NCBI GenBank assembly: GCA_001604565.1
Contig: LVBV01000003.1
Location: 1-64,000, forward strand
DNA length: 64,000 bases
Reading direction: 5' to 3'
DNA from: Puniceicoccales bacterium Verruco_01
GTDB lineage: Bacteria; Verrucomicrobiota; Verrucomicrobiia; Opitutales; Oceanipulchritudinaceae
Numbering within the stretch: the stretch's first letter is position 1; the number at the start of each line of letters is the position of its first letter. The position numbers and the translations under genes are program-made. The notes beneath the pieces were generated by a model. It was not told the DNA's origin. It worked only from the letters and a program-made list of their open reading frames with translations, and did no database searches. This document shows, one piece after another, positions 1 to 64,000 of the stretch.

Positions 1-849
1 GGAGTCGAGGAATTTGCGCGGCGTGCCGTCGGGCTTGGTCGTGTCGTGGACGATCTTCCCCTCGTAACCCACCGCGTCCTTCACGATCTCGGCCAGGCGC
101 GCGATCGTGACTTCGCTGCCGCTTCCCACATTCACCCAGTCCGGCGGGTTTTCGAGCGCCAGAAGGTGCAGCGTCGCCGCCGCGAGGTCGTCCGCGTGCA
201 GGAATTCGCGCAGCGGCGTGCCCGTCCCCCACAGGACCACCTGCGGCGCCTTTGAAATCTTCGCCTCGTGAAAGCGCCGGATGAGCGCCGGCAGCACGTG
301 GCTGTTCTCCGGATGATAATTGTCGCCGGGCCCGTAGAGGTTCGTCGGCATCGCGCTGTGGAAGAGGACCCCGTACTGGCGGCGCAGATACTGGCAGTAC
401 TTTAGGCCCGAGATCTTCGCAAGGGCGTAGCCCTCGTTCGTCTGTTCGAGCGCGCTCGTCAGGAGGCACTCCTCCTTCATCGGCTGCGGGGCAAGCCGCG
501 GATAAATGCAGGAGCTCCCGAGGAAGAGCAGGCGTTTTGCGCCGTTCTTCCACGCCCCATCGATGAGATTCATCTGCATCCACAGGTTCTCGCGCAAAAA
601 GTCTGCGGGATAGGTATTGTTCGCGTGGATGCCGCCCACCTTCGCCGCCGCGTCGATCACCACATCCGGCTTCTCCGCCGCGAAGAACTTCGCCACCGCG
701 GGAGCATCCGTCAGGTCCAGCTCCGCGTGGGTTTTCAGGACGAGGTTCCGGTATCCGGAGCCCTCCAGCGCACGGACGATCGCCGCGCCCACCATGCCGC
801 GGTGTCCCGCGACGAAGATCCTGTCCGATTTCGAAAGAATGTGATTCAT
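1..849 (-). CDS. fcl: GDP-L-fucose synthase, C-terminus cut by window edge
   Basis: Missing from the supplied ORF track; I translated it from the minus strand starting at the ATG at 849. It should convert GDP-4-keto-6-deoxy-D-mannose to GDP-L-fucose by epimerisation and NADPH reduction in the cytosol. The 283 visible residues show an SDR Rossmann start (GHRGMVG, residues 15-21), the GSSCIYP segment with the catalytic Ser (about 111-117) and the YALAK Tyr/Lys pair (141-145). The family is usually a little over 300 residues, so roughly 30 residues lie beyond the left edge. It starts 13 bases after the gmd stop codon on the same strand and is surely co-transcribed with it. The function follows from clear family motifs plus the gmd neighbour. 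Confidence 0.95.
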
Positions 850-862
850 GGCCGTCCCCGTC

Positions 863-1912
863 CTAGTAGCCGCGCTTGGCAACCTTCTCGAAGTCCGCCC
901 GCGCCATGATGCGGACAAGGTCCGCGAACTTTGTCTTCGGCTCCCAGCCGAGAACCGCCTTCGCCTTCGCCGGACTACCAATCAAAAGCTCCACCTCCGC
1001 CGGGCGGAAATACTGCGGATCCACCTCCACGAGCACCTTGCCCGTCTTGTTGCAAATGCCCTTCTCCTCCACCCCCTCGCCCACAAAATGGATCGGCAGG
1101 CCCACTTCCGAGAACGCCTCGGTGCAGAACTCGCGCACCGTGTGTTTCTCGCCCGTCGCCAGCACGTAATCGCCCGGCTCCTTCTGCTGGAGGATCCGCC
1201 ACATGCCCTCCGTGTATTCGGGGGCATAGCCCCAGTCGCGCTCCGAGGAGAGATTCCCAAGGCGCAGCGTCTCCTGCACGTTGTGCGCGATGCGCGCCGC
1301 CGCCCGCGTGATCTTGCGCGTTACGAAGGTCTCGCCCCGTCGCGGACTCTCGTGGTTGAACAGAATCCCGTTCGAGGCGTGGATCCCGTACGACTCGCGG
1401 TAGTTCACGATGATCCAGTAGCCGTAGAGCTTGGCCACTCCATAGGGACTGCGGGGATAGAAGGGCGTCTTCTCCGTCTGCGGAATCTCCTGAACCTTGC
1501 CATACAGTTCGCTCGTCGAGGCCTGATAGAACCTCGTCTTTTCCTTGAGGCCCACCTCCTTGATCGCGTCGATGAAGCGCAGCGTGCCGACGGCGTCCAC
1601 GTCCGCCGTGTATTCCGGCACGTCGAACGACACCTTCACGTGGCTCTGCGCACCCAGGTTGTAAATCTCGTCCGGCGAGCACTTTTCCAGAAGCCGGTTC
1701 AGGTTGCTCGAATCGGTCAGGTCACCGTAGTGCAGGAAGAAACGCTTGTTGAGAAGCTCCGGATCGTTGTAAAGGTGGTCGATGCGCCCCGTGTTGAAGG
1801 AACTGGACCGCCGGATGATCCCGTGCACGTCATACCCCTTTTCCAGAAGCTGTTCCGCAAGATATGAACCATCCTGCCCAGTGATTCCTGTGATCAACGC
1901 AACTTTGGTCAT
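863..1912 (-). CDS. gmd: GDP-mannose 4,6-dehydratase
   Basis: First committed step of de novo GDP-L-fucose synthesis: GDP-D-mannose to GDP-4-keto-6-deoxymannose. The 349-residue protein has the usual family length. It shows the NADP-binding [10 protein letters not shown] motif (residues 9-18), the [15 protein letters not shown] segment typical of Gmd, the STSELYGK active-site strand (about 132-139) and the Y157-x3-K161 pair. It lies just upstream of fcl and 140 bases after fkp on the same strand. A weak TTGCAA/CATAAG pair lies in that 140-base gap but would leave almost no leader, so I do not call a promoter. Confidence 0.97.
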
Positions 1913-2052
1913 GATCAGCCACTTATGAGGTGACGATCTCCCGTTTGCAAGGCATTACCAGTCCGTTTTCCGGCTCCCGGCCCGCGACATGAAAGTCGCA
2001 TGGAGATCTCCGCTGCACGAGACGGGGCGCGCCCATCCAACTGCGAGGGGCT

Positions 2053-4929
2053 CTAGCTCCGGGTGATCCGCATTCCGCTTGAGGCGAGGGTCATCTCCAC
2101 AAAGCGCGCCCTGTCGTTCGGCGGATTTTCCTCGAGAATGCGGCGGATGCGAACCGCCGCGGCGGGATCTTTGGCCGCGAGGAGCATGTAACCCCCGCCA
2201 CCCGCACCGCCGAGGGCCGCTCCGAGGGTCAGATCCCCCACCCTGTCCAGAATCGCCTGCACAGGCGCCGGGTTCGTCCCGGCGTCGAGCGCCTTCTTGG
2301 AGGCCCAGGTCCGCGCGAGGGTTTTTGCGAAGTCCGGATAGCTGTTTTTCTGGAGGGCGCCCGCCATGTCGTCCGCCTCGCGCCCGATCCGCGCAAGAGA
2401 GCGCATCACGGCGCCCTCGTTCAGGAACATGCCGCGCACGATCTCGCCGAGAATGGTGTTCGCCACACGCGTGATGCCCGTGTAGTAGAGAAGAAGGCAC
2501 GCCGAGTTGGCCGGATCGGCAAACAAGTGGTCGGGCAAGTAGCGCACCTCGGGAATCTGGTTGGATCCGGGCTCCGTCCGCAGGAATTTCACCCCGCGCA
2601 GGGCCCCGCCGAACTGGTCCTGCCAGCCGCCGCCGCTCGTCAGCATCTGTTCGATGACAAAACTGCGGCGGCAGACCTCGCTCTCGTCCCAGACAAGGCC
2701 GCAGAGTTCCCCGAGAACGCCGAGGACTGTCGCGGCGAGGATGCTGCTCGTGCCGAGGCCGGATCCCTTGGGCAGCGCCGAAAGCAGCGTGAGCTCGATC
2801 CCGCCGCCGAAGCGCGCGAGCTGCCTCTCCAGCGTCTCCTCCGGCGCGTAGGCGAAGGCCGGCAGAAACCCTGCGAGCGCCAGCGCCGCCTTCGGAATCG
2901 CGAAACCCGAGCCGAGGCGCGCGTAATCGGAAAGCTCCTCGTAGGAACGGATCGTCATCGAAACGCCGAGGTCGATGGAGCGCAGGACGATCTGCGGGGT
3001 ATCCGTCAGACGTGCGAAAACCTGAAGCGGCGGCTGGCCGTTGAGTTCGATGGCAATGTTGACGACTTTCCCGCCGGAGAAAAGGCAGTACGGCGGGGTG
3101 TCCGTCCAGCCGCCCGCAAGGTCGAAGCGCACGGGGCTGCGGCCCCAGATGATCTGGTCCGAAAGACAGCGGGCCTGCGGGTTCACCGGATCGGCGCGCA
3201 GGCTCCCGACGATCGACGAGCGCAGCGCCGCAAAGGCCTCGGCCTTGAGCGCATCGCCGTCCCCCCCCGCAAGCCGCGCGAGCTGCGAGCGGAACATGCG
3301 GTCTTGCGCATGCAGAAGGGGCTGCCGCTCCCGGTCTGGCGCGGCCTCCGGCGCGGGATGGCCGCTTTCGGCAAAAATTCGCGCCATGTCGGCAAGATCG
3401 CACTGGTAAAAAACGCTGCGGGAGGCATGCTCCGCGATGGCCTTCGCGCCAAGTGCGAGGAAGGTCTTCTTTTGTGCGAAGAGTCGGGCGAGATTCGCCT
3501 CGTTGCCAAGCTCATCCGCGCTTTTGCGCACCGCCGCCAGATACTGCGCCCGGGCCGCGTCCGGATCACGCGCGAGGGAGGCGTCCAGCATCCACTGGAG
3601 GAGGTTTTCATCCTCCGGCAAGGCCGCGAAAACCGGGAAGAGCGGCGCCTGTTGCAGGTCCGTTTCCGGCGTGATCCCGGCAAAGTCCCCGATGCCCCGC
3701 GCGGCAAACCAGTCGCGGGCGCTTCTGCCCATCCAGAGGGTCTTTTCCTCCCCGATCGCTCCGCGGAAGGCGTCGTCCATCCCGTAGGGGCGCAGGCACC
3801 ATTCCGATTCCCCGACTGGCACGAAGTCCAGGCACACGCCCTCGGGAAGGTCGATTCTCCAGCGGTTTTCCGGCACTCCGGTCACCACGTGCCGCCTGCG
3901 GAGCCTCCACGAGGAGGGGACGTGGGCGTTTTCGATCCAGATTTCCCGGTGAGTGGCGTCGAGGGGGCTCTCGGTCACCGCGTTCTGCACGAAAAGATCC
4001 GGGTGCGGCTTGATGAAGCGCATCTGCACCTCGCGCAGGTCCGTTACGGCGTTCTGGAGGGCGAGGGCGGAACCGATGAGGTCGCGGCTGCGTCCGAAGT
4101 GGTGAAAGTGCCCCTCCGGCAGGGGATAAACCGCGCTGGAAAGGGACGCGAGGGCCTCGTCCCGCCGCGAGGGATGCTTTCCGAGGGCAAGGCCGAAGTC
4201 GCCGTAGAGGTCGTACTCCCGCGCCTCTCCGCCCTCGAATTTCCCCATTTGCGCATTCCATCCGCATTTGGTCATCAGGGCCAGCATCGCGGCATCGCTC
4301 AGCATCCAGAGGCCCACGTCGAGCTGGAAAAGGTGCTCCTCGGCCCTCGTGCGCAGGGTTTCGAGCGAAGGCTTCTGGAGCATGAAGTCCCAGCACTGCG
4401 GATCGCCGCGCGGGGAGAAGAAAACGCCGTGGGCAAGCGCCACCTCCGGCTCGGTCCACAGCCCCGCGGAAACGACGTCCGCATCGGGGATCCCCCGGAT
4501 CGTCCCACCCGCGCGCACGAGGACGTCGCCGCTCACGATCAGCCAGCGGAGCCGCTGCGGCGCGGCCTCCATCATCTCCTCAAGAAGAGGCATCTGCACC
4601 TCGGCAAGACTCTGGCGGACGCTCTGCCCCCGCGCCCAGCGCAGGACCGGCACCGGCACGAGCGCCTTGCCGCAGGCCGCGTACGCCGGAAGCCGCCGAC
4701 TCTGCCCGCCCGCGTGGATCAGAATGCGCCGATCCCGCTTCATCCAAGAGAGGAAGTCCTCCCCCCCGCTCTGCCGCCGCCACGCCTGCGCCACAAGGTG
4801 CGCCGTGCCCCCTCCGGAGCCAAGGCGCCGACCCGCCGGGTCGCTCGCCGCGAACCAGTCGTGGCCGGGAATGCCCCCGAATTGGGAAACAAGGGCGGGA
4901 GGGACGGAAAAGAGCTTCTGGATCGACAT
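2053..4929 (-). CDS. fkp: bifunctional L-fucokinase / L-fucose-1-phosphate guanylyltransferase
   Basis: Salvages free L-fucose to GDP-L-fucose in two steps on one polypeptide, as in the Bacteroides Fkp family. The N-terminal half carries the guanylyltransferase: a GGGTAHL turn (residues 39-45) and GGQSRRLPAYA (74-84) resemble the nucleotidyltransferase signature. The C-terminal half is a GHMP sugar kinase, with the substrate motif GRSPVRFDLAGGWTDT near 596-611 and the ATP-binding loop PKGSGLGTSS near 720-729. At 958 residues it matches full-length Fkp. It begins 24 bases after the fucP stop, so uptake and activation are co-transcribed. Because gmd and fcl follow, the cell appears able to make the same donor from external fucose or from mannose. 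Confidence 0.93.
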   Translation of the reverse strand: MSIQKLFSVPPALVSQFGGIPGHDWFAASDPAGRRLGSGGGTAHLVAQAWRRQSGGEDFLSWMKRDRRILIHAGGQSRRLPAYAACGKALVPVPVLRWARGQSVRQSLAEVQMPLLEEMMEAAPQRLRWLIVSGDVLVRAGGTIRGIPDADVVSAGLWTEPEVALAHGVFFSPRGDPQCWDFMLQKPSLETLRTRAEEHLFQLDVGLWMLSDAAMLALMTKCGWNAQMGKFEGGEAREYDLYGDFGLALGKHPSRRDEALASLSSAVYPLPEGHFHHFGRSRDLIGSALALQNAVTDLREVQMRFIKPHPDLFVQNAVTESPLDATHREIWIENAHVPSSWRLRRRHVVTGVPENRWRIDLPEGVCLDFVPVGESEWCLRPYGMDDAFRGAIGEEKTLWMGRSARDWFAARGIGDFAGITPETDLQQAPLFPVFAALPEDENLLQWMLDASLARDPDAARAQYLAAVRKSADELGNEANLARLFAQKKTFLALGAKAIAEHASRSVFYQCDLADMARIFAESGHPAPEAAPDRERQPLLHAQDRMFRSQLARLAGGDGDALKAEAFAALRSSIVGSLRADPVNPQARCLSDQIIWGRSPVRFDLAGGWTDTPPYCLFSGGKVVNIAIELNGQPPLQVFARLTDTPQIVLRSIDLGVSMTIRSYEELSDYARLGSGFAIPKAALALAGFLPAFAYAPEETLERQLARFGGGIELTLLSALPKGSGLGTSSILAATVLGVLGELCGLVWDESEVCRRSFVIEQMLTSGGGWQDQFGGALRGVKFLRTEPGSNQIPEVRYLPDHLFADPANSACLLLYYTGITRVANTILGEIVRGMFLNEGAVMRSLARIGREADDMAGALQKNSYPDFAKTLARTWASKKALDAGTNPAPVQAILDRVGDLTLGAALGGAGGGGYMLLAAKDPAAAVRIRRILEENPPNDRARFVEMTLASSGMRITRS

Positions 4930-4953
4930 GGGGAACCGGGAATGGAAATGAGG

Positions 4954-6348
4954 TTAGTCGCGCGTCCGCTTGAGGGAGAAGAGGCTGTAGAGCGCGATTT
5001 CGACAAAAGAGAGAAGCGGCACGACGAACGAGAAGGCGATGCCCGCCGCGTCGGAGAGCCGGCCCTGAATCCCCGTCAGCACCGCGCCGCCGAGAATCGC
5101 CATGATCATGCCCGCGCCCGCAAGCTGGGCGTCGCCGCCCACGTCGCGCGTGCCGATGCCGAAAATCGTCGGGAACATGAGGGACATGCACGCCGAAATG
5201 GCCACAAGGCACAGCACCGCCGGAATGCCGGTCAGGGTCATGACGCCCGCCGTGAGGAGTGCCGCCGCCACCGAGAGGACGGCGAGCAGCGTCGCGGGAC
5301 GCACAACGCCCATGAGCGCCGTGCAGACAAAGCGCATGAGGGAGAAAGAAAGGAGCGAAGCCACGTAAAAGAGCGCCGCGTCGCGCTCTCCCGGATTCGC
5401 CAGATTCGCGTGGAAGCCGAGGAAGGAAAAGGTGCGCGACGCCGCAGGATCGGGGCTTGCCAGCGCATGCATCGAGTAGCGGATGATGAAGGACCAGACG
5501 CCCGTCTGCGCCCCGACGTAGCAGAACTGCGAGAACACGCCGAAGAGATACGACCGGTTCCGCATCAGGCGGCCCAGAGACTCCCCAAGCGGCGCCGCGC
5601 CGCCCTCTTTTGCCGCGACGACGGGCATCCGCACGAGGGACAGGACAACCCAGATGCCGAGAAGCACGCACGCGATCCCCACGTAGGGGCCCATCACGGC
5701 GTTCAACTCCGCCTGCCGCACGCCAGCGAGGGCCTCCGGCGACATCGCCGCGCGCTCCGCCGCCGAAAAATCCTGAAGGCTGCCGAGGATGAAGAACATG
5801 CTGATGAGAACCCCGGAGATCGTCCCGATGGGGTTGAAGCTCTGCGCGAGGTTCAGTCGCCGCGTGGCCGTCTCCGGCGCGCCCATCGCCAGCATGTAGG
5901 GATCGGCGCTCGTTTCGAGGATGGAGATGCCGCTCGCAAGGACGAAGAGGGCGATCAGGAAATCTCGGTACTGCATCGTGAGGCTGGCGGGATAGAAGAG
6001 AAAGCTGCCCGCGATGAAGAGTCCGAGCCCGAGGAGGATGCCGCTCTTGTAGGAAAACCTGCGGATGAAAAGCGCCGCCGGAAAGGCGAGGACCGCATAC
6101 GCGCCGAAGAAGGCAATCTGGATCCAGGAAGTCTGGAAGTCCGTCATGCTCATGATCTTCTTGAACGCGGCAAGAAGGGTGTCCGTCATCGTGAGGGCGA
6201 GGCCCCACGCGGCGAAGCAGCTCGTCAGAAGAAAGAACGCGAGCACCGCTCCCTTCGGGATGAGCCGGACGCGGGTTTCGGGCACGGGAGAGGTCGGACC
6301 GCAGCGGGGGCATGGCGCGACACAGGCGGCGGGAGGGGTGGGGACCAT
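4954..6348 (-). CDS. fucP: L-fucose:proton symporter-type MFS transporter
   Basis: A 464-residue inner-membrane transporter of the major facilitator superfamily with about 12 hydrophobic segments. The stretch LETSADPYMLAMGAPE followed by TRRLNLAQSFNPIG is characteristic of the FucP branch (fucose/galactose/glucose permeases). The first 25 residues are Pro/Cys-rich and unlike a membrane protein N-terminus, so translation may begin a little downstream of the annotated start. Position directly before fkp supports L-fucose as substrate. Sequence alone cannot exclude another hexose, but context makes fucose the best call. Confidence 0.88.
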   Translation of the reverse strand: MVPTPPAACVAPCPRCGPTSPVPETRVRLIPKGAVLAFFLLTSCFAAWGLALTMTDTLLAAFKKIMSMTDFQTSWIQIAFFGAYAVLAFPAALFIRRFSYKSGILLGLGLFIAGSFLFYPASLTMQYRDFLIALFVLASGISILETSADPYMLAMGAPETATRRLNLAQSFNPIGTISGVLISMFFILGSLQDFSAAERAAMSPEALAGVRQAELNAVMGPYVGIACVLLGIWVVLSLVRMPVVAAKEGGAAPLGESLGRLMRNRSYLFGVFSQFCYVGAQTGVWSFIIRYSMHALASPDPAASRTFSFLGFHANLANPGERDAALFYVASLLSFSLMRFVCTALMGVVRPATLLAVLSVAAALLTAGVMTLTGIPAVLCLVAISACMSLMFPTIFGIGTRDVGGDAQLAGAGMIMAILGGAVLTGIQGRLSDAAGIAFSFVVPLLSFVEIALYSLFSLKRTRD

Positions 6349-6398
6349 GCGCCCATCATGAGAATCGCAGCCTGGGCTGACAAACCCAATATCCCTTT

Positions 6399-6418
6399 CA
6401 GCCGCCTGTTAGCGGCTG
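6399..6418. terminator. GC-rich hairpin without U-tract between fucP and the LpxR-like gene
   Basis: CAGCCGC-ctgtta-GCGGCTG makes a perfect 7-bp stem with a 6-base loop in the 91-base gap after the LpxR-like gene 1 stop. No clear T-run follows on the minus strand, so it may be only a weak terminator or an mRNA-end stabiliser. Confidence 0.35.
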
Positions 6419-6439
6419 TTCCCAGCCCGCGAACACGAA

Positions 6440-7507
6440 TCAGTAAGTATAGGAAACGGAGACCGAGCCGAAGACATGCCAGTAACCGTGCTGGTTGCGG
6501 AACTCGCGCGAGCGGGCCACCTGCGCGTAGGAGATCTTCCAGTTGCCCAGAACCGCGCTCACCCCGGTGGAAACGTCCATCACGTAATGCTTCTTGGGCA
6601 CCGAAATGCTGTCGCCGAAGAGGTTGCCGTCGAGCGTTCCATCGCGCAGGACCGCGCGTCCGTCCGTATCGAGGAAGAAATGCAGACCGTAGCGGTGGTC
6701 TTTCCGCAGGCGCGGATCGTCCGCCGCGGCGGGAGCGTTCACGTCGCCCGCAATGCGGATCGGGCTGCCGCCGAAGTCTTCCGGCAGGTTCCAGCCCCAG
6801 CGCAGGGTGAAACCGCCGTTCGCATACGTGTACAGGGTGCCGAGGCTGCCGCCGACGTGGGCGATGGCGTCCGCCGCAAGGCCGTCCACATCCCCCAGCC
6901 GCCAGAAGCGCACGCGCCTCTCGCCGACGAGATTCACCACCACCTCGTTGCCGATCTGGTGGGACCAGCCCTGCGGGATGTCGCAGCCCTTCACGTGGTG
7001 GACGAAGGTCTGCGTCTCGTCCGCGAGGGACCAGGGTCCGACCACGCCCACGTTGAGTTCGATGATGCTCAGCCACCTCTCCGTCTTGTTGTGGAAGGAA
7101 ACACCCGTGTAGAGCCAGCCGCAGTAGGGACGGTCCGTCGGATCGGGATCCTTCACCGTGATGTCGCGCGGGGCATACATGTTCTGGCCGAAGTTGATCG
7201 CGACGTTTCTCTGGAGCGCCTCCTCGTGGATGAAGGGAAGATGGTCGCCGATCCAATAGACGAAGCTCGGGACGACGCCCGCGTCGCGGTATTCGGAGAG
7301 GTCGGGCGAGATCCAGCTTATCTTGACACCGTTTGTATAATACTGGTCGGTGTTGGCGAAGATGTCGTTTTCGAGTTGGAAGGAGCTCGTCCAGTGCGGG
7401 TTTGCCTTTTCGAGATCCGCTGCAGGATCCGGCGCGGCACCCGCGCGGAGGGCAAGGCATGCGAGGGCGAGGATGGGAACGCTCAGGCGGGGATTGAATG
7501 TCGGCAT
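6440..7507 (-). CDS. LpxR-like outer-membrane lipid A 3'-O-deacylase (DUF2219), copy 1
   Basis: I chose the Met at 7507 rather than the ORF-track start because it opens a clean signal peptide (MPTFNPRLSVPILALACLALRAGA). The mature protein should be an outer-membrane beta-barrel removing the 3'-acyloxyacyl group of lipid A. Family marks: LENDIFANTDQYYTNG near the N-terminus (ND and YTxG pairs), GQNMYAPRD, DRPYCGWLYTG, WSHQIGNE, and a C-terminal aromatic-ending beta strand (VSVSYTY) typical of outer-membrane proteins. It is the downstream member of a tandem pair with the gene at 7606-8664, and it retains a His in HQIGNE, the candidate catalytic His by analogy with Salmonella LpxR. Confidence 0.85.
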   Translation of the reverse strand: MPTFNPRLSVPILALACLALRAGAAPDPAADLEKANPHWTSSFQLENDIFANTDQYYTNGVKISWISPDLSEYRDAGVVPSFVYWIGDHLPFIHEEALQRNVAINFGQNMYAPRDITVKDPDPTDRPYCGWLYTGVSFHNKTERWLSIIELNVGVVGPWSLADETQTFVHHVKGCDIPQGWSHQIGNEVVVNLVGERRVRFWRLGDVDGLAADAIAHVGGSLGTLYTYANGGFTLRWGWNLPEDFGGSPIRIAGDVNAPAAADDPRLRKDHRYGLHFFLDTDGRAVLRDGTLDGNLFGDSISVPKKHYVMDVSTGVSAVLGNWKISYAQVARSREFRNQHGYWHVFGSVSVSYTY

Positions 7508-7605
7508 GGGGAGCTTTCGTCGTTCAAGCCCGGACGCATCCGGGCGGTTGCGAAACACCACATTGAAACATTAACAGGCAAGACGGCAGCCGTCAAAGCG
7601 GACGG

Positions 7606-8664
7606 TTAATGCGTGTAGCCGATCGTGATGGAATGGAAGGTCTGCCAGCCTTCGCGCTGGTTCTTGATCTCGGGGGAGCGTTCCGCCTGCGCGATTGCGA
7701 TCGTCCATCTCCCGGCAATCGCGTAGAGGCCGACGGTAAAGTCCTGGACGAAGGGCAGCCTCCCGACGCTGACGCTTTCGCGGGAGTAGTTGCCGTCCAG
7801 AGTTCCGTCGCGCTGGACGGCCTTGATGCCATAATCGCAGAAGAAGACGAGGCTCCAGCCGCCGGAGTCACCGAGACGGGGATCGTCGGAGGATGCGGGG
7901 GCGTAGCAATCCCCCGCCGCTTGGATCGGACGTCCGCTGAAGTCCGCAGGCAGGTTCCAGCCCAGACGCGCCGTAGCCCCCACCCTCTCGTGAATGAAAA
8001 GAGTGCCGACACTGCCGCCCGCCGAGGCGAAGAGGTCCGCTGCGGCGCCGATCGAATCACCGAATTTCACCACACGCCGCCTGTGCTCGAAGGCCAAATT
8101 CGCCTGCACCTCGTTGCCGATCTGGTACTTCCAGGCCGGGTGTTTCTTGTCCAGATGGAAGGAATGGACCAACTTCTGCATCTGGCGGGCCTGCGACCAG
8201 TCGCCCGTGACGCCCGCGTCCAGCTCCACGATGTTCATCCACTTTTCCGTCGAGGTGGCGAAACCCGCCGCCGCGTAAAGCCAGCCGCAGAAGGGCCTGT
8301 CGCCGGGAATATAGACACGCGTCCACGTGTTCCACGGCGTGTAGATGTTCTGGCCGAGACTCGCGAAGGAGGTCTTGCGGACGCCCTCGCCGCTGGCGAA
8401 GGTGCAAAGCCCCGCCATCCTTGCAAGAAAACCGCTCAGGGTGCCCGACCCCTCGCATCCGGAAAGATCCGGCGAGACCCAGTTGAGCCGGAGTCCGCTC
8501 GTATAGTAGTAGTCGTTGCTCTCCAGCGTGTCGTTCTCGTACTGGAGGGACGCGGTCCAGTGTCCGTCGGTGCGGGACGCGGCTCCGGGGGCGCCGTCCG
8601 CGCAGAAGGCCGCGGAAGCGGAAAGGGACAGGAACACAAGGGAAATCAGGATGGATCGGGACAT
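7606..8664 (-). CDS. LpxR-like outer-membrane protein (DUF2219), copy 2, divergent active site
   Basis: Start chosen at the Met at 8664 (MSRSILISLVFLSLSASAAFC), which gives a signal peptide; the ORF-track start adds an unlikely 24-residue leader. The protein is colinear with its tandem partner: LQYENDTLESNDYYYTSG, GQNIYTP, DRPFCGWLYA, YQIGNE and a C-terminal beta strand ending SITIGYTH. The segment that reads SHQIGNE in copy 1 reads KYQIGNE here, so a candidate catalytic His is Tyr. It may have altered specificity or be a non-catalytic barrel. It lies 98 bases upstream of copy 1 and 19 bases after coaD on the same strand. Confidence 0.82.
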   Translation of the reverse strand: MSRSILISLVFLSLSASAAFCADGAPGAASRTDGHWTASLQYENDTLESNDYYYTSGLRLNWVSPDLSGCEGSGTLSGFLARMAGLCTFASGEGVRKTSFASLGQNIYTPWNTWTRVYIPGDRPFCGWLYAAAGFATSTEKWMNIVELDAGVTGDWSQARQMQKLVHSFHLDKKHPAWKYQIGNEVQANLAFEHRRRVVKFGDSIGAAADLFASAGGSVGTLFIHERVGATARLGWNLPADFSGRPIQAAGDCYAPASSDDPRLGDSGGWSLVFFCDYGIKAVQRDGTLDGNYSRESVSVGRLPFVQDFTVGLYAIAGRWTIAIAQAERSPEIKNQREGWQTFHSITIGYTH

Positions 8665-8683
8665 GGCGTGAGGAGGGGAAAGG

Positions 8684-9169
8684 CTAGCAGTGGCCGAAGC
8701 GCTTGTTGAGGGCCGCCGCAACGTGCAGGGGCACATAATTGGCGATGCGCCCGGGGTCGAAGAGCGCCACCTGCTTGACGATGGTGGAGCTCGTGAAGGT
8801 GAACTGCTGGCTCGGCATGAAGAAGATGGTCTCCATCTCCGGCTGAAGCTCGCGGTTCATCTGCGTCATCTGGAATTCGTATTCAAAGTCCGACACCACG
8901 CGCAGCCCCCGGATGAGCGCCACCGCACCGCGCGCGCGGGCGTAATCCACGAGCAAGCCGTCGAAGGTCTCCACGAGGATCCTCTCGCGTCCGGCGACGG
9001 ATTCGCGGATGAGGTCCATTCTCTCGGCGAGTGAGAAGAGCGGATGCTTGCCCGCGTTGGGCGCCACGGCGATGACCACTGTGTCGAAGAGCCGCGCCGC
9101 GCGGAAGAGCACGTCCAGATGCCCGTTGGTGACGGGATCGAAGGTTCCCGCGTAGATCGCAAGTTTCAT
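8684..9169 (-). CDS. coaD: pantetheine-phosphate adenylyltransferase
   Basis: Catalyses the fourth step of coenzyme A synthesis, ATP + 4'-phosphopantetheine to dephospho-CoA. I placed the start at 9169 (MKLAIYAGTFDPVTNGHLD), giving 161 residues, the standard length; the ORF-track version adds 45 residues that extend into the divergent intergenic region. The nucleotidyltransferase signature GTFDPVTNGH and the later SSTIVK motif (ISSTxVR equivalent) are both present, as is the FMPSQQFTFTSS segment. It is divergent from the rodZ-like gene and heads the transcript that continues into the two LpxR-like genes. Confidence 0.95.
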   Translation of the reverse strand: MKLAIYAGTFDPVTNGHLDVLFRAARLFDTVVIAVAPNAGKHPLFSLAERMDLIRESVAGRERILVETFDGLLVDYARARGAVALIRGLRVVSDFEYEFQMTQMNRELQPEMETIFFMPSQQFTFTSSTIVKQVALFDPGRIANYVPLHVAAALNKRFGHC

Positions 9170-9347
9170 GGCTGACTGGGCACTGGTTCTACAGGGAAAA
9201 CGCCCGGGGGCGAGGAAGAAAACGCAGTCGCGCGGGCCATCCGCCGGGGGAAAAGGGGGAAATTGGACCCTTCGCGACCTTTTTGTCGCTTTCCCGCTTA
9301 ACAAGAGTTCCTTTTTCGGTTTTCATTGGCCAGGACGGAATCATCCT

Positions 9348-10169
9348 ATGGCGGACACTTCGATGACGATAGGCGAGAAGCTGGAGGAGGCGCGCAAGCG
9401 CAGGGGCATCTCCATCAGGGAGGCCGCCGAGGCCACCAAAGTCCGCGGCGACTACCTTCTGGCGATGGAGAACAACTCCTTCGAGATCAACCTCCCGGAA
9501 ATTTACATCCGGGGGTTCCTGCGCATCTATGTCGCTTTTCTGCGGCTGGACATCGAAAAATTCATGGCCGATTACGACGCGGCGCGGCCCACCTTTCGCA
9601 AGGGGGGCAAGGCGCATTCCGCCCCCGCCCCGCGCCACGACGCCCCCGCCGCCCCGGTTTCCAGCGCCCCCGCCCCTTCCCCGCAGGGAGGCCGCGCCTC
9701 CTTCGGCAGGATGGAGATCGCGGGAGCCTCGCCGGATTCCCAGGCCCCGCAGGCCCAGCAGATGTCCTTCGGTCCGGGGGAGATCCCGGCGGGAGTGGGC
9801 ATCCCGTGGCTCAGGCCCGCGCTCATCGCGGTGGCGGTGCTTGTAGTCGTGGGGATCGTGGGGGGCCTCGTCTATACCTTCGCGGGCGGCTCCAGAGGCG
9901 CACTGAACCCGGAACTTGCCTCCTCCACGGCGGCTGCGGTACGTCCGGTGACGCTCGTCGCGAGCGACACGGTGGGGGTTCTGGTCCTGCGCAAGAGCGA
10001 TGGATCGCGCCTCTACTCGGGCACCCTTTCCGCCGGGCAAAGCCAGGTGGTGGAGGCCGCCGGTCAGGTGGAGGTCCGCTTCTCCAACGGCAGGGCCCTG
10101 ATGGTGGAGCGCGACGGCGTCCGCCAGCGGATCGCGATTGACGGCACGGGCCGCACCATACTCGAATAG
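9348..10169 (+). CDS. rodZ: RodZ-like cytoskeletal/regulatory membrane protein (HTH, TM, DUF4115)
   Basis: Start placed at ATG 9348 (MADTSMTIGEKLEEARKRRG), preceded by an AGGACGGA ribosome-binding stretch; 273 residues. The N-terminus is a RodZ-type helix-turn-helix (GISIREAAEATKVRGDYLLAMENNSF, with NLPEIYIRGFLRIYVAFL following). A long Pro/Ala/Ser linker leads to one membrane span (about 162-184, PALIAVAVLVVVGIVGGLVYTF). The C-terminal 70 residues resemble the DUF4115 beta domain of RodZ (VGVLVLRKSDGSRLYSGTL). RodZ family members link MreB to the elongasome. rodA lies 20 kb away and no mreB is in the window. It is followed by the pfkB-tmk-holB run on the same strand. Confidence 0.8.
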   Translation: MADTSMTIGEKLEEARKRRGISIREAAEATKVRGDYLLAMENNSFEINLPEIYIRGFLRIYVAFLRLDIEKFMADYDAARPTFRKGGKAHSAPAPRHDAPAAPVSSAPAPSPQGGRASFGRMEIAGASPDSQAPQAQQMSFGPGEIPAGVGIPWLRPALIAVAVLVVVGIVGGLVYTFAGGSRGALNPELASSTAAAVRPVTLVASDTVGVLVLRKSDGSRLYSGTLSAGQSQVVEAAGQVEVRFSNGRALMVERDGVRQRIAIDGTGRTILE

Positions 10170-10235
10170 CACCTTTCCACAACCGCCGGCGGGGAATCGT
10201 TCCGCGCCGGTTCGTTTTTTCGACAGACCCCTCCC

Positions 10236-11351
10236 ATGCAGTACGTTTCCACCACACTCGAACAACTGGAGCGCAAGGCCTCGCAGATCGCGGGCAAGCG
10301 CGCGATCGTCGGCCTTGACGGCTTCGTGGACAAGATCATGACGCCCGTCGCCTCCCGCGCCGGACGCGGCGAAGCCTTCACGCCCTTTGCCTCGATGGCC
10401 GATTTCGGCAACCGCATCGTCGAATTCGCGGGCAAGAGCTGCAATATCGAGCTTTTCCCGCGCATGGAAAAACTCGGCGGCAACGGCCCGATCATGGCCA
10501 ACAGCCTCGTCGCGGGCGGCATGAGCGTGCGCTATATCGGCGCGCTCGGCACCCCGGTGCACCCGGTTTTCGCCGACTTTGCGAAGAAGACGAGCGCCAT
10601 CAGCCTCTGCGAGCCCGGCATCACCAACGCCCTCGAATTCGCCGACGGCAAGATCCTCCTCGGCCAGATGGCGAGCCTCGACGAGATCACCTACGAGCGG
10701 ATCGTGGAGAAGATGGGCGAGGGCGCCTTCCTCGACGAGGTTTCCCGCGCGGACCTCATCGCCCTGACGAACTGGACGATGATCCCTCCCATGACGGAGG
10801 TGCTGGAGGCGATGCTTTCGCGCGTTTTGCCCATGATGTTCCCCAAGGACGGCGGCAGGCTTTTCTTCTTCGACCTCGCCGACCCCAAGAAGCGCACGGA
10901 GGGCGACATCCGCGCCGTTCTGGAGGTCATCGGACGCTTCCGCGGCCACGGGCGGGTGACGCTCGGCCTGAACCATGCGGAAGCCCAGCAGATCGCCTCG
11001 GTGCTCGGCCTCGAAGCCCCGGCGAACAACGCCGAGGCGCTGAAAAAGGCCGCCGCCGAGATCCGCCGCAAGATGGAGATCACCACCGTCGTCATCCACC
11101 CGCGCGAGGGCGCCGCCTGCGCCACGCGTGACGGAGCCTGGTACACCGACGGTCCGCTCTGCGCGAACCCCCTCATTTCCACCGGCGCGGGCGACCACTT
11201 CAACGCGGGCTTCGCCACGGCTCAGGTGCTGGGACTTTCCCCGGAAGCCTGCCTCACCGTGGCCGTGGCCTTCAGCGGGCAGTACGTCCGCACGGCGAAG
11301 AGCCCGTCGCTCGGCGCCACCGACAGCTTCCTGCGCGGCTGGAAGAGCTAG
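10236..11351 (+). CDS. PfkB-family carbohydrate kinase
   Basis: A ribokinase-fold kinase of 371 residues. The C-terminal PfkB signature STGAGDHFNAGFATA contains the catalytic Asp and anion-hole GAGD, and the N-terminal GLDGFVDKI and GGNGPIMANSLVAGG segments match the substrate side of the family. The exact sugar or nucleoside cannot be read from sequence. It is 66 bases after the rodZ-like gene and 24 bases before tmk, and is probably in the same transcript. Confidence 0.85.
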   Translation: MQYVSTTLEQLERKASQIAGKRAIVGLDGFVDKIMTPVASRAGRGEAFTPFASMADFGNRIVEFAGKSCNIELFPRMEKLGGNGPIMANSLVAGGMSVRYIGALGTPVHPVFADFAKKTSAISLCEPGITNALEFADGKILLGQMASLDEITYERIVEKMGEGAFLDEVSRADLIALTNWTMIPPMTEVLEAMLSRVLPMMFPKDGGRLFFFDLADPKKRTEGDIRAVLEVIGRFRGHGRVTLGLNHAEAQQIASVLGLEAPANNAEALKKAAAEIRRKMEITTVVIHPREGAACATRDGAWYTDGPLCANPLISTGAGDHFNAGFATAQVLGLSPEACLTVAVAFSGQYVRTAKSPSLGATDSFLRGWKS

Positions 11352-11375
11352 CGCCATCCCGAAAACAACCCCGTC

Positions 11376-12023
11376 ATGAGCTTGAACGACGACAACCGAG
11401 GCTATCTTATCACCTTCGAGGGTTCCGAGGGCTCCGGCAAGACGACCCAGGTGAACCGCATCGCGGAGCGCTTTGAAAAGCACAACTACGATGTGCTGGT
11501 GACGCGCGAACCCGGCGGCACCCCGATCGGCGAGGAAATCCGCCGCATCCTGATGCATTCGGAAAACGGCGGCGCCATGACTCCGGAGGCGGAGCTTCTG
11601 CTTTTCGCGGCCAGCCGCGCCCAGCTCGTGCGCGAGGTGATCGCCCCGGCGATCTCCGCGGGCAAGGTGGTCCTCTGCGACCGCTTCCTCGATTCCACGA
11701 CCGTCTATCAGGGCGTGGGCCGCCGCATCGCTTCCGGCCCGGTGCAGATGATCAACGAGTTCGCGGTGGGCCGGGTGATGCCGGACGTGACCGTGATTAT
11801 CGACCTTCCCGCCGAGGTGGGCCTCGAACGCGCGCGCCGCCGCGCCCGCGAGATGCCCGACCGCATGGAGCAGGAGAACATCGAGTTCTACCGCAAGGTG
11901 CGTCAGGGATACCTCATCCTCGCCAAGACCCTGCCCGGACGCTACATCGTGGTGGACGGCACCGGTTCGATCGAAGAGGTGGAGGAGACCATCTGGCGCG
12001 AGCTCAAAAAGCTCGTGGTGTAG
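11376..12023 (+). CDS. tmk: thymidylate kinase
   Basis: Phosphorylates dTMP to dTDP for DNA synthesis. The 215-residue protein has the P-loop FEGSEGSGKTTQ (about residues 14-25), the TREPGGTPIGEEIR substrate loop, the DRFLDSTTVYQG motif and a lid region rich in Arg (RARRRAREMPDRMEQE). Length and motifs are canonical. It is followed 38 bases later by holB; the tmk-holB pairing is common across bacteria and supports both calls. Confidence 0.97.
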   Translation: MSLNDDNRGYLITFEGSEGSGKTTQVNRIAERFEKHNYDVLVTREPGGTPIGEEIRRILMHSENGGAMTPEAELLLFAASRAQLVREVIAPAISAGKVVLCDRFLDSTTVYQGVGRRIASGPVQMINEFAVGRVMPDVTVIIDLPAEVGLERARRRAREMPDRMEQENIEFYRKVRQGYLILAKTLPGRYIVVDGTGSIEEVEETIWRELKKLVV

Positions 12024-12061
12024 CTTGCCCTCCCGGGGGTGGTGAAGGCATTCTAAGCGGC

Positions 12062-13054
12062 ATGATGCCAGAGGCGAAAGGCTTTCCCGGTGCGGCGGCG
12101 GCGTTTGCCGCGGCGCTGCCCGCCTCTCTTGCCGCGTGCCGCCCCGCTAAGGTGCTGGAAAAAGCGCTGGAGACGGGCCGCCTCGCCCACGCCATCCTGC
12201 TGCACGGCGAGGACCTTGCGGAGCTTTCCTTCGTGGCGGAGGCCCTTGCGGGGGCGCTCCTCGGATCCAAGGGCGACATCGCGCACCATCCCGACTTCAT
12301 CACCCTGCGGCCCGGCGGCAAGGCCCGACAGATTCGCATCGGCGACCGGGGCGATTCCGGCGAGAACACGATGCGCTTCTTCCTGCGGCAGGTGAGCCAG
12401 ACGCCGGGCGTCGCCCCCCGCAAGGTGGCCGTGGTGTACGAGGCGGACCGCATGAACGCCGCCACGGCGAACGCCTTCCTCAAGACGCTGGAGGAGCCCC
12501 CGGCGGACACGACGCTGCTTCTTGTCACCACGCGGCCCTACGACCTTCTGGACACGATCCGCAGCCGCACTTTCCACTTCCGCATCGATTCCTCCGCCGA
12601 GGCGAGGGAGCGGGACGGAGAATGGAAGAAGTGGCTCGCCGATTATGCCCGGTGGCTGGCCCTCGTCAGCGCGCGGCCCCGCAAAAGCGACGAGGTGGCC
12701 GCCGCCGTGATGGGCGCCTATGCGCTCTCCTCCACCTTCACGGAAACCCTCGGCGCCCTCGCCGACCGGGAATGGGACGCTCTCAAAGAAAAGCTGCCTG
12801 AAAACCTGCCGGACGAGCAGGTGGCGGCGATGGAGGCCGGAAGCCGCAAGGGCGTCCGCCAGAAGCTCCTTGCCGACGTGGAGGGCGCGACCCTCGCCTA
12901 CGCGCGCGGCGCGGGGGGCCCCGCCATGCCGAAGCTCGCGCGGGTGCACGCCGTGGCCGAGCAGGTCGCACGGCTCTGCGATGTGTTCAACCTCAAGGAG
13001 GACGCGGCGCTGGAATGGTTTCTCTTCTCCAGCATGCGCCAGTGGGGCAACTGA
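12062..13054 (+). CDS. holB: DNA polymerase III delta-prime subunit
   Basis: Clamp-loader subunit of the replicative polymerase. Of 330 residues, the first half resembles the RuvB-like AAA fold of delta-prime: GRLAHAILLHGEDL, PRKVAVVYEADRMNAAT, ANAFLKTLEEPPADT and DTIRSRTFHF. No Walker A lysine is present in the loop (HGEDLAEL), which fits the nucleotide-silent clamp-loader subunits rather than DnaX. The usual SRC motif reads SRT. It sits directly after tmk and ends just before a strong hairpin. Confidence 0.88.
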   Translation: MMPEAKGFPGAAAAFAAALPASLAACRPAKVLEKALETGRLAHAILLHGEDLAELSFVAEALAGALLGSKGDIAHHPDFITLRPGGKARQIRIGDRGDSGENTMRFFLRQVSQTPGVAPRKVAVVYEADRMNAATANAFLKTLEEPPADTTLLLVTTRPYDLLDTIRSRTFHFRIDSSAEARERDGEWKKWLADYARWLALVSARPRKSDEVAAAVMGAYALSSTFTETLGALADREWDALKEKLPENLPDEQVAAMEAGSRKGVRQKLLADVEGATLAYARGAGGPAMPKLARVHAVAEQVARLCDVFNLKEDAALEWFLFSSMRQWGN

Positions 13055-13102
13055 TTTCCCCAACCGCCCTCAAGAGCAGATTGCCTTTCTGTGGCGTCGT
13101 CC

Positions 13103-13129
13103 GGTAAGGCTCCGAAGCGGAGCCTTACC
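13103..13129. terminator. 12-bp perfect hairpin after holB
   Basis: GGTAAGGCTCCG-aag-CGGAGCCTTACC is a perfect 12-bp inverted repeat with a 3-base loop, in the 210-base gap between the convergent holB and CPxC-protein genes. It lacks a T-run on either side. Its position fits a bidirectional terminator, but it could also be a dispersed palindromic element. Confidence 0.45.
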
Positions 13130-13264
13130 CAAAGGACGGGAGGCTGAATGAGCCCCGGCTTCGTTTCGCGGACGGGCAGGGACTTGTCCCAGCTCCGCCC
13201 GCAAAGCCTTGCCGGAATTCTCATTCCGCATCCCGCCAAACGCCGCCATCGAAACGAATCTGCT

Positions 13265-13489
13265 CTACCGCTTCGGCGGCGGACAGTAAGCCTTGAAGAA
13301 GCGGTCCGCCGTGCCGCCCTCGCCGATGCGGATGTGGAAGTGAGCGCCGCAGCGCGGGCAGTTGCCCTCGTAGGCCGTGCCCTCCGCGTTCTTGTACAGG
13401 CGCCCGTACACGAGGCAGCGGACGAAGTACACCCCGAGGAACTGCCGCTGCGGATGATTCTCCCCTGCCATCGCGGGCAAGTGGATCAT
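13265..13489 (-). CDS. small conserved protein with single CPxC pair
   Basis: 74 residues, unknown function. The C-terminal two-thirds (EGNCPRCGAHFHIRIGEGG, then DRFFKAYCP) looks like a compact zinc-ribbon-like module with one CPRC pair and a further Cys near the end. I recall similar short proteins in Opitutae genomes but cannot name a family. Translation may begin at the Met at 13471 (MAGENHPQRQ) rather than at 13489. It stands alone between holB (convergent) and the lipoprotein gene upstream on the same strand. Confidence 0.65.
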   Translation of the reverse strand: MIHLPAMAGENHPQRQFLGVYFVRCLVYGRLYKNAEGTAYEGNCPRCGAHFHIRIGEGGTADRFFKAYCPPPKR

Positions 13490-13545
13490 ACCGCGAAGCG
13501 CCGGGCAAGAGCGGCGAAAGGGAAAAAGCTGCTTCTTCGTGGCGG

Positions 13546-14247
13546 CTACTTTGCCGCGTCCTTTGCGGGAAGGGCCGGGGCGATGCGCACCACCTCGGGA
13601 TCGTCGCCGCTGATGGAGACGAAAATCTCGCCGTGGGTGTCCTCGCCCACATGGCGCGCCGCCGCCACCGCGAGGCTCGGCAGGGCTTTGCGCAGGTCCG
13701 AGTTCGCCTCGCGTGTCGTGACGATGACCGACCAGAGCTGCGGCAGCTCGCCCGAGGCGTCCGCCTTCGGTGCAAAAGCCGTCAGGGAAAGACGCATGTC
13801 GTAATACGTCTCGGTGGTGGTGGTCTGGTAAAAGTCGGGACTCGGGTGCCAGTAGCTCGTGCGGACAAAGACGACGGCGCCCGAGCGCGTGCGCACCGGA
13901 ACGCGTCCACTCGCGTAGAAGAACGGATCGTAGAAGGAATCCGTCCGCGTGACGGAGACGCTGCGCGGCTCGCTCACCGAGGTGTCCAGCGCGATGACGA
14001 TTCCGGCGGAGGAAGCGTCGGGGCTCTCGCTATAGCCCTTTGCCTCCAGAGCCTTCGCGACGATGCGCGAGGCTTCCCTGAAGCGCAGGTCGCCCGCGGA
14101 AAGATCCGGATTGGCCGGAACGATGTGAAAGGCCGCCGTGACCGGATGTCCCGAGGAAATGGCGTCCACCTTCACGCGGCGCACCGTGGCGCAGCCGGCC
14201 AGGAGCAGTGCGAGAAGGAAAAACGAGAATTGGCGTAGCATTTTCAT
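13546..14247 (-). CDS. secreted lipoprotein of unknown function (DUF4136-like)
   Basis: The ORF track runs the frame to 15297, but the real start is the ATG at 14247. It opens a lipoprotein signal (MKMLRQFSFFLLALLLAGC) with lipobox LAGC, cleaving before Cys19 of a 233-residue precursor. The body has ASRIVAKALEAKGYSES and SAGIVIALDTSVSEPRSV, reminiscent of DUF4136 lipoproteins, and a Tyr-rich segment in the middle. It is likely membrane-anchored in the periplasm. It is divergent from the flagellin-like gene; the 174-base gap holds that gene's sigma-28 promoter. Confidence 0.8.
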   Translation of the reverse strand: MKMLRQFSFFLLALLLAGCATVRRVKVDAISSGHPVTAAFHIVPANPDLSAGDLRFREASRIVAKALEAKGYSESPDASSAGIVIALDTSVSEPRSVSVTRTDSFYDPFFYASGRVPVRTRSGAVVFVRTSYWHPSPDFYQTTTTETYYDMRLSLTAFAPKADASGELPQLWSVIVTTREANSDLRKALPSLAVAAARHVGEDTHGEIFVSISGDDPEVVRIAPALPAKDAAK

Positions 14248-14350
14248 GACCGGCCTTTTGCTGGGATTACCTCTTGGAAACAGACAGAGAATGCCCCTTC
14301 CGGTTCCGGAAGGCGAGCCAATGCGCATCCGGCCCCCGCGACGAAAGGGA

Positions 14351-14377
14351 TGAAGTTTTCCCGACTTCTGCCGACAT
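14351..14377 (+). promoter_or_regulatory. sigma-28 (FliA) type flagellar promoter
   Basis: TGAAGTTT, an 11-base spacer, then GCCGACAT. The enterobacterial sigma-28 consensus is TAAAGTTT-N11-GCCGATAA, so the match is 7 of 8 in the -35, 6 of 8 in the -10, with exact spacing. It precedes the flagellin-like ORF by 45 bases, leaving a short leader with the GGAGG ribosome-binding site at 14413-14417. Confidence 0.75.
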
Positions 14378-14421
14378 AGGAACCGGGGGACTGTCGTCGG
14401 ATCGCATCCCCGTGGAGGATC

Positions 14422-16056
14422 ATGGCAACCACCAGCAGCACATCGAGCACATCGAAGTCGAGCGACCTCACCGCGCTCCGCTGGAAAACCATCCTCGAAT
14501 ACAACGAGCTGAACGCCTTCGCCATTCCCAAATCGAAGGTCACGGACGACACGCTTACCCAGTACAAGTCTGTCACGACGGACTCCTACAAGCAGAGCAC
14601 GGGTTTGCTGAAGAACATGACCGAAAAATTGGGCACGATTGAGGGCAATCTGAAACAGATGCTCACCTTTGCCCAAAACGGGGCGCAGGCGCGCAGCGAC
14701 AAGAAGGAGGAAACCGCCTTCGCTCAGCTGCGTACCCTTTCCGCCGGTATCGACTCCATCGTCCGCAGCTACACGCTGGAGGATTTGAAACTCTTTTCCG
14801 GACGCTCCGTCAACCTGTCCTACGACAACGGGTCTTTCCAGATGAAGCTGGACAATCTCTCCAGCAGCGGCAAGGACGGGCTGGGACTGGCCAAAACCGG
14901 AGACGGCGCCTTCGTCAAGATCAGTTACGACTACCTGAACACGAAGCGCAACAACAAGACGAGCATCGCGGGACTCGACATCACAAGCGCCTCCACCTGC
15001 AAGGGTGACCCGACGGTCAAACAACTGACTGACGGGAAGTATCAGGTGAAGGTGGAGTACAAGGGGCCCAAGTCCACGATCTATATCCAGAATCTGGACG
15101 GCACGACGATCGACAAGGCGGAAAACGTGGATCTGACGGGCACCGGCCAGATGGATGTGAAACTCGGCTGCGGCGTGCAGCTTTCGCTGGAGAAGACCTA
15201 CTTCAAGACGGCTCTGGGCGGGGACAAGTACGACTACGAGACCTTCGGTTCCGTCTCCCTGTACGCGAACCTCTCCTACGAGAAAAACGTCCAGCATTTC
15301 CTCGACGACGGCTCGAAGAAAACGCTCGTCACCGAGAACAGCGTGAGCGTGGCGAGCGGACGCAATCTGAGCGGAACGACCGGCAACATGAAGGTCTCCG
15401 CAGAGGTGGCGCCCGTGTACGACGGACGCACCCAGATGGCCACGGGGCCGTACAGTCTGAAGATCAAATACGCGGGCGTGGGCGGCAAAAGCTCGTCGCT
15501 GTGGCTCTACGACAACAACGGCAACCTCGTCTCCACGGTGTGCAGTGTGAATCTCTCCGGAACCAAGCCCGTTTCCGTGGACCTTGGAACCGGCGTGTCC
15601 ATCACCCTCGACCAGCAGAATTTCACCTCCGGGGCGCGCACCTACAACACCACCCTCAATTACACCGCCGCCGACGAGCCCTACAAGGTCTTCGACTTCA
15701 AGGCTTACACGGAAAAGATCCAGGAGGCGCTGGACACGGTGAAAGAGAACTTGAAGACGGTTTCCGACGCTCAGGAGGAACTGGACTCGCGCTACAGCAT
15801 CGTGCAGTCGGCCATCAAGCTGGCCGTCACCGGCGGCGCCACGCAGTCCGCACTCTCGGATGTCCTCGCGGGCGCACTGTCCAAAAAAAACACGGTCTCC
15901 GCCTCCGACCTCTTCGGCAGCGTGAATTCGTCGGTCGATTCCTCCATCACCACGGTTCTTTCCGACAACAGCATCACCGACATTCTGACAAGCAACGTCG
16001 AAGACCTCTCTGACGTGGATTCCTCAATTCTGGCGCTCTATTACAAGAAGAGATGA
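14422..16056 (+). CDS. divergent flagellin-like filament protein
   Basis: 544 residues, Ser/Thr/Asp-rich, no Cys-based anchor and no Sec signal, as expected for a type III exported filament protein. Residues 55-130 (TGLLKNMTEKLGTIEGNLKQ ... QLRTLSAGIDSIVRSY) follow the helical pattern of flagellin D1, and residues 426-466 (KAYTEKIQEALDTVKENLK, then DAQEELDSRYSIVQSAIK) resemble the returning C-terminal D1 helix. The extreme ends lack the canonical flagellin D0 sequences. The centre holds two related beta domains (about 204-261 and 341-401), discussed in findings. A GGAGG site lies 5 bases before the ATG and a sigma-28 promoter is upstream. It could be a second flagellin, a hook-associated protein or another axial component; no other flagellar gene is in the window. 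Confidence 0.72.
   Translation: MATTSSTSSTSKSSDLTALRWKTILEYNELNAFAIPKSKVTDDTLTQYKSVTTDSYKQSTGLLKNMTEKLGTIEGNLKQMLTFAQNGAQARSDKKEETAFAQLRTLSAGIDSIVRSYTLEDLKLFSGRSVNLSYDNGSFQMKLDNLSSSGKDGLGLAKTGDGAFVKISYDYLNTKRNNKTSIAGLDITSASTCKGDPTVKQLTDGKYQVKVEYKGPKSTIYIQNLDGTTIDKAENVDLTGTGQMDVKLGCGVQLSLEKTYFKTALGGDKYDYETFGSVSLYANLSYEKNVQHFLDDGSKKTLVTENSVSVASGRNLSGTTGNMKVSAEVAPVYDGRTQMATGPYSLKIKYAGVGGKSSSLWLYDNNGNLVSTVCSVNLSGTKPVSVDLGTGVSITLDQQNFTSGARTYNTTLNYTAADEPYKVFDFKAYTEKIQEALDTVKENLKTVSDAQEELDSRYSIVQSAIKLAVTGGATQSALSDVLAGALSKKNTVSASDLFGSVNSSVDSSITTVLSDNSITDILTSNVEDLSDVDSSILALYYKKR
15031..15624 (+). repeat. two diverged copies of a beta domain inside the flagellin-like gene
   Basis: Copy one (15031-15204) and copy two (15442-15624) encode aligned sequence: GKYQVKVEYKG with GPYSLKIKYAG, NVDLTGTGQMDVKLGCGVQL with SVNLSGTKPVSVDLGTGVSI, and KTYF with QQNF. 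This points to an intragenic domain duplication in the surface-exposed, variable part of the filament subunit. Confidence 0.75.
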
Positions 16057-16502
16057 TCCCCTCCTTTCCACAGAATGCCGAAAGGCTCTACCGGCTGGAG
16101 GCGCTGAAGGCCATGTCGGCGCGCGAGAGGCTGCTTGTCACCTGCGACCTTGCCTGGCAGGCGGCCAACGAGGGCGACGAAAACCGCCTGCGGGGACTGC
16201 TTCTGCTCCTCAAGATGAGCCTGCGTTTCGAGAAGACGCCGATTCAGGCCCTCGCGGCCCTGCGGACCTTCCGCCACTGCGAGGCGGCGCTGGAGCGCGG
16301 GGATTATCCCGAGATTTCCCGCGTGTTCTTCCTTCTCAAGCGCGGTCTTGCCGAGCCGGATACCACACCCTCTGGCCCGGAGGCCGAGGCCTGCCGCGAA
16401 AAAGTCCTTCGCGAGGGAATGCACCTTCGCTTTGGCCGCAGCAAACCCCACTTCGCGGGCCAGTCCACCGTGCGCGTGCAAAAGACGCCCGTAGCGGAGT
16501 GA
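16053..16502 (+). CDS. small FliS-like candidate filament-protein chaperone
   Basis: 149 residues, mostly helical. Its ATG overlaps the stop codon of the flagellin-like gene (ATGA), implying translational coupling. The core SARERLLVTCDLAWQAANEG, then LRGLLLLLKMSLRFEK, ALRTFRHCEAALERGDY and ISRVFFLLKRGLAEP follows the FliS pattern of helices (LLxxLYDxAI, L-repeat, LxxLYxYxxxxL, final amphipathic helix), but with low identity. FliS-type chaperones bind the flagellin C-terminus before export. Function is inferred mainly from size, helical pattern and coupling. It ends one base from the convergent hrpA stop. Confidence 0.5.
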   Translation: MIPSFPQNAERLYRLEALKAMSARERLLVTCDLAWQAANEGDENRLRGLLLLLKMSLRFEKTPIQALAALRTFRHCEAALERGDYPEISRVFFLLKRGLAEPDTTPSGPEAEACREKVLREGMHLRFGRSKPHFAGQSTVRVQKTPVAE

Positions 16503-16503
16503 T

Positions 16504-19500
16504 TCACTTCCCCTCGTCCACGGCCTCCACGGCCCCGTCCAAACGCTTTTCGGACACCGCGCCGTCCGTGCCTAGATTCTGCGCGAAGAGCGAGACCTTG
16601 AATTCCTCGATCAGCCAGCGCAGCTGCTCGATTTTCTCAAGCTGCGAGGGCGTGTTCTTCTTGCGGACGGAAAACTTGTAAAGCGCTTCGGCGTAGGGGC
16701 GGATGCGCTCGATCTTTTTGGCGTACTTGGCCCGGTCGGTCCGCAGTTGTTCGGCCCGGGCGAGCATGGCCTTCAGATACCGCGGAAAGTGTCGCAGCCG
16801 CTCGTACGAAGTGATGGCAAGGAAGTTCGGCGGCAGGAGCGCGTCCAGTTCCTCCCTCATCCCGGAGTAGGGCGCCTTGCAGAGGAGGATCGCGCGGCGC
16901 TGCGTAAAGAGGTCCTCCATCTGGTCCGTGAAGGATTGCGGCAGACCCCGCATCTTCGCCGCGGCGTTCTGTACCACGTCGTCGAAGGCCGCCTTTTTGA
17001 GCGGCAGGATCTTTTCCGGCGCGGGGCGCAGGAGAAAGCGCACAAGCAGTGACAGACAGGCGTCCGCGAATTTCTCCGCGGGCATGACAGTCGCCACGTC
17101 CGGTCCCACCCTTTTGAGTTCGCGGCGCAGGTCCCTCTCAAACCACGCAAGGTCCCGTCCGAGGGCCATCGTCGCAAGGAGCTGGAAGGCCGGACCCGTC
17201 GCGGCGGCGGCCTCGCCCTTCGTGTGGAAGAGCCGGATCGCGACGCTCGTCGGCGCGATGCAGTTGCGCGGAGGCTTTTCGCAGACTAGGCCCGGGAAGG
17301 CTTCGAGCGGGATTCCCGCCACGTCCGCCAGCACCAGCTCTTCCGGCAGGTCGGCGAAGTTCCACGAGGAAAGGCCCTCCTTTTCGAATTTCTCCCGCGC
17401 CTGACGCCAGACCTTGAGCTCGTCCGTCTCAACGCGCTGGGCGGCCTTGCGCTCCGCGATTCTCGCGGCGTAGGTCTCTTTCAGTTTCTCCCAATCCCTC
17501 TCGGCGGCGATGGGTTTGTTCTCCGAGTCCACCACCTGCACGCGCGGGAGAAGGTGTGCGGGAATCTCGCCGCCCGCAAGGTCCGCGGGCCGCACCCTTT
17601 GGCCGTAGTCCTTCCAGAGAATCTCGCAGAGCTGCTCGGCGAGCGGCGAGGGCGAGGGAGTCAGCTTCGCGAGGATCGCCGGAGTTTTTTCCGCGATGGG
17701 GAAGAGCGCCTTGCGCACGTCCTTGGGGAGAGCCCGCAGGAGCGCCTCGACGCGTTCCTCCACGTAGCCCGGCACGATCCAGTCGAGCATCCCCGGCTGG
17801 AGCGCCTCGAATTTGGCCAGAGGCACCGAGAGGGTTGCCCCGTCGTCCGCCTCGCCGGGCTTGTACGCGTAGGAAAGCGGAATCTTCTCGCCCGCCACCT
17901 CCACCGCGTCCGGAAAGCGCGCGATAGCGGATTCGTCCGCCGGATCGACGAGGTCCTCCTCCTTCATGCGCAGGAGGGAATCGTCCCCTCCCCGCTCTTT
18001 CAGGAAGCGCCGCAAGTCCGGCACGGAACCGATCCCGTCCGGCAGCCTTTCGCGGTAGAAGGCGTAGATGCGGTCGTCGAGACTCCAAAGCTGTCCCCGG
18101 CGCAGCCGCGTCTGCTTTTCCTCCACCACTTCCCGCAGTTCGCGATTCGCCTCCAGGAAGGGCAGGATCTCCTTCACACCCTCCTCCACTAGGCCGCTGC
18201 GGATGAAGATCTCGGTCGCTTCCCGTGGCAAAAGCGGGGCGAGGTTCACGCGCCGGCGACTGAGTTCCAAGCCGTAGAGGAAGCTCTTTTCCGTGCACAC
18301 GGCCCGCTCGCCGCGCTCGTCCCACGTCGGCGCCTCGTGGACGTGTTTGATCAGGTGTGCGCCCAGCTGGAGGATCCACGGCACCTCCACCGCGGCACAG
18401 GTGCGGGCGAAAAAGGCGCTCGTCTCCACCCACTGCGCGGCCATGATCCACGCGGGCGTGCGGTTGCCGGATTCCCCGGAGGGTTTTTTGCCGTATTTCT
18501 GCTTGATCTCGTCCTTTCGCGCCTTCTTGTCGAAGAGGGCGCTCCCTGGGAAGAGCGACGCAGAGCGATTGCGGGTGGCAAGGTAGTGGTTCCCTTCCTC
18601 GCGCCGGGCGACGTTGCCGAGCAGGCCCGAGAGCAGCGCGCGGTGAATCTGCATATATTCGGCGTCCGCCTTCTGTTCCGCAACGGCCTCCGCCTCGCCC
18701 ATCTCCTGCGTTAGTTGCAGGTGGATGTCCATCCACTCGCGCATGCGGATGTAGGAAAGGAAGTGGTCCTTGCAGAAGCGGCGCATCTGCCGCTGCGACA
18801 GCTTTTCCGCCTGCGCGTCGTACGCCTTCCAGATGTTGAGCAGGGCGAGGAAGTCCGAACGCGGGTCGTCGAAAGTTTTGTGCATCGCGTCCGCCGCCTC
18901 GCGCGCGTCCTCGGGCCTTTCGCGCGGGTCCTGAATGGAAAGGCCCGCAGCGATGACGAGGACCTCCTTCAGGCACTTCTCCTTCTCCGCCTCCACGAGC
19001 ATCCGCGCCACGGTGGGATCGACGGGGAGCCTCGCGAGGCGTCGCCCGAGGGCGGTCAGGCTGCGATCCTCGTTCAGTGCGCCAAGTTCCTGCAAAAGCT
19101 CGTACCCGGCGTTGATGGCACGCTGTTGCGGCGGGTCGATGAAGGGGAACGTTTCCACCTCGCCGAGGTTCGAGCCCTTCATGCGGAGGATGACCGCGGC
19201 GAGATTCGCGCGGCGAATCTCCGGCTCGGTGTATTTGGGCCGCGCGAGGTAGTCCGCCTCGCTGTAGAGGCGGATGCAGACGCCCTCCGCCACGCGGCCC
19301 GAGCGGCCCTTGCGCTGGTCCGCACTACTTTGCGAGACGGCCTCCACCGGCAAGCGCTGCGTGCGCGTCTGCGCATTGTAGCGCGACATGCGGGCAAGTC
19401 CGGCGTCCACCACGTAGCGGATGCCCGGCACGGTGATGGAGGTCTCCGCGATGTTCGTCGCCACGATGATCTTGCGCCGCTGGGTCGGTGCGAAGATTTT

Positions 19501-20544
19501 CTCCTGCTCGTCTGCGGTCAGGCGCCCGAAGAGGGGCAACAGCTCCGCCCCGCCGAGGCGCAGATCCGAAAGTTGGTTGATCGCGTCGCGGATGTCGCGC
19601 TCGCCGGGGAGGAACACGAGGATGTCGCCCGTCCGCCTTTCGCGCAGGCAGATTTCCTCCACGGTCTTCACCGCGGCATCCACGTAGGTGTCCCCGCCGG
19701 AATCCTCCGCGACCTCGTCCACGGGTTTGTAGAAGACCTCCACGGGATAGCTGCGGCCCGAGACATTGATTACCGGCGCGCCGCCGAAGGCGTTGGAAAA
19801 CGCCTCCGTGTCGATCGTTGCGCTCGTCACGATGATCTTCAGGTCGGGCCGGTCGTGCCGCAGCTTGTTCAGGTACCCGAGGAGAAAGTCGATGTTGAGA
19901 CTGCGCTCATGGGCCTCGTCCACGATGACGGCGTCGTATTCGCTCATCATCAGGTCGGCCTGAATCTCGCTAAGCAGCATGCCGTCCGTCGCGAACTTCA
20001 CGAGCGTCTCATTCGCCGTCTTGTCCGAAAAACGCACCTTGGCGCCGACCTCGCGGCCCCACTTGACACCCAGTTCCTCCGCCACGCGGCGGCTGACGGA
20101 CATCGCGGCCACGCGGCGCGGCTGCGTGCAGGCGATGCGTCCGCAGATCCCGCACCCCGCCTCCAGCAGCATCTTGGGCAATTGCGTCGTCTTGCCGGAA
20201 CCCGTCTCGCCCGCGACGATGAGGACCGGACTCTCCCGCAGCGTCCGCACGATCTCGGCAGCTCGGGCGGCGACGGGCAGGCTCTCCGGATAGCTCACCT
20301 TCGGGCGCAGCGCCTCGCGCTCCATGCGCACGGATTCGCTGCGGGCGATCTGCTTTTCGATCCCCGCGAGGCGGCCTTCGGAAAGACCGCCCTTTTCCAG
20401 CTCCGCCTTCAGGCGCAGTCGGTCCCGCACCATGCATCCGGCAAGGCGCCGGAAGAGATTTTCGACTGTCGGGGAATCGCTCAAGGTGCGCGAGCATGGC
20501 GAAAACCGGCCTCCGGCACAACTCCGCGTCTCGCGCCGTATCAA
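16504..20544 (-). CDS. hrpA: ATP-dependent DEAH RNA helicase HrpA
   Basis: A 1346-residue helicase, close to E. coli HrpA (about 1300). Motif I is GETGSGKTTQ (residues 112-121), followed by DEAHERS (motif II), TSATID (III), TNIAETSITVPGIRYVVDAG (V) and QRKGRSGRVAEG (VI), then HA2 and OB-fold regions and the long C-terminal domain that distinguishes HrpA from HrpB. HrpA acts on mRNA and stalled ribosomes. The ATG at 20544 may be too far upstream: a TTG at 20484 (LSDSPTVENLFRRLAGCMVRDR) aligns better with the E. coli start. It is convergent with the flagellin-like operon. Confidence 0.93.
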   Translation of the reverse strand: MIRRETRSCAGGRFSPCSRTLSDSPTVENLFRRLAGCMVRDRLRLKAELEKGGLSEGRLAGIEKQIARSESVRMEREALRPKVSYPESLPVAARAAEIVRTLRESPVLIVAGETGSGKTTQLPKMLLEAGCGICGRIACTQPRRVAAMSVSRRVAEELGVKWGREVGAKVRFSDKTANETLVKFATDGMLLSEIQADLMMSEYDAVIVDEAHERSLNIDFLLGYLNKLRHDRPDLKIIVTSATIDTEAFSNAFGGAPVINVSGRSYPVEVFYKPVDEVAEDSGGDTYVDAAVKTVEEICLRERRTGDILVFLPGERDIRDAINQLSDLRLGGAELLPLFGRLTADEQEKIFAPTQRRKIIVATNIAETSITVPGIRYVVDAGLARMSRYNAQTRTQRLPVEAVSQSSADQRKGRSGRVAEGVCIRLYSEADYLARPKYTEPEIRRANLAAVILRMKGSNLGEVETFPFIDPPQQRAINAGYELLQELGALNEDRSLTALGRRLARLPVDPTVARMLVEAEKEKCLKEVLVIAAGLSIQDPRERPEDAREAADAMHKTFDDPRSDFLALLNIWKAYDAQAEKLSQRQMRRFCKDHFLSYIRMREWMDIHLQLTQEMGEAEAVAEQKADAEYMQIHRALLSGLLGNVARREEGNHYLATRNRSASLFPGSALFDKKARKDEIKQKYGKKPSGESGNRTPAWIMAAQWVETSAFFARTCAAVEVPWILQLGAHLIKHVHEAPTWDERGERAVCTEKSFLYGLELSRRRVNLAPLLPREATEIFIRSGLVEEGVKEILPFLEANRELREVVEEKQTRLRRGQLWSLDDRIYAFYRERLPDGIGSVPDLRRFLKERGGDDSLLRMKEEDLVDPADESAIARFPDAVEVAGEKIPLSYAYKPGEADDGATLSVPLAKFEALQPGMLDWIVPGYVEERVEALLRALPKDVRKALFPIAEKTPAILAKLTPSPSPLAEQLCEILWKDYGQRVRPADLAGGEIPAHLLPRVQVVDSENKPIAAERDWEKLKETYAARIAERKAAQRVETDELKVWRQAREKFEKEGLSSWNFADLPEELVLADVAGIPLEAFPGLVCEKPPRNCIAPTSVAIRLFHTKGEAAAATGPAFQLLATMALGRDLAWFERDLRRELKRVGPDVATVMPAEKFADACLSLLVRFLLRPAPEKILPLKKAAFDDVVQNAAAKMRGLPQSFTDQMEDLFTQRRAILLCKAPYSGMREELDALLPPNFLAITSYERLRHFPRYLKAMLARAEQLRTDRAKYAKKIERIRPYAEALYKFSVRKKNTPSQLEKIEQLRWLIEEFKVSLFAQNLGTDGAVSEKRLDGAVEAVDEGK

Positions 20545-20627
20545 ATTGAGATTCCAAGCGTATCAACCTGAAACAGAACCCGGGGACACGACGCGGGGCA
20601 AAAACATGAATATTTCCCTATCTAGTT

Positions 20628-20671
20628 TATAATAAGTTACTTGATAGAGTTGGCACGCGGCGTGGTATATA
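20628..20671 (+). promoter_or_regulatory. candidate promoter region of the 102-aa membrane protein gene
   Basis: An AT-rich island in GC-rich DNA. TTGATA (20641-20646) and TATATA (20666-20671) are 19 bases apart, slightly long for sigma-70; an exact TATAAT lies at 20628-20633. TTGGCACG at 20650-20657 also matches the -24 element of sigma-54 promoters, but the -12 position reads GTGG rather than TTGC. The downstream gene has an AAAGGAG ribosome-binding site. Confidence 0.4.
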
Positions 20672-20696
20672 TCGTTCAAACAAAGGAGCCAACGAC

Positions 20697-21005
20697 ATGA
20701 ACACCTCTTATCTCTACCGCAATCTCTACTTCCCGAGCGCCCGCCTTTCCGGTTCGCCGCTCTTCGCCCCCGTGAACCGCTTTGCCGGGACGAACCTTTC
20801 CGCCTCGGCGCGCCTTCTGCGCCGTCCCTCCCCGACACCCGCGAGGCCGACGATCAACTGGACGGACAACACACCGCGCCGCCCCCGCCGTTTCGCGGGA
20901 GCCCTCGCTGCGGCGATCCTCGCTCTCCTTGCCACGGGAAGCGCCCTCGCCTCCCTTTCCGGGAGCGAAAACGCCCATTCGACGACCCGCCACGCGGCGG
21001 AGTGA
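20697..21005 (+). CDS. small single-span membrane protein, unknown
   Basis: 102 residues with no recognisable family. The N-terminal two-thirds is Arg/Pro/Ser-rich; one hydrophobic segment (about 67-87, AGALAAAILALLATGSALASL) is preceded by RRPRR, so the N-terminus should stay in the cytoplasm. The AAAGGAG ribosome-binding site 9 bases before the ATG is the strongest in the neighbourhood. Flanked by its own AT-rich candidate promoter and a hairpin terminator, it looks like an independent unit. Confidence 0.6.
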   Translation: MNTSYLYRNLYFPSARLSGSPLFAPVNRFAGTNLSASARLLRRPSPTPARPTINWTDNTPRRPRRFAGALAAAILALLATGSALASLSGSENAHSTTRHAAE

Positions 21006-21042
21006 CCGATTTCTCTGATCGACAGATATGGGTATGGAAAAA

Positions 21043-21070
21043 GCGCGGCGCCTTTGGAGGGGCGCCGCGC
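21043..21070 (+). terminator. hairpin terminator of the small membrane protein gene
   Basis: GCGCGGCGCC-tttggagg-GGCGCCGCGC, a perfect 10-bp stem with an 8-base loop, 37 bases after the stop codon. No proper T-run follows (CTCTGTG), so termination strength is uncertain. Confidence 0.55.
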
Positions 21071-21123
21071 CTCTGTGTACGGATTCGTTGCGCGCGCGGC
21101 GACAATCCGTTATTTTCCGCTTC

Positions 21124-23103
21124 ATGGATCCCGCGTCCCTGCAACCGCTCCGCGACAGGGCGGACCTCGCGCGCCGCCTCGGCGGGGCACAGGCCGCCAC
21201 GAAAGTTTTCGAGAAGGCTCTTGCGGAGAATCCGGACGACCCGGACCTTCTGCTGGAAACCGGCGCCGGTTGTTACGCGGCGGGAGAGAGGGAGAAGGCC
21301 CTGCCCTTCCTTCGGGAAGCGGCGCGGAGGCGCCCCGGTTGGACGCGCGCTCTTTTGCTTTTGGCGACGAATCTGGAGGAGCTGGGCAACCCCGGCGAGG
21401 CCGCCGAACTCTTCGCCCCGCTTGCCGACCAGAAGAAGGACCCCCGCGCCGAGGCGTACGCCGCCTTTCACCTTGCGGGGATTCATCTCGCGGGCGGCGA
21501 AGCGAAAAAGACCGTGGAAATCTGCCGCCGTATCCTCGCCCGCCTGCCGGGGGACGCCGCTTTCCGCAGGCTGCTCCTTCTTGCCTGCGTCCGGACGGGC
21601 GACCACGCCGGGGCGGTGGCCGCGTACGACCTTCTGCCGCCCGTCCGCGCCGAGCGCCGCGCCGACCTCGCGAAGATAGCACGGAGCTTCATCCGCCTTG
21701 GCGACTACACGGGATTCATCCGGCGCTTCGAGGCCCTCGGCGATTTTTCCGACGGAGTACTCCTTGCCGCCGCCGCCGAGGTGTACAACGATACCGGTCT
21801 GCGCGAGAAGGAGGAGGCCTGCCAGAAAAGGGCCCTCGCCCTGCTCCCGGACGACAGCGCCCTCCATTCCTATGAGTTAAAGACGATGACCGAGTCCGAC
21901 ACGGTGACGGAGGAGGAGATCCTCGCCTTCGCCAAGGACTGGGACGCGAAATTCGGCACGCCGAAGGACGCCCCGGCTTTCAAGGACTTCCCACGTCTTC
22001 CCCGCAAAGGGAGGCGCGTGCGGCTCGGGATTCTCTCCCACTCCTTCCGGCGGCACGTCACGATGACGATCCTGCGGCCCCTGCTGCCGGAACTGGCGAA
22101 GCGCTTCGAGCTTTACGGCTACTACGACGACTTTCCGGAGGACGACTTTACGAACGAGGCAAAGAGCCACTTCGCCCTCTTCCGCAACACCGCCGCCCTC
22201 TCCGAAGCCGCAGCTGCGAAGGCGATCCACGACGACGCCCTCGACGTTTTGATTGACATTTCCGGCCATTTCAGCGGGGCACGGACGAAGATCCTCACCT
22301 ACAAACCGGCACCTTTCCTCATCCACTACGCCGACAGCAGCTCCACCCTCGGCCTCTCCGCCGTCGATTGCCGCTTTTCCGATCCGATCGCCGAGCCGCC
22401 AGAATGGGGCGACCGTTATTCGGTGGAAAAGGTCCTGCGACTGCCGCGCGGCTTCTTCCTCTACCAGCCGCTTCTCCCCTGCGGCGAGCCCGCGCCCTGC
22501 CCGGCTATAGGCAACGGCTTTGTCACCTTCGGTAGCTGCGCGGCGCTCCACAAGCTGACGGATACGACCCTCGCCCTCTGGAAAGCGGCCTTGGACGCGG
22601 CGCCCGGAAGCCGCCTGCTGCTGGCACGCGACGAATTCGCAAGGGACGAGGGCCTGCGGCGGCTCTGGCGGGAACGTTTTGCGAAGGCGGGCTTCGATCC
22701 CGAGCGCGTCACCCTCGCCTCCGGACAGAAGGACGACTTTGTGCGACTCAAATTCTACGCGAAAATCGACATCGCCCTCGACGCCTTCCCCTACAGCGGG
22801 GTCACGACAACCCTCGACGCCCTCTGGATGGGCGTGCCGGTCGTGAACTACCGGGAAACGCGCTTCATCAACCGGGTATGTTCCTCGCTCCTGACGCAGG
22901 TCGGCCTCGCGGATCTCGTGGCGGAGACACGTGAAGACTTCGCGGCGAAGGCGGCGGCCCTCGCGGCGGACGAACCCCGGCGACGGCACCTGCGCGAAAC
23001 CCTGCGCGGCGCGATGCTGCAAAGTTCCCTCTGTGACGGCGCTGGCATGGCGGCGGACATGGAAAAGGCGATCCTCGCGGAACTCGACGCAAGGGGACTT
23101 TGA
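21124..23103 (+). CDS. TPR-containing GT41 (O-GlcNAc transferase/SPINDLY-like) glycosyltransferase
   Basis: Start set at ATG 21124 (MDPASLQPLRDRADLAR); the ORF-track start at 21028 would run through the upstream terminator hairpin. 659 residues. Residues 1 to about 270 are tetratricopeptide-like helix pairs (ALAENPDDPDLLLETGAGCYAAG, ALLLLATNLEELGNPGEAAELF). The rest is the GT41 catalytic region: RVRLGILSHSFRRHVTMTIL, DVLIDISGHFSGARTKIL, FGSCAALHKLTDTTLALWKAAL and DIALDAFPYSGVTTTLDALWMGVPVV. Bacterial relatives transfer sugars to Ser/Thr of proteins, in some cases flagellin. It could equally be a cytoplasmic regulator or act on adhesins. No signal peptide is present. Confidence 0.85.
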   Translation: MDPASLQPLRDRADLARRLGGAQAATKVFEKALAENPDDPDLLLETGAGCYAAGEREKALPFLREAARRRPGWTRALLLLATNLEELGNPGEAAELFAPLADQKKDPRAEAYAAFHLAGIHLAGGEAKKTVEICRRILARLPGDAAFRRLLLLACVRTGDHAGAVAAYDLLPPVRAERRADLAKIARSFIRLGDYTGFIRRFEALGDFSDGVLLAAAAEVYNDTGLREKEEACQKRALALLPDDSALHSYELKTMTESDTVTEEEILAFAKDWDAKFGTPKDAPAFKDFPRLPRKGRRVRLGILSHSFRRHVTMTILRPLLPELAKRFELYGYYDDFPEDDFTNEAKSHFALFRNTAALSEAAAAKAIHDDALDVLIDISGHFSGARTKILTYKPAPFLIHYADSSSTLGLSAVDCRFSDPIAEPPEWGDRYSVEKVLRLPRGFFLYQPLLPCGEPAPCPAIGNGFVTFGSCAALHKLTDTTLALWKAALDAAPGSRLLLARDEFARDEGLRRLWRERFAKAGFDPERVTLASGQKDDFVRLKFYAKIDIALDAFPYSGVTTTLDALWMGVPVVNYRETRFINRVCSSLLTQVGLADLVAETREDFAAKAAALAADEPRRRHLRETLRGAMLQSSLCDGAGMAADMEKAILAELDARGL

Positions 23104-23185
23104 GAGGGACGCCGCATCGAAATATGCTGCAAAAATTCTGCGCTGACATTGACGCGACATCCCTTCATTGTTCCGAATCGGAAAA

Positions 23186-24364
23186 ATGATACTTCAGCCA
23201 AGAATCAGAGGTTTTGTGTGTGTCACGGCCCATCCCGAGGGATGTGCCGAAAACGTCCGGGAGCAGATCGCCCTCGTCCGTTCGCGCGGAGAGATCCCGG
23301 GCGGACCGAAGAACGTCCTTGTGATCGGCGCCAGCACCGGCTACGGCCTTGCCACCCGCATCGCCGCCGCCTTCGGAAGCGGGGCGAAGAGCGTGGGCGT
23401 GGCCTACGAGCGCCCCGGCACGCCCGACCATTGCGCGAGCGCGGGCTGGTACAACAACGCCGCCTTCCACCGCGAGGCGCGGAAGGCCGGCATCGGCGCG
23501 TGGAGCGTGAACGGCGACGCGTTTTCCGCAAAGGTGAAGGAGGAGACCCTCGCCCTCGTGAAGGCGAATCTCGGCAAACTCGACTTTGTGGCCTACAGCC
23601 TTGCCTCGCCCCGCAGGACCGATCCGCAGGGAAAGACGTGGAAGAGCTGCCTCAAACCCATCGGGCAGGCCTTCGAGGCCAAGCACCTGGACACCGACCG
23701 CCATCAGGTGGTGACGGTGCACGTCGATCCCGCCACCGAGGAGGAGATCGAGGGAACCGTGAAGGTCATGGGCGGCGAGGACTTCGAGCTCTGGGTAAAG
23801 GCCCTCGCCGAGGCGGACCTGCTCGCCCCCGGCGCGAAAGTGGTCGCCTACGACTACATCGGCGCGGAGGTGACCTTCCCGATCTACCACGACGGCACGA
23901 TCGGCATGGCCAAGAAGCACCTTTACGCCACGGCGGCCCGCCTGAACGCGGCGCTGGCCCCGAAGGCGAGCGTCTTCCTTTCCGTCAACAAGGCGGTGGT
24001 GACGCAGGCTTCCAGCGCCATTCCGGCGGTGCCCCTCTACATCAGCATCCTCTTCCGCGTCATGAAGGAAAAGGGGCTGCACGAGGGCTGCATCGAGCAG
24101 ATGGACCGCTTCTTCCGCGAGAAACTGGCCGGGAAGACTCCGATCATGGACGCCGAGGGCCGCGTGCGCCTGGACGACTGGGAGATGCGCCCGGAGGTGC
24201 AGGAAGTGGCCACGCGTCTCTGGAAGGAGATCGAGACCGAAACCCTCCGCCAGCAGAGTGACTACAACGGCTACGAGGAGGAGTTTCTGCGCCTCTTCGG
24301 CTTCGGCTTTACCAACGTCGATTATTCCAAGGACGTGGCGACGGACATCCCCTTTGAGGGATAG
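23186..24364 (+). CDS. fabV: trans-2-enoyl-CoA/ACP reductase FabV
   Basis: Last reduction of the fatty-acid elongation cycle, NADH-dependent. Start at ATG 23186 (MILQPRIRGFVCVTAHPEGC) matches the family N-terminus exactly, giving 392 residues (usual about 400). The long SDR signature Y-x8-K is present as YHDGTIGMAKK, and IGASTGYGLATRIAAAFG is the cofactor loop. FabV enzymes are typically insensitive to triclosan, unlike FabI. It is followed 12 bases later by nnr on the same strand. Confidence 0.96.
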   Translation: MILQPRIRGFVCVTAHPEGCAENVREQIALVRSRGEIPGGPKNVLVIGASTGYGLATRIAAAFGSGAKSVGVAYERPGTPDHCASAGWYNNAAFHREARKAGIGAWSVNGDAFSAKVKEETLALVKANLGKLDFVAYSLASPRRTDPQGKTWKSCLKPIGQAFEAKHLDTDRHQVVTVHVDPATEEEIEGTVKVMGGEDFELWVKALAEADLLAPGAKVVAYDYIGAEVTFPIYHDGTIGMAKKHLYATAARLNAALAPKASVFLSVNKAVVTQASSAIPAVPLYISILFRVMKEKGLHEGCIEQMDRFFREKLAGKTPIMDAEGRVRLDDWEMRPEVQEVATRLWKEIETETLRQQSDYNGYEEEFLRLFGFGFTNVDYSKDVATDIPFEG

Positions 24365-24376
24365 GCGTTCCCGATC

Positions 24377-25942
24377 ATGATTTGCACTTCGCCAGTTCTT
24401 TCCTGCGCCGAAGCCTCCGAATGGGAACTCAAACTCCTCGGGGCGGATGCGGAAAAGGAGTGGGCGGCGATGGGCGAGGCGGGACGCGGTGTGGCGAAGG
24501 CGGCGCTGCGGGACTCTCTTGAAATCGGCCCGATTCCGGCGGACTTCCGCGTGCTCGTCCTCTGCGGGAGTGGCCACAACGCGGGCGACGCCCTGATCGC
24601 GGCGCGGGAGATCCTCGAAAGTCTCCCGGGGGCGAGCGCGCTGGCGCTTCTTGCCTACGGGAGGGAGCGGATGCGTCCCCTCACGGCGCGGGCGCTGGCG
24701 GAGCTGGAATCCTGCGGCACAACAGTGCGGGTGCTCGGCTGGGTTCCCGGAGCTGCGGAGGCGCTTGCGGCTCACCCGTGGGAACTGTGCCTTGAGGGCG
24801 TGGCGGGGATGAACCTCAAGGGACCTCTCCGCGAACCCGCCGGCGAACTCTTCGCGGCGGTCGCGAAGGCGCAAGTAGCCCTGCGCGCGGCGGTGGACCT
24901 TCCCGCAGGGCTCTGCGACGCGGGCGCCTTTCCCGGTTTTTCCGCGGACTTCACCTACGCGACGGGCATCGTCAAGGCGCCCGTCCTCGCCCCCTGCGCG
25001 GTGAGGCGGACGGGCCGCGTGCGGCTGGTCGATCTCGGCTTTTTTGGCGTGGATAGGCCGTCGGCGGAGCGGGAGCTTCTTCTTCCCTCCTCCCTCGCGC
25101 CGCTGGCCGCCCTGCGGGACGCCTCCGGCGACAAGCGCAGCCACGGGCACTTGGCCCTTTTCGGCGGAGCCCCCGGCATGCCCGGCGCGGCGGCGATGGC
25201 GGTAAAGGCGGCGGCGAGCGCGGGCGCGGGTTTGCTCACGGTTTTCACGACGGCGGAGACGATCCGCGCGATGTCCTCCCTCGTCCCGGAGGCGATGTGG
25301 ACGGCGCTGCCGGAAAACGGTGACGGCTTCGACGCGGAAAAGTCCCTCGCCCTCCTGCGCGGGAAGGCGGACCGCTTCACGGCGCTGGCGCTCGGACCGG
25401 GCCTCGACTGGCGGGAAGCTTCCGTCCGCGCGATGATCCCGGCGCTCGTCCGGGAGACACCGTTCCCCCTCCTCCTCGACGCGGGCGCGCTTTTCGCGGA
25501 GGCGGCGGCGGCCCTCGCGGAGCGGCCCAAAAACTTCCCGAAGACGGTCCTCACCCCGCACACGGGCGAATTCCTGCGCCTTGCGGAACTCTCGCAGAGC
25601 CCGGCGGACGCGGAGCTGGAAGCCGTCATGAAGGCTTTTGCGCGGAAAACCCGCTCTGTCCTCCTCCTCAAGGGGCCGGTGACGCGCGTGACGGACGGGG
25701 AACGCCTTGTTTGCAGCACCCTCGGCGGGCCGGTCCTAGCCCGGGGCGGCTCGGGCGACATTCTTTCCGGCATCCTCGGCGCGCGATTGGCCGCACCTTC
25801 CGCCGATCCCTTCGAGGCCGCGTGCAGTGCCGCACTCTGGCATGGAATGGCGGCGGAGCACCTTGCGCGGGAAAAGGGCCAGCGGGCCGTCCGCACGAGC
25901 GAACTCATCGAACACCTTTCCCCGGCACTACGCGAACCATGA
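24377..25942 (+). CDS. nnr: bifunctional NAD(P)H-hydrate epimerase/dehydratase
   Basis: Repairs damaged NADHX and NADPHX. The 521-residue length equals the fused YjeF_N/YjeF_C architecture. N-terminal epimerase: LCGSGHNAGDALIAAREIL with the conserved Asp, followed by the DLPAGLCDAG strand. C-terminal dehydratase: GHLALFGGAPGMPGAAAMA, LLLDAGALFAEA, LTPHTGEFLRL and GGSGDILSGILGARLA. The usual NNGGD motif reads HNAGD. Its TGA stop overlaps the dprA ATG (ATGA), so the two are translationally coupled. Confidence 0.93.
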   Translation: MICTSPVLSCAEASEWELKLLGADAEKEWAAMGEAGRGVAKAALRDSLEIGPIPADFRVLVLCGSGHNAGDALIAAREILESLPGASALALLAYGRERMRPLTARALAELESCGTTVRVLGWVPGAAEALAAHPWELCLEGVAGMNLKGPLREPAGELFAAVAKAQVALRAAVDLPAGLCDAGAFPGFSADFTYATGIVKAPVLAPCAVRRTGRVRLVDLGFFGVDRPSAERELLLPSSLAPLAALRDASGDKRSHGHLALFGGAPGMPGAAAMAVKAAASAGAGLLTVFTTAETIRAMSSLVPEAMWTALPENGDGFDAEKSLALLRGKADRFTALALGPGLDWREASVRAMIPALVRETPFPLLLDAGALFAEAAAALAERPKNFPKTVLTPHTGEFLRLAELSQSPADAELEAVMKAFARKTRSVLLLKGPVTRVTDGERLVCSTLGGPVLARGGSGDILSGILGARLAAPSADPFEAACSAALWHGMAAEHLAREKGQRAVRTSELIEHLSPALREP

Positions 25943-27042
25943 GCGCCCTCACCCAAGCTGAGGCCATCATGACCCTCGGAGCCCTGCGCGGCCTCGGGCC
26001 GATCCGCATCGGGCGGCTCCTCGAAGCCTTCGGCGGCGACGCGGCGGCGGCGCTCGCGGCGTCCCGCAGGCGGCTGGAAGAGGTGCCGGACATCGGACCC
26101 GGCACGGCGGAGACGATTGCCAACTGGCGCGGCGCCTTCGATCCGCAAAAGGAGGAGGAGGCCCTCGCGAAGTTGGGCGCGCGCTATGTCCTGAAGGGGG
26201 AGGAAGGCTATCCGAAAAAACTCGCAACGCTCCCGGGTGTCCCCCACGGGCTTTACATCAAGGGCACCTTTCCGCAGGGCGCGGCGCTCGCCATCGTCGG
26301 GACGCGCCGCCCCACCCTGTACGGACGCGCGCAGGCAAGGCTCTTTGCCGGGACGCTTTCCCGCGCCGGAATCGCGATCGTGAGCGGGCTCGCGCGCGGG
26401 ATCGACGGCGAGGCGCACACCGGGGCGCTGGAGGGCGGCAGGACCGCGGCCTTCCTCGGCTGCGGCCTCGACGTGATCTACCCGCCGGAGCACGCCGATT
26501 TGTACGGGAAAATCGCGGCCAGCGGCGCGGTGCTCTCGGAATTCCCCCTCGGTCACCAGCCGGACGCCCAGACCTTCCCGCGCCGCAACCGCCTGATCTC
26601 CGGCGCGTCGGACGCCCTCTTTGTGGTGGAAAGCGACGAGAAGGGCGGCAGCATGATCACCGCCCGCTGCGCCGCCGAGCAGGGCCGCACGGTGTACGCC
26701 CTTCCCGGACGGGTGGATCAGCCCTCCTCGCGCGGGTGCCACGCCCTGATCCGCGACGGCGCGACCCTCGTCACCCACCCGCTCCAGATCCTTGACGAAC
26801 TGCGCGGAGACACCCTTGCGGAAAACCCGCGTCAGGAGGAAATCTCCTTTGCGGCGCCCCCCTCCCTGTCCGGCGACGAGACCCTTGTTTACGCCCGGCT
26901 CTCGGACGGGGCGATCCTCCCGCCGGAAGCCCTCGCGCGGGAGACGGGCCTCAGCCAGCAGGCGGCCCTCGCGGCCCTGATGATGCTGGAATTAAAGCAC
27001 CTCGTCCGCCGCAGGCCCGATTCCTCCTACGAGCGGCGCTGA
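25939..27042 (+). CDS. dprA: DNA-processing protein DprA
   Basis: Loads RecA on incoming single-stranded DNA during natural transformation. The ORF track begins at 25711, but the coupled ATG at 25939 (MSALTQAEAIMTLGALRGLG) gives a 367-residue protein of normal length. An N-terminal helix-hairpin-helix-like region (PDIGPGTAETI) precedes the Rossmann core: AIVGTRRPTLYGR, GIAIVSGLARGIDGEAHTGAL, FLGCGLDVIYPPEHADLY, FPRRNRLISGASDALFVVE and GSMITARCAAEQGR. A C-terminal winged-helix-like domain follows. No other competence gene is in the window. Confidence 0.95.
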   Translation: MSALTQAEAIMTLGALRGLGPIRIGRLLEAFGGDAAAALAASRRRLEEVPDIGPGTAETIANWRGAFDPQKEEEALAKLGARYVLKGEEGYPKKLATLPGVPHGLYIKGTFPQGAALAIVGTRRPTLYGRAQARLFAGTLSRAGIAIVSGLARGIDGEAHTGALEGGRTAAFLGCGLDVIYPPEHADLYGKIAASGAVLSEFPLGHQPDAQTFPRRNRLISGASDALFVVESDEKGGSMITARCAAEQGRTVYALPGRVDQPSSRGCHALIRDGATLVTHPLQILDELRGDTLAENPRQEEISFAAPPSLSGDETLVYARLSDGAILPPEALARETGLSQQAALAALMMLELKHLVRRRPDSSYERR

Positions 27043-27167
27043 CCGCGCACAGAATAGCCGACCCGGCGCGTTGACTTTCCCGCAACAGTGCGAATGTTTT
27101 GTGGAATAAGGTGCGTCGGGACGCAGTCTCAACGATTGCCCTCAAGCGCAACCCAACACCCGGCACC

Positions 27168-28358
27168 ATGTATCCACAGGACCGACCCGAAAACTGGCCA
27201 AGCGGGCAGGGATTGTGGGCGGATGTTCCCCCGGAGGAATGGAACGACTGGGGCTGGCAGATGCGCCACCGCTTCAAAAGCGCGGAGGACCTCTCCCGCC
27301 TCATGGAGCTAACCCCCTCGGAACTGGAGGGCTGCCGCCTTGCGGGAACGCGCCTCTCCCTCGCGATCACGCCGCACTTCTTCAACCTGATTGACCGCTC
27401 CGACCCGGAGTGCCCGATCCGCCGTCAGGTGATCCCGCGCGCCGAGGAGATGACGAGCGCGCCGGAGGAGAGGATCGACCCCCTCGGCGAGGAGCACCAC
27501 ACCGTGGCGCCTGGCCTCGTCCACCGCTATCCGGACCGCGTGCTGTTCCTCGTCACGGACCGCTGCGCGAGCTACTGCCGCTACTGCACGCGCAGCCGCC
27601 TCGTCTCCAACGCGCGGGGTTACCACTTCCTCCCGGAATACGAGGAAGCCCTCGCCTACATCCGCGCCCACCGCGAGGTGAGGGACGTCCTGCTTTCCGG
27701 CGGCGATCCGCTGCTTCTGGCCGACGAAAAGCTCGATCATCTCCTTGGCGAGCTGAGGAAAATCGACCACGTGGAGTTCCTCCGCATCGGCTCGCGCGCG
27801 CCCGTCTTTTCCCCGCAGCGGGTGACGCCGGAATTGTGCGAAATCCTGAAGAAGCACGGCCCCGTCTGGATGAGCCTGCACGTGAACCACCCGCGCGAAT
27901 GCACGCGGGAGCTGGCGGCGGCCTGCGAGCGGCTCTCCTTTGCGGGCGTGCCGCTCGGGAACCAGAGCGTGCTGCTTGCCGGGGTGAACGACGACGCGGA
28001 GACGATGAAGAGCCTCGTCCACCGGCTCCTCATGATGCGGGTGCGCCCCTACTACCTCTACATGGGCGACCTCGTGCAGGGCAGCGCCCACCTGCGCGCG
28101 GGCGTCCGCAGGGGCGTGGAAATCATCCGGGCTCTGCGCGGCCACACGAGCGGCTACGCCGTGCCGCAACTGGTGATCGACGCTCCCGGCGGCGGCGGCA
28201 AGATCCCCGTCAACCCCGACTATGTGGAGGAGCTGGAGGACGGGCGCCTGATCCTGCGGAATTTCCAAGGCCGCAAATTCGCCTACCCGATGGAGCCCTC
28301 CGTGCCGCACAAGGCGGAAAGCCCCTGCTCCTGCGGCGGAAGCGGCAACTGCGGCTGA
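27168..28358 (+). CDS. kamA: KamA-type lysine 2,3-aminomutase, radical SAM
   Basis: Interconverts L-lysine and beta-lysine using a [4Fe-4S] cluster, SAM and PLP. I prefer ATG 27168 (MYPQDRPENWPSG, 396 residues) over the TTG at 27099. The cluster motif CASYCRYCTRSR is intact, SGGDPLLL follows, and the PLP lysine sits in APGGGGKIPVNPDY. Length and the Cys-rich tail (CSCGGSGNCG) fit KamA/AblA rather than the shorter EpmB. No ablB acetyltransferase follows, so the fate of beta-lysine is unclear. EpmB-like service to EF-P is unlikely because the EF-P encoded at 36969-37526 lacks the acceptor lysine. Confidence 0.88.
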   Translation: MYPQDRPENWPSGQGLWADVPPEEWNDWGWQMRHRFKSAEDLSRLMELTPSELEGCRLAGTRLSLAITPHFFNLIDRSDPECPIRRQVIPRAEEMTSAPEERIDPLGEEHHTVAPGLVHRYPDRVLFLVTDRCASYCRYCTRSRLVSNARGYHFLPEYEEALAYIRAHREVRDVLLSGGDPLLLADEKLDHLLGELRKIDHVEFLRIGSRAPVFSPQRVTPELCEILKKHGPVWMSLHVNHPRECTRELAAACERLSFAGVPLGNQSVLLAGVNDDAETMKSLVHRLLMMRVRPYYLYMGDLVQGSAHLRAGVRRGVEIIRALRGHTSGYAVPQLVIDAPGGGGKIPVNPDYVEELEDGRLILRNFQGRKFAYPMEPSVPHKAESPCSCGGSGNCG

Positions 28359-28413
28359 CCGGCAGATTCCCTCTTGCGGGAACCTTCTCCCATCGGCAGG
28401 ATCGGCTCGCCCC

Positions 28414-29091
28414 ATGCAGGAACTCCTCACTCCGGAAAACATCCGCCAATGGCTGCCTGTCGCGATCGGCGTTGCGGTGGGCCTTGTCTCCATTCCTTTC
28501 GTTTTGCGCAACCAGCGTCGGACAAAGCGGATGCGCGCGCTTCTTTCGCAGAAGACGAGCCTCACCATTGTTGCAAAGGAGCCGCTCTTCCCGGGTGTCC
28601 GCTTCCTCCGCTTCCTCACGGGGGAGCCCTATCTTTCCGGGTTTCTCTCCGGAAGGCAGGTGCACATCCGCCAGACGTATTCCGACAGGAAGAACTGGAC
28701 CGAGATCGACGCCGCGCTGGAGGGGCGCGGTCTTTCCCTGCGCTTTTCGGCCAGAGGCTTCCTCTCGGGCCTTGCCCTGTTCTCGAAAAAGAAGAGCGTG
28801 GGAACCGGCGACGCCCGCTTCGACGCGAAGTACGCCCTCAGGGCCGACAGCCCGCTCGCGGCGGCGATCTTCACCCTGCCGGAGATTTGCGATGCCGTGG
28901 AAGAGGTTTGGGAAAAACACGGCGCCAAGGGCACGCTGGAGGTGAAGCCCGGCCTTGTCCGCTACCGGGAGGCGGGGGCGCTGCGAAGCGAAAAGGCGGT
29001 TCTGCGCATCGCGGCGGCGTTGAATCTCGTCCTTCTTGTCGCCACGGCGGCGGAGGCGGTGGCGGAGGCGTCCGGACGGCGCGGAGCCTGA
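28414..29091 (+). CDS. membrane-anchored protein of unknown function
   Basis: 225 residues with no family I recognise. One N-terminal membrane span (about 13-31, WLPVAIGVAVGLVSIPFVL) is followed by a basic stretch (RNQRRTKRMR) and a soluble domain with RQTYSDRKNWTEIDAALEGRG. A second hydrophobic stretch near the C-terminus (about 199-213, LRIAAALNLVLLVATAAEA) could be a second span. It lies 55 bases after kamA and ends 45 bases before the rny promoter. Confidence 0.7.
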   Translation: MQELLTPENIRQWLPVAIGVAVGLVSIPFVLRNQRRTKRMRALLSQKTSLTIVAKEPLFPGVRFLRFLTGEPYLSGFLSGRQVHIRQTYSDRKNWTEIDAALEGRGLSLRFSARGFLSGLALFSKKKSVGTGDARFDAKYALRADSPLAAAIFTLPEICDAVEEVWEKHGAKGTLEVKPGLVRYREAGALRSEKAVLRIAAALNLVLLVATAAEAVAEASGRRGA

Positions 29092-29100
29092 CGGGGCCAA

Positions 29101-29117
29101 TCCGGCATTGCGCCGGA
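29101..29117. terminator. short hairpin before the rny promoter
   Basis: TCCGGC-attgc-GCCGGA, a 6-bp stem placed 9 bases after the upstream stop codon and 19 bases before the rny -35. There is no T-run. It is a weak candidate terminator or insulator between units. Confidence 0.35.
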
Positions 29118-29135
29118 ATCCACCCCCGGCGCAAC

Positions 29136-29165
29136 TTGACAGGTGCCGCGCCCGGAGAATACAAC
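29136..29165 (+). promoter_or_regulatory. sigma-70-type promoter for rny-rodA
   Basis: Perfect -35 TTGACA (29136-29141) and TACAAC as -10 (29160-29165) with an 18-base spacer, about 60 bases before the RNase Y start. It is among the best sigma-70 matches I found in the window. Confidence 0.65.
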
Positions 29166-29224
29166 CATATTCTGGCGGGTAAACAGCGCGTCTGTCTCTG
29201 TTGGACGCGGCTCGGGTGCGACAT

Positions 29225-30760
29225 ATGGAGGCTCCGGTACATGTAGTCATAGTGGCCCTTCTGGCGGGTCTCTTTTCGGCCACAGGCATCTGCTGGCTCG
29301 TTTTCCGCAGGCTTTCCTCGGGCGAACAGGCCCGTTCGCGCCGCGAGGTGGAGGAATCCCGCGCGATGCTGCGCGAGGAAGCGGCCCGCCGCGCCGCCGA
29401 TGCGGACGAACTTTTCAAGAAGCGTCAGGCGGAGATGGAGGCGTCCTTTCAGAAGCGCGAGAGTCTCGTCGCCGCGCGCGAGGGTGAGCTGGCCCAAGCG
29501 GAGGCCCGGCGCATCGAACAGAGCGGCGCCCTCGACAAACGCTCGCAGGCCATCGAACAACGCTCCCGCCAGATCGATGAGCGCGCGCAGGAAGTGGAGG
29601 AGGCCCTCAGGAAATACCGCGCCCGGTTGCAGGAAGTCGCCGCCCTGCCGATGGAAAAAGCCCGCGAGGCCCTGCGCGAGGAGGCCAAACGCGAGTGCGA
29701 GGACGAGCTGCGCCTCTTCAAGAACGAGATTCTCGACCGCGGCGAGGCGGAGATCGAAAAGGAGGCACGCAAGACCCTCATCGCCTGCATGCAGCGGCTT
29801 TCCTCCACCCCGATGCAGGACGCCACGGCCACCGTCGTCCCGATCCCCTCCGAGGACATGAAGGGCCGCATCATCGGGCGCGAGGGCCGCAACATCAAAG
29901 CCTTCGAGAGCGCCACCGGCACCACACTCTTGATCGACGAGACGCCCGACAGCGTGCTCGTCTCCTCCTTCGACCCCGTCCGCCGCGAGGTGGCGCGCAT
30001 CGCATTGGAAGCCCTCATCAAGGACGGGCGCATTCATCCGACCTCCATCGAGGCCGCCGTGGAGGCCGCCGGCGAGGAAGTGAAGAAATCCGTGGCGGCC
30101 TTCGGCGAGGACGCCCTGCGGCGCGTGCGCATCACGCGCGTGCATCCGGAGATCGTCCAGCTTCTGGGCAAACTCCGCTACCGCCTCTCCTTCAACCAGA
30201 ACTGCCTCGATCACACCGTGGAGGTGGCGCAACTCTGCGGTCTCGTGGCGGCGGAACTGGGCCTCGACACCGAGGTCGCGCGCCGCTGCGGCCTCTTCCA
30301 CGACATCGGCAAGAGCCTCGACGCGGACTACGAGGGCAGCCACGCCAGTGCCGCCGCGAACATTTTGAAGCGCCTAGGCGAGGATCAAAAGGTGGTGAAC
30401 GCCGTGGCCGCGCACCACGACGAGGTGGCGCCCATCTCCCCCTACGCCGCGATCCTCAAGATCGGCGACGCCGTCTCCGCCGTCCGCCCCGGCGCCCGAG
30501 CCGAGAGCATGGACAGCTACATCCAGCGCGTGAAGAACCTTGAGGAACTGGCCCGGCGTCTGCCCGGCGTTTCCGACGCCTACGCGATTCAGGCGGGGCG
30601 CGAGATCCGCGTCGTCGTCGCGCCGGACAGCGTGGACGACTCGAAGGCCCGGGAACTGGCGCGGACGCTGCGTCGCCGCATCGAGGACGAGCTCCAGTAT
30701 CCGGGAACAATCAAAATCACGGTCATCCGGGAATGCCGCTACACGGAACAGGCGAGGTAA
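29225..30760 (+). CDS. rny: ribonuclease Y
   Basis: Membrane-bound endoribonuclease that initiates mRNA decay. Start placed at ATG 29225 (MEAPVHVVIVALLAGLFSATG) rather than the upstream TTG; 511 residues, canonical. Order: N-terminal membrane anchor, long Glu/Arg/Ala coiled coil (about 35-195), KH domain with GRIIGREGRNIKAFE, then the HD domain with LFHDIGKSLD and AAHHDEV. rodA begins within its last 28 bases, so the two are translationally linked. Confidence 0.95.
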   Translation: MEAPVHVVIVALLAGLFSATGICWLVFRRLSSGEQARSRREVEESRAMLREEAARRAADADELFKKRQAEMEASFQKRESLVAAREGELAQAEARRIEQSGALDKRSQAIEQRSRQIDERAQEVEEALRKYRARLQEVAALPMEKAREALREEAKRECEDELRLFKNEILDRGEAEIEKEARKTLIACMQRLSSTPMQDATATVVPIPSEDMKGRIIGREGRNIKAFESATGTTLLIDETPDSVLVSSFDPVRREVARIALEALIKDGRIHPTSIEAAVEAAGEEVKKSVAAFGEDALRRVRITRVHPEIVQLLGKLRYRLSFNQNCLDHTVEVAQLCGLVAAELGLDTEVARRCGLFHDIGKSLDADYEGSHASAAANILKRLGEDQKVVNAVAAHHDEVAPISPYAAILKIGDAVSAVRPGARAESMDSYIQRVKNLEELARRLPGVSDAYAIQAGREIRVVVAPDSVDDSKARELARTLRRRIEDELQYPGTIKITVIRECRYTEQAR

Positions 30761-32016
30761 GCGCCCAGAGGCTGGACGGGCGCGAGGTGATCGCGCGCGG
30801 AGGCCCCGTGTCCGCGAATCCCTCCGCAGCCTTCCGCGCCGGATGGGACTGGATCGGGCCGGCCTGCATGGCGATCCTTGCGGGAATCGGAGTCCTTTTC
30901 ATCTACTCCGCCCAGCACTTCACGGGCGGTGACTTCTGGATGAAGCAGCTTCTCTGGATCGCCATCGGGGGCACGGTGTATGTGGCCATCGCATACACGG
31001 ACTACCATTTCTTCTACCGCTACGCGCACATCATCTACATCGTCTCGATCGTTCTTCTTCTGGCGCTCTGGTCACCTCTGGGCATCGTTCGCGAGGGCTC
31101 GCGCAGGTGGCTCAACACACCCTTCATGTCGCTGCAGCCCTCCGAGCCCGCCAAGATTGCCGCGCTTGTCATGGTTTCCACCGTCCTCTCGCGCGAGCGG
31201 CTCGGCACGGTGCGCGAGAGCTTGTTCGCACTTTCACAAATCGGCGCCCTTGTTGCGGTTCCAATAGTCTTGATCTTTCTCCAGCCCGATCTAGGTTCCG
31301 CAATGGTCTTCTGTCCGATGATCTTCTCGCTTTTGTTTCTTTCGAGGCTGTCCCGGCGCTTCTTCATCGTGGTGCTGGGCGCCTTCCTGTGCGTTCTTTC
31401 CATCATCGGGACGGACATCTGGCGCTATCACGAATTTCTCAAGGATCGCGGTTACAACGCACACGAAGTGCTGGGGGAATACCAGAAGACCAGCTGGGTG
31501 CCCCTGCACGACTACCAACGGAACCGCATCCTCGGCATGATTTCACCCGAAAGCGTCGATCCGCGCGGGATCGGCGTCAGCTGGAACTACCGCCAGTCCC
31601 TCTCGGCGGTGGCCACCGGCGGACCTTTCGGGAAAGGCTGGACCAGGGGCGAGCAAGCGCAACTCGGCTACCTTCCGCGCTCGGTCGCGCACAACGATTT
31701 CATATTCGCCGTCACGGCGGAGGAAACGGGTTTTGTCGGGACAAGTCTTGTCGTCGGCATCTTCCTCGTTCTTCTCATCAACAATCTCAGGCTGGCTTCG
31801 CTGGCCCGTGACAGATTCGGACTGCTCCTCATTTCCGGAGTCAGCGTCATCTTGATGATGCATGTCTTCGTGAATGCGGGAATGACGATCGGGCTGATGC
31901 CGATTACCGGCGTTCCGCTCCCGTTCGTCAGCTATGGCGGTTCGTTCATTCTCAGTTGCTGTACACTGCAAGGTCTGGTACAGAGTGTGTACCGCCACCG
32001 TCGCAGTTTTGCATAA
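30733..32016 (+). CDS. rodA: peptidoglycan glycosyltransferase RodA (SEDS family)
   Basis: Polymerises glycan strands during cell elongation. 427 residues with about ten hydrophobic segments. SEDS marks are seen: LQPSEPAKIAALV, the conserved Asp in FLQPDLGSAMVF, and GLMPITGVPLPFVSYGGS near the C-terminus. The start overlaps the end of rny. The first 38 residues are hydrophilic, so a later start is possible. A rodZ-like gene is encoded at 9.3 kb, but the PBP2 partner is not in the window. Confidence 0.93.
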   Translation: MPLHGTGEVSAQRLDGREVIARGGPVSANPSAAFRAGWDWIGPACMAILAGIGVLFIYSAQHFTGGDFWMKQLLWIAIGGTVYVAIAYTDYHFFYRYAHIIYIVSIVLLLALWSPLGIVREGSRRWLNTPFMSLQPSEPAKIAALVMVSTVLSRERLGTVRESLFALSQIGALVAVPIVLIFLQPDLGSAMVFCPMIFSLLFLSRLSRRFFIVVLGAFLCVLSIIGTDIWRYHEFLKDRGYNAHEVLGEYQKTSWVPLHDYQRNRILGMISPESVDPRGIGVSWNYRQSLSAVATGGPFGKGWTRGEQAQLGYLPRSVAHNDFIFAVTAEETGFVGTSLVVGIFLVLLINNLRLASLARDRFGLLLISGVSVILMMHVFVNAGMTIGLMPITGVPLPFVSYGGSFILSCCTLQGLVQSVYRHRRSFA

Positions 32017-32136
32017 GAATGACGACAATGATGAGACACCCCGAACAAACCCTTTCTATCCTATGTGGCGGCAAATCAACATGTAACAAGCCTCCGGCGG
32101 GACTCCCGTCCGGCGGCAGAGAGCCGCAATAAACGC

Positions 32137-33891
32137 ATGAACAATTCCGATCCCAACCCGCAACAGAATCAGCAGTCCAATCCACCGCCAGACACCGAAG
32201 AGGACTTTCAGGACATCGAAGAGGAGAGTCTCGACAGCGTTGACAGCGAGAAACTTCAGGAAGAAGCCTCGCAGAGGGCCCGTCAGGGCTCGATCGTTCA
32301 GCGCGTCACCAGGGCCGTCCGCAAGGACAACGTGGCCTATCGCGAGATCATCATCAATTCCGAACCTCTGGAAAAGCGCGTGGCGCTGCTGGAGGACGGG
32401 ATTCTGGAGAAGTTCGAGATGGAACGCGCGGGCGACGACCGCATCGTGGGCTCCATTTTCAAGGGCAAGATCCAGAATCTGGAGCCGGGCCTGAAGGCCG
32501 CCTTCGTCGATATCGGCCTGCCGAAGAACGCCTTCCTCCATTACTGGGACATCCTCCCGGCGGTGGCGGACAATTCGGCGGTGGAAATCGTGCGCGACAA
32601 CCGCACCGAGGCGCAACTCAAGCGCAAGGACAAGATCACGATCAAGGACATCCCGAACCTGTATCCGATCGGCAGCGAGATCGTGATCCAGGTGACGAAG
32701 GGCCAGATCGGCACCAAGGGGCCCCGCACGACGACGAACCTCGCCCTTCCGGGCCGGTATCTGGTCCTGATGCCCTACGGCGGGCAGTGCGGCGTCTCGC
32801 GCAAGATCGAGGACGAGCAGGAGCGCCGCCGCCTCAAGGAGATTTTGAAGAAGTTGCCGATCCCGGAGGGGATGGGCCTCATCATCCGCACCGCGGGCGA
32901 GAACAAGCGGTGGACCTACTTCGTGCGCGACCTCGCGATCCTCTTGGACCAGTGGGAGGAGATCAAATACCGCATGGAGAAGAGCGACGAGCCCTGCTGC
33001 CTCTACAAGGAGCCGGACATCGTGGAGCGCACCATGCGCGACTTCCTCACCGAGGACATCGACCGCGTCCTTGTGGACAACAAGGAGGACTGCGAACGGA
33101 TGCAGGAGATGGTTGCCCGCATCTCCAAGCACTCGCAGAGCAAGATCGCCTTCTTCGACGAATCCATCCCGATCTTCGAGCGCTTCAACATCGAGCGGCA
33201 GATCGAGCAGACCTTCAACCAGCGCGTTCCCCTTCCCTCCGGCGGCGAGATCGTGATTCAGGAGACCGAGGCGCTGATCTCGATCGACGTGAACACGGGC
33301 AGCCACAAGCAGAAGGGCGACCAGAGTAGCTTCATCCTTCAGGTGAACCTTGAGGCGGCGAGGGAAATCGCCCGCCAGATCCGGCTGCGCAACGTCGGCG
33401 GCCTCGTGATCCTCGACTTCATCGACATGAAGAGCCCGCGCGACCGGCGGCAGGTGTACAAGGTGATGAAGGAGGAGATGGAAAAGGACAAGGCCAAGTG
33501 CCACGTTCTGCCCATCTCGCAGCTCGGCATCATGCAGATGACCCGCCAGCGCCACAAGGAAAGCAATTCGAGCGGCATCTACACGCGCTGCCCCTACTGC
33601 AACGGCAGCGGCATCGTGAAAAGCGTGCGCACCATGTCCGTGGAGGTGCAGCGGCGCATCGTCTCCATCGTCCGGCGCCTGCGCGCCATGAAGGACGGGG
33701 CGGCCAAACCGCTCTCGCTGCGCGTCCATTGCCACCCGCACGTGCTGGAGCGCCTGCGGCTGGAAGACGAGCGCCTGCTCGTGGAGATCGAGGAGAAGAA
33801 CAACGTGAAGCTCGCCTTCCGCGCCGATCCCCTGATCCACGTGGAGCAGTTCCGCATCATCGACGCCGAGACGGGTCAGGAACTGCGCTAG
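32137..33891 (+). CDS. rng: ribonuclease E/G family endoribonuclease
   Basis: Start at ATG 32137 ([17 protein letters not shown]); 584 residues, longer than E. coli RNase G (489) because of an acidic, Gln/Glu-rich N-terminal extension of about 80 residues. An S1-like domain follows ([23 protein letters not shown]), then the catalytic DNase I-like core with ISIDVNTGS and [12 protein letters not shown], whose Asp residues bind magnesium. CPYCNGSG is the zinc-link CPxC. The C-terminal RNase E scaffold is absent. Both RNase Y and RNase E/G are present, an unusual but known combination. It ends at a strong terminator. Confidence 0.93.
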
Positions 33892-33913
33892 CTGCCGCCG
33901 ATCGACAATCTGC

Positions 33914-33949
33914 AAAAAGGTCCGGAACCGCAGGGTTCCGGACCTTTTT
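33914..33949. terminator. strong bidirectional terminator between rng and sucA
   Basis: AAAAAGGTCCGGAACC-gcag-GGTTCCGGACCTTTTT: a perfect 16-bp stem including A- and T-tracts, so it works on both strands. It separates the convergent rng and sucA genes. Confidence 0.92.
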
Positions 33950-33983
33950 CGTGCCCCGGGTCGGAGTTCGCCCGGAGGCGTCC

Positions 33984-36785
33984 CTACGAAGCCTTGGTGA
34001 AGGCGGCCTCGATGAGGGCGGCCTGCTCCTTCTTGTGCTGGGCGAGGGACCCCACGGCGGGGCTCGCACTCTCCTTGCGGCCCGCGTAGATGGGTTTCAT
34101 GCCGGTGAGTTCCTCCAAACGCGGCGCGATGAAGGTCCAAGCGCCCATGTTCATCGGCTCCTCTTGGCACCACACGAGCTGCCGCGCCCCGATGTAGTTC
34201 TCGTCCATTATCTTGCGGACGAGGTCCTTCTCCAGCGGGTAGAGCTGCTCCACACGGACGAGGGCCGTCTGCGCGAACTGCGCGTGCGCGGTGCGGTAGT
34301 CCAGAAGGTCGTAATACACCTTGCCCGAGCAGAAGATCACCCTCTCGGCACCCTTGGGAGGCACGGGGTCGTTCAGGATCGTGCGGAAGGTGCCGTCCGT
34401 GAAGTCGGAGAGATTGCTCACGCATTCCTTGTGGCGGAAGAGGCTCTTCGGGGCCATGACGATGAGCGGCTTGCGGAAGTCCCGCTTCATCTGACGGCGC
34501 AAGAGGTGGAAGAACTGGGCCGGGGTCGTGGCATTGACCACCTGCATGTTGTTCTCCGCGCAGAGCTGGAGGTACCGCTCCGGTCTTGCGTGCGAATGCT
34601 CCGGTCCCTGCCCCTCGTACCCGTGCGGCAGCAGCATCACAAGGCCCGAGATCCGCTGCCACTTGCTCTCGCTGGAGGCGATGAACTGGTCGATCATCAC
34701 CTGCGCGCCGTTGGCAAAGTCGCCGAACTGGGCCTCCCACATGCAGAGCATCTGGGGGTAGTCGAGGCTGTAGCCGAAGTCGAAGCCGAGGACCGCGTTT
34801 TCCGACAACAGCGAGTTGTGAATGCAGAGCATCGCCTGACGGCCCTCCATGTTCATGAGGGGCACATAGGGTTCGTTTGTCTCGGTGTCGAAGAGGACGG
34901 CGTGCCGCTGCGAGAAGGTGCCGCGCGCAACGTCCTGCCCGGAAAGGCGGATGGGCGTGCCTTCTAGGAGCAGACTCCCCCACGCGAGGCTCTCGGCAAA
35001 GGCCCAGTCGATGCCGGCTCCGCTGTCGAAGGCCTCCTTTTTCGCGGCCAATTGCCGCACGATCTTGGGATTGGCGTGGAAATTCTCCGGCAGTCGCGTC
35101 AGGGCGCGGGCGATGTGCGAGAGCTTGTCCGCGGGCACGCCGGTGTCCACCGGGGCGAAGGAAAAGTCCGGCTGGTAGATGGCCGTCGATCCGTGGAAGC
35201 GTCCCTTCCAGCCGTTGCCGTCCTTCTCCTTTTTCTGCTCCTTCTGGAAGGCCTCGTCGAGTTTGGCCTGATGCCGGGCGCGCAGGGCGGCCTCTTCCTT
35301 TTCGGTCAAAAAGCCATGCTTTCTCAGGCAAGAGGCGTACACCTCGCTCACGAGCGGATGCGCGTCGATCTTCTTGTATAGGGTAGGCTGGGTAAAGGCA
35401 GGCTCGTCCGCCTCGTTGTGACCGTGGCGGCGGTAGCAGTACATGTCCACCACCACGTCGCAGTGGAATTCCTGCCGGTAGCGCAGGGCGAGCTCCGTCA
35501 CCCACACCACCGCTATCGGATCGTCGCCGTTCACGTGGAAGATCGGCGCCTCGATCATCTTGGCCAAATCGGTGCAGTAGCGGCTGCTCCGCGCCTCGCT
35601 CGGGGCCGTGGTGAAGCCGATCTGGTTATTGATCACAAAGTGGAGCGTTCCGCCGGTGCGGTAGCCCTTGAGCTGGGAGAAATTGAGCACCTCGGCGCCC
35701 ACGCCCTGCCCCGCGAAGGCGGCGTCCCCGTGGATCAGGAGCGGCAGGACACGGGAGCGGTTCTCGGTGTCGCCAAGGATCCTCTGCCTTGCCCTTACGC
35801 GCCCTTCCACGACACTGTTCACCGCCTCCAGATGACTGGGGTTCGCGGCCAGTTGCACGATCAGGCTCTCGCCCTTGGAATTGGCCACGATGGAGTCGAA
35901 CCCTAGGTGGTACTTCACGTCGCCGTCGCCATGGATCGTGTCCGGGAGGTAGTTCGCGGAAAATTCGTGGAAGATGTACTCGTAAGACTTGCCCAGGATG
36001 TTCGCCAGCACGTTCAGGCGCCCCCGGTGCGCCATGCCGATGATGATCTCCTCAAGCCCCAGCGCGGGGCCGTCCTCAAGAAGCGAGTCGATCGCCGCGA
36101 TGAGCGTCTCGCCGCCCTCCAGCCCGAACCTCTTCTGCCCGACGTAGCGGGTGTGCAGGAATTTCTCGAAAGATTCGCCCTGAACGATCTTGTCGAGGAT
36201 ATGGTGCTTCTTTTCCCGGGAAAAATCCGGCTGGTTCAGGATCGGCTCCATCGCGGCCTGAAGCCAGCGGCGGCGCGGGGTTTCCTGAATGTGCAGGTAT
36301 TCGACGCCGATGGAGCCGCAGTACGTCTCCTTCATGCGGCTGATGAGTTCGCGCACGGTCATGCGGCGTCCGCCGAGGTAGTTGCCCGTGTCGTACTCCT
36401 CGTCCAGATCCTCCTCGGTGAAACCGAGGCGCTCCATCGCAAGGCGTGGATTGGGTTCCGCCGCGTCGGCAAGGGGGTCCAGATGCGCCTGCGTGTGGCC
36501 GATGGAGCGGTAGGCGTAAATCGCCCCGATGAAACGCGCCTGTTTCTTCGCGTAGTCGGAGAGCGTCACACCGGTGGCCAGCGCCGCTCCCGCGGCCTCC
36601 GAGGGAGCCGACGGGTTTTCCAGCGCCAGCTCGAAGCCCTCGAAGAACGCCTGCCAGCGGGAATCGACCGAGGACGGGTCGTCCTTCCATTGGGCATAGA
36701 GGCCGTCCATGAGGTCAACGTTCCAGCTAGTGGCAAAGGTGGGGTTTTTCATGAATTCGGCAGGGTCGTCGGGGATCAAGCCCAT
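33984..36785 (-). CDS. sucA: 2-oxoglutarate dehydrogenase E1 component
   Basis: Thiamine-dependent decarboxylase of the citric-acid cycle complex. 933 residues, canonical. Visible marks: N-terminal E2-binding region (TSWNVDLMDGLYAQWKDDP), HRGRLNVLANILGKS, GDGDVKYHLGF, HGDAAFAGQGVGAEVLNFS and NNQIGFTTAP. The start is unsettled: an AGGAG directly abuts the ATG at 36785, so a TTG two codons later or the ATG at 36752 (MKNPTFATSWN) may be used. Neither sucB nor lpd is adjacent in the window, which is unusual because sucA-sucB are normally neighbours. Confidence 0.95.
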   Translation of the reverse strand: MGLIPDDPAEFMKNPTFATSWNVDLMDGLYAQWKDDPSSVDSRWQAFFEGFELALENPSAPSEAAGAALATGVTLSDYAKKQARFIGAIYAYRSIGHTQAHLDPLADAAEPNPRLAMERLGFTEEDLDEEYDTGNYLGGRRMTVRELISRMKETYCGSIGVEYLHIQETPRRRWLQAAMEPILNQPDFSREKKHHILDKIVQGESFEKFLHTRYVGQKRFGLEGGETLIAAIDSLLEDGPALGLEEIIIGMAHRGRLNVLANILGKSYEYIFHEFSANYLPDTIHGDGDVKYHLGFDSIVANSKGESLIVQLAANPSHLEAVNSVVEGRVRARQRILGDTENRSRVLPLLIHGDAAFAGQGVGAEVLNFSQLKGYRTGGTLHFVINNQIGFTTAPSEARSSRYCTDLAKMIEAPIFHVNGDDPIAVVWVTELALRYRQEFHCDVVVDMYCYRRHGHNEADEPAFTQPTLYKKIDAHPLVSEVYASCLRKHGFLTEKEEAALRARHQAKLDEAFQKEQKKEKDGNGWKGRFHGSTAIYQPDFSFAPVDTGVPADKLSHIARALTRLPENFHANPKIVRQLAAKKEAFDSGAGIDWAFAESLAWGSLLLEGTPIRLSGQDVARGTFSQRHAVLFDTETNEPYVPLMNMEGRQAMLCIHNSLLSENAVLGFDFGYSLDYPQMLCMWEAQFGDFANGAQVMIDQFIASSESKWQRISGLVMLLPHGYEGQGPEHSHARPERYLQLCAENNMQVVNATTPAQFFHLLRRQMKRDFRKPLIVMAPKSLFRHKECVSNLSDFTDGTFRTILNDPVPPKGAERVIFCSGKVYYDLLDYRTAHAQFAQTALVRVEQLYPLEKDLVRKIMDENYIGARQLVWCQEEPMNMGAWTFIAPRLEELTGMKPIYAGRKESASPAVGSLAQHKKEQAALIEAAFTKAS

Positions 36786-36914
36786 CTCCTACCATAGGTT
36801 AGTGCAATCGACCCTGATGACAAGTAAGACGCCGCAAATCGGCGTTTTCATCCCGAAGGAACGGTTTCCATGGAAAACAAAGGGACTTTAACCCTCTTTT
36901 CTCCCGTACACGGA

Positions 36915-36945
36915 AACGCCCCGTTCCTCGTGGGAGCGGGGCGTT
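36915..36945 (-). terminator. terminator after efp
   Basis: AACGCCCCG and CGGGGCGTT pair as a 9-bp stem with a 13-base loop, 23 bases beyond the efp stop on the minus strand. A short T-run (TTTCC) follows in the transcribed direction. Confidence 0.6.
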
Positions 36946-36968
36946 CGGAAAGGTTCGGGGAACGCGGA

Positions 36969-37526
36969 TTACGCGCGTCCGAGGTAGAGGCCCTCGTCGG
37001 TGGAGACGCGGATCTTGTCGCCGGTCTTGACGAAGAGCGGGGCCGCCACGCGGATGCCGGTTTCGAGCGTCACACTCTTGGTGGCGCCGGTCGCGGTGTC
37101 GCCCTTGATGGCCTCGGGAGCCTCGGTGACGGTGAGCTCGACGGAGCTCGGAACCTCGACCTCCACGGCCTTGCCGTCCACGAAGAGGATCTTCACCTTG
37201 GCGTTCGGGGCCATGTAGTCCTTCGCGCTGCCGACGACCGACGCGGGAAGCTCGAACGTCTCGTAAGTTTCGAGGTCCATGAACGCGTAGTCGTCCATGT
37301 TCTTGTAGCTGAACTCGACCTCCTTGGAGTCGGTCTCCAGCACCTCGACGGCCTCGGTGGAGCTGAAACGCACTTCACCGCTGCGGCCACTCTTGAGATT
37401 GCGCAGCTTCGCCTGCACGAATGCGCGGAGGTTGCCCGGAGTGCGGTGGACAACTTCCATGACGAGCTGGGGCTCGCCGTTGTAGCGGATGACGCGGCCT
37501 TTGCGGAGATCGTTTGCTTGTGGCAT
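36969..37526 (-). CDS. efp: elongation factor P
   Basis: Helps ribosomes through polyproline stretches. 185 residues with the three-domain EF-P sequence (DLRKGRVIRYNGEPQLVMEV, KLRNLKSG, GDTATGATKSVTLETG). The domain-I tip, which carries the modified Lys34 in E. coli (PGKGQ), reads TPGNLRA here, so the tip residue is Asn32. Neither the EpmA/EpmB lysine type nor, on simple alignment, the EarP arginine type applies; an Arg lies two positions on. It is divergent from terC. Confidence 0.95.
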   Translation of the reverse strand: MPQANDLRKGRVIRYNGEPQLVMEVVHRTPGNLRAFVQAKLRNLKSGRSGEVRFSSTEAVEVLETDSKEVEFSYKNMDDYAFMDLETYETFELPASVVGSAKDYMAPNAKVKILFVDGKAVEVEVPSSVELTVTEAPEAIKGDTATGATKSVTLETGIRVAAPLFVKTGDKIRVSTDEGLYLGRA

Positions 37527-37638
37527 CGGTTGGAAATGTTGAAGAAAACGGTCACGCTAAACGTTACACAGGCCCGGTTCAAGCCCTATCCGCTTTCGAT
37601 GCGACTTGCGTTGCAGGCTTCTTGCGCCAAACATGGCG

Positions 37639-37669
37639 GGCCCTGTGCGACGCTCCTGCGTCCCGGGCC
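37639..37669 (+). promoter_or_regulatory. leader hairpin just before terC
   Basis: GGCCC and GGGCC enclose an inner GACGC-tcct-GCGTC stem, ending 12 bases before the terC ATG, so folding could affect ribosome access. I do not see the conserved core of a yybP-ykoY manganese riboswitch, which precedes some TerC-family genes. Confidence 0.3.
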
Positions 37670-37681
37670 AACATTTCGACA

Positions 37682-38638
37682 ATGAACTATCCATTTCTGG
37701 CGGGCTTCATCCTCTTTGTGGCCGTGCTCCTCGCACTGGACCTCGGCCTCATCAACCGCAAATCCCACGTGGTCTCCGTGAAGGAAGCCCTTTGCTGGAG
37801 CGCGGTGTGGGTGGCCCTCGCCGGTCTGTTCAACGTGGGAATCTACTTTTTCTGGGACTGGATCGCCCCGGGAAGCACGCACACACCCGGCGAGGCGGCG
37901 ATGACCTTCCTTGCCGGTTATCTCTTGGAAGAATCCCTCTCGGTGGACAACGTTTTTGTCTTCGCACTCATCTTCAGCTACTTCCGCGTGCCGCCGATGT
38001 ACCAGCACCGGGTGCTCTTCTGGGGCGTCATCGGCGCGATCGTGCTGCGCGGCGTCATGATCGCCCTCGGCGCGGCGCTCGTGGCCCGCTTCGACTGGAT
38101 CCTCTACTTCTTCGGCGCGATCCTGCTTTTCACCGGCTTCAAAATGGCCTTCGGCAAGAGCGAGGCCCCGCATCCGGAAAAGAACCCGCTCGTGCGACTC
38201 GTGAAGAAGTTCGTCCCCGTTTCGCAGGATTACCATGGCAGGCACTTTGCCGTGAGGGACGCGGCGAGCGGCCGCTGGATGCTGACGCCGCTCTTCATCG
38301 TCCTTGTCGTCGTGGAGACGAGTGACCTGGTCTTCGCGAGCGATTCGCTCCCTGCGATCTTCGCCATCACGCAGGACCCCACCCTCATCTTCACGAGCAA
38401 CGTCTTCGCGATCCTCGGCCTGCGCTCAATGTACTTCGTCCTTGCGGACATGATGGGCCGCTTCCGCTACCTGAACGTGGGCCTCGCCGTGGTCCTCACC
38501 TTCATCGGCCTCAAGATCATGCTGCACCGATTGATCCACATCCCGATCTCGCTTTCCCTCGCCTTCATCGCGCTCGCCCTCGGCACGGCGGTGGCGGCGT
38601 CGCTCCTCACAAAGCCCCGTCCGGAAACGGGGACCTGA
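37682..38638 (+). CDS. TerC/Alx-family integral membrane protein
   Basis: Start placed at ATG 37682 (MNYPFLAGFILFVAVLLALDLG); 318 residues with about eight membrane spans. The family motif region LLEESLSVDNVFVFALIFSYFRVP and the second Asp-rich element VVVETSDLVFASDSLPAIFAIT are both intact; these acidic residues are thought to coordinate metal. Relatives export manganese or metallate secreted proteins. No tellurite-resistance cluster is nearby, so a housekeeping metal-homeostasis role is more likely. Confidence 0.9.
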   Translation: MNYPFLAGFILFVAVLLALDLGLINRKSHVVSVKEALCWSAVWVALAGLFNVGIYFFWDWIAPGSTHTPGEAAMTFLAGYLLEESLSVDNVFVFALIFSYFRVPPMYQHRVLFWGVIGAIVLRGVMIALGAALVARFDWILYFFGAILLFTGFKMAFGKSEAPHPEKNPLVRLVKKFVPVSQDYHGRHFAVRDAASGRWMLTPLFIVLVVVETSDLVFASDSLPAIFAITQDPTLIFTSNVFAILGLRSMYFVLADMMGRFRYLNVGLAVVLTFIGLKIMLHRLIHIPISLSLAFIALALGTAVAASLLTKPRPETGT

Positions 38639-38717
38639 AGACGACGAACGACAGTCCGACTCATCCGGGCTCGTCCCTTTCATCCGGCGATCTATCATTC
38701 CCCTCCCCGGAATTGAA

Positions 38718-39812
38718 TCAATCCATCGTGTAAACCTGTCCGGGCGGTACGGGGACTCCTATCCCGTCGTGGTTCACCCAGACAGTTTGAGCGGATTTGT
38801 TTTCGAAGGTCCTGCCGTCGCAACTGACACGAACCGCCTCCAAAGCGGTGAGATAACAGGCGACCTCCCCCATTGTGGCGTACCAGACATCGCCGTGCCC
38901 CGAGAGCTGCTTGCAGATGGATTCCATGAATCTCCAGTTGTTGTCCGGCTTGTCGTCGTCAAACTCCCAGCTGTGCCCCCAGATCAGAAACAGGTTCAGT
39001 TTTGAAGGATCCGCCGCCAGAAACTGCTCCGTCAGCCCCTGCGCCTGATGATGATGACAACTGGGACGCCAGTGCAGCAGATCGCCGGGCAGCCGGAAGT
39101 CCTTCGTCTCGGGAACCACGCGCCCGTAGAGGAGCCCCCATTCCCGCATCCGCCTCAACATGGTGATGTTGTAGCTGCCGAACGGATAGGACATGCCCAG
39201 TATCCTGCGCCCGAAGATCTTCTCCAGCCGCAGTTTGTCCTCGTGGATCTCCATGCGGATGTGCTCTTCGGTCGCGTGATAGAGAAACGGATGGGTGGAG
39301 GAGTGCATGGAGGGTTCGTGACCCCTGTACACAAATTCCGCGAGTTCCTGCGGAACCTTGTCGGGATTCTCCATGATCCCGGAATTGATATGAAACGTCC
39401 CCCTGATCCCGTATTGGGTGAACATCCGGGCAAGGCGGATATCCTGAATCACACCATCATCGTAACTCATGACGAGCGCCTTCTTGAGTCCGTCCGGAAA
39501 CGTGAAGCGAGAAAAATGATCCGGAGGAACGCCCCGGAGATAGTCGTCGGCGTACCAAGCCTCCGGCTTGTCCCAATAAAGGTCTTCGGTCTGTTTGCCG
39601 CAGCCGTCGTTCAAAACTAGGCAGGTCTCCGATTTCCCTTTGATCTCGCAGCAATACCAGCCGTCACCTTCCGGTTTCATGCGTCTGCCGGGCCATTTCG
39701 TATGTTTCTGCGGCTTTGCGTAATCCCACAAATGCAAATACGCCCCGTCCCACCCGGATGGTTTTTTCAGATGAAATATCATAGGAATTTTTTTCCTATC
39801 ATCGGCAGCCAT
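38718..39812 (-). CDS. polysaccharide deacetylase-like protein with N-terminal starch-binding (CBM26-like) module
   Basis: About 364 residues from the ATG at 39812; alternative starts (39827, or TTG 39833) add a few residues and no clear ribosome-binding site decides. The N-terminal 85 residues (YLHLWDYAKPQKHTKWPGRRM ... CLVLNDGCGKQTEDLYWD) match the pattern of starch-binding CBM26 modules. The rest is a NodB-type (CE4) domain: KALVMSYDDG (motif 1, metal Asp pair), MHSSTHPF (motif 2, H-xxx-H) and GMSYPFGSYN (motif 3). No Sec signal is seen, odd for a polysaccharide enzyme. Not certain to be a deacetylase; some NodB proteins have other hydrolytic roles. It lies at the start of a lower-GC region. 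Confidence 0.75.
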   Translation of the reverse strand: MAADDRKKIPMIFHLKKPSGWDGAYLHLWDYAKPQKHTKWPGRRMKPEGDGWYCCEIKGKSETCLVLNDGCGKQTEDLYWDKPEAWYADDYLRGVPPDHFSRFTFPDGLKKALVMSYDDGVIQDIRLARMFTQYGIRGTFHINSGIMENPDKVPQELAEFVYRGHEPSMHSSTHPFLYHATEEHIRMEIHEDKLRLEKIFGRRILGMSYPFGSYNITMLRRMREWGLLYGRVVPETKDFRLPGDLLHWRPSCHHHQAQGLTEQFLAADPSKLNLFLIWGHSWEFDDDKPDNNWRFMESICKQLSGHGDVWYATMGEVACYLTALEAVRVSCDGRTFENKSAQTVWVNHDGIGVPVPPGQVYTMD

Positions 39813-39876
39813 GATTGAAAAACCCATAAACAATGGGCTGCCACGACCAACTAAATACTTTTTTTACGGTAGGCGG

Positions 39877-40725
39877 CTATTGCCTGGTCACGTTGAATTC
39901 CGGTGCGTCGGTATCGACAATCCAGTTGCCTTTTTCCGTATGACCATGACTACAAACACGATCGTATGTCAGCGCATCCTGCACGAAGAGGAGCATCGCG
40001 GGCGGCCTGTGCGTATTGCGAAGAATCGCAAAGAGTCCCCGGTTCTCAGGACCGACGGGATCCAAAATCGTGTGCGAAGGGATGGAGTAATTGAAGGGAT
40101 TGTTCCCGTCGCTCCCGATGCTGGCCATGTGCCGGGCGAAATCGTTGACGAATGTGGCGCAATCACAGGTTCGCTCGTTCGATCTTCTGAAACGATAGTA
40201 CATCCAGCGGCGGTGCAGCTCCTCGGCCCCCTGATGGCAATACTCGTAATTAAGCACCCAGAAAACGTAGAGGGTCGGCTTGTGGGAAACGCAGTCCAGA
40301 CGGCAATAATCCGCCGCTTGCCCTCCCTTGAGCGTCAATCCCGGAGCGGCGTGATAGAGATACGTGTGATTGCTTTCCCCTTCGAATCGGGGCGACCTGT
40401 GCAGTCCGATTCTGGAATGTCCCATCCCATGACCGTAGGAAATCTGGGCCACTACGCATAGCGGCAGCTCTCTGCCCGCACAATGGAAGGCTTCCCGGAG
40501 CGTGTGCCAATCCTGACGTGCGACACAGATGTCGGGCATGCACTGGTTCCAGTTGTCGAACTGACTTGCGATCCGGGCGACGATCCTGCCGTGAAGTCTT
40601 GGGAAGAGACGGTCCGGGAAATAGCATTTGAGAAGTTTTCCGGCGATAGGGACATCCGGTATATGCGACCAATCAATCATGTCCTTGGTCACATTTGCCA
40701 GTTGATCCTCATCGGGGGAATTCAT
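39877..40725 (-). CDS. unknown Cys-rich protein, possible circularly permuted papain/NlpC fold
   Basis: 282 residues, no family I can name. A His-containing segment (QISYGHGMGHSRIGLH, then TYLYHAAPG) precedes a Cys segment (ERTCDCATFVNDFARHM). His first and Cys later, with CATFV resembling the NlpC/P60 nucleophile turn, is the order found in circularly permuted papain-like enzymes such as the LRAT/YiiX type. More than ten Cys are spread through it. No signal peptide or membrane span. Base composition is clearly lower in GC than neighbouring genes, suggesting transfer. It is 64 bases upstream of the deacetylase-like gene on the same strand. Confidence 0.6.
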   Translation of the reverse strand: MNSPDEDQLANVTKDMIDWSHIPDVPIAGKLLKCYFPDRLFPRLHGRIVARIASQFDNWNQCMPDICVARQDWHTLREAFHCAGRELPLCVVAQISYGHGMGHSRIGLHRSPRFEGESNHTYLYHAAPGLTLKGGQAADYCRLDCVSHKPTLYVFWVLNYEYCHQGAEELHRRWMYYRFRRSNERTCDCATFVNDFARHMASIGSDGNNPFNYSIPSHTILDPVGPENRGLFAILRNTHRPPAMLLFVQDALTYDRVCSHGHTEKGNWIVDTDAPEFNVTRQ

Positions 40726-41022
40726 GAGTCACCTCGGCTGGGCTAACGGTCCTCTCGTTCCCGATTTTACGATACCATCCAGTCGTTTTCAATTCGTCGG
40801 TCCGCGATTTCGATAAACGACCGAACGTGATCGACATTTGCGACTCGCATGTTCCCGGATGAAGCTGAAAGGCGCGACACGGATGCATTCGAGGCCCTCA
40901 GTCCCGCACGATCCGCTGAATCGTCGGTGACCCGCGCGGGTTTTTGCCGAGCGCCGCCATGCCCTTCCGGCAAACCGGTCGTCAAATCCTGCGCGGAACC
41001 CGTCCCGCCCGCGACAAAGGCC
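40726..41022. other. gene-free lower-GC gap
   Basis: About 300 bases between the Cys-rich protein and the HAD gene. The only ORF of note is a 72-codon frame (40767-40985, minus) with no ribosome-binding site or family. I see no hairpin terminator. It may hold the promoter of the Cys-rich gene or the remains of a decayed gene. Confidence 0.5.
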
Positions 41023-42048
41023 CTACAACAGCCCCGTCTGGCCGGAAGTCGGCAGGTTCTCGGCGGGCTTCGCCTTGTGCAGGTGCTGCGGCGGGCGCGA
41101 GGTGACGCGGGAGAGCTCCTCGTCGGTCTCGGTCACGATCCTCTCGCACATTCTCGTCACCTGCATGCGCAGCCACATGTACGTCTCGCTCCCCTTGCGG
41201 TAGTCGGCCCGTCCGTAGTGGTCCACCCTGCCCTGACGGCGCAGCTCGTCGTTCTGGGCGAAGGACGCCTCGTTCTCCGGGTCGTACACCGCGTAGGCAA
41301 GGCCGCCGTGCCCGCGCACGACGCTGAAGACCGGCACGTCGCTCGGACCGTCCGCCACGTAGATCATGTTGCGGATCGGCACGCGGCGGTTCTTTTCGTC
41401 GATCTTGGCGTTCACGTCCACGGGCCAGACATTGCTGCCCTTGTTGATCTCGAAAATGAAGCGCGTCTTGATCGTGTTGTCCACGACGACGCCGATCTGG
41501 CTCACCTCGTTCTGGCAGGGATCGTCCGGGTCTGGCCCGATGAGTTCGGGTTGTTCGAGAAAGCCCGGGAGCGGCGGGTTCTCCACGAGCTCGCAGCCGT
41601 AGATTCCCGTCATGAAGGGCGCGGCGGCGCTGCCGCGGATCATTTCCGCAAGGCCGGTCGAAACGATGTAGTGCTCCAGCGCGATCTCGTACTTGCGGAA
41701 CTCGGGCCGGCTCTTCGGGATCTCGGCCAGTTCCCGGAAGAAGTCCGGGATGCCGGGGTAGAAGGAAAGCTCGCGGCCCAGATCGTGCAGGAGGGCGTTG
41801 TTCAGGCCCTTGAAGCGGCCCATCCGCACGCTCGTCAAAAGATGGTTCAGGTAACAGGTTTCCGGCGATACATGCTGGCCCTTCGCGGCGAAGTATTTCG
41901 GCAGCGAGTTCACCTCTTTCCAGAATTTCCCCGCGTCCACGTCGAAGCGCCGGAAGATCGGCTCCTGCATGTAGCCGGGGATCAGCGTGTTGTCGAAGTC
42001 CCAGATGCAGGCGACGATCTTCTTGCTGGGCAAACGTTCCTCGGCCAT
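41023..42048 (-). CDS. HAD-superfamily phosphatase
   Basis: 341 residues. HAD motif I is WDFDNTLIPG near residue 16 (nucleophile and acid/base Asp), and motif IV is YVADGPSDVPVF; motif II is probably YIVSTG and motif III falls near the Lys in the KIDEKNRR area. Such long HAD proteins occur as cytosolic phosphatases of unknown substrate. It lies 25 bases after the basic RG-tailed protein gene on the same strand, so the two are likely co-transcribed. Confidence 0.85.
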   Translation of the reverse strand: MAEERLPSKKIVACIWDFDNTLIPGYMQEPIFRRFDVDAGKFWKEVNSLPKYFAAKGQHVSPETCYLNHLLTSVRMGRFKGLNNALLHDLGRELSFYPGIPDFFRELAEIPKSRPEFRKYEIALEHYIVSTGLAEMIRGSAAAPFMTGIYGCELVENPPLPGFLEQPELIGPDPDDPCQNEVSQIGVVVDNTIKTRFIFEINKGSNVWPVDVNAKIDEKNRRVPIRNMIYVADGPSDVPVFSVVRGHGGLAYAVYDPENEASFAQNDELRRQGRVDHYGRADYRKGSETYMWLRMQVTRMCERIVTETDEELSRVTSRPPQHLHKAKPAENLPTSGQTGLL

Positions 42049-42073
42049 GTGTCCGTCCCCTTTTGTGAAAGGC

Positions 42074-42559
42074 TTAGTAACTGTTCTCGCGCCAGTCGCG
42101 CTGGCCGCCCTTGTCGCTGCCGCCGCCGCGACGCCCGTGACGGCGCCGTCCCCGGTGCTCGCGCTGCGGGGCGGGAATCTGCGTCGCCGGTTTGCCCGCT
42201 CGGGGCTCGCCCTCCTCCGGGGCCGAGGCCGTTTCTTCCGCCTCCTCCTCGTCGTCCTCGTCCTTCCTCCACGGCAGGCGACTTGTCAGAAGATCCCACA
42301 GGCGCGCGGCGATGCGTTTGGCGCCGTTCCACCACTCGCGCAGGGCAAAGAGAGTCTCGTCCGGCCCGCGGCACTGGCGCATGATGTTGTCCACGCGCTG
42401 GTCGATGGCCTTCTTCACCTCCGGCGGAATCGGCGCCGGGTTGAAGGTCTCGTCGAGGTCGCCCTTCCACTCCCGTTTGCGCGGGCGGAATTCCTGCGTG
42501 GCGGCAAGCCGTTCGGCGGCGGCGGTGTCCGCGGCGGAGTTGGTCTCGAAGGTGGGCAT
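42074..42559 (-). CDS. small basic protein with RG-rich tail, unknown
   Basis: Start set at ATG 42559 (MPTFETNSAADTAAAERL); the 225-aa ORF overlaps the dUTPase gene and its first 64 residues look non-coding. 161 residues: a short helical part (PPEVKKAIDQRVDNIMRQC), an acidic run (KDEDDEEEAEE) and a C-terminal Arg/Gly/His tail (EHRGRRRHGRRGGGSDKGG) like those that bind RNA in bacterial RNA-associated proteins. No family is recognised. It precedes the HAD gene. Confidence 0.6.
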   Translation of the reverse strand: MPTFETNSAADTAAAERLAATQEFRPRKREWKGDLDETFNPAPIPPEVKKAIDQRVDNIMRQCRGPDETLFALREWWNGAKRIAARLWDLLTSRLPWRKDEDDEEEAEETASAPEEGEPRAGKPATQIPAPQREHRGRRRHGRRGGGSDKGGQRDWRENSY

Positions 42560-42717
42560 GAGGATACCCCGGCAAACCATCCGCCGGGGACGACACTCTG
42601 CCCCCGGAAGCCGCAGGGAGTCAAGCCGCATGGGCCGGTGAAAGCCTGTCATCGCGAAATCGCCCATCCCGCCCCTGCGCGCTTGCGGGCCGCCGGACTT
42701 CCGCGCATCCTTTTGGC

Positions 42718-43095
42718 ATGGAAAACGACAGGCTGGAGCAGATTTTCGCAATGCAGGCGGCGCTCAACAAGCGCATCGGCGTGGACACGGCTTCCATGGA
42801 CGAGAAGCAGAAGATAGAGTGGGTCCTCAACTATTCCCGCGCCCTCTCGCAGGAGACGGCGGAACTCATCGACTCGGTGCCGTGGAAATGGTGGGCCAAA
42901 TACCAGAAATTCGACCCCCAGAACGCCCGCGTGGAGGTCGTCGATCTCTTCCACTTTTTGATCTCCATCGCGCAGGTCCTCGGCATGAGTGCGGACGACG
43001 TGTACCAGGCATACCTCGCCAAGAACAAGATCAACCACGAGCGCCAGGACAGCGGCTACACCGTCAAGAACGCCGACGACAGCCGCGGCATCTGA
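42718..43095 (+). CDS. dimeric-type dUTP diphosphatase (all-alpha NTP pyrophosphatase)
   Basis: 125 residues. The MazG/dUTPase all-alpha signature is visible: SQETAELIDSVPWKWWAK with the ExxxxD metal-binding helix, ARVEVVDLFHFLISIAQ, then KNKINHERQDSGY near the C-terminus. These enzymes hydrolyse dUTP to dUMP, keeping uracil out of DNA. The annotation as dUTPase rests on WKWW and the KxNxxRQ-GY end, which I associate with the dimeric family. Divergent from the RG-tailed protein gene. Confidence 0.82.
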   Translation: MENDRLEQIFAMQAALNKRIGVDTASMDEKQKIEWVLNYSRALSQETAELIDSVPWKWWAKYQKFDPQNARVEVVDLFHFLISIAQVLGMSADDVYQAYLAKNKINHERQDSGYTVKNADDSRGI

Positions 43096-43303
43096 CGCGC
43101 TGAGCAAAGCCTCTTTCTGCTTATGGCCACCTCGAACAACTGGTTTCGTCGCGAGAACGTGGATTTGCGGATAAATGGCAAGGATTCGGAAGCGAGTAGT
43201 AATGAACGAATTACGGCGAACTTCCGAAACGCAGCCAGCCGCCGCAAAGACCGTTCGTAGCAGAAATCAATGTTGTTCGAGGTGGCCTTATATGAACCTT
43301 ATC

Positions 43304-43317
43304 AATCTTATAAGATT
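43304..43317. promoter_or_regulatory. AT-rich palindrome upstream of AAA ATPase gene
   Basis: AATCTTATAAGATT is a perfect 14-bp palindrome in an AT-rich stretch of the otherwise gene-free gap from 43096 to 43353. GATAAGATC (43330-43338) repeats half of it nearby. It looks like an operator, 37 bases before the GTG start. Confidence 0.45.
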
Positions 43318-43353
43318 CTTGTAACTTCGATAAGATCGGTATAAACAACGCCT

Positions 43354-44547
43354 GTGAATCCGATCACAAATCCATTTGCACCGGGGGCAGGCACGAGGCC
43401 GCCGGAATTGTCGGGACGCGACGAGTTGATAGAAAAGGCAAGAATCGCTCTGGAACGAACGAGGATCGGCTATCCTGAAAAGAGCATTTTGATGGTCGGG
43501 CTTCGCGGAGTGGGAAAGACCGTTCTGCTGGACAAGATCAAAACTGATGCCGAGGTATCCGGCATTCAAACGATCCGCATCGAAGCCAAGGAAGACCAGT
43601 CGCTCCCGGGAATGCTGGCGCCCAAACTCCGACAGGCGCTCCTGCGTCTGTCAAGAAACGAGAGAGCCCGCGCAAACGCCCAAAAAGGTCTCCGCGCACT
43701 CGCCGGGTTTGTAAAGGCGCTCAAGGTGAAATTCGGCGATCTTGAGGTCGGTCTGGATTATGATCCCGAACCGGGCCTTGCCGACAGCGGGGAATTAGAA
43801 TCGGACATGACGGAACTGCTGGAAACTTGCGGCACGGCAGCCCATTCCGTCGATACTGCGCTGGTACTCTTCATCGACGAACTCCAATATGTAAAAGAAT
43901 CCGAGTTGGCTGCATTGATCACCGCACTGCATCGCATAGCGCAGACACAACTTCCTGTTACGCTCGTCGGCGCTGGATTACCTCAGCTGAGGGGAAGGAC
44001 GGGGGAGGCGAAATCCTACGCGGAAAGACTATTCGATTTCCCGGAAATCGGTCCGCTGTCCGGCGAGGCGGCACGGGATGCCATCCGCAAACCTTTGGCT
44101 GCAAATCAAGTGGGTATCGACAACGACGCGCTAGACCTGATTGTGGAAAAAACACACTGCTATCCCTATTTTCTACAGGAATGGGGAAAGCATTCCTGGG
44201 CCATGGCGGAGACCTCCCCCATACGACGAAGCGATGTGGAGGACGCCTCAATCATCGCCATGGCGGCACTCGATGCCAGTTTCTTCCGCGTTCGCTTTGA
44301 CCGTCTGACGCCTCTTGAAAAACGATACATGCGTTCGATGGCGGAACTGGGCCCCGGACCTCATCGTTCCGGCGACATCACGGATTTGCTCGGCAGAAAG
44401 GTCACCGATCTTGCCCCGACCCGGGCCAACCTGATTTCCAAGGGCATGATCTGGAGCCCGAATCACGGTGACACCGCGTTCACGGTCCCCATGTTCGACG
44501 AATTCATGCGCCGCATCATGCCCGGCACCGACTGGAAGACCGCCTGA
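43354..44547 (+). CDS. AAA-family ATPase (orphan, ATP-binding)
   Basis: 397 residues, GTG start. Walker A GLRGVGKT (49-56) and Walker B ALVLFIDELQYV match the archaeal/bacterial AAA ATPases of the COG1672 type; a C-terminal winged-helix-like region (RLTPLEKRYMRSMAELG, RSGDITDLLGRKVTDLAPTR) follows. These proteins often ride in accessory loci and their role is unclear. Codon use and GC are lower than in the flanks, suggesting acquisition. Immediately upstream is the AT-rich palindrome. Confidence 0.8.
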   Translation: MNPITNPFAPGAGTRPPELSGRDELIEKARIALERTRIGYPEKSILMVGLRGVGKTVLLDKIKTDAEVSGIQTIRIEAKEDQSLPGMLAPKLRQALLRLSRNERARANAQKGLRALAGFVKALKVKFGDLEVGLDYDPEPGLADSGELESDMTELLETCGTAAHSVDTALVLFIDELQYVKESELAALITALHRIAQTQLPVTLVGAGLPQLRGRTGEAKSYAERLFDFPEIGPLSGEAARDAIRKPLAANQVGIDNDALDLIVEKTHCYPYFLQEWGKHSWAMAETSPIRRSDVEDASIIAMAALDASFFRVRFDRLTPLEKRYMRSMAELGPGPHRSGDITDLLGRKVTDLAPTRANLISKGMIWSPNHGDTAFTVPMFDEFMRRIMPGTDWKTA

Positions 44548-44556
44548 TCTGCCCTG

Positions 44557-47268
44557 CTACTTGTCCGCGAGCTCGTAGGCGAGGGTTGCTTCCTTGCCCT
44601 TGGTGTTGTCGAGAACGACGGTGAGAAGGCCGTCCTTCTGCGCGAGCTTCACCTCGCGGACGCGTTTGCCCGTGGCGTCGAGGGCCCAGGCGCGCAGGCC
44701 TCCTTCCGAGGGGAAGCAGAGCGTGGCCCTGCCCGAACGGGCCAGATGCGGAAGCTTCCCCCATCCGGTGAGGGTGCGCATCTCGGCGCTCGTGAAGCTC
44801 TCGCCGGAGTTCGCCATTTCGGTCAGGTGCAGGACGAGAATCCGGCGGCTCTTTTCAAGCGGCGCCCCGTCAAGGGAAAGGGCGGCGACACTGGAGGGCC
44901 CGGAATCGAAGGTGACGCTCGCCCCGCCTGCGGAAAACGTCCCGCCGTGATTGGCGATGAGCCAGACACAGCGCGGCGCGGCGAGGGTGAAGGTACCGTC
45001 GTTCACGCCCGCGACGATCTCGCCCGTGTCGCTCTTGTACAGGCCCTTGACGGGATCGAAGCTGCCCGCCGGGACGAAGCCCTTTGCCTCCAGAGAAGCG
45101 AGAAGGTTGGCGTCCGGGGCCATGTAGCTAGGATTTCCGGCAAAGTTGACGGACCCGGTGAGCGGACCGGAAAGCGAATCCGGTGCCGCGCCCTCGGCCC
45201 ACACGCTCGCCACGCCCGTGAGAAGGCCTGCGTATTCGATCGGCTCCTCGAAGCCTTCCTGTGCCCAGCCGGAGATCACGCGGTAACCGTTGGCGGAATC
45301 CACCGCGCAGGTGAGAAGGTTCTTCGCCGGGGCGAGGTCCCCCCGCAAGAACATCAGGCCCGCCGCGCGCTCGCCAAGCTGGCTGAGAGGGTCCGTCACA
45401 AGGTCGAAGCCCGTGCACGCCTGCTGGTTGAGGAGGTTGCCGACATCGTGGCTCTCGGCAAAGCGGTAGAGGCCGTCCCAGTCCTGAAAGGCGGCGTAGG
45501 CAAAAAGGAGTGGCGCGCCCTCGGCCCGGTAGCGGTTGGGGTTGCAGTAGTTCCACTCGGTGACGGTGAAGGGGCGGCCCGCAATGCGGCTCGGGAAGAG
45601 GGTGCGCGGGACGTGAACGCCGCTCTCGATGGCGCTAAGCTGGTGGTAGCGGTAGGGCAGCTTCCAGCTCGCCTCGGGGAAGTCCGGGTGGTCCCAGTAG
45701 ATGTGGTTGTCCACATAGTCGTAGCGGGAACGCGTTTCCGTGAGCGGGATCGCCACGAGGCAGTTCGTCCCGGTGAGCGGGACCTTTACACGCAGGGTGT
45801 TTTTGAGGAAGTCCTCGTACATCCGGTCGCCCTTGAGCTGAATGGAGTTCAGGAACCGGGAAAGAGCCTGCTGCTCTTCATTCCATCCCTTGGGATCCAC
45901 GCCGGACTCCTTCTTCCACTCTGCGAAAAGCCCGTCATAGATCGCGGCGACGGAGGCGTTCTCGCGCCACACCGTGCCGAGGGGATCCTCGTTCACCGGG
46001 CAGACGCCGACCAGTGCCGGATCCTCCGCGAGGGTTTTGCCCGTATAGGGGTTTTTGTGCGTCAGGATGGCGGTGGCAAAGCTCTTCCAGTTCTCGAATC
46101 CGGCCTCGGAGACCGGCGACACGGCCTTGAAGGCGGCAATCATGTCCCCCGAGACGCCGGGAATCTCGCCATCTGTGATCTTGCGGAAGGAGAAGAGGTC
46201 GATCACCACGTACATCCCCCTCTTCTCGCACTCGGCGATCAGGTATTCCATGCGGTCGTACAGGGCCCAGTCGATGTCGAGGGAGTTCTTGCGATTCTCG
46301 GTCAGCAGGCCGTCGTAGTGATGGAAGCGCACGACGTTGTAGCCCATCTTCGCGAGGTACTCCGCGATGCGCGGGGCGTCCTTCTTTTCGGGATAGTTCG
46401 CGCTGTAACAGAGGTTCGTCCCGTGGAAGCGGAGGCGCTTTTCCGGCGCGAGCTCGAAGGCGAAGTGGCCGTCCTTTTCCGTCACGAAGCCGTACTTGCC
46501 CGCCGGGGCGTCGAGAAGGCTGGAAAAGTCGAGCGCGCTCCCGGGCAGGACCGTGAGCGAGGCTTTGTACGGGCGCCAGTCCTTCCCCGCCTTTGCCACG
46601 AAAGGCACCTCCGGTGGGAGCGGCATCCGCTGTTGCGAAAGATTCGCCCCGACGATGCCCCAGACGGCGTTTCTCTCGCTGCGGAAGATCACCGCCGCGA
46701 CAGGCTGGGGCTTCGTTTTGAATTCCGAGACGTACAGGCCGTGGAAGCCTCCGCGCGCCGGGCCCTTCCAGGCCACGGCACCGTTGGCCAGAGGCGCGGG
46801 ATTCCACCAGTCCGCGATGTCGCGGCCCGAGACGACGGCCTCCACGCCCTGACTGCCATCCGCGTAATAGAAGGTGATCGTGCCGATCCGCGTGCCCTTG
46901 GGCGGCATCCAGCCCGCGCCGTGGAAGAGGTAGAGCCAGCCGCCGGGCAGCGGCGTGTCAAAACGCAGCGTCGCCGACTGCGGCAGGGCGGGCTGCGCCG
47001 AACCAGCGAGGACGAGAGCCGCCTTCTCCTTTTCCCCCACGAGGAACGGGACGTTCACCTTCTCCGCAAGACCGGCGGGCAGTCCCGCAAGGTCGTTTCC
47101 CGGACCCTGATCGAACCAGCCGCCCGCCCCGTCGTAGCCGACGGGGTCGGTGAGCGAGCGGTTTGCGATGCCGGAAAGATCCAGAGGCGAGGCCGGAGCA
47201 AGGCACGGGACGGCGGAAAGGATCACGGCGGCGAGGGCGCCGCGCAAAAGATGCGGGGAACGGATCAT
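44557..47268 (-). CDS. secreted glycoside hydrolase, clan GH-A type
   Basis: 903 residues with a Sec signal peptide (MIRSPHLLRGALAAVILSAVPCLAPAS). An N-terminal beta domain precedes a (beta/alpha)8 barrel: MGYNVVRFHHYDG on one strand, VCPVNEDP with the likely acid/base Glu, and FTVTEWNYCNP with the likely nucleophile Glu. A beta-rich C-terminal domain follows. The family number cannot be fixed by eye; GH5, GH39 and related families are candidates. The substrate is likely an external plant or host polysaccharide. Divergent from ppk. Confidence 0.78.
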   Translation of the reverse strand: MIRSPHLLRGALAAVILSAVPCLAPASPLDLSGIANRSLTDPVGYDGAGGWFDQGPGNDLAGLPAGLAEKVNVPFLVGEKEKAALVLAGSAQPALPQSATLRFDTPLPGGWLYLFHGAGWMPPKGTRIGTITFYYADGSQGVEAVVSGRDIADWWNPAPLANGAVAWKGPARGGFHGLYVSEFKTKPQPVAAVIFRSERNAVWGIVGANLSQQRMPLPPEVPFVAKAGKDWRPYKASLTVLPGSALDFSSLLDAPAGKYGFVTEKDGHFAFELAPEKRLRFHGTNLCYSANYPEKKDAPRIAEYLAKMGYNVVRFHHYDGLLTENRKNSLDIDWALYDRMEYLIAECEKRGMYVVIDLFSFRKITDGEIPGVSGDMIAAFKAVSPVSEAGFENWKSFATAILTHKNPYTGKTLAEDPALVGVCPVNEDPLGTVWRENASVAAIYDGLFAEWKKESGVDPKGWNEEQQALSRFLNSIQLKGDRMYEDFLKNTLRVKVPLTGTNCLVAIPLTETRSRYDYVDNHIYWDHPDFPEASWKLPYRYHQLSAIESGVHVPRTLFPSRIAGRPFTVTEWNYCNPNRYRAEGAPLLFAYAAFQDWDGLYRFAESHDVGNLLNQQACTGFDLVTDPLSQLGERAAGLMFLRGDLAPAKNLLTCAVDSANGYRVISGWAQEGFEEPIEYAGLLTGVASVWAEGAAPDSLSGPLTGSVNFAGNPSYMAPDANLLASLEAKGFVPAGSFDPVKGLYKSDTGEIVAGVNDGTFTLAAPRCVWLIANHGGTFSAGGASVTFDSGPSSVAALSLDGAPLEKSRRILVLHLTEMANSGESFTSAEMRTLTGWGKLPHLARSGRATLCFPSEGGLRAWALDATGKRVREVKLAQKDGLLTVVLDNTKGKEATLAYELADK

Positions 47269-47427
47269 CTCGGGAGGGGGTTGGGATGAGCGCCGGGAAA
47301 TTCCGGCGTGGATCGGACGCTATCATGATTACCCGCCCGGAACAAGAAAGAGACGTTTTCGGGGAGAGGGCCAAACCTCCCTCTTTTCCTTTCATTTCGC
47401 GGCGCGCCACGCTAGATTGGGCGCCAG

Positions 47428-49626
47428 ATGGGAAGCGAAAACACCAGTCACCCGGCCAAGACCGCCTACTTCAACCGCGAACTCTCCTGGCTGGCTTTCA
47501 ACCGCCGCGTCCTTGAGCAGGCCTACGATTCGCGCTTCCCGATTCTCGACCGCATGCGCTTTCTCTCGTTCGTCGCGAGCAACCTCGACGAATTCTACGA
47601 GATCCGCGTCGCGGGGCTGATCCAGCAGACCGAGGGCGGCGTGGTCGAGGCGGGGCCCGACGGCCTCGGGCCCAAGGAGCAGCTCCGCCGCATCCACAGC
47701 ATTTCCGCGTCGCTCGTACACGACCAGTACGAGTGCTGGCACAAGGTGATCGTGCCGGGGCTCAGAAAAGCGGGCGTCCTCTTCAAGACGAAGGAGCAGT
47801 TCACCCGCCGCGAGAAGGCGTGGATGGAGAACTACTTCATGACCGAGGTCCTGCCGGTTTTGACCCCGCTGGCGATCGACCCGGCCCATCCCTTCCCGAG
47901 CTTCGGCAACAAGACGCTGAACCTGCTCCTCTGGCTCGACGATCCGGCGACGCCCGAGACCGAGACGATCCTCGCCTTCATCCCGGTGCCGCGCATCCTG
48001 CCCCGCGTGGTGTTCATCCCCGGCGCGGGCAAGGCGAAGCCGGTGTACGTGTTTCTTTCGGACATCATCAAGCTCTTCGCGGACCGGCTTTTCTCCGGCT
48101 ACAAGATCAAGGCGATCCACGCCTTCCGCATCACCCGCAACAGCGACCTCTACATCGACGAGGAGGAGGTGGAAAACCTGCTCAAGACGATCGAGGAGGA
48201 GCTCTACAAAAGGCGCAAGGGGAGCCCCGTGCGCCTGGAGATCGAGGACGGCGTGAACGACGAGCTCATGGAGCGGCTCCTTTCCAACATCGGCCTCTCG
48301 CGCCAGCACGTCTTCATGATCAACGGGCCGATCAACATGATGCGGCTCCAGAGCGTGTACGACCTCATCGACCGGCCCGACCTCAAGTGCGCGCCCTTCA
48401 CGCCGTACGTCCCGCCGTACTTCTCCGGCAGCTACAACATTTACGACGTGGTGCGCGAGGGCGACCGCCTCCTGCACCATCCCTACGACTCCTTCCAGCC
48501 AGTGATCGACTTCGTGGGGCACGCCGCGCGGGACCCCAAGGTGCTGGCGATCAAGATGACCCTCTACCGGACGAGCTCCGACTCGCCCATCGTCAAGGCC
48601 CTGATGGCGGCGGCGCGCGCGGGCAAGCAGGTGACGGCGCTCATCGAGCTCAAGGCCCGCTTCGACGAGGCCAACAACATCAACTGGGCGCGGCAGCTTG
48701 AGGACGCCGGCGTGCACGTGGTGTACGGCTTCGTGAAGCTGAAAACCCACTGCAAGTGCTGCCTCGTCGTCCGCAAGGAGGACGGCGGCATCCGCCGTTA
48801 CGCGCACCTTGGCACGGGCAACTACCACAGCAAGACCGCCCGGCTCTACACGGATTTATCCTTCTTCACCGCGCGGCGCGACCTGACCGACGAGGTGGCC
48901 GAGGTTTTCAACACCCTGACGGGCTTCGCCAAGGAGCCGAAGTTTAGCCGCCTGCTCGTGGCCCCCTTCAACCTGCACTCCACGATGGTGAAGCTCATCC
49001 TGCGCGAGGCCGCCAACGCCCGCGCCGGCAAACCGGCCCGCGTCGTCGCCAAGTGCAACAGCCTCATCGACAAGGAGACGATCGACGCCCTCTACGAGGC
49101 CTCCTCGGCGGGCGTGAAGATCGACCTCGTCGTCCGCGGCATCTGCGGACTGGTCCCGGGCGTCCCCGGCATGAGCGAGAACATCCGCGTCACGAGCATC
49201 CTCGGACGGTATCTGGAGCACAGCCGCATCTTCTACTTTGAAAACGCGGGAAAGCCCGAGCTGTACCTCGGCAGCGCGGACTGGATGCCCCGCAACTTCT
49301 TCCGCCGCGTGGAGGTCGTCTTCCCGGTGGAGGAACCGGCGCTTCGCAAGCGCATCGTGGAGGAGGTCCTCGGCGCGACCCTGAGGGACACGACGGCGCG
49401 ACTTCTCAACGCAAACGGCGGCTACGGGCCGTCCGCACCGGAAGGCACCCCGCCTTTCTCCTCGCAGGATTATTTCATGGCACTTTCCCAGGCCCGTGAA
49501 AAGGCCGACGCTGGCGGCAGGAAGGAAAAGGAGGACACCTGTACGGTGCCGAGTCTGGAAATCGTCCGCGAGGGGAAAAAGACCACGGGCCTGCGCGACG
49601 AGAATCTGGACGATTCCGGTTTGTAG
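47428..49626 (+). CDS. ppk: polyphosphate kinase 1
   Basis: Transfers the ATP gamma-phosphate to polyphosphate chains. 732 residues, canonical. The N-terminal [18 protein letters not shown] domain is present, [18 protein letters not shown] marks the catalytic region, and [22 protein letters not shown] carries the autophosphorylated His. The last 50 residues past the catalytic domain are Glu/Lys-rich and not conserved in the family. Followed by the folate genes on the same strand. Confidence 0.96.
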
Positions 49627-49677
49627 GCGGGTTTCCCAAAGGCTCCGCGCAACCTCCGCCAACCGACAATCCCGACG

Positions 49678-50508
49678 ATGGCAACCTTTGAAGGCAGGCA
49701 TTTCTCCTTTGCGCTCGGGCGGCGGACCCTCGTCATGGGGATTTTGAACCTGACGCCCGACTCTTTTTCGGACGGCGGGCTGTACACGGATGTGCCCGCG
49801 GCCCTCGCCCGCGCGCGTCAAATCGCCGCCGAGGGCGCGGACATCCTCGATGTCGGGGGAGAGTCCACACGGCCCGGCCACGTCCCCGTGAGCCCGGAGG
49901 AGGAACTCGCCCGTCTGCTGCCGGTTCTGGAGGGCCTTGCCGGTTTCCCGATTCCCGTCTCGGTGGACACGTACCATCCGGAGGTGGCCCGTGCGGCGCT
50001 GGCGGCGGGTGCGGCGATCGTGAACGACGTCGGCGGAACCCTCTCCCCGGAGATGGCGGCTGTTGTGCGCGAGGCGGGCGCCGGATGGATCGTCATGCAC
50101 ACCGGCGGGGGCGACGCCTCGCATCCGGCGGAGTATCCGGAGGGCGACGTGGTGACGGCAGTGCGGCATTTTTTCGAGGAATCGCTGGCGAAGGCGGCGG
50201 CCCGCGGCATTCAGGCCTCCTCACTCTGTTTCGACCCCGGGATCGGCTTCGGCAAGAGCCACGAAGAGAACCTGCGCCTCCTGCGGGAGGTGGCGGCGTA
50301 TCGCCTGCCGGAGAACGCGCTCCTTGTCGGGGCCTCGCGCAAGAGGGTCGTCGGAATCGCCAGCGGGGAAACGGACCCGAAGAAGCGCCTTGCCGGAACC
50401 CTTGCCGCGCACACCGCCGCCATTGCGGGCGGGGCGGACATCCTGCGCGTACACGACGTTGCGGCCTCCGTACAGGCGGCTAGGATGGCGGACGCGATCT
50501 ACCGCTGA
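49678..50508 (+). CDS. folP: dihydropteroate synthase
   Basis: Joins p-aminobenzoate to dihydropterin pyrophosphate. 276 residues. ILNLTPDSFSDGG is the first substrate loop, GADILDVGGESTRPG the second; SVDTYHPEVARAALAAGAAIVNDVGG and DPGIGFGKSHEENLRLL complete the barrel. The target enzyme of sulfonamides. It begins the fol cluster. Confidence 0.96.
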   Translation: MATFEGRHFSFALGRRTLVMGILNLTPDSFSDGGLYTDVPAALARARQIAAEGADILDVGGESTRPGHVPVSPEEELARLLPVLEGLAGFPIPVSVDTYHPEVARAALAAGAAIVNDVGGTLSPEMAAVVREAGAGWIVMHTGGGDASHPAEYPEGDVVTAVRHFFEESLAKAAARGIQASSLCFDPGIGFGKSHEENLRLLREVAAYRLPENALLVGASRKRVVGIASGETDPKKRLAGTLAAHTAAIAGGADILRVHDVAASVQAARMADAIYR

Positions 50509-50527
50509 ATCCCCACGACATTTTCCC

Positions 50528-50893
50528 ATGGACAGCCTACTTATCAGCGGCCTGAAAATTCACGCCCGACACGGCGTGCTGGCGGAGGAAAAGACGCTCG
50601 GGCAGACCTTTGTCATCGACGCGGTGCTGAAAGCGGACCTCACAAAGGCCTGCGCGAGCGACCAGTTGGAGGACACGGTGAACTATGCGGCGGTGGTGGA
50701 AACGCTGCAAAGGGCGATGGTCGCTTACGACGACAACCTCGTCGAACGCGCGGCGCAGCGGCTCGCCGAGGCCGTCCTCGCGGAGCATCCCCTCGTGGCG
50801 GAGGTGTCGATCACCCTCAAAAAGCCCCATGCGCCGATCCCGGCCCTCTTCGACTTCGTGGCCGTTTCCATCACCCGGAGGAGAAGGCCGTGA
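50528..50893 (+). CDS. folB: dihydroneopterin aldolase
   Basis: Makes 6-hydroxymethyl-dihydropterin from dihydroneopterin. Start at ATG 50528 (MDSLLISGLKIHARHGVLAEE); the ORF-track start at 50324 overlaps folP. 121 residues, family length. HGVLAEEKTLGQTFVID and DTVNYAAVVE and LVERAAQRLAEAVL are typical. Its TGA overlaps the folK GTG (GTGA), so translation is coupled. Confidence 0.92.
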   Translation: MDSLLISGLKIHARHGVLAEEKTLGQTFVIDAVLKADLTKACASDQLEDTVNYAAVVETLQRAMVAYDDNLVERAAQRLAEAVLAEHPLVAEVSITLKKPHAPIPALFDFVAVSITRRRRP

Positions 50894-51393
50894 AGGAGGC
50901 GGCACTTTCCATCGGAGCGAACCTCGGCGACCGGATGGAATCCCTCCGGAAGGCGGTGGCGGCACTCGGCAACCTTCCCGGGACGAGGATCCTCGCCCTC
51001 TCGAAGGTGTACGAGACCGACCCCGTGGGCTATGCGGACCAACCCTGTTTCCTCAACGCGGCGCTGCGGCTTGAAACGGGGCTTTCCCCGGCAGCGCTCC
51101 TTGGCGCATGCCTTGGCATCGAGGCGGCGCTCGGCAGAAAGCGGAATTTCACAAACGGTCCGCGCGCGATCGATATCGATCTTCTCCTTTACGAAGGCAC
51201 CGCAAGCGCGGGCGCTGAACTGACCCTGCCGCACCCCCGGATGCTGGAGCGCGCCTTCGTCCTTGTACCGCTCGCGGACCTGTATCCATCGGGAGAGGCG
51301 CCCGGGCTCGCCTTTGCGGAAGCTCTGGCGCGCCTTTCCCGGAACGGCGTGCGCGCGACCGGCTTGTTTCTCGATCAATTGCCCTTGCGATAG
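50890..51393 (+). CDS. folK: HPPK, 2-amino-4-hydroxy-6-hydroxymethyldihydropteridine diphosphokinase
   Basis: Transfers pyrophosphate to hydroxymethyl-dihydropterin, feeding FolP. 167 residues, GTG start. SIGANLGDRMESLRKAV opens the protein, NGPRAIDIDLLLYEG and LPHPRMLERAFVLVPLADL are the family signatures. Its last 19 bases overlap the end of the convergent secreted-protein gene. Confidence 0.95.
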   Translation: MKEAALSIGANLGDRMESLRKAVAALGNLPGTRILALSKVYETDPVGYADQPCFLNAALRLETGLSPAALLGACLGIEAALGRKRNFTNGPRAIDIDLLLYEGTASAGAELTLPHPRMLERAFVLVPLADLYPSGEAPGLAFAEALARLSRNGVRATGLFLDQLPLR

Positions 51394-52076
51394 TCGCCGA
51401 AGGAGAGGGTGCAGTCGTCGCTCACTTTATCCCCCTGCACGCTCCAGTCGGCGGAGGAGGGCACGACAAAGCCGAGGGTCCGGTTGAACTCGTAATAAAC
51501 GTGCATCGTGATCTCGCTCAAGCGTCCACGTGGCGTCGCGATCGGACCGGCGCCTGTGATGTCGATCGAAGTGACGAAACCCTTTTTACGATCGTAATAG
51601 AGCCTGCCGTTCAGCTTCACGGGGTCGGACCCACCGACAGAGGTGACGCAGGTGAAGCGGAAGATGTACACGTCTCCCTCCGTCTTCTCCTCCGCGAGGC
51701 TCGCCGGATCCATGATTCGCAGGGGATTTTCGTAGGGGATCCACGTCCGCGCACTGCCGGGTTTGGCGTTCTTCAAATCATAACAGTTCCACTTCTTCGC
51801 AAAGGCGCTCACTTCGCTCTCCCACGAGGGCCGTCCGTCCACGCGCAGGAGGGTGTGGCGCATCTGGTTGTTTCCCACACGGCTCACGCGGTACATGTAA
51901 AGGTGCCCGCCGCTGCCCTCGGAAACCACGTAATTCAGGTCGGCCAGCGGATGCGCGTCGCGCCAGGAAAGGTCGTTCCGGACGGCGGCGGTGTGGTCGT
52001 ACGCGGCATCCCCCGCGGCGAAGAGCGCGGCGGGAAGAAAGGCGAAAAGCGCAAGGAAAAGCCCCTTCGTTCTCAT
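51375..52076 (-). CDS. secreted protein of unknown function
   Basis: 233 residues with a signal peptide (MRTKGLFLALFAFLPAALFAAG). The body has NYVVSEGSGGHLYMYRVSRVG and a Tyr-rich beta pattern reminiscent of DUF3108-like periplasmic proteins (LNGRLYYDRKKGFVTSIDITG), but I cannot name a family. It lies 60 bases after hrpB on the same strand and its 3' end overlaps folK by 19 bases. Confidence 0.7.
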   Translation of the reverse strand: MRTKGLFLALFAFLPAALFAAGDAAYDHTAAVRNDLSWRDAHPLADLNYVVSEGSGGHLYMYRVSRVGNNQMRHTLLRVDGRPSWESEVSAFAKKWNCYDLKNAKPGSARTWIPYENPLRIMDPASLAEEKTEGDVYIFRFTCVTSVGGSDPVKLNGRLYYDRKKGFVTSIDITGAGPIATPRGRLSEITMHVYYEFNRTLGFVVPSSADWSVQGDKVSDDCTLSFGDYRKGN

Positions 52077-52136
52077 GACGGACCAGTTTAGGGGCGCCGG
52101 AAGCCCCCTTCAACGATTTTCGGGGCGGCAAGTCGA

Positions 52137-54704
52137 TCAGCGCCACTCGTGACGGGGGTAGCGGCCCTTGAGCTGCTTTTTGACCTCCTCGTAGACGCCG
52201 CTCCAGAAGGCGTTTAGGTCGCTCGTCACCTGCACGGGGCGGCGGCTGGGGGCGAGAATCTCGTAAATCACCGGCACCCGCCCGCCCAGGAGCAGCTTCC
52301 CCGGGGCGTCGTACAGCTGCTGGACGGTGGCGGAAAGATAGACCTTGCCATCCGCCTCGTAACGCAGGCGCGCGGTCTTCTGCCGGGGCAGGTCCACGCG
52401 TTCCGGCGCGCACTTTTCAAGAAGAGCCTCCTGCCCTGCGCCGAGCCAGCCCTTCAAATGCCCCATCACGGGCCGGTCCTTCACCTCCTTGTAGCCGATG
52501 GCCCCGTAGCAGACCTCGGCAGCGATCAATTTGCGTTCCTCCTCGCCGATGGGTGCGACGCCGTATTCGGGGAAGTGCTTCGCGACGAAGTTGACCCGGG
52601 CGATCCACCGCTCCTCCGCCTCGCCCCATTCCTTGAGCACCAGACGTCCCGCGACGACCTCCGCCGCCAGCAGCGGAGCGGCCTCGTCCGCCGTGGGCTC
52701 GCCGCACGTGCGTTCCTCCAGCACCAGGTTGCGAAAGGTGCGTCGCAGCTTGAGAAGGACGCACCGCTGGGTGGGATCGAACTCCGGCGCGCGCACCTGG
52801 GCGACCTCGCCGGGGAAAAGCTCCTCCAGCCACGCCTCCTCCACCGCCGTCGCGCGCGCGAGGGTCACGCCCACATCGCCCCGCAGGTTCCGCTCCTCGA
52901 TCTCCGCCGCGACGAGGAGCGGCGCCTCCACGGGGGAGTCCTTGCGCAGTTCGCCGCTGCGGTTGTGGACGAGGCTGTAGCGCCGCGCGGCGACACCATC
53001 GCGTTTGGCGAGCTGGTCGGAAAATCCCGCGAGAATCGCCTTGCGAAGGGCCGTGAAGAGCGCCTCGCCGGTGTATGAATCCCGCCCGGAAAGCCCCGCG
53101 CCCCGCGCCGCGCCAAGGAGCTGCTCGAAGAGCCGGCCCGCCGCGCGCGCACCCATCGCGTGAATCCCCCACTTGCGACAGAAGCCGAGGTCGAACCTCT
53201 CCCGCGCGGCGGCGGAAAGGGCGGCTGCGTCCATGAAGAAGTCCGAAAGCTCCGGGTGCGGCACGATCCTCGCGAAAAAGTCCTCGCGCGCCTCGCGTTC
53301 GGCACGGTTTTCCAAGCGCAGGAGGAGGCTCTTGTCCTGCGAAAGCGCCGCGACGAGGGCCGCGCTCTCCCCGCAGCCGAATTCCTCGCCCGCGAGCAGC
53401 ATCCGGGCGTAGCGCGGGTGGAGCGGGAAGGCGGACATGCGCCGGCCCGTGGCGGTAAGGCGGCCCTCTCCGTCCAGCGCGCCGAGGTCCCGCAAAAGAG
53501 TCTCCGCATGGGCGAGCGCATCCTCCTCCGGGGCCTCCAGCCACGGAAAGGCCCGGGGCTCCCCCACCCCGGCGCTTTTGAGGAAAAGGAGGATCTCGGA
53601 AAGGTCGAGGCGGCGGACCTCCGGCTCCTCGCGGGCGGCCCGGCGCTCCTGATCGCCCTTGGACCACAGCCGGATGCACGTTCCCGGCGCGGTGCGGCCC
53701 GCGCGGCCCGCGCGCTGGTCCGCGCTCGCGCGGGAAATCTTCTGAATCAGAATCGTGTTGATCCCGCGCGCGGGGTCGTGGCTCGGAATCTTGGCCAATC
53801 CGGAGTCGATCACGCAGCGCACCCCGTCGATCGTGAGGGAGGTCTCCGCAAGGTTGGTCGCCACGACGATCTTCCGCCGCCCCGAGGGCTCCACTGCCGC
53901 GTCCTGCGCCTCGGGCGGAAGTTCGCCGTGCAGCGGCAACAGGTCGAAGCCTCTCGCAAAGCCTCTGCTTGAAATTTCCTCGATCGTCCGGCGAATCTCG
54001 TAGGCACCGGGCATGAAGATGAGAACATCGCCCTCCGGCATCCCCTCGACCGCCTCGGAGCAGGCCCGCGCCGCCTTTTCCCACACCGGCTCCTCCTCGC
54101 GCACGTTCGCACCCGCGCCGCCCGCGTAAGTCACGTCCACTGGGAACATCCGGCCCTGCGAGACGAGATTCGCCGCCGGGGCGAGGTAGCTCTTGAGCAG
54201 GTCGCCGTTCAGCGTCGCGCTCATGACGCCGATCACAAGGTCAGGCCTCGCGCCCTTCTGGAGGGAGAGCGCCATCGCGAGACTCACATCGCCATAGAGG
54301 TGCCGCTCGTGGAATTCGTCAAACAGGATCGCGCCGACGCCGGAAAGCGCGGGATCGTCCAGCATCCAGCGCAGGAGCACGCCCTCCGTCACAAAAACGA
54401 TCCGCGTGGAGGGCCCCCAGCATTTTTCGAAGCGGATCTGGTGCCCGACCGTCCCTCCCGGCTTTTCGCCGAGCTCCCACGCCACGCGCTTGGCGAGCAT
54501 CCGCGCGGCCACCCGGCGCGGCTCCAGAATCACGATCCTCCCCGGCACGGCGGATTTGCCCGTGAAGGAGGCCAGCATCTTCGGCACCTGCGTCGATTTG
54601 CCCGAACCCGTCGGCGCCTCCAGCACAAAGCGCCGCACCCCCGCCGCCAGGGTGTCGGCAAGCGCGGGCCGGATCTCGTGGATGGGAAGAAGCGCCGGGT
54701 CCAT
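52137..54704 (-). CDS. hrpB: ATP-dependent helicase HrpB
   Basis: 855 residues, like E. coli HrpB (about 810). Motif I EAPTGSGKSTQVPKML, motif II DEFHERHLYGD, motif III MSATLNGD, TNLAETSLTIDGVRCVIDSG and QRAGRAGRTAPGTC are present, and the C-terminal HrpB_C region (LSATVQQLYDAPGKLLLGGRVPVIYEI) follows. The role is not well defined; some relatives affect RNA processing. The window thus holds both HrpA and HrpB. Confidence 0.94.
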   Translation of the reverse strand: MDPALLPIHEIRPALADTLAAGVRRFVLEAPTGSGKSTQVPKMLASFTGKSAVPGRIVILEPRRVAARMLAKRVAWELGEKPGGTVGHQIRFEKCWGPSTRIVFVTEGVLLRWMLDDPALSGVGAILFDEFHERHLYGDVSLAMALSLQKGARPDLVIGVMSATLNGDLLKSYLAPAANLVSQGRMFPVDVTYAGGAGANVREEEPVWEKAARACSEAVEGMPEGDVLIFMPGAYEIRRTIEEISSRGFARGFDLLPLHGELPPEAQDAAVEPSGRRKIVVATNLAETSLTIDGVRCVIDSGLAKIPSHDPARGINTILIQKISRASADQRAGRAGRTAPGTCIRLWSKGDQERRAAREEPEVRRLDLSEILLFLKSAGVGEPRAFPWLEAPEEDALAHAETLLRDLGALDGEGRLTATGRRMSAFPLHPRYARMLLAGEEFGCGESAALVAALSQDKSLLLRLENRAEREAREDFFARIVPHPELSDFFMDAAALSAAARERFDLGFCRKWGIHAMGARAAGRLFEQLLGAARGAGLSGRDSYTGEALFTALRKAILAGFSDQLAKRDGVAARRYSLVHNRSGELRKDSPVEAPLLVAAEIEERNLRGDVGVTLARATAVEEAWLEELFPGEVAQVRAPEFDPTQRCVLLKLRRTFRNLVLEERTCGEPTADEAAPLLAAEVVAGRLVLKEWGEAEERWIARVNFVAKHFPEYGVAPIGEEERKLIAAEVCYGAIGYKEVKDRPVMGHLKGWLGAGQEALLEKCAPERVDLPRQKTARLRYEADGKVYLSATVQQLYDAPGKLLLGGRVPVIYEILAPSRRPVQVTSDLNAFWSGVYEEVKKQLKGRYPRHEWR

Positions 54705-54794
54705 CGGGGAAGAATGGGTAATCCCGCGTCCTTGGGCAAGGCGAAGGGTCGTCGCCGGATTCCCCCTTCCGGCATGGAATTCTCATTGCCAAGC

Positions 54795-54808
54795 GCGAAA
54801 CGTTTCGC
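54795..54808. promoter_or_regulatory. perfect palindrome between hrpB and the unknown gene
   Basis: GCGAAACGTTTCGC is a perfect 14-bp palindrome, 39 bases before the ATG of the gene at 54848 in the divergent gap. It is an operator-like site without an assigned regulator. Confidence 0.35.
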
Positions 54809-54847
54809 AGGCTGTCCCTTGAACCCGCTCCAACGGAGGACAGCCGC

Positions 54848-55696
54848 ATGGACTGGAACAGCAGAAAACCCTTCGACCCGATCCCCGAAGTCAAACTGAG
54901 TCTGGCCGGAAACGGACAGGGAGTGACGGTGAGCGAAGAGGCGCCGGAGGACACGCGCCACATCATCCGCAGCGCCGACACCTGCGACCTTTCAAGCCCC
55001 GCTCTGGAACCGCTGCGCGGGCTCATCGCCAGAGCCCTCCGGAACCGCAGCGAGATCGACGTTCTCCTGAATCAGGCGCGTGCGGAATACGCGGAAGCCT
55101 CGCGCGTGTGCGACGAATGGAACGACGGCAGCTTGCGCAAGCTCTTCCGCCCCTTCCGCCATGCGAAGATCCAAAAGGCGGCGGAGACGGCCCGCGAGAG
55201 AATCGCCGCGCTGGAAAAAGAGCGTGGCGGGATCGTCGTCAAGGCGGAGCTGGACGTTCCGGCGGGGATGATCCCGCTCTTCGAGCGCGCCTGCGCCAGT
55301 TTCAACATGATGGCGGAATTCGGCAAAGTGTGGGATGTCGTCGCCGAGACCGTTGGCACACAAGCGCAGATCGAAAGGCACGAGGTCACCTTTTCCTTTC
55401 AACCCCACCCTGTGCTCCCGTGCCGCTGGAAGGTCCCCTGCCTTGGCAACTACAACGGTGGGACGCTCCACATCTATCCGGGCTTCCTCCTCTACGTGGT
55501 GAGCGCGCTCGACTTTGCTGCGATCGACCTCGGCACCCTTTCGGTGGAATTCGGGGACACCCTCGACGGAAAGGGAGCCATTCTGAACCTCTCCACGCCC
55601 TCTGGCCTGAACGAGCGCTACTTCGTGGAGGCCCGCGCCGCGGCGGAATCCTTTGCGCGCGACATCGGCGCAGTGATCTCCCTGTGCCGCCGTTGA
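54848..55696 (+). CDS. unknown soluble protein
   Basis: 282 residues with no family recognised. The middle is helical (RARAEYAEASRVCDEW ... KIQKAAETARERIAALEKERGG) and the C-terminal half is a beta-rich domain (RHEVTFSFQPHPVLPCRW, GNYNGGTLHIYPGF). No signal peptide or span. An ACGGAGGACAG ribosome-binding site precedes the ATG. Next on the strand is an integral membrane protein 34 bases away, so they may function together. Confidence 0.72.
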   Translation: MDWNSRKPFDPIPEVKLSLAGNGQGVTVSEEAPEDTRHIIRSADTCDLSSPALEPLRGLIARALRNRSEIDVLLNQARAEYAEASRVCDEWNDGSLRKLFRPFRHAKIQKAAETARERIAALEKERGGIVVKAELDVPAGMIPLFERACASFNMMAEFGKVWDVVAETVGTQAQIERHEVTFSFQPHPVLPCRWKVPCLGNYNGGTLHIYPGFLLYVVSALDFAAIDLGTLSVEFGDTLDGKGAILNLSTPSGLNERYFVEARAAAESFARDIGAVISLCRR

Positions 55697-55730
55697 CATC
55701 GCCCGGATTTGCCCGTGTCATGCGAGGCGC

Positions 55731-56495
55731 ATGAACACCCCGCTCTCCTTCGACAGTCTCCGCTCGCAGACGGCGGAGATGCTGCGGGGCGAGGGACGAC
55801 GGATGCTGGCGCCCTGCTTTGCGGTTTGGGCCTTCTCCACGGTGGCGGAACTGGTCCTGCGCCTTGCGGACCGTCTCCCCGCAGGGCCGGACGGCCACGC
55901 GAGTTTCCTTGCGGCGTTTGTCATGATCGGCGTCAATCTCGCGAACGCCCTTGTGCACTACGGACTCTTCCTTTGCGCGCTGCGCCTCGTTCTGGGGCTG
56001 GATGTGGACGCGCGGACGCTCCTCTTGGCCTTTCGCGATTCCTTCCGCGGGATCCTCGCGATGATCGGGATCGCGATTCTCTCGTTTGCCTTCTGGATGC
56101 TTCTCGTCGTCCCCGGCGTGGCCGCGTACGTGATGCTCTACCCCAGCCTGTTCCTCCTAGCGGGGAACCGCGACCTCGGGATCTTCGAGGCGTACGGCAA
56201 AAGCATGGCCCTCACGCAAGGGAACCGCTGGAGCCTGTTCCGGCTGATCCTTCTCTATCAGGGGCCCTCGCTCGCCCTCACCCTCGCGGTGGTCGTGGTA
56301 TCGATCTACTGGAACGGCGGGGAGCCCTCGCCTCTGGCCAGCCTTGCGGGGGCGGCGCTCTCGCTTGTCCTCTCCCTCACCCTGCTGCCGCGCCAGATGA
56401 TTTCCACAGCCCTCCACTTCCGGGCTGCTGCGGCGGCGATAAACCTCCCGGCAGCGCCCGCGCCCGTCTGGGAGGAGCCGCGCGAGTTGGAATAG
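55731..56495 (+). CDS. multi-span membrane protein (DUF975-like)
   Basis: 254 residues with about five or six hydrophobic spans. Features such as RDSFRGILAMIGIAIL, LVVPGVAAYVMLYPSLFLLA and FEAYGKSMALTQGNRW recall DUF975/GlpQ-membrane-domain-like proteins with a PGxxxxxxYxxxxxxL pattern. Function unknown. Located between the unknown soluble protein and bcp. Confidence 0.72.
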   Translation: MNTPLSFDSLRSQTAEMLRGEGRRMLAPCFAVWAFSTVAELVLRLADRLPAGPDGHASFLAAFVMIGVNLANALVHYGLFLCALRLVLGLDVDARTLLLAFRDSFRGILAMIGIAILSFAFWMLLVVPGVAAYVMLYPSLFLLAGNRDLGIFEAYGKSMALTQGNRWSLFRLILLYQGPSLALTLAVVVVSIYWNGGEPSPLASLAGAALSLVLSLTLLPRQMISTALHFRAAAAAINLPAAPAPVWEEPRELE

Positions 56496-56525
56496 AACGC
56501 GCTCTCCGGGCATCCCGAATTCATC

Positions 56526-56984
56526 ATGAGCGTATTGCAAATCGGTTCCCCGGCGCCGGAAGTGACGGCGCTTCTCGACGACGGCACGCTTCTTTCCCTC
56601 GCGGAGCTGTATGCGAAGGGACCCCTTCTCGTTTATTTCTATCCCAAGAGCGGCACGCCCGGCTGCACGCGGCAGGCCTGCAACCTGCGGGACAACTTCG
56701 CTCTTCTCGCAGAGCAGGGCCTTCAGGTGCTCGGCGTCAGCCGGGACTCTGTTGCGGCGCAGACCGGCTTCCGCGCGAAGCAGGGCCTGCCCTTCCGCCT
56801 CGTCGCGGACAGGGAGGGGGCTCTCGGCGAAGCCTTCGGCGTGGAGCGGCCCACCGGCAACGGCTACGCGCGCTCCAGTTTCCTCATCGCCCGCGGAAAA
56901 GTGGCGTGGGTGCAGGAAAAAGCCCGGCCCGACACGCAGGCGCAGGACGCCCTGAGGGCGCTGGAGGCCCTTGGCGCGAAATAA
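56526..56984 (+). CDS. bcp: Bcp-type peroxiredoxin
   Basis: 152 residues, thioredoxin-fold peroxidase. PKSGTPGCTRQACNLRDNF contains the peroxidatic Cys (GCT) and a second Cys five residues on, as in atypical 2-Cys Bcp proteins. VYFYPKSGTPGC differs from the usual KDxTPGCT by a Ser. It reduces peroxides in the cytosol using thioredoxin. Confidence 0.92.
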   Translation: MSVLQIGSPAPEVTALLDDGTLLSLAELYAKGPLLVYFYPKSGTPGCTRQACNLRDNFALLAEQGLQVLGVSRDSVAAQTGFRAKQGLPFRLVADREGALGEAFGVERPTGNGYARSSFLIARGKVAWVQEKARPDTQAQDALRALEALGAK

Positions 56985-57074
56985 CGCGGCACAAACACGG
57001 CGGCGGACCTTTCTCATTGACGCGGCGCGACTTGCTTGTGCGGTCAAATTCAGGTACAAGATAAGGTGCCGATC

Positions 57075-58952
57075 ATGACGCCCCTTGCCGACGGGCTCTG
57101 GCCCAAAATCGTCCGTCCCGGCTCCAGGATTTATCTTGGAGGGGGGCCGGCGTGCCCGGCGGCGCTGCGCGACCTGCTGCTCGCGCGCGCGCAGGAGATC
57201 GGCGATGTGACGATCGTGACGGAAATGGCGATGGGCGCGGCGCCGTGGGCTCTTACCGCGCACGAGGGGGCCCTCCGCGTGCTCCTGCCCGGACCCGACA
57301 GCCGCCCGGAGGGAAGCGGCGCCCATGTGGAGAACACGCCCTGCGGACGCTGGCAGGTGGGCGACATGCTCCGCTACGGGATGCCCGGGGCGGACGTGGT
57401 GCTGATCGCGGTGTCGAGGCCGGACGCGCAGGGCTATTGCTCGCTCGGGCCGGGCCTTGGCGCGACGCTGGCGGCCTGCGAATGCGCAAGGACCGTGGTG
57501 GCCCAGATCGCGGACTCCATCCCGCGCGTGAACGGGCAGAGCTACATTCATTCCTCGCGGATCGACTTTTTCCTTGAGGCGCCGCTGGAGCTTGCGGAAC
57601 TGGCGCCCGCCGCCCCCGCCCCGGCGCTCCTGCGCCGCATCGGCGAGTACGCCGCGCAGATCGTCGCCAACGGCAGCACGATTCAGGCGGGCCTCGACCC
57701 CGCCGTGGAGGCAACCCTCGCGGCCATGACGCGGCACCGGAACCTCGGCCTGCACACGGCGATCCTCGGCGAGGCGCACATGCGGCTCATCCTTTCCGGC
57801 GCGGTGGACAATTCCCGCAAGAGCGTGGACAAGGGGGTGTCGGTCGCCTCGTGGATCGTGGGCGGGCGCGACCTCTACACCTTCGCGGCGCAGAACCCGC
57901 ACATCAGCCTCCAGCCCGGCGAGTACGTGAGCCATCCCTCGACGCTGCTGCGCCAGAGCCGCCTTGTGACGATCAACTCCGCGAGTGCGGTGGACACCTC
58001 GGGCCGCGTCCTTGTGGAGCCCAACCCCTTCAGCCGTCCCGGCAGCTCCGAGCCGGACTTCATGCGCTGCACGGCCCTTGGGAGCGACGGCACCTCCATC
58101 GTCGTCATGCCCTCCACCGAGGGCGAGGGCCGCGCGCGCAAGAGCCGCATCCTCCCGCGCATCGGCGCGGCGGGCAAACCCGGCTCGGTGTATGTGGAGG
58201 CGCACAACGTGGTGACGGAATACGGCGTGGCCGCGATCAAGGCGGGCACGATGCGCGAACGGACGATGGAGCTGATCGAAATCGCCCACCCGGACTACCG
58301 CGACGAGCTTTTGCAGCAGGCCCGGCGGGACGGCCTATTGCCCACCTATTACCACCTGCCGCCCCAGCGCCCCGACGAGGGCGAGATCACCGCCTCGCAC
58401 TCGGTCATCCTCAAGGACGGGCGCCGCTATGTCATGCGGCCCATCCGCGCGAGCGACGAGCAACGCTTGCAGGCCTTCTTCTATACGCACGACGAGGAGA
58501 CGATCCAGCGCCGCTACGGGTACGCCGTGACACGCATGAGTCCGCAGAGGGCCTTCGAGAGCGCCTGCGTGGACCAGAACAAGGATCTGGCCCTCGCGCT
58601 TCTGGACATGGATCAGGACCGCCCGGCTATCCGCGCCGTGGGCCGCTACTATCTGGACAAGAAGGGCAAGGCCGCGGAGATGGCCATCGTCGTCGATCAA
58701 CGCTGCCGGCGCCTTGGCATGGCGAGAGTGCTGCTGGACGAGATGATCGCCGCCGGAGCCCTGCGCGGCATCAAGAAGCTCTGGGCGCAGGTGGACCGCG
58801 ACAACATCCCGATGCTGCGGCTCTTCCAGCAGTATCCGGTGAGCATGGAGCATGGCGACGAGCCGAACACCATGCGCGTCACGATCGTCCTCGGCGGACC
58901 GGCGGCGCAGCCCGAGGCTCCGCAGTACAGCATCCTCCAGCGGACGAAGTGA
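57075..58952 (+). CDS. acetyl-CoA hydrolase/CoA-transferase fused to a GNAT domain
   Basis: Start set at ATG 57075 (MTPLADGLWPKIVRPG), preceded by AAGGTG; the ORF-track start adds 13 residues. 625 residues. Residues 1 to about 430 are a family I CoA-transferase of the acetyl-CoA hydrolase/4-hydroxybutyrate transferase type: QGYCSLGPGLGATLAA, INSASAVDTSGRVLVEP, STEGEGRARKSRILPRIG and VEAHNVVTEYGVAAI. The last 180 residues are a GNAT acetyltransferase-like domain (RYVMRPIRASDEQRLQAFFY ... VVDQRCRRLGMARVLLDEMIA). Such fusions occur in other bacteria. A role in acyl-CoA interconversion or self-regulation by acetylation is possible. Confidence 0.88.
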   Translation: MTPLADGLWPKIVRPGSRIYLGGGPACPAALRDLLLARAQEIGDVTIVTEMAMGAAPWALTAHEGALRVLLPGPDSRPEGSGAHVENTPCGRWQVGDMLRYGMPGADVVLIAVSRPDAQGYCSLGPGLGATLAACECARTVVAQIADSIPRVNGQSYIHSSRIDFFLEAPLELAELAPAAPAPALLRRIGEYAAQIVANGSTIQAGLDPAVEATLAAMTRHRNLGLHTAILGEAHMRLILSGAVDNSRKSVDKGVSVASWIVGGRDLYTFAAQNPHISLQPGEYVSHPSTLLRQSRLVTINSASAVDTSGRVLVEPNPFSRPGSSEPDFMRCTALGSDGTSIVVMPSTEGEGRARKSRILPRIGAAGKPGSVYVEAHNVVTEYGVAAIKAGTMRERTMELIEIAHPDYRDELLQQARRDGLLPTYYHLPPQRPDEGEITASHSVILKDGRRYVMRPIRASDEQRLQAFFYTHDEETIQRRYGYAVTRMSPQRAFESACVDQNKDLALALLDMDQDRPAIRAVGRYYLDKKGKAAEMAIVVDQRCRRLGMARVLLDEMIAAGALRGIKKLWAQVDRDNIPMLRLFQQYPVSMEHGDEPNTMRVTIVLGGPAAQPEAPQYSILQRTK

Positions 58953-58999
58953 CCGGGAAGGCTCCGGCACTCGGGTGTGATTTTCCCCGGTTTCTCTTC

Positions 59000-59027
59000 T
59001 TGATTTCTTTGGAAGCTTCCGTAAAGT
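59000..59027 (+). promoter_or_regulatory. promoter of tRNA-Glu
   Basis: TTGATT (59000-59005), a 16-base spacer and TAAAGT (59022-59027), placed 12 bases before the mature tRNA. Confidence 0.55.
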
Positions 59028-59039
59028 CGGCTCCTTCAC

Positions 59040-59115
59040 GGCCCTGTCGTCTAGGGGTTCAGGACGTCGCGTTCTCATCGCGAAGACTGGGGTTCGATTC
59101 CCCACAGGGCTGCCA
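59040..59115 (+). tRNA. tRNA-Glu (anticodon CUC)
   Basis: A 76-base cloverleaf with acceptor GGCCCTG paired to CAGGGCT (first pair G-U), D-arm region CGTCTAGGGGTTCAGGACG, anticodon stem TCGCG-TTCTCAT-CGCGA with CUC anticodon, T-arm TGGGG-TTCGATT-CCCCA and an encoded GCCA end. The overall shape matches bacterial tRNA-Glu (CGTCTAG core). CUC reads GAG, the major Glu codon in this GC-rich DNA. Confidence 0.95.
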
Positions 59116-59124
59116 ATTTTGAAG

Positions 59125-59149
59125 AAGGCGGGGTTCTCCCCGCCTTTTT
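59125..59149 (+). terminator. terminator after tRNA-Glu
   Basis: AAGGCGGGG-ttct-CCCCGCCTT followed by TTT. A 9-bp stem plus T-run, 9 bases after the tRNA 3' end. Confidence 0.9.
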
Positions 59150-59233
59150 CGCGTACGGAAAGCGCCGCGGGATTGTCACAGGCGCCCGAGAGCAACCTTG
59201 ACTCGTTTGCCACGCGCGCCAGCGTGGAGGCGA

Positions 59234-60502
59234 ATGGAAGAGCTTTTCAGTCCGTTTGTGACTCCGGAGACCGCGCGAAGCGTCCGCGACCAGTTCGGCA
59301 CGCCCGCGTACGTGTACAGCGAGGCGGTCCTGCGCCGTCAGGCTAGGGAGGCCCTTGCCTTCCCCGCTCCGTTCGGCCTCTGCGTGCGCTTTGCGATCAA
59401 GGCCTGCCCGAACGCGGCGATCCTGCGCCTTTTGTCCGGCATGGGCCTTTCCTTCGACGCCTCCAGCGGCTATGAGGCGGAACGGCTTCTCATGGCGGGC
59501 ATTCCCGGAAGCCGCATCTCCCTCTCCAGTCAGGAAACCCCGGCGAACCTGCGCGCGCTTGTGGAAAGCGGAGTGCGCTACGACGCTTGCTCGCTCCACC
59601 AGCTTGAGGCATACGGCAGTCTCTTCCCCGGCACGGCCCTTTCCATCCGCATCAATCCGGGCCTCGGTTCCGGGCACAGCAACCGCACAAACGTCGGCGG
59701 CCCCTCCTCCAGCTTCGGCATCTGGCACGAAAAGCTGCCGCAGGTGCTGGAAACGGCGGGGCGTTACAACCTGCGCCTCGAAGTGCTGCACTCGCACATC
59801 GGCTCCGGCGCGGACCCGGAGGTCTGGGCGCGCGTGGCGGCGATGAACCTCGAAACGCTGCGCCTGTTGCCCGAGGTGACGACCCTCAACATGGGCGGCG
59901 GCTTCAAGGTCGCGCGCGTGGCGGGCGAGAAGCAGGCGAATTTGCAGAAGATCGGCGCGAAGGTGGCGAAGGCCCTCGAAGACTTTGCGCGGGAAACGGG
60001 GCGGAAGATCGCCCTAGAAATCGAGCCGGGCACCTTCCTCGCCGCGCAAATGGGCGCGCTCGTCGCCACGGTGCAGGACCTTGCCGACACGGGGGCGGAA
60101 GGCCGCCGCTTCCTCAAGCTCGACACCGGCATGACGGAGATCCTGCGCCCCTCGCTCTACGGCGCGCAGCACGGCATCCGCCTGTATCCGCAAAAGGACA
60201 CGGGTCGCACCGCCGAATACCTCGTGGCGGGTCACTGCTGCGAGTCGGGCGACATGCTGACCCCAGCCCCGGGCGACCCGGAGGGGCTCCTAGCCCGCAC
60301 CCTGCCGGAGGCGGCGATCGGCGACCTCTGCGTCATCGAGGGCGCGGGCGCCTATTGCGCGGCCATGCCCGCGAAGAATTACAACAGCTTCCCCGAGGCG
60401 CCGGAGGTGCTCCTGCGTTCCGACGGTTCCCTGCAACTGGTCCGCCGCCGCCAGAGCCTCGCGCAAATGATTGAGAACGAACTGCCCCCGTCGGAAGTCT
60501 GA
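59234..60502 (+). CDS. lysA: diaminopimelate decarboxylase
   Basis: Last step of lysine synthesis, PLP-dependent. Start at ATG 59234 with GGAGG 4 bases upstream; 422 residues. FAIKACPNAAILRLL has the PLP Lys, GLSFDASSGYEAERLLMAGI the early barrel, HSHIGSGADP and MGGGFKV phosphate loops, and CCESGDML and GAGAYCAAMPAKNYNSFPEAPEVL the substrate side. I considered carboxynorspermidine decarboxylase, but the NVGGPSSSFGIWHE and CESGD motifs fit LysA. It is 17 bases before the glycosyltransferase gene. Confidence 0.88.
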   Translation: MEELFSPFVTPETARSVRDQFGTPAYVYSEAVLRRQAREALAFPAPFGLCVRFAIKACPNAAILRLLSGMGLSFDASSGYEAERLLMAGIPGSRISLSSQETPANLRALVESGVRYDACSLHQLEAYGSLFPGTALSIRINPGLGSGHSNRTNVGGPSSSFGIWHEKLPQVLETAGRYNLRLEVLHSHIGSGADPEVWARVAAMNLETLRLLPEVTTLNMGGGFKVARVAGEKQANLQKIGAKVAKALEDFARETGRKIALEIEPGTFLAAQMGALVATVQDLADTGAEGRRFLKLDTGMTEILRPSLYGAQHGIRLYPQKDTGRTAEYLVAGHCCESGDMLTPAPGDPEGLLARTLPEAAIGDLCVIEGAGAYCAAMPAKNYNSFPEAPEVLLRSDGSLQLVRRRQSLAQMIENELPPSEV

Positions 60503-60519
60503 GTGTCCGCCGCTTCCCG

Positions 60520-61830
60520 ATGCACATCGCGATGTTCAGCAATACCTTCCTGCCGATGCTGGGGGGTATCGAAAAGTCCGTCGCCACCTTTGCGGCGGAC
60601 TTCCGCAAGGCGGGACACCGCTGCCTAGTGGTGACGCCCGAGATGACCGGGGCCGAGGAAAGTGACGAGGAAACCCTGCGCGTGCCCTCCCTCAAGAACA
60701 TCGGCGGGAGCCCCTTCTCCCTGCACCTGCCGATTCCCGGGCTCCTCACGACGAAGATGGACGACTTCGCCCCCGATATTGTGCACGCGCACCATCCCTT
60801 TCTCCTAGGCGACAGCGCCCTGAGGACCGCCCGGCGGCTGGACGTGCCCCTCGTCATGACCTACCACACGCTGTGGGACCGCTACGCGGATTTCTTTCCC
60901 GGCGAGACGCTCAAGAACATCGTGGTGCGCCTCTCGGTGGAGTATGCGAACCTCTGCGACTGCGTGATCGCACCGAGCGCGAGCCTCGCGGCCATGATCG
61001 CGGACCTCGGCGTGGAGGCGCCGGTGGAGGTGATCCCGACCGGCATCGACCTTGCCCTCTTTTCCTCGGGCGACCGCACCCGGGGCCGCGCTCTGCTCGG
61101 CGCGGAGGAAAACTGGCACATCGCCGGATACGTGGGCCGCGTGGGACCGGAAAAAAACCTCGCGTGGCTCTGCGAGGCGGCGGCAAAATGGTGCCGGGGC
61201 GATCCCCTCGCGCATCTGGCGATCATCGGCCCATCGGAGGCGTACGGGCCGGTCTTGAGGAAAGTCTTTGAAAGGGCGGGTCTTGCGGAGCGCCTACTTC
61301 TCCCCGGCGCCTTCCGGGGTGGCGACCTTGCCGACGCGTACGCGGCGCTCGACGCCTTCACCTTCACCTCCAAGAGCGACACGCAGGGCATCGTCCTAGC
61401 CGAGGCGATGGCGGCAGGCCTGCCCATCGCGGCGTTGGACGCCCCCGGCGCGCGCGAGGCCGTGACGGACGCCGAAAACGGCCTGCTCCTGCCGGGTGAC
61501 GCCTCTTTGGAGGACTACGCGGGGGCGCTTGCAAAGCTCTTTGCCGGTCCGGAAAAGACGGCGGCGATGGGCAGGGAGTCGTCGCGCCGGGCCCTTTCCT
61601 ACGACCGACGCCTCACCGCCGCCCGGATGCTGGAATTGTACACGAGCCTCATCGCGGCACATTCGCTCTCCTCCACAAGGCGGCGCGACGACGGCAAGGT
61701 GGGGCCCCTCGCCAAAATGGCGGGCCGCCTCGACGCGGAGTGGCTCCTTTTGTCCACCAAGGCCGCCGCAACGGTGAACGCCGTGGCCGAAACCCGCGCG
61801 GGGCGCGGCGGCAGTTCCACCCCCGTATAA
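60520..61830 (+). CDS. GT4-family glycosyltransferase
   Basis: 436 residues, retaining GT-B fold. FSNTFLPMLGGIEKSVATFAADF opens the acceptor domain, DIVHAHHPFLLGDSALRTAR follows, and the donor side has VIPTGIDLALFS, GYVGRVGPEKNLAWLCEA and SKSDTQGIVLAEAMAAGLPIAA with the catalytic Glu in the ExxxxG-type motif. Likely a cytoplasmic enzyme transferring a hexose to a lipid or glycan precursor, resembling diacylglycerol glucosyltransferases. Convergent with the histidine kinase gene, 3 bases apart. Confidence 0.85.
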   Translation: MHIAMFSNTFLPMLGGIEKSVATFAADFRKAGHRCLVVTPEMTGAEESDEETLRVPSLKNIGGSPFSLHLPIPGLLTTKMDDFAPDIVHAHHPFLLGDSALRTARRLDVPLVMTYHTLWDRYADFFPGETLKNIVVRLSVEYANLCDCVIAPSASLAAMIADLGVEAPVEVIPTGIDLALFSSGDRTRGRALLGAEENWHIAGYVGRVGPEKNLAWLCEAAAKWCRGDPLAHLAIIGPSEAYGPVLRKVFERAGLAERLLLPGAFRGGDLADAYAALDAFTFTSKSDTQGIVLAEAMAAGLPIAALDAPGAREAVTDAENGLLLPGDASLEDYAGALAKLFAGPEKTAAMGRESSRRALSYDRRLTAARMLELYTSLIAAHSLSSTRRRDDGKVGPLAKMAGRLDAEWLLLSTKAAATVNAVAETRAGRGGSSTPV

Positions 61831-61833
61831 CCC

Positions 61834-63252
61834 TTACGCGCGGATCGGGAAACGGATCGAGAAGACCGTGCCGGTTTCTCCCGTGGAATCGAGGCGGATC
61901 TCCCCGCCCATCTGGCCCGCGAGCTGCGCCGCGATGGCGAGGCCCACGCCCGAGCCGCCCTCCTTGGTGCTTTTGACCGGGCGGAAGGGATCCGCGCGCA
62001 TCGCCTCCGGCAGACCGCTGCCGGAATCCTCCACGCGGAAGGTTCCCCGGCCCGCCGCCACGTCCGCCTCCCAGAACACCCGGACGGACGAACCCGAGGG
62101 CGAGGCCTCCACTGCGTTCGTGACGAGGTTGACGGCGGCAAGGGTGAGGAGGTTCCCGCAGCGGTTGTCGAGAGAGGCCTGCGGACAGGGCGCCTCGACG
62201 AGGGCCACGCCCCGCTCCGCCGCACGGGTCTTCGTGCGGTCCTTCACGACGGCGGCCACCTCCGACAGCGTGTAGTCGAACCGCTCGCCGCCCTCCTCCT
62301 GCGCGAGGATGGAGACCGATTCCTCGATCATGCGTCCCATGCGGCGGATGGCGGCGCTGGCCTCGCCCGCGTCGTCCCCGTCAACGCCCGCGCTCCGACG
62401 GCGTTCCTCCACAAACAGGCTCAGGGCCGCGAGCGGGTTCTTGAGGCCGTGCAGCAGATTCGCCGTCACCGCGCCGATGGCCGAGACGCGCGAGCGTAGC
62501 GCCAGCTCCCGGTTGGCCCGGACCAGTTCCCAGGTGCGGAGCCTCAGGCGGCGGCTCTCGCTCCGCAACTTCCAAAGACTCCAGCCGATGAGGCCGCCGC
62601 CAAGGAGCATCGCCGCCGCGAAGGCCGCACCGGCCTGTCGCAGCAGATTTTTGTCCAGCTCCGCAAAGGCCTGCGCCGTCGGCGCGCCGTCCAGAAGGAA
62701 CTGGCCGATGCCGAGGAGTCGCCGGTCACCCCGCGTGTACACAGGGACCATCACCTCAAGAAGCGGCACCGCCTCAGTCGCGGTTTGCGCGTTGGAGACA
62801 AGAAAGGTATCGAGCCGCGCCTTCGGGTGAAAGCGGCTCACCGGGCGCAGGTTCCGGAGGATCGCCAGATCGCTCTGTTCGATGCCGCCCCGGACGAAGT
62901 TGGCGGGCACCGCATCCATGAAGGCGCCCTCCTCGTCGAAAACGCGCAACGCCACCACCCCGTCCAGCCGCGACACGTCTAGGAGAGCCGCGAGAACCCG
63001 GTCCGCCGCGCCGGAGGAACTGCCCGTGTACTTGAGTTCCAGCGCCTCGGTCCGCTCCGCCTCGTACACTGCCACGGAGGCGAGAATCGCCGCGTCGCGC
63101 CCGAGGATCTGCGCGCGCAGGCTGCCACGAAGGACTAGCGTCACCGCCGCCATCACGGCGAAGAGAAGGCACAGGGCCGCAACGCTGGCGAAAATCGCAC
63201 GGCGCCCGGTGCGGTCCGGGGACATTGCGGCGCTGCGGCGATGGGATGACAT
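61834..63252 (-). CDS. sensor histidine kinase
   Basis: Start chosen at ATG 63252 (MSSHRRSAAMSPDRTG); the ORF-track start at 63318 overlaps the upstream gene. 472 residues. Two membrane spans (about 20-42 and 207-230) flank a periplasmic sensor region. A dimerisation H-box LLHGLKNPLAALSLFVEE carries the phospho-His, and the ATPase domain has N-box NLVTNAVEASP, G1 DSGSGLP and G2 GGSGVGLAIAAQLAGQMGG. The cognate response regulator is not in the window. Confidence 0.92.
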   Translation of the reverse strand: MSSHRRSAAMSPDRTGRRAIFASVAALCLLFAVMAAVTLVLRGSLRAQILGRDAAILASVAVYEAERTEALELKYTGSSSGAADRVLAALLDVSRLDGVVALRVFDEEGAFMDAVPANFVRGGIEQSDLAILRNLRPVSRFHPKARLDTFLVSNAQTATEAVPLLEVMVPVYTRGDRRLLGIGQFLLDGAPTAQAFAELDKNLLRQAGAAFAAAMLLGGGLIGWSLWKLRSESRRLRLRTWELVRANRELALRSRVSAIGAVTANLLHGLKNPLAALSLFVEERRRSAGVDGDDAGEASAAIRRMGRMIEESVSILAQEEGGERFDYTLSEVAAVVKDRTKTRAAERGVALVEAPCPQASLDNRCGNLLTLAAVNLVTNAVEASPSGSSVRVFWEADVAAGRGTFRVEDSGSGLPEAMRADPFRPVKSTKEGGSGVGLAIAAQLAGQMGGEIRLDSTGETGTVFSIRFPIRA

Positions 63253-63310
63253 GATTGAAATAAAGAGTGCGGGAAACGGGCCCTTGTGCCGGAAAAAGCG
63301 CCGTGCGCGA

Positions 63311-64000
63311 TCATGCAACGGGAAGATCGTAGGCGCGCAGTTGTTCCGGAATCAGGACGGCGGCCCCGGGAAGGGCTTTTTCCAGTTCCGTGAGGAACCA
63401 CTGGCGGGACGCCTCTTCTCCGTGGACGAGGATCACCCGCGCCGGAGCGGCCTCGCAGGCGTAGGCAAGCAGCTCCTCGCGATCCGCGTGGCCGGAAAGA
63501 TCGAAGCGCTCCACCTGGGCTTCCAGCGGCGTCTGGTAATCGAGCTTGTCGAAAAGGAAATCTCCGCCCGGCTCGGTCTCCATGAGCTGGCCGCCGGGCG
63601 TGTCCGGATCGCAGTAACCCACGATGCAGACGGTGTTTTTCGCATCGTGCAGGAGGCTCGCCGCGGCCACGTACGAGGGCGTGGACTCGGTCATCATGCC
63701 GCTGGAAAGCAGGTAGATGCCCTGCCGGGGACTCCGCCCGGGACGCAGGTCGCGCTCCAGAATCTGCACCTTCAGGTCCCGCAGGACGCCGGAGCGGAAG
63801 CGGACAAGGCCCGTCTTGCGCGTGATCTCGTCGAACTTCTCCGCGAGATCCAGGCCCAAGCCCGCGCTAAAGATCGGCACCTTCGGGAGAAGATTGCGCG
63901 ATTCGTGCAGGATGCAGAAAAGCTCCTGCGCCCGTCCGAGGGCGAAAACCGGGATGAGGACCGAACCCCCGCGCGCGATCGTCTTCTCGATCGTCTCCAA
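63311..64000 (-). CDS. beta-CASP metallo-beta-lactamase nuclease-like protein, 5' end beyond window
   Basis: C-terminal 229 residues of a longer protein, cut by the right edge. GGSVLIPVFALGRAQELFCIL, SSGMMTESTPSYVAAASLL, ERFDLSGHADREELL (the SGHAD motif) and VILVHGEEASRQWFLTEL are typical of beta-CASP RNA-processing nucleases (YSH1/CPSF-like). The zinc-binding HxHxDH motif would be in the missing N-terminal part. It is followed by the histidine kinase gene 58 bases later on the same strand. Confidence 0.9.
   Translation of the reverse strand: METIEKTIARGGSVLIPVFALGRAQELFCILHESRNLLPKVPIFSAGLGLDLAEKFDEITRKTGLVRFRSGVLRDLKVQILERDLRPGRSPRQGIYLLSSGMMTESTPSYVAAASLLHDAKNTVCIVGYCDPDTPGGQLMETEPGGDFLFDKLDYQTPLEAQVERFDLSGHADREELLAYACEAAPARVILVHGEEASRQWFLTELEKALPGAAVLIPEQLRAYDLPVA

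Follow-up and report, generated by a model that had tools for sequence, protein, structure and literature searches.

The 64,000-nucleotide stretch of DNA analysed here (the window) very probably carries a late flagellar operon of the sigma-28 type, which encodes a divergent flagellin-like export substrate and its cognate chaperone. Computation established the site and how well it is conserved, the homologies, the arrangement of the genes and their co-occurrence with flagellar genes. Plus-strand positions 14351-14377 read TGAAGTTT TCCCGACTTCT GCCGACAT. The enteric FliA (sigma-28) promoter consensus is TAAAGTTT-N11-GCCGATAA, and the site matched its two halves at seven of eight and six of eight positions with exact spacing, confirming the 13 of 16 positions claimed for this sigma-28-like site by the initial annotation. 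Its position upstream of the 544-aa gene was likewise correct, although the distance to the ATG at 14422 is 44 bases and not 45. The site and its surroundings comprise the following features.

13546..14247, minus strand: divergent neighbour, probable lipoprotein gene, outside the operon and bounding the intergenic gap
14351..14358, plus strand: -35 element TGAAGTTT, read from the sequence, with TCAAG likewise placed in the orthologs of G001 and G002
14359-14369, plus strand: 11-base spacer TCCCGACTTCT between the -35 and -10 elements
14370..14377, plus strand: -10 element GCCGACAT, read from the sequence, with GCCGATGT in the orthologs of G001 and G002
14414..14419, plus strand: Shine-Dalgarno sequence GGAGGA, read from the sequence, before the ATG at 14422

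The 544-aa gene is divergent from the minus-strand lipoprotein gene, which starts near 14247, so the promoter site is intergenic. The start codon of this neighbour was read from the sequence, and its product had a weak lipobox and a DUF4136 match (E 0.0011) below the cut-off. A search of 14150-16700 for sigma-70-type promoters gave none. While the window site agrees with enteric-type FliA promoters in its spacing and at 13 of 16 positions, the lineage appears to prefer TCAAG as the -35 element and GCCGATGT or GCCGATTT as the -10 element.

The window 544-aa protein alone had no match over a curated Pfam or NCBIfam cut-off. However, the profile of its ten-member family (A2) matched solved PDB flagellins over the ND1 hairpin, with E values of 2.9e-7 and weaker, and the genus's own flagellins with an E of 1.2e-4; the closest PDB matches included chains deposited as "flagellin homolog". 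Flagellin_N was found in five of the ten members, the window protein not among them, and Flagellin_C (PF00700) matched none of the ten. Judged by the family profile, the protein is remotely but significantly related to flagellins and has kept the ND1 hairpin, which bears out its initial description as flagellin-like. The HMMER alignment started at about residue 59 of flagellin, with no recognisable D0 at either end; the earlier remark that its D0 ends are not canonical therefore holds, consistent with the lack of a PF00700 match. The coding features of the predicted operon are listed below.

14422..16056, plus strand: divergent flagellin-like protein of 544 aa, identified by family profile and homologs
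14569..14871, plus strand: ND1-type helical hairpin region, about residues 50-150, from the HMMER alignment to flagellins and model helices 54-88 and 93-115
14971..15666, plus strand: central beta-rich region, units at about residues 184-258 and 342-415, from low-confidence model strands
15673..15831, plus strand: long CD1-like helix towards the C terminus, about residues 418-470, from model helix 426-469
16053..16502, plus strand: predicted FliS-like export chaperone of 149 aa, overlapping at its start with the stop of the first gene

Built from four sequences, the model of the 544-aa protein was poor (pLDDT 52); at this low confidence it showed two paired helices at the N terminus, a middle rich in beta strands and a long helix near the C terminus. 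The C-terminal helix would correspond to CD1 by its position, with no significant match, and is followed by a Ser/Gly-rich tail. The central region held two similar beta units with the pattern L.dG.Y..k..Y.G.kS......dG.......vdLtG......G.G, an apparent internal duplication as judged by eye. In the fold comparison, the model came closest to flagellin F41 and FlgL (1e-4), although the TM-scores were low. An identity as FlgL was rejected by an hhalign probability of 0.3 against the group's FlgL, and matches to CENP-Q and GvpQ were dismissed as coiled-coil noise.

The second gene was absent from the initial annotation. Alone, the 149-aa protein passed no curated Pfam or NCBIfam cut-off, and the Pfam FliS model had no match in this genome or in the same-genus genomes; five of nine small proteins of the family did match it. 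A joint profile of the small downstream genes matched solved FliS chains (1ory) with an E of 2.2e-7. The model of the 149-aa protein was helical, with high confidence in the core, and FliS headed its fold list at a non-significant E of 0.19. The family profile match, the predicted helical fold and the place of the gene directly after a flagellin-like gene recall FliS (PF02561; 1ory, 1orj), the gene arrangement being present in nearly all carriers examined; unlike FliS, the window copy lies below the Pfam cut-off and has a longer C-terminal tail. At two loci near flagellins (L157 in G005:C1 and L030 in G012), a GNAT-type acetyltransferase gene rather than a FliS-like gene follows the family gene, and the G005 locus also has an AMP-binding ligase by Pfam. 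These neighbours possibly serve flagellin modification.

Among 273 genomes from the order, 14 contained homologs of the family. All 14 carriers had canonical flagellins, compared to 81 of the 273 genomes overall (p 2e-8 by genome, 8e-5 by genus), and all 14 had a FliA-type factor. By alignment, this genome (G000) groups with three MAGs of the Puniceicoccales/Opitutales. It itself contained several canonical flagellins, flgK, flgL, flaF and flbT, so that the flagellar genes which the initial annotation had said to look for are present. Contig ends of C25, C30 and C48 cut flagellin genes, which suggests that the assembly broke where flagellin copies are repeated. Around the window gene itself lie housekeeping genes rather than flagellar ones, and a plasmid search found no plasmid relatives. 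In several relatives, the neighbourhoods are flagellar. The order in G068 is flhF-fliA-motA-motB-flg genes-flgN-flgK-flgL-family gene-FliS-like gene, followed by an opposite-strand flagellin, the flhF call resting on an SRP54-type GTPase match. The family gene of G005 has three flagellins beside it, along with flgI, flgH and a flgFG gene, and canonical flagellins adjoin it in G084, G242 and G009. Together with the conservation of the promoter site at orthologs and paralogs (see below), the placing of the gene in flagellar operons of relatives upholds the proposal that it belongs to the late flagellar regulon.

We infer that a FliA (sigma-28) type factor binds at 14351-14377 and transcribes the two-gene operon from there. 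Expression would be late, with both proteins made once the hook is complete and the anti-sigma factor released. The FliS-like chaperone would most likely bind the C-terminal part of the flagellin-like protein, keep it unassembled and deliver it to the flagellar export gate. Once exported, the protein would most likely take a minor and specialised place as a subunit in the filament or at its base, although for its joining the filament as a minor or basal subunit we consider the chances about even. Somewhat less probable is that the promoter is real and the protein, after export through the flagellar channel, is released and acts outside the cell, for example by binding polysaccharide. Subunits pack into the filament core by means of D0, and no D0 was recognisable at either end; this would suit a released protein, as would the beta-rich middle of the model and the "flagellin homolog" chains among the closest PDB matches. 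There is also a precedent in FlaE and FlaF of V. vulnificus, which are exported by the flagellar route, are not in the filament, and bind exopolysaccharide (PMC6692518). However, a dedicated FliS-like partner and the place directly after flgK-flgL in G068 fit a structural subunit equally well, the structure model is too weak to judge D0, and no carbohydrate-binding family was matched. As in Vibrio, where FlaE and FlaF accompany the filament flagellins, the window family is an extra flagellin relative alongside canonical ones; unlike FlaE and FlaF, it is only remotely related to flagellin and has a chaperone-like partner of its own.

The factor that would read the promoter can be considered alongside the other flagellar promoters of the lineage. 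Two FliA/WhiG-type sigma factors above the curated TIGR02479 cut-off were present in this genome, answering the earlier question of whether fliA exists.

L039 9221-10129 (G000:C46): FliA/WhiG-type sigma gene
L038 17896-18690 (G000:C12): flhF-linked FliA gene

In the genus and in G010, canonical flagellin genes carried a related site, TNAAG-N13-KCCGANNT, found at C6:46291 and C48:317 in this genome and at four more places in relatives (G001, G002 and G010). Counted from TNAAG, the spacer was 14 bases at the window site and 13 at the canonical flagellins, mostly one base shorter. A canonical flagellin in this and the same-genus genomes adjoins FlaF/FlbT, and the flagellin class linked to flaF/flbT had a conserved TTGGCAYG-N4-AAGCT upstream, a sigma-54-like site. 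This element sits 105-125 bases before the genes (L037, which is G000:C6 at ~105 kb; L104; L106). From their upstream sequences, the flagellins here appear to be split between sigma-54 and sigma-28 control. RpoN (rpoN) is encoded in this genome as well, and motility control by sigma-54 has been reported in Opitutia (PMC12316311). A further flagellin group (L041, L109 and L113) had an upstream CTCAAG element and no clear GCCGA -10 element; in L041 the CTCAAG is part of an inverted repeat, CTCAAGT-N17-ACTTGAG.

With two such factors above the cut-off, the promoter might be read mainly by the second FliA/WhiG-type factor (C46) and not by the flhF-linked FliA (C12), in which case the operon would be switched separately from the canonical flagellins. 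We regard this as rather unlikely. The C46 factor is 62% identical to an ortholog in G002 whose gene follows ~1.4 kb after the FliS-like gene that accompanies that genome's second family member; the second family member, its FliS-like gene and the FliA-type sigma gene all fall within ~4 kb (G002:C17, L154 4034-8223). The difference in spacer between the window site and the canonical flagellins points the same way. At least two FliA-type factors were found in 7 of the 14 carriers, compared to 2 of 96 other FliA-positive genomes, a count confounded by kinship as most carriers with several factors come from one family. Against a separate switch, half of the carriers have only one FliA-type factor, and the G002 paralog linked to the sigma gene itself has only a weak site. 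The preferred reading remains transcription by a FliA-type factor, whichever of the two it would be.

Less probable still, and in our view improbable, is that the site is a chance resemblance and that the gene is transcribed from another promoter. When the window was scanned with up to three mismatches, 14351-14377 was the sole match, with 0.05 expected from shuffles. The chance of such a match is ~2e-4 for one gene named beforehand and ~1% for any of the ~55 window genes, the latter leaving some room for coincidence. Across the 2.5-Mb genome, the same tolerance gave nine matches compared to eight for a reversed control pattern, and the remaining matches were mostly inside long open frames. 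The pattern match alone was accordingly rejected as proof of a promoter: by itself it proves nothing, and the significance of the site rests on conservation. A tighter pattern, TNAAGNNT-N11-GCCGAT, occurred at only two other places genome-wide and missed the window site because of the C at the sixth base of its -10 element. A matrix trained on six canonical flagellin promoters (from the genus and G010) was run over ~204 kb of this genome's own sequence. The window copy scored 12.6 bits, a moderate rank, whereas the promoters of both sister-species orthologs of the 544-aa gene reached 18.8 bits and so scored as high as sites of the training set. A weight-matrix scan had been proposed by the initial annotation; this one ranks the window site only modestly and the sister copies very high.

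Comparison across relatives argues against coincidence. The same-genus orthologs in G001 and G002 were 53-55% identical to the 544-aa protein, and their genes were preceded by TCAAGATTTCCCGTATTGTGCCGATGT and TCAAGAATAAGATGATATTGCCGATGT. Over the 13 core bases, the window site was identical to each ortholog at 10 positions, and the orthologs to each other at all 13, whereas the ungapped flanks were only 26-36% identical, and 26-27% where the window was compared with the orthologs (Fisher p of 5e-4 and 7e-4 for the window against each ortholog, and 6e-6 between the orthologs). A wider test covered the 130 bases before each of 17 family genes, with the consensus fixed beforehand and a spacer other than 11 counted as half a mismatch. 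The summed mismatches were 79, compared to 113.8 (sd 3.6) in shuffles, the lowest of 300 shuffles being 102, and 119 for the reversed pattern; the sequences are related, so they amount to fewer than 17 independent cases. The second copy in G010 matched the consensus at 14 of 16 positions and the copy in G084 at 15 of 16. No convincing site was found in the 130 bases scanned upstream of five distant members (G005, G012, G009, G068 and G075), which favours coincidence, although in G068 readthrough within the operon may serve to transcribe the gene. Conserved placement amid diverged flanks, the enrichment across the family and the lack of a sigma-70-like site in the gap all speak for a genuine promoter. 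As far as sequence comparison reaches, the match, weak alone, is settled by its relatives. The initial annotation had taken the promoter as independent evidence for the late flagellar regulon; this is supported by the conservation, but not by the match alone, which is not significant genome-wide.

Very improbable is a coiled-coil surface protein or adhesin with no flagellar link, which would resemble flagellin by convergent helix composition. In favour of this reading, the window protein lacks a significant flagellin match of its own, and some relatives have weak lipoprotein and adhesin-type matches. Against it, the family as a whole matches flagellin models and structures significantly, has the FliS-like partner gene, co-occurs with canonical flagellins and has flagellar gene neighbourhoods.

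The family of the 544-aa protein thus resembles bacterial flagellin (FliC/Hag, PF00669 + PF00700) in its ND1-type hairpin, long C-terminal helix, FliS-like partner, flagellar sigma promoter and, in relatives, flgK/flgL or flagellin neighbours. It differs from bacterial flagellin in having no recognisable D0, no Flagellin_C and a Flagellin_N match in only half of its members, as well as in a beta-rich middle and an N-terminal motif of its own, L-T/S-x-x-Q-I-x-E-Y/F-x-x-x-x-A-F, in most members. Among open-licence papers on Verrucomicrobiota or on D0-less flagellins, no description of the family was found. In a large survey of flagellin diversity, only proteins that carry PF00669 together with PF00700 were retained (PMC7018530), so this family would have been missed. 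On a broader and doubtful view, Opitutales-related Verrucomicrobiota might possess an unnamed family of flagellin-like export substrates that lack D0 and have FliS-like chaperones dedicated to them, with a second, specialised FliA switch, forming a distinct extracellular structure or filament segment.

The case shows that comparison across relatives can settle a promoter match that is too weak alone. It also brings to light a small protein family that escapes standard flagellin searches. This family lends itself naturally to testing whether export and use are possible for a flagellin relative that lacks a recognisable D0, and how chaperone and substrate evolve together.
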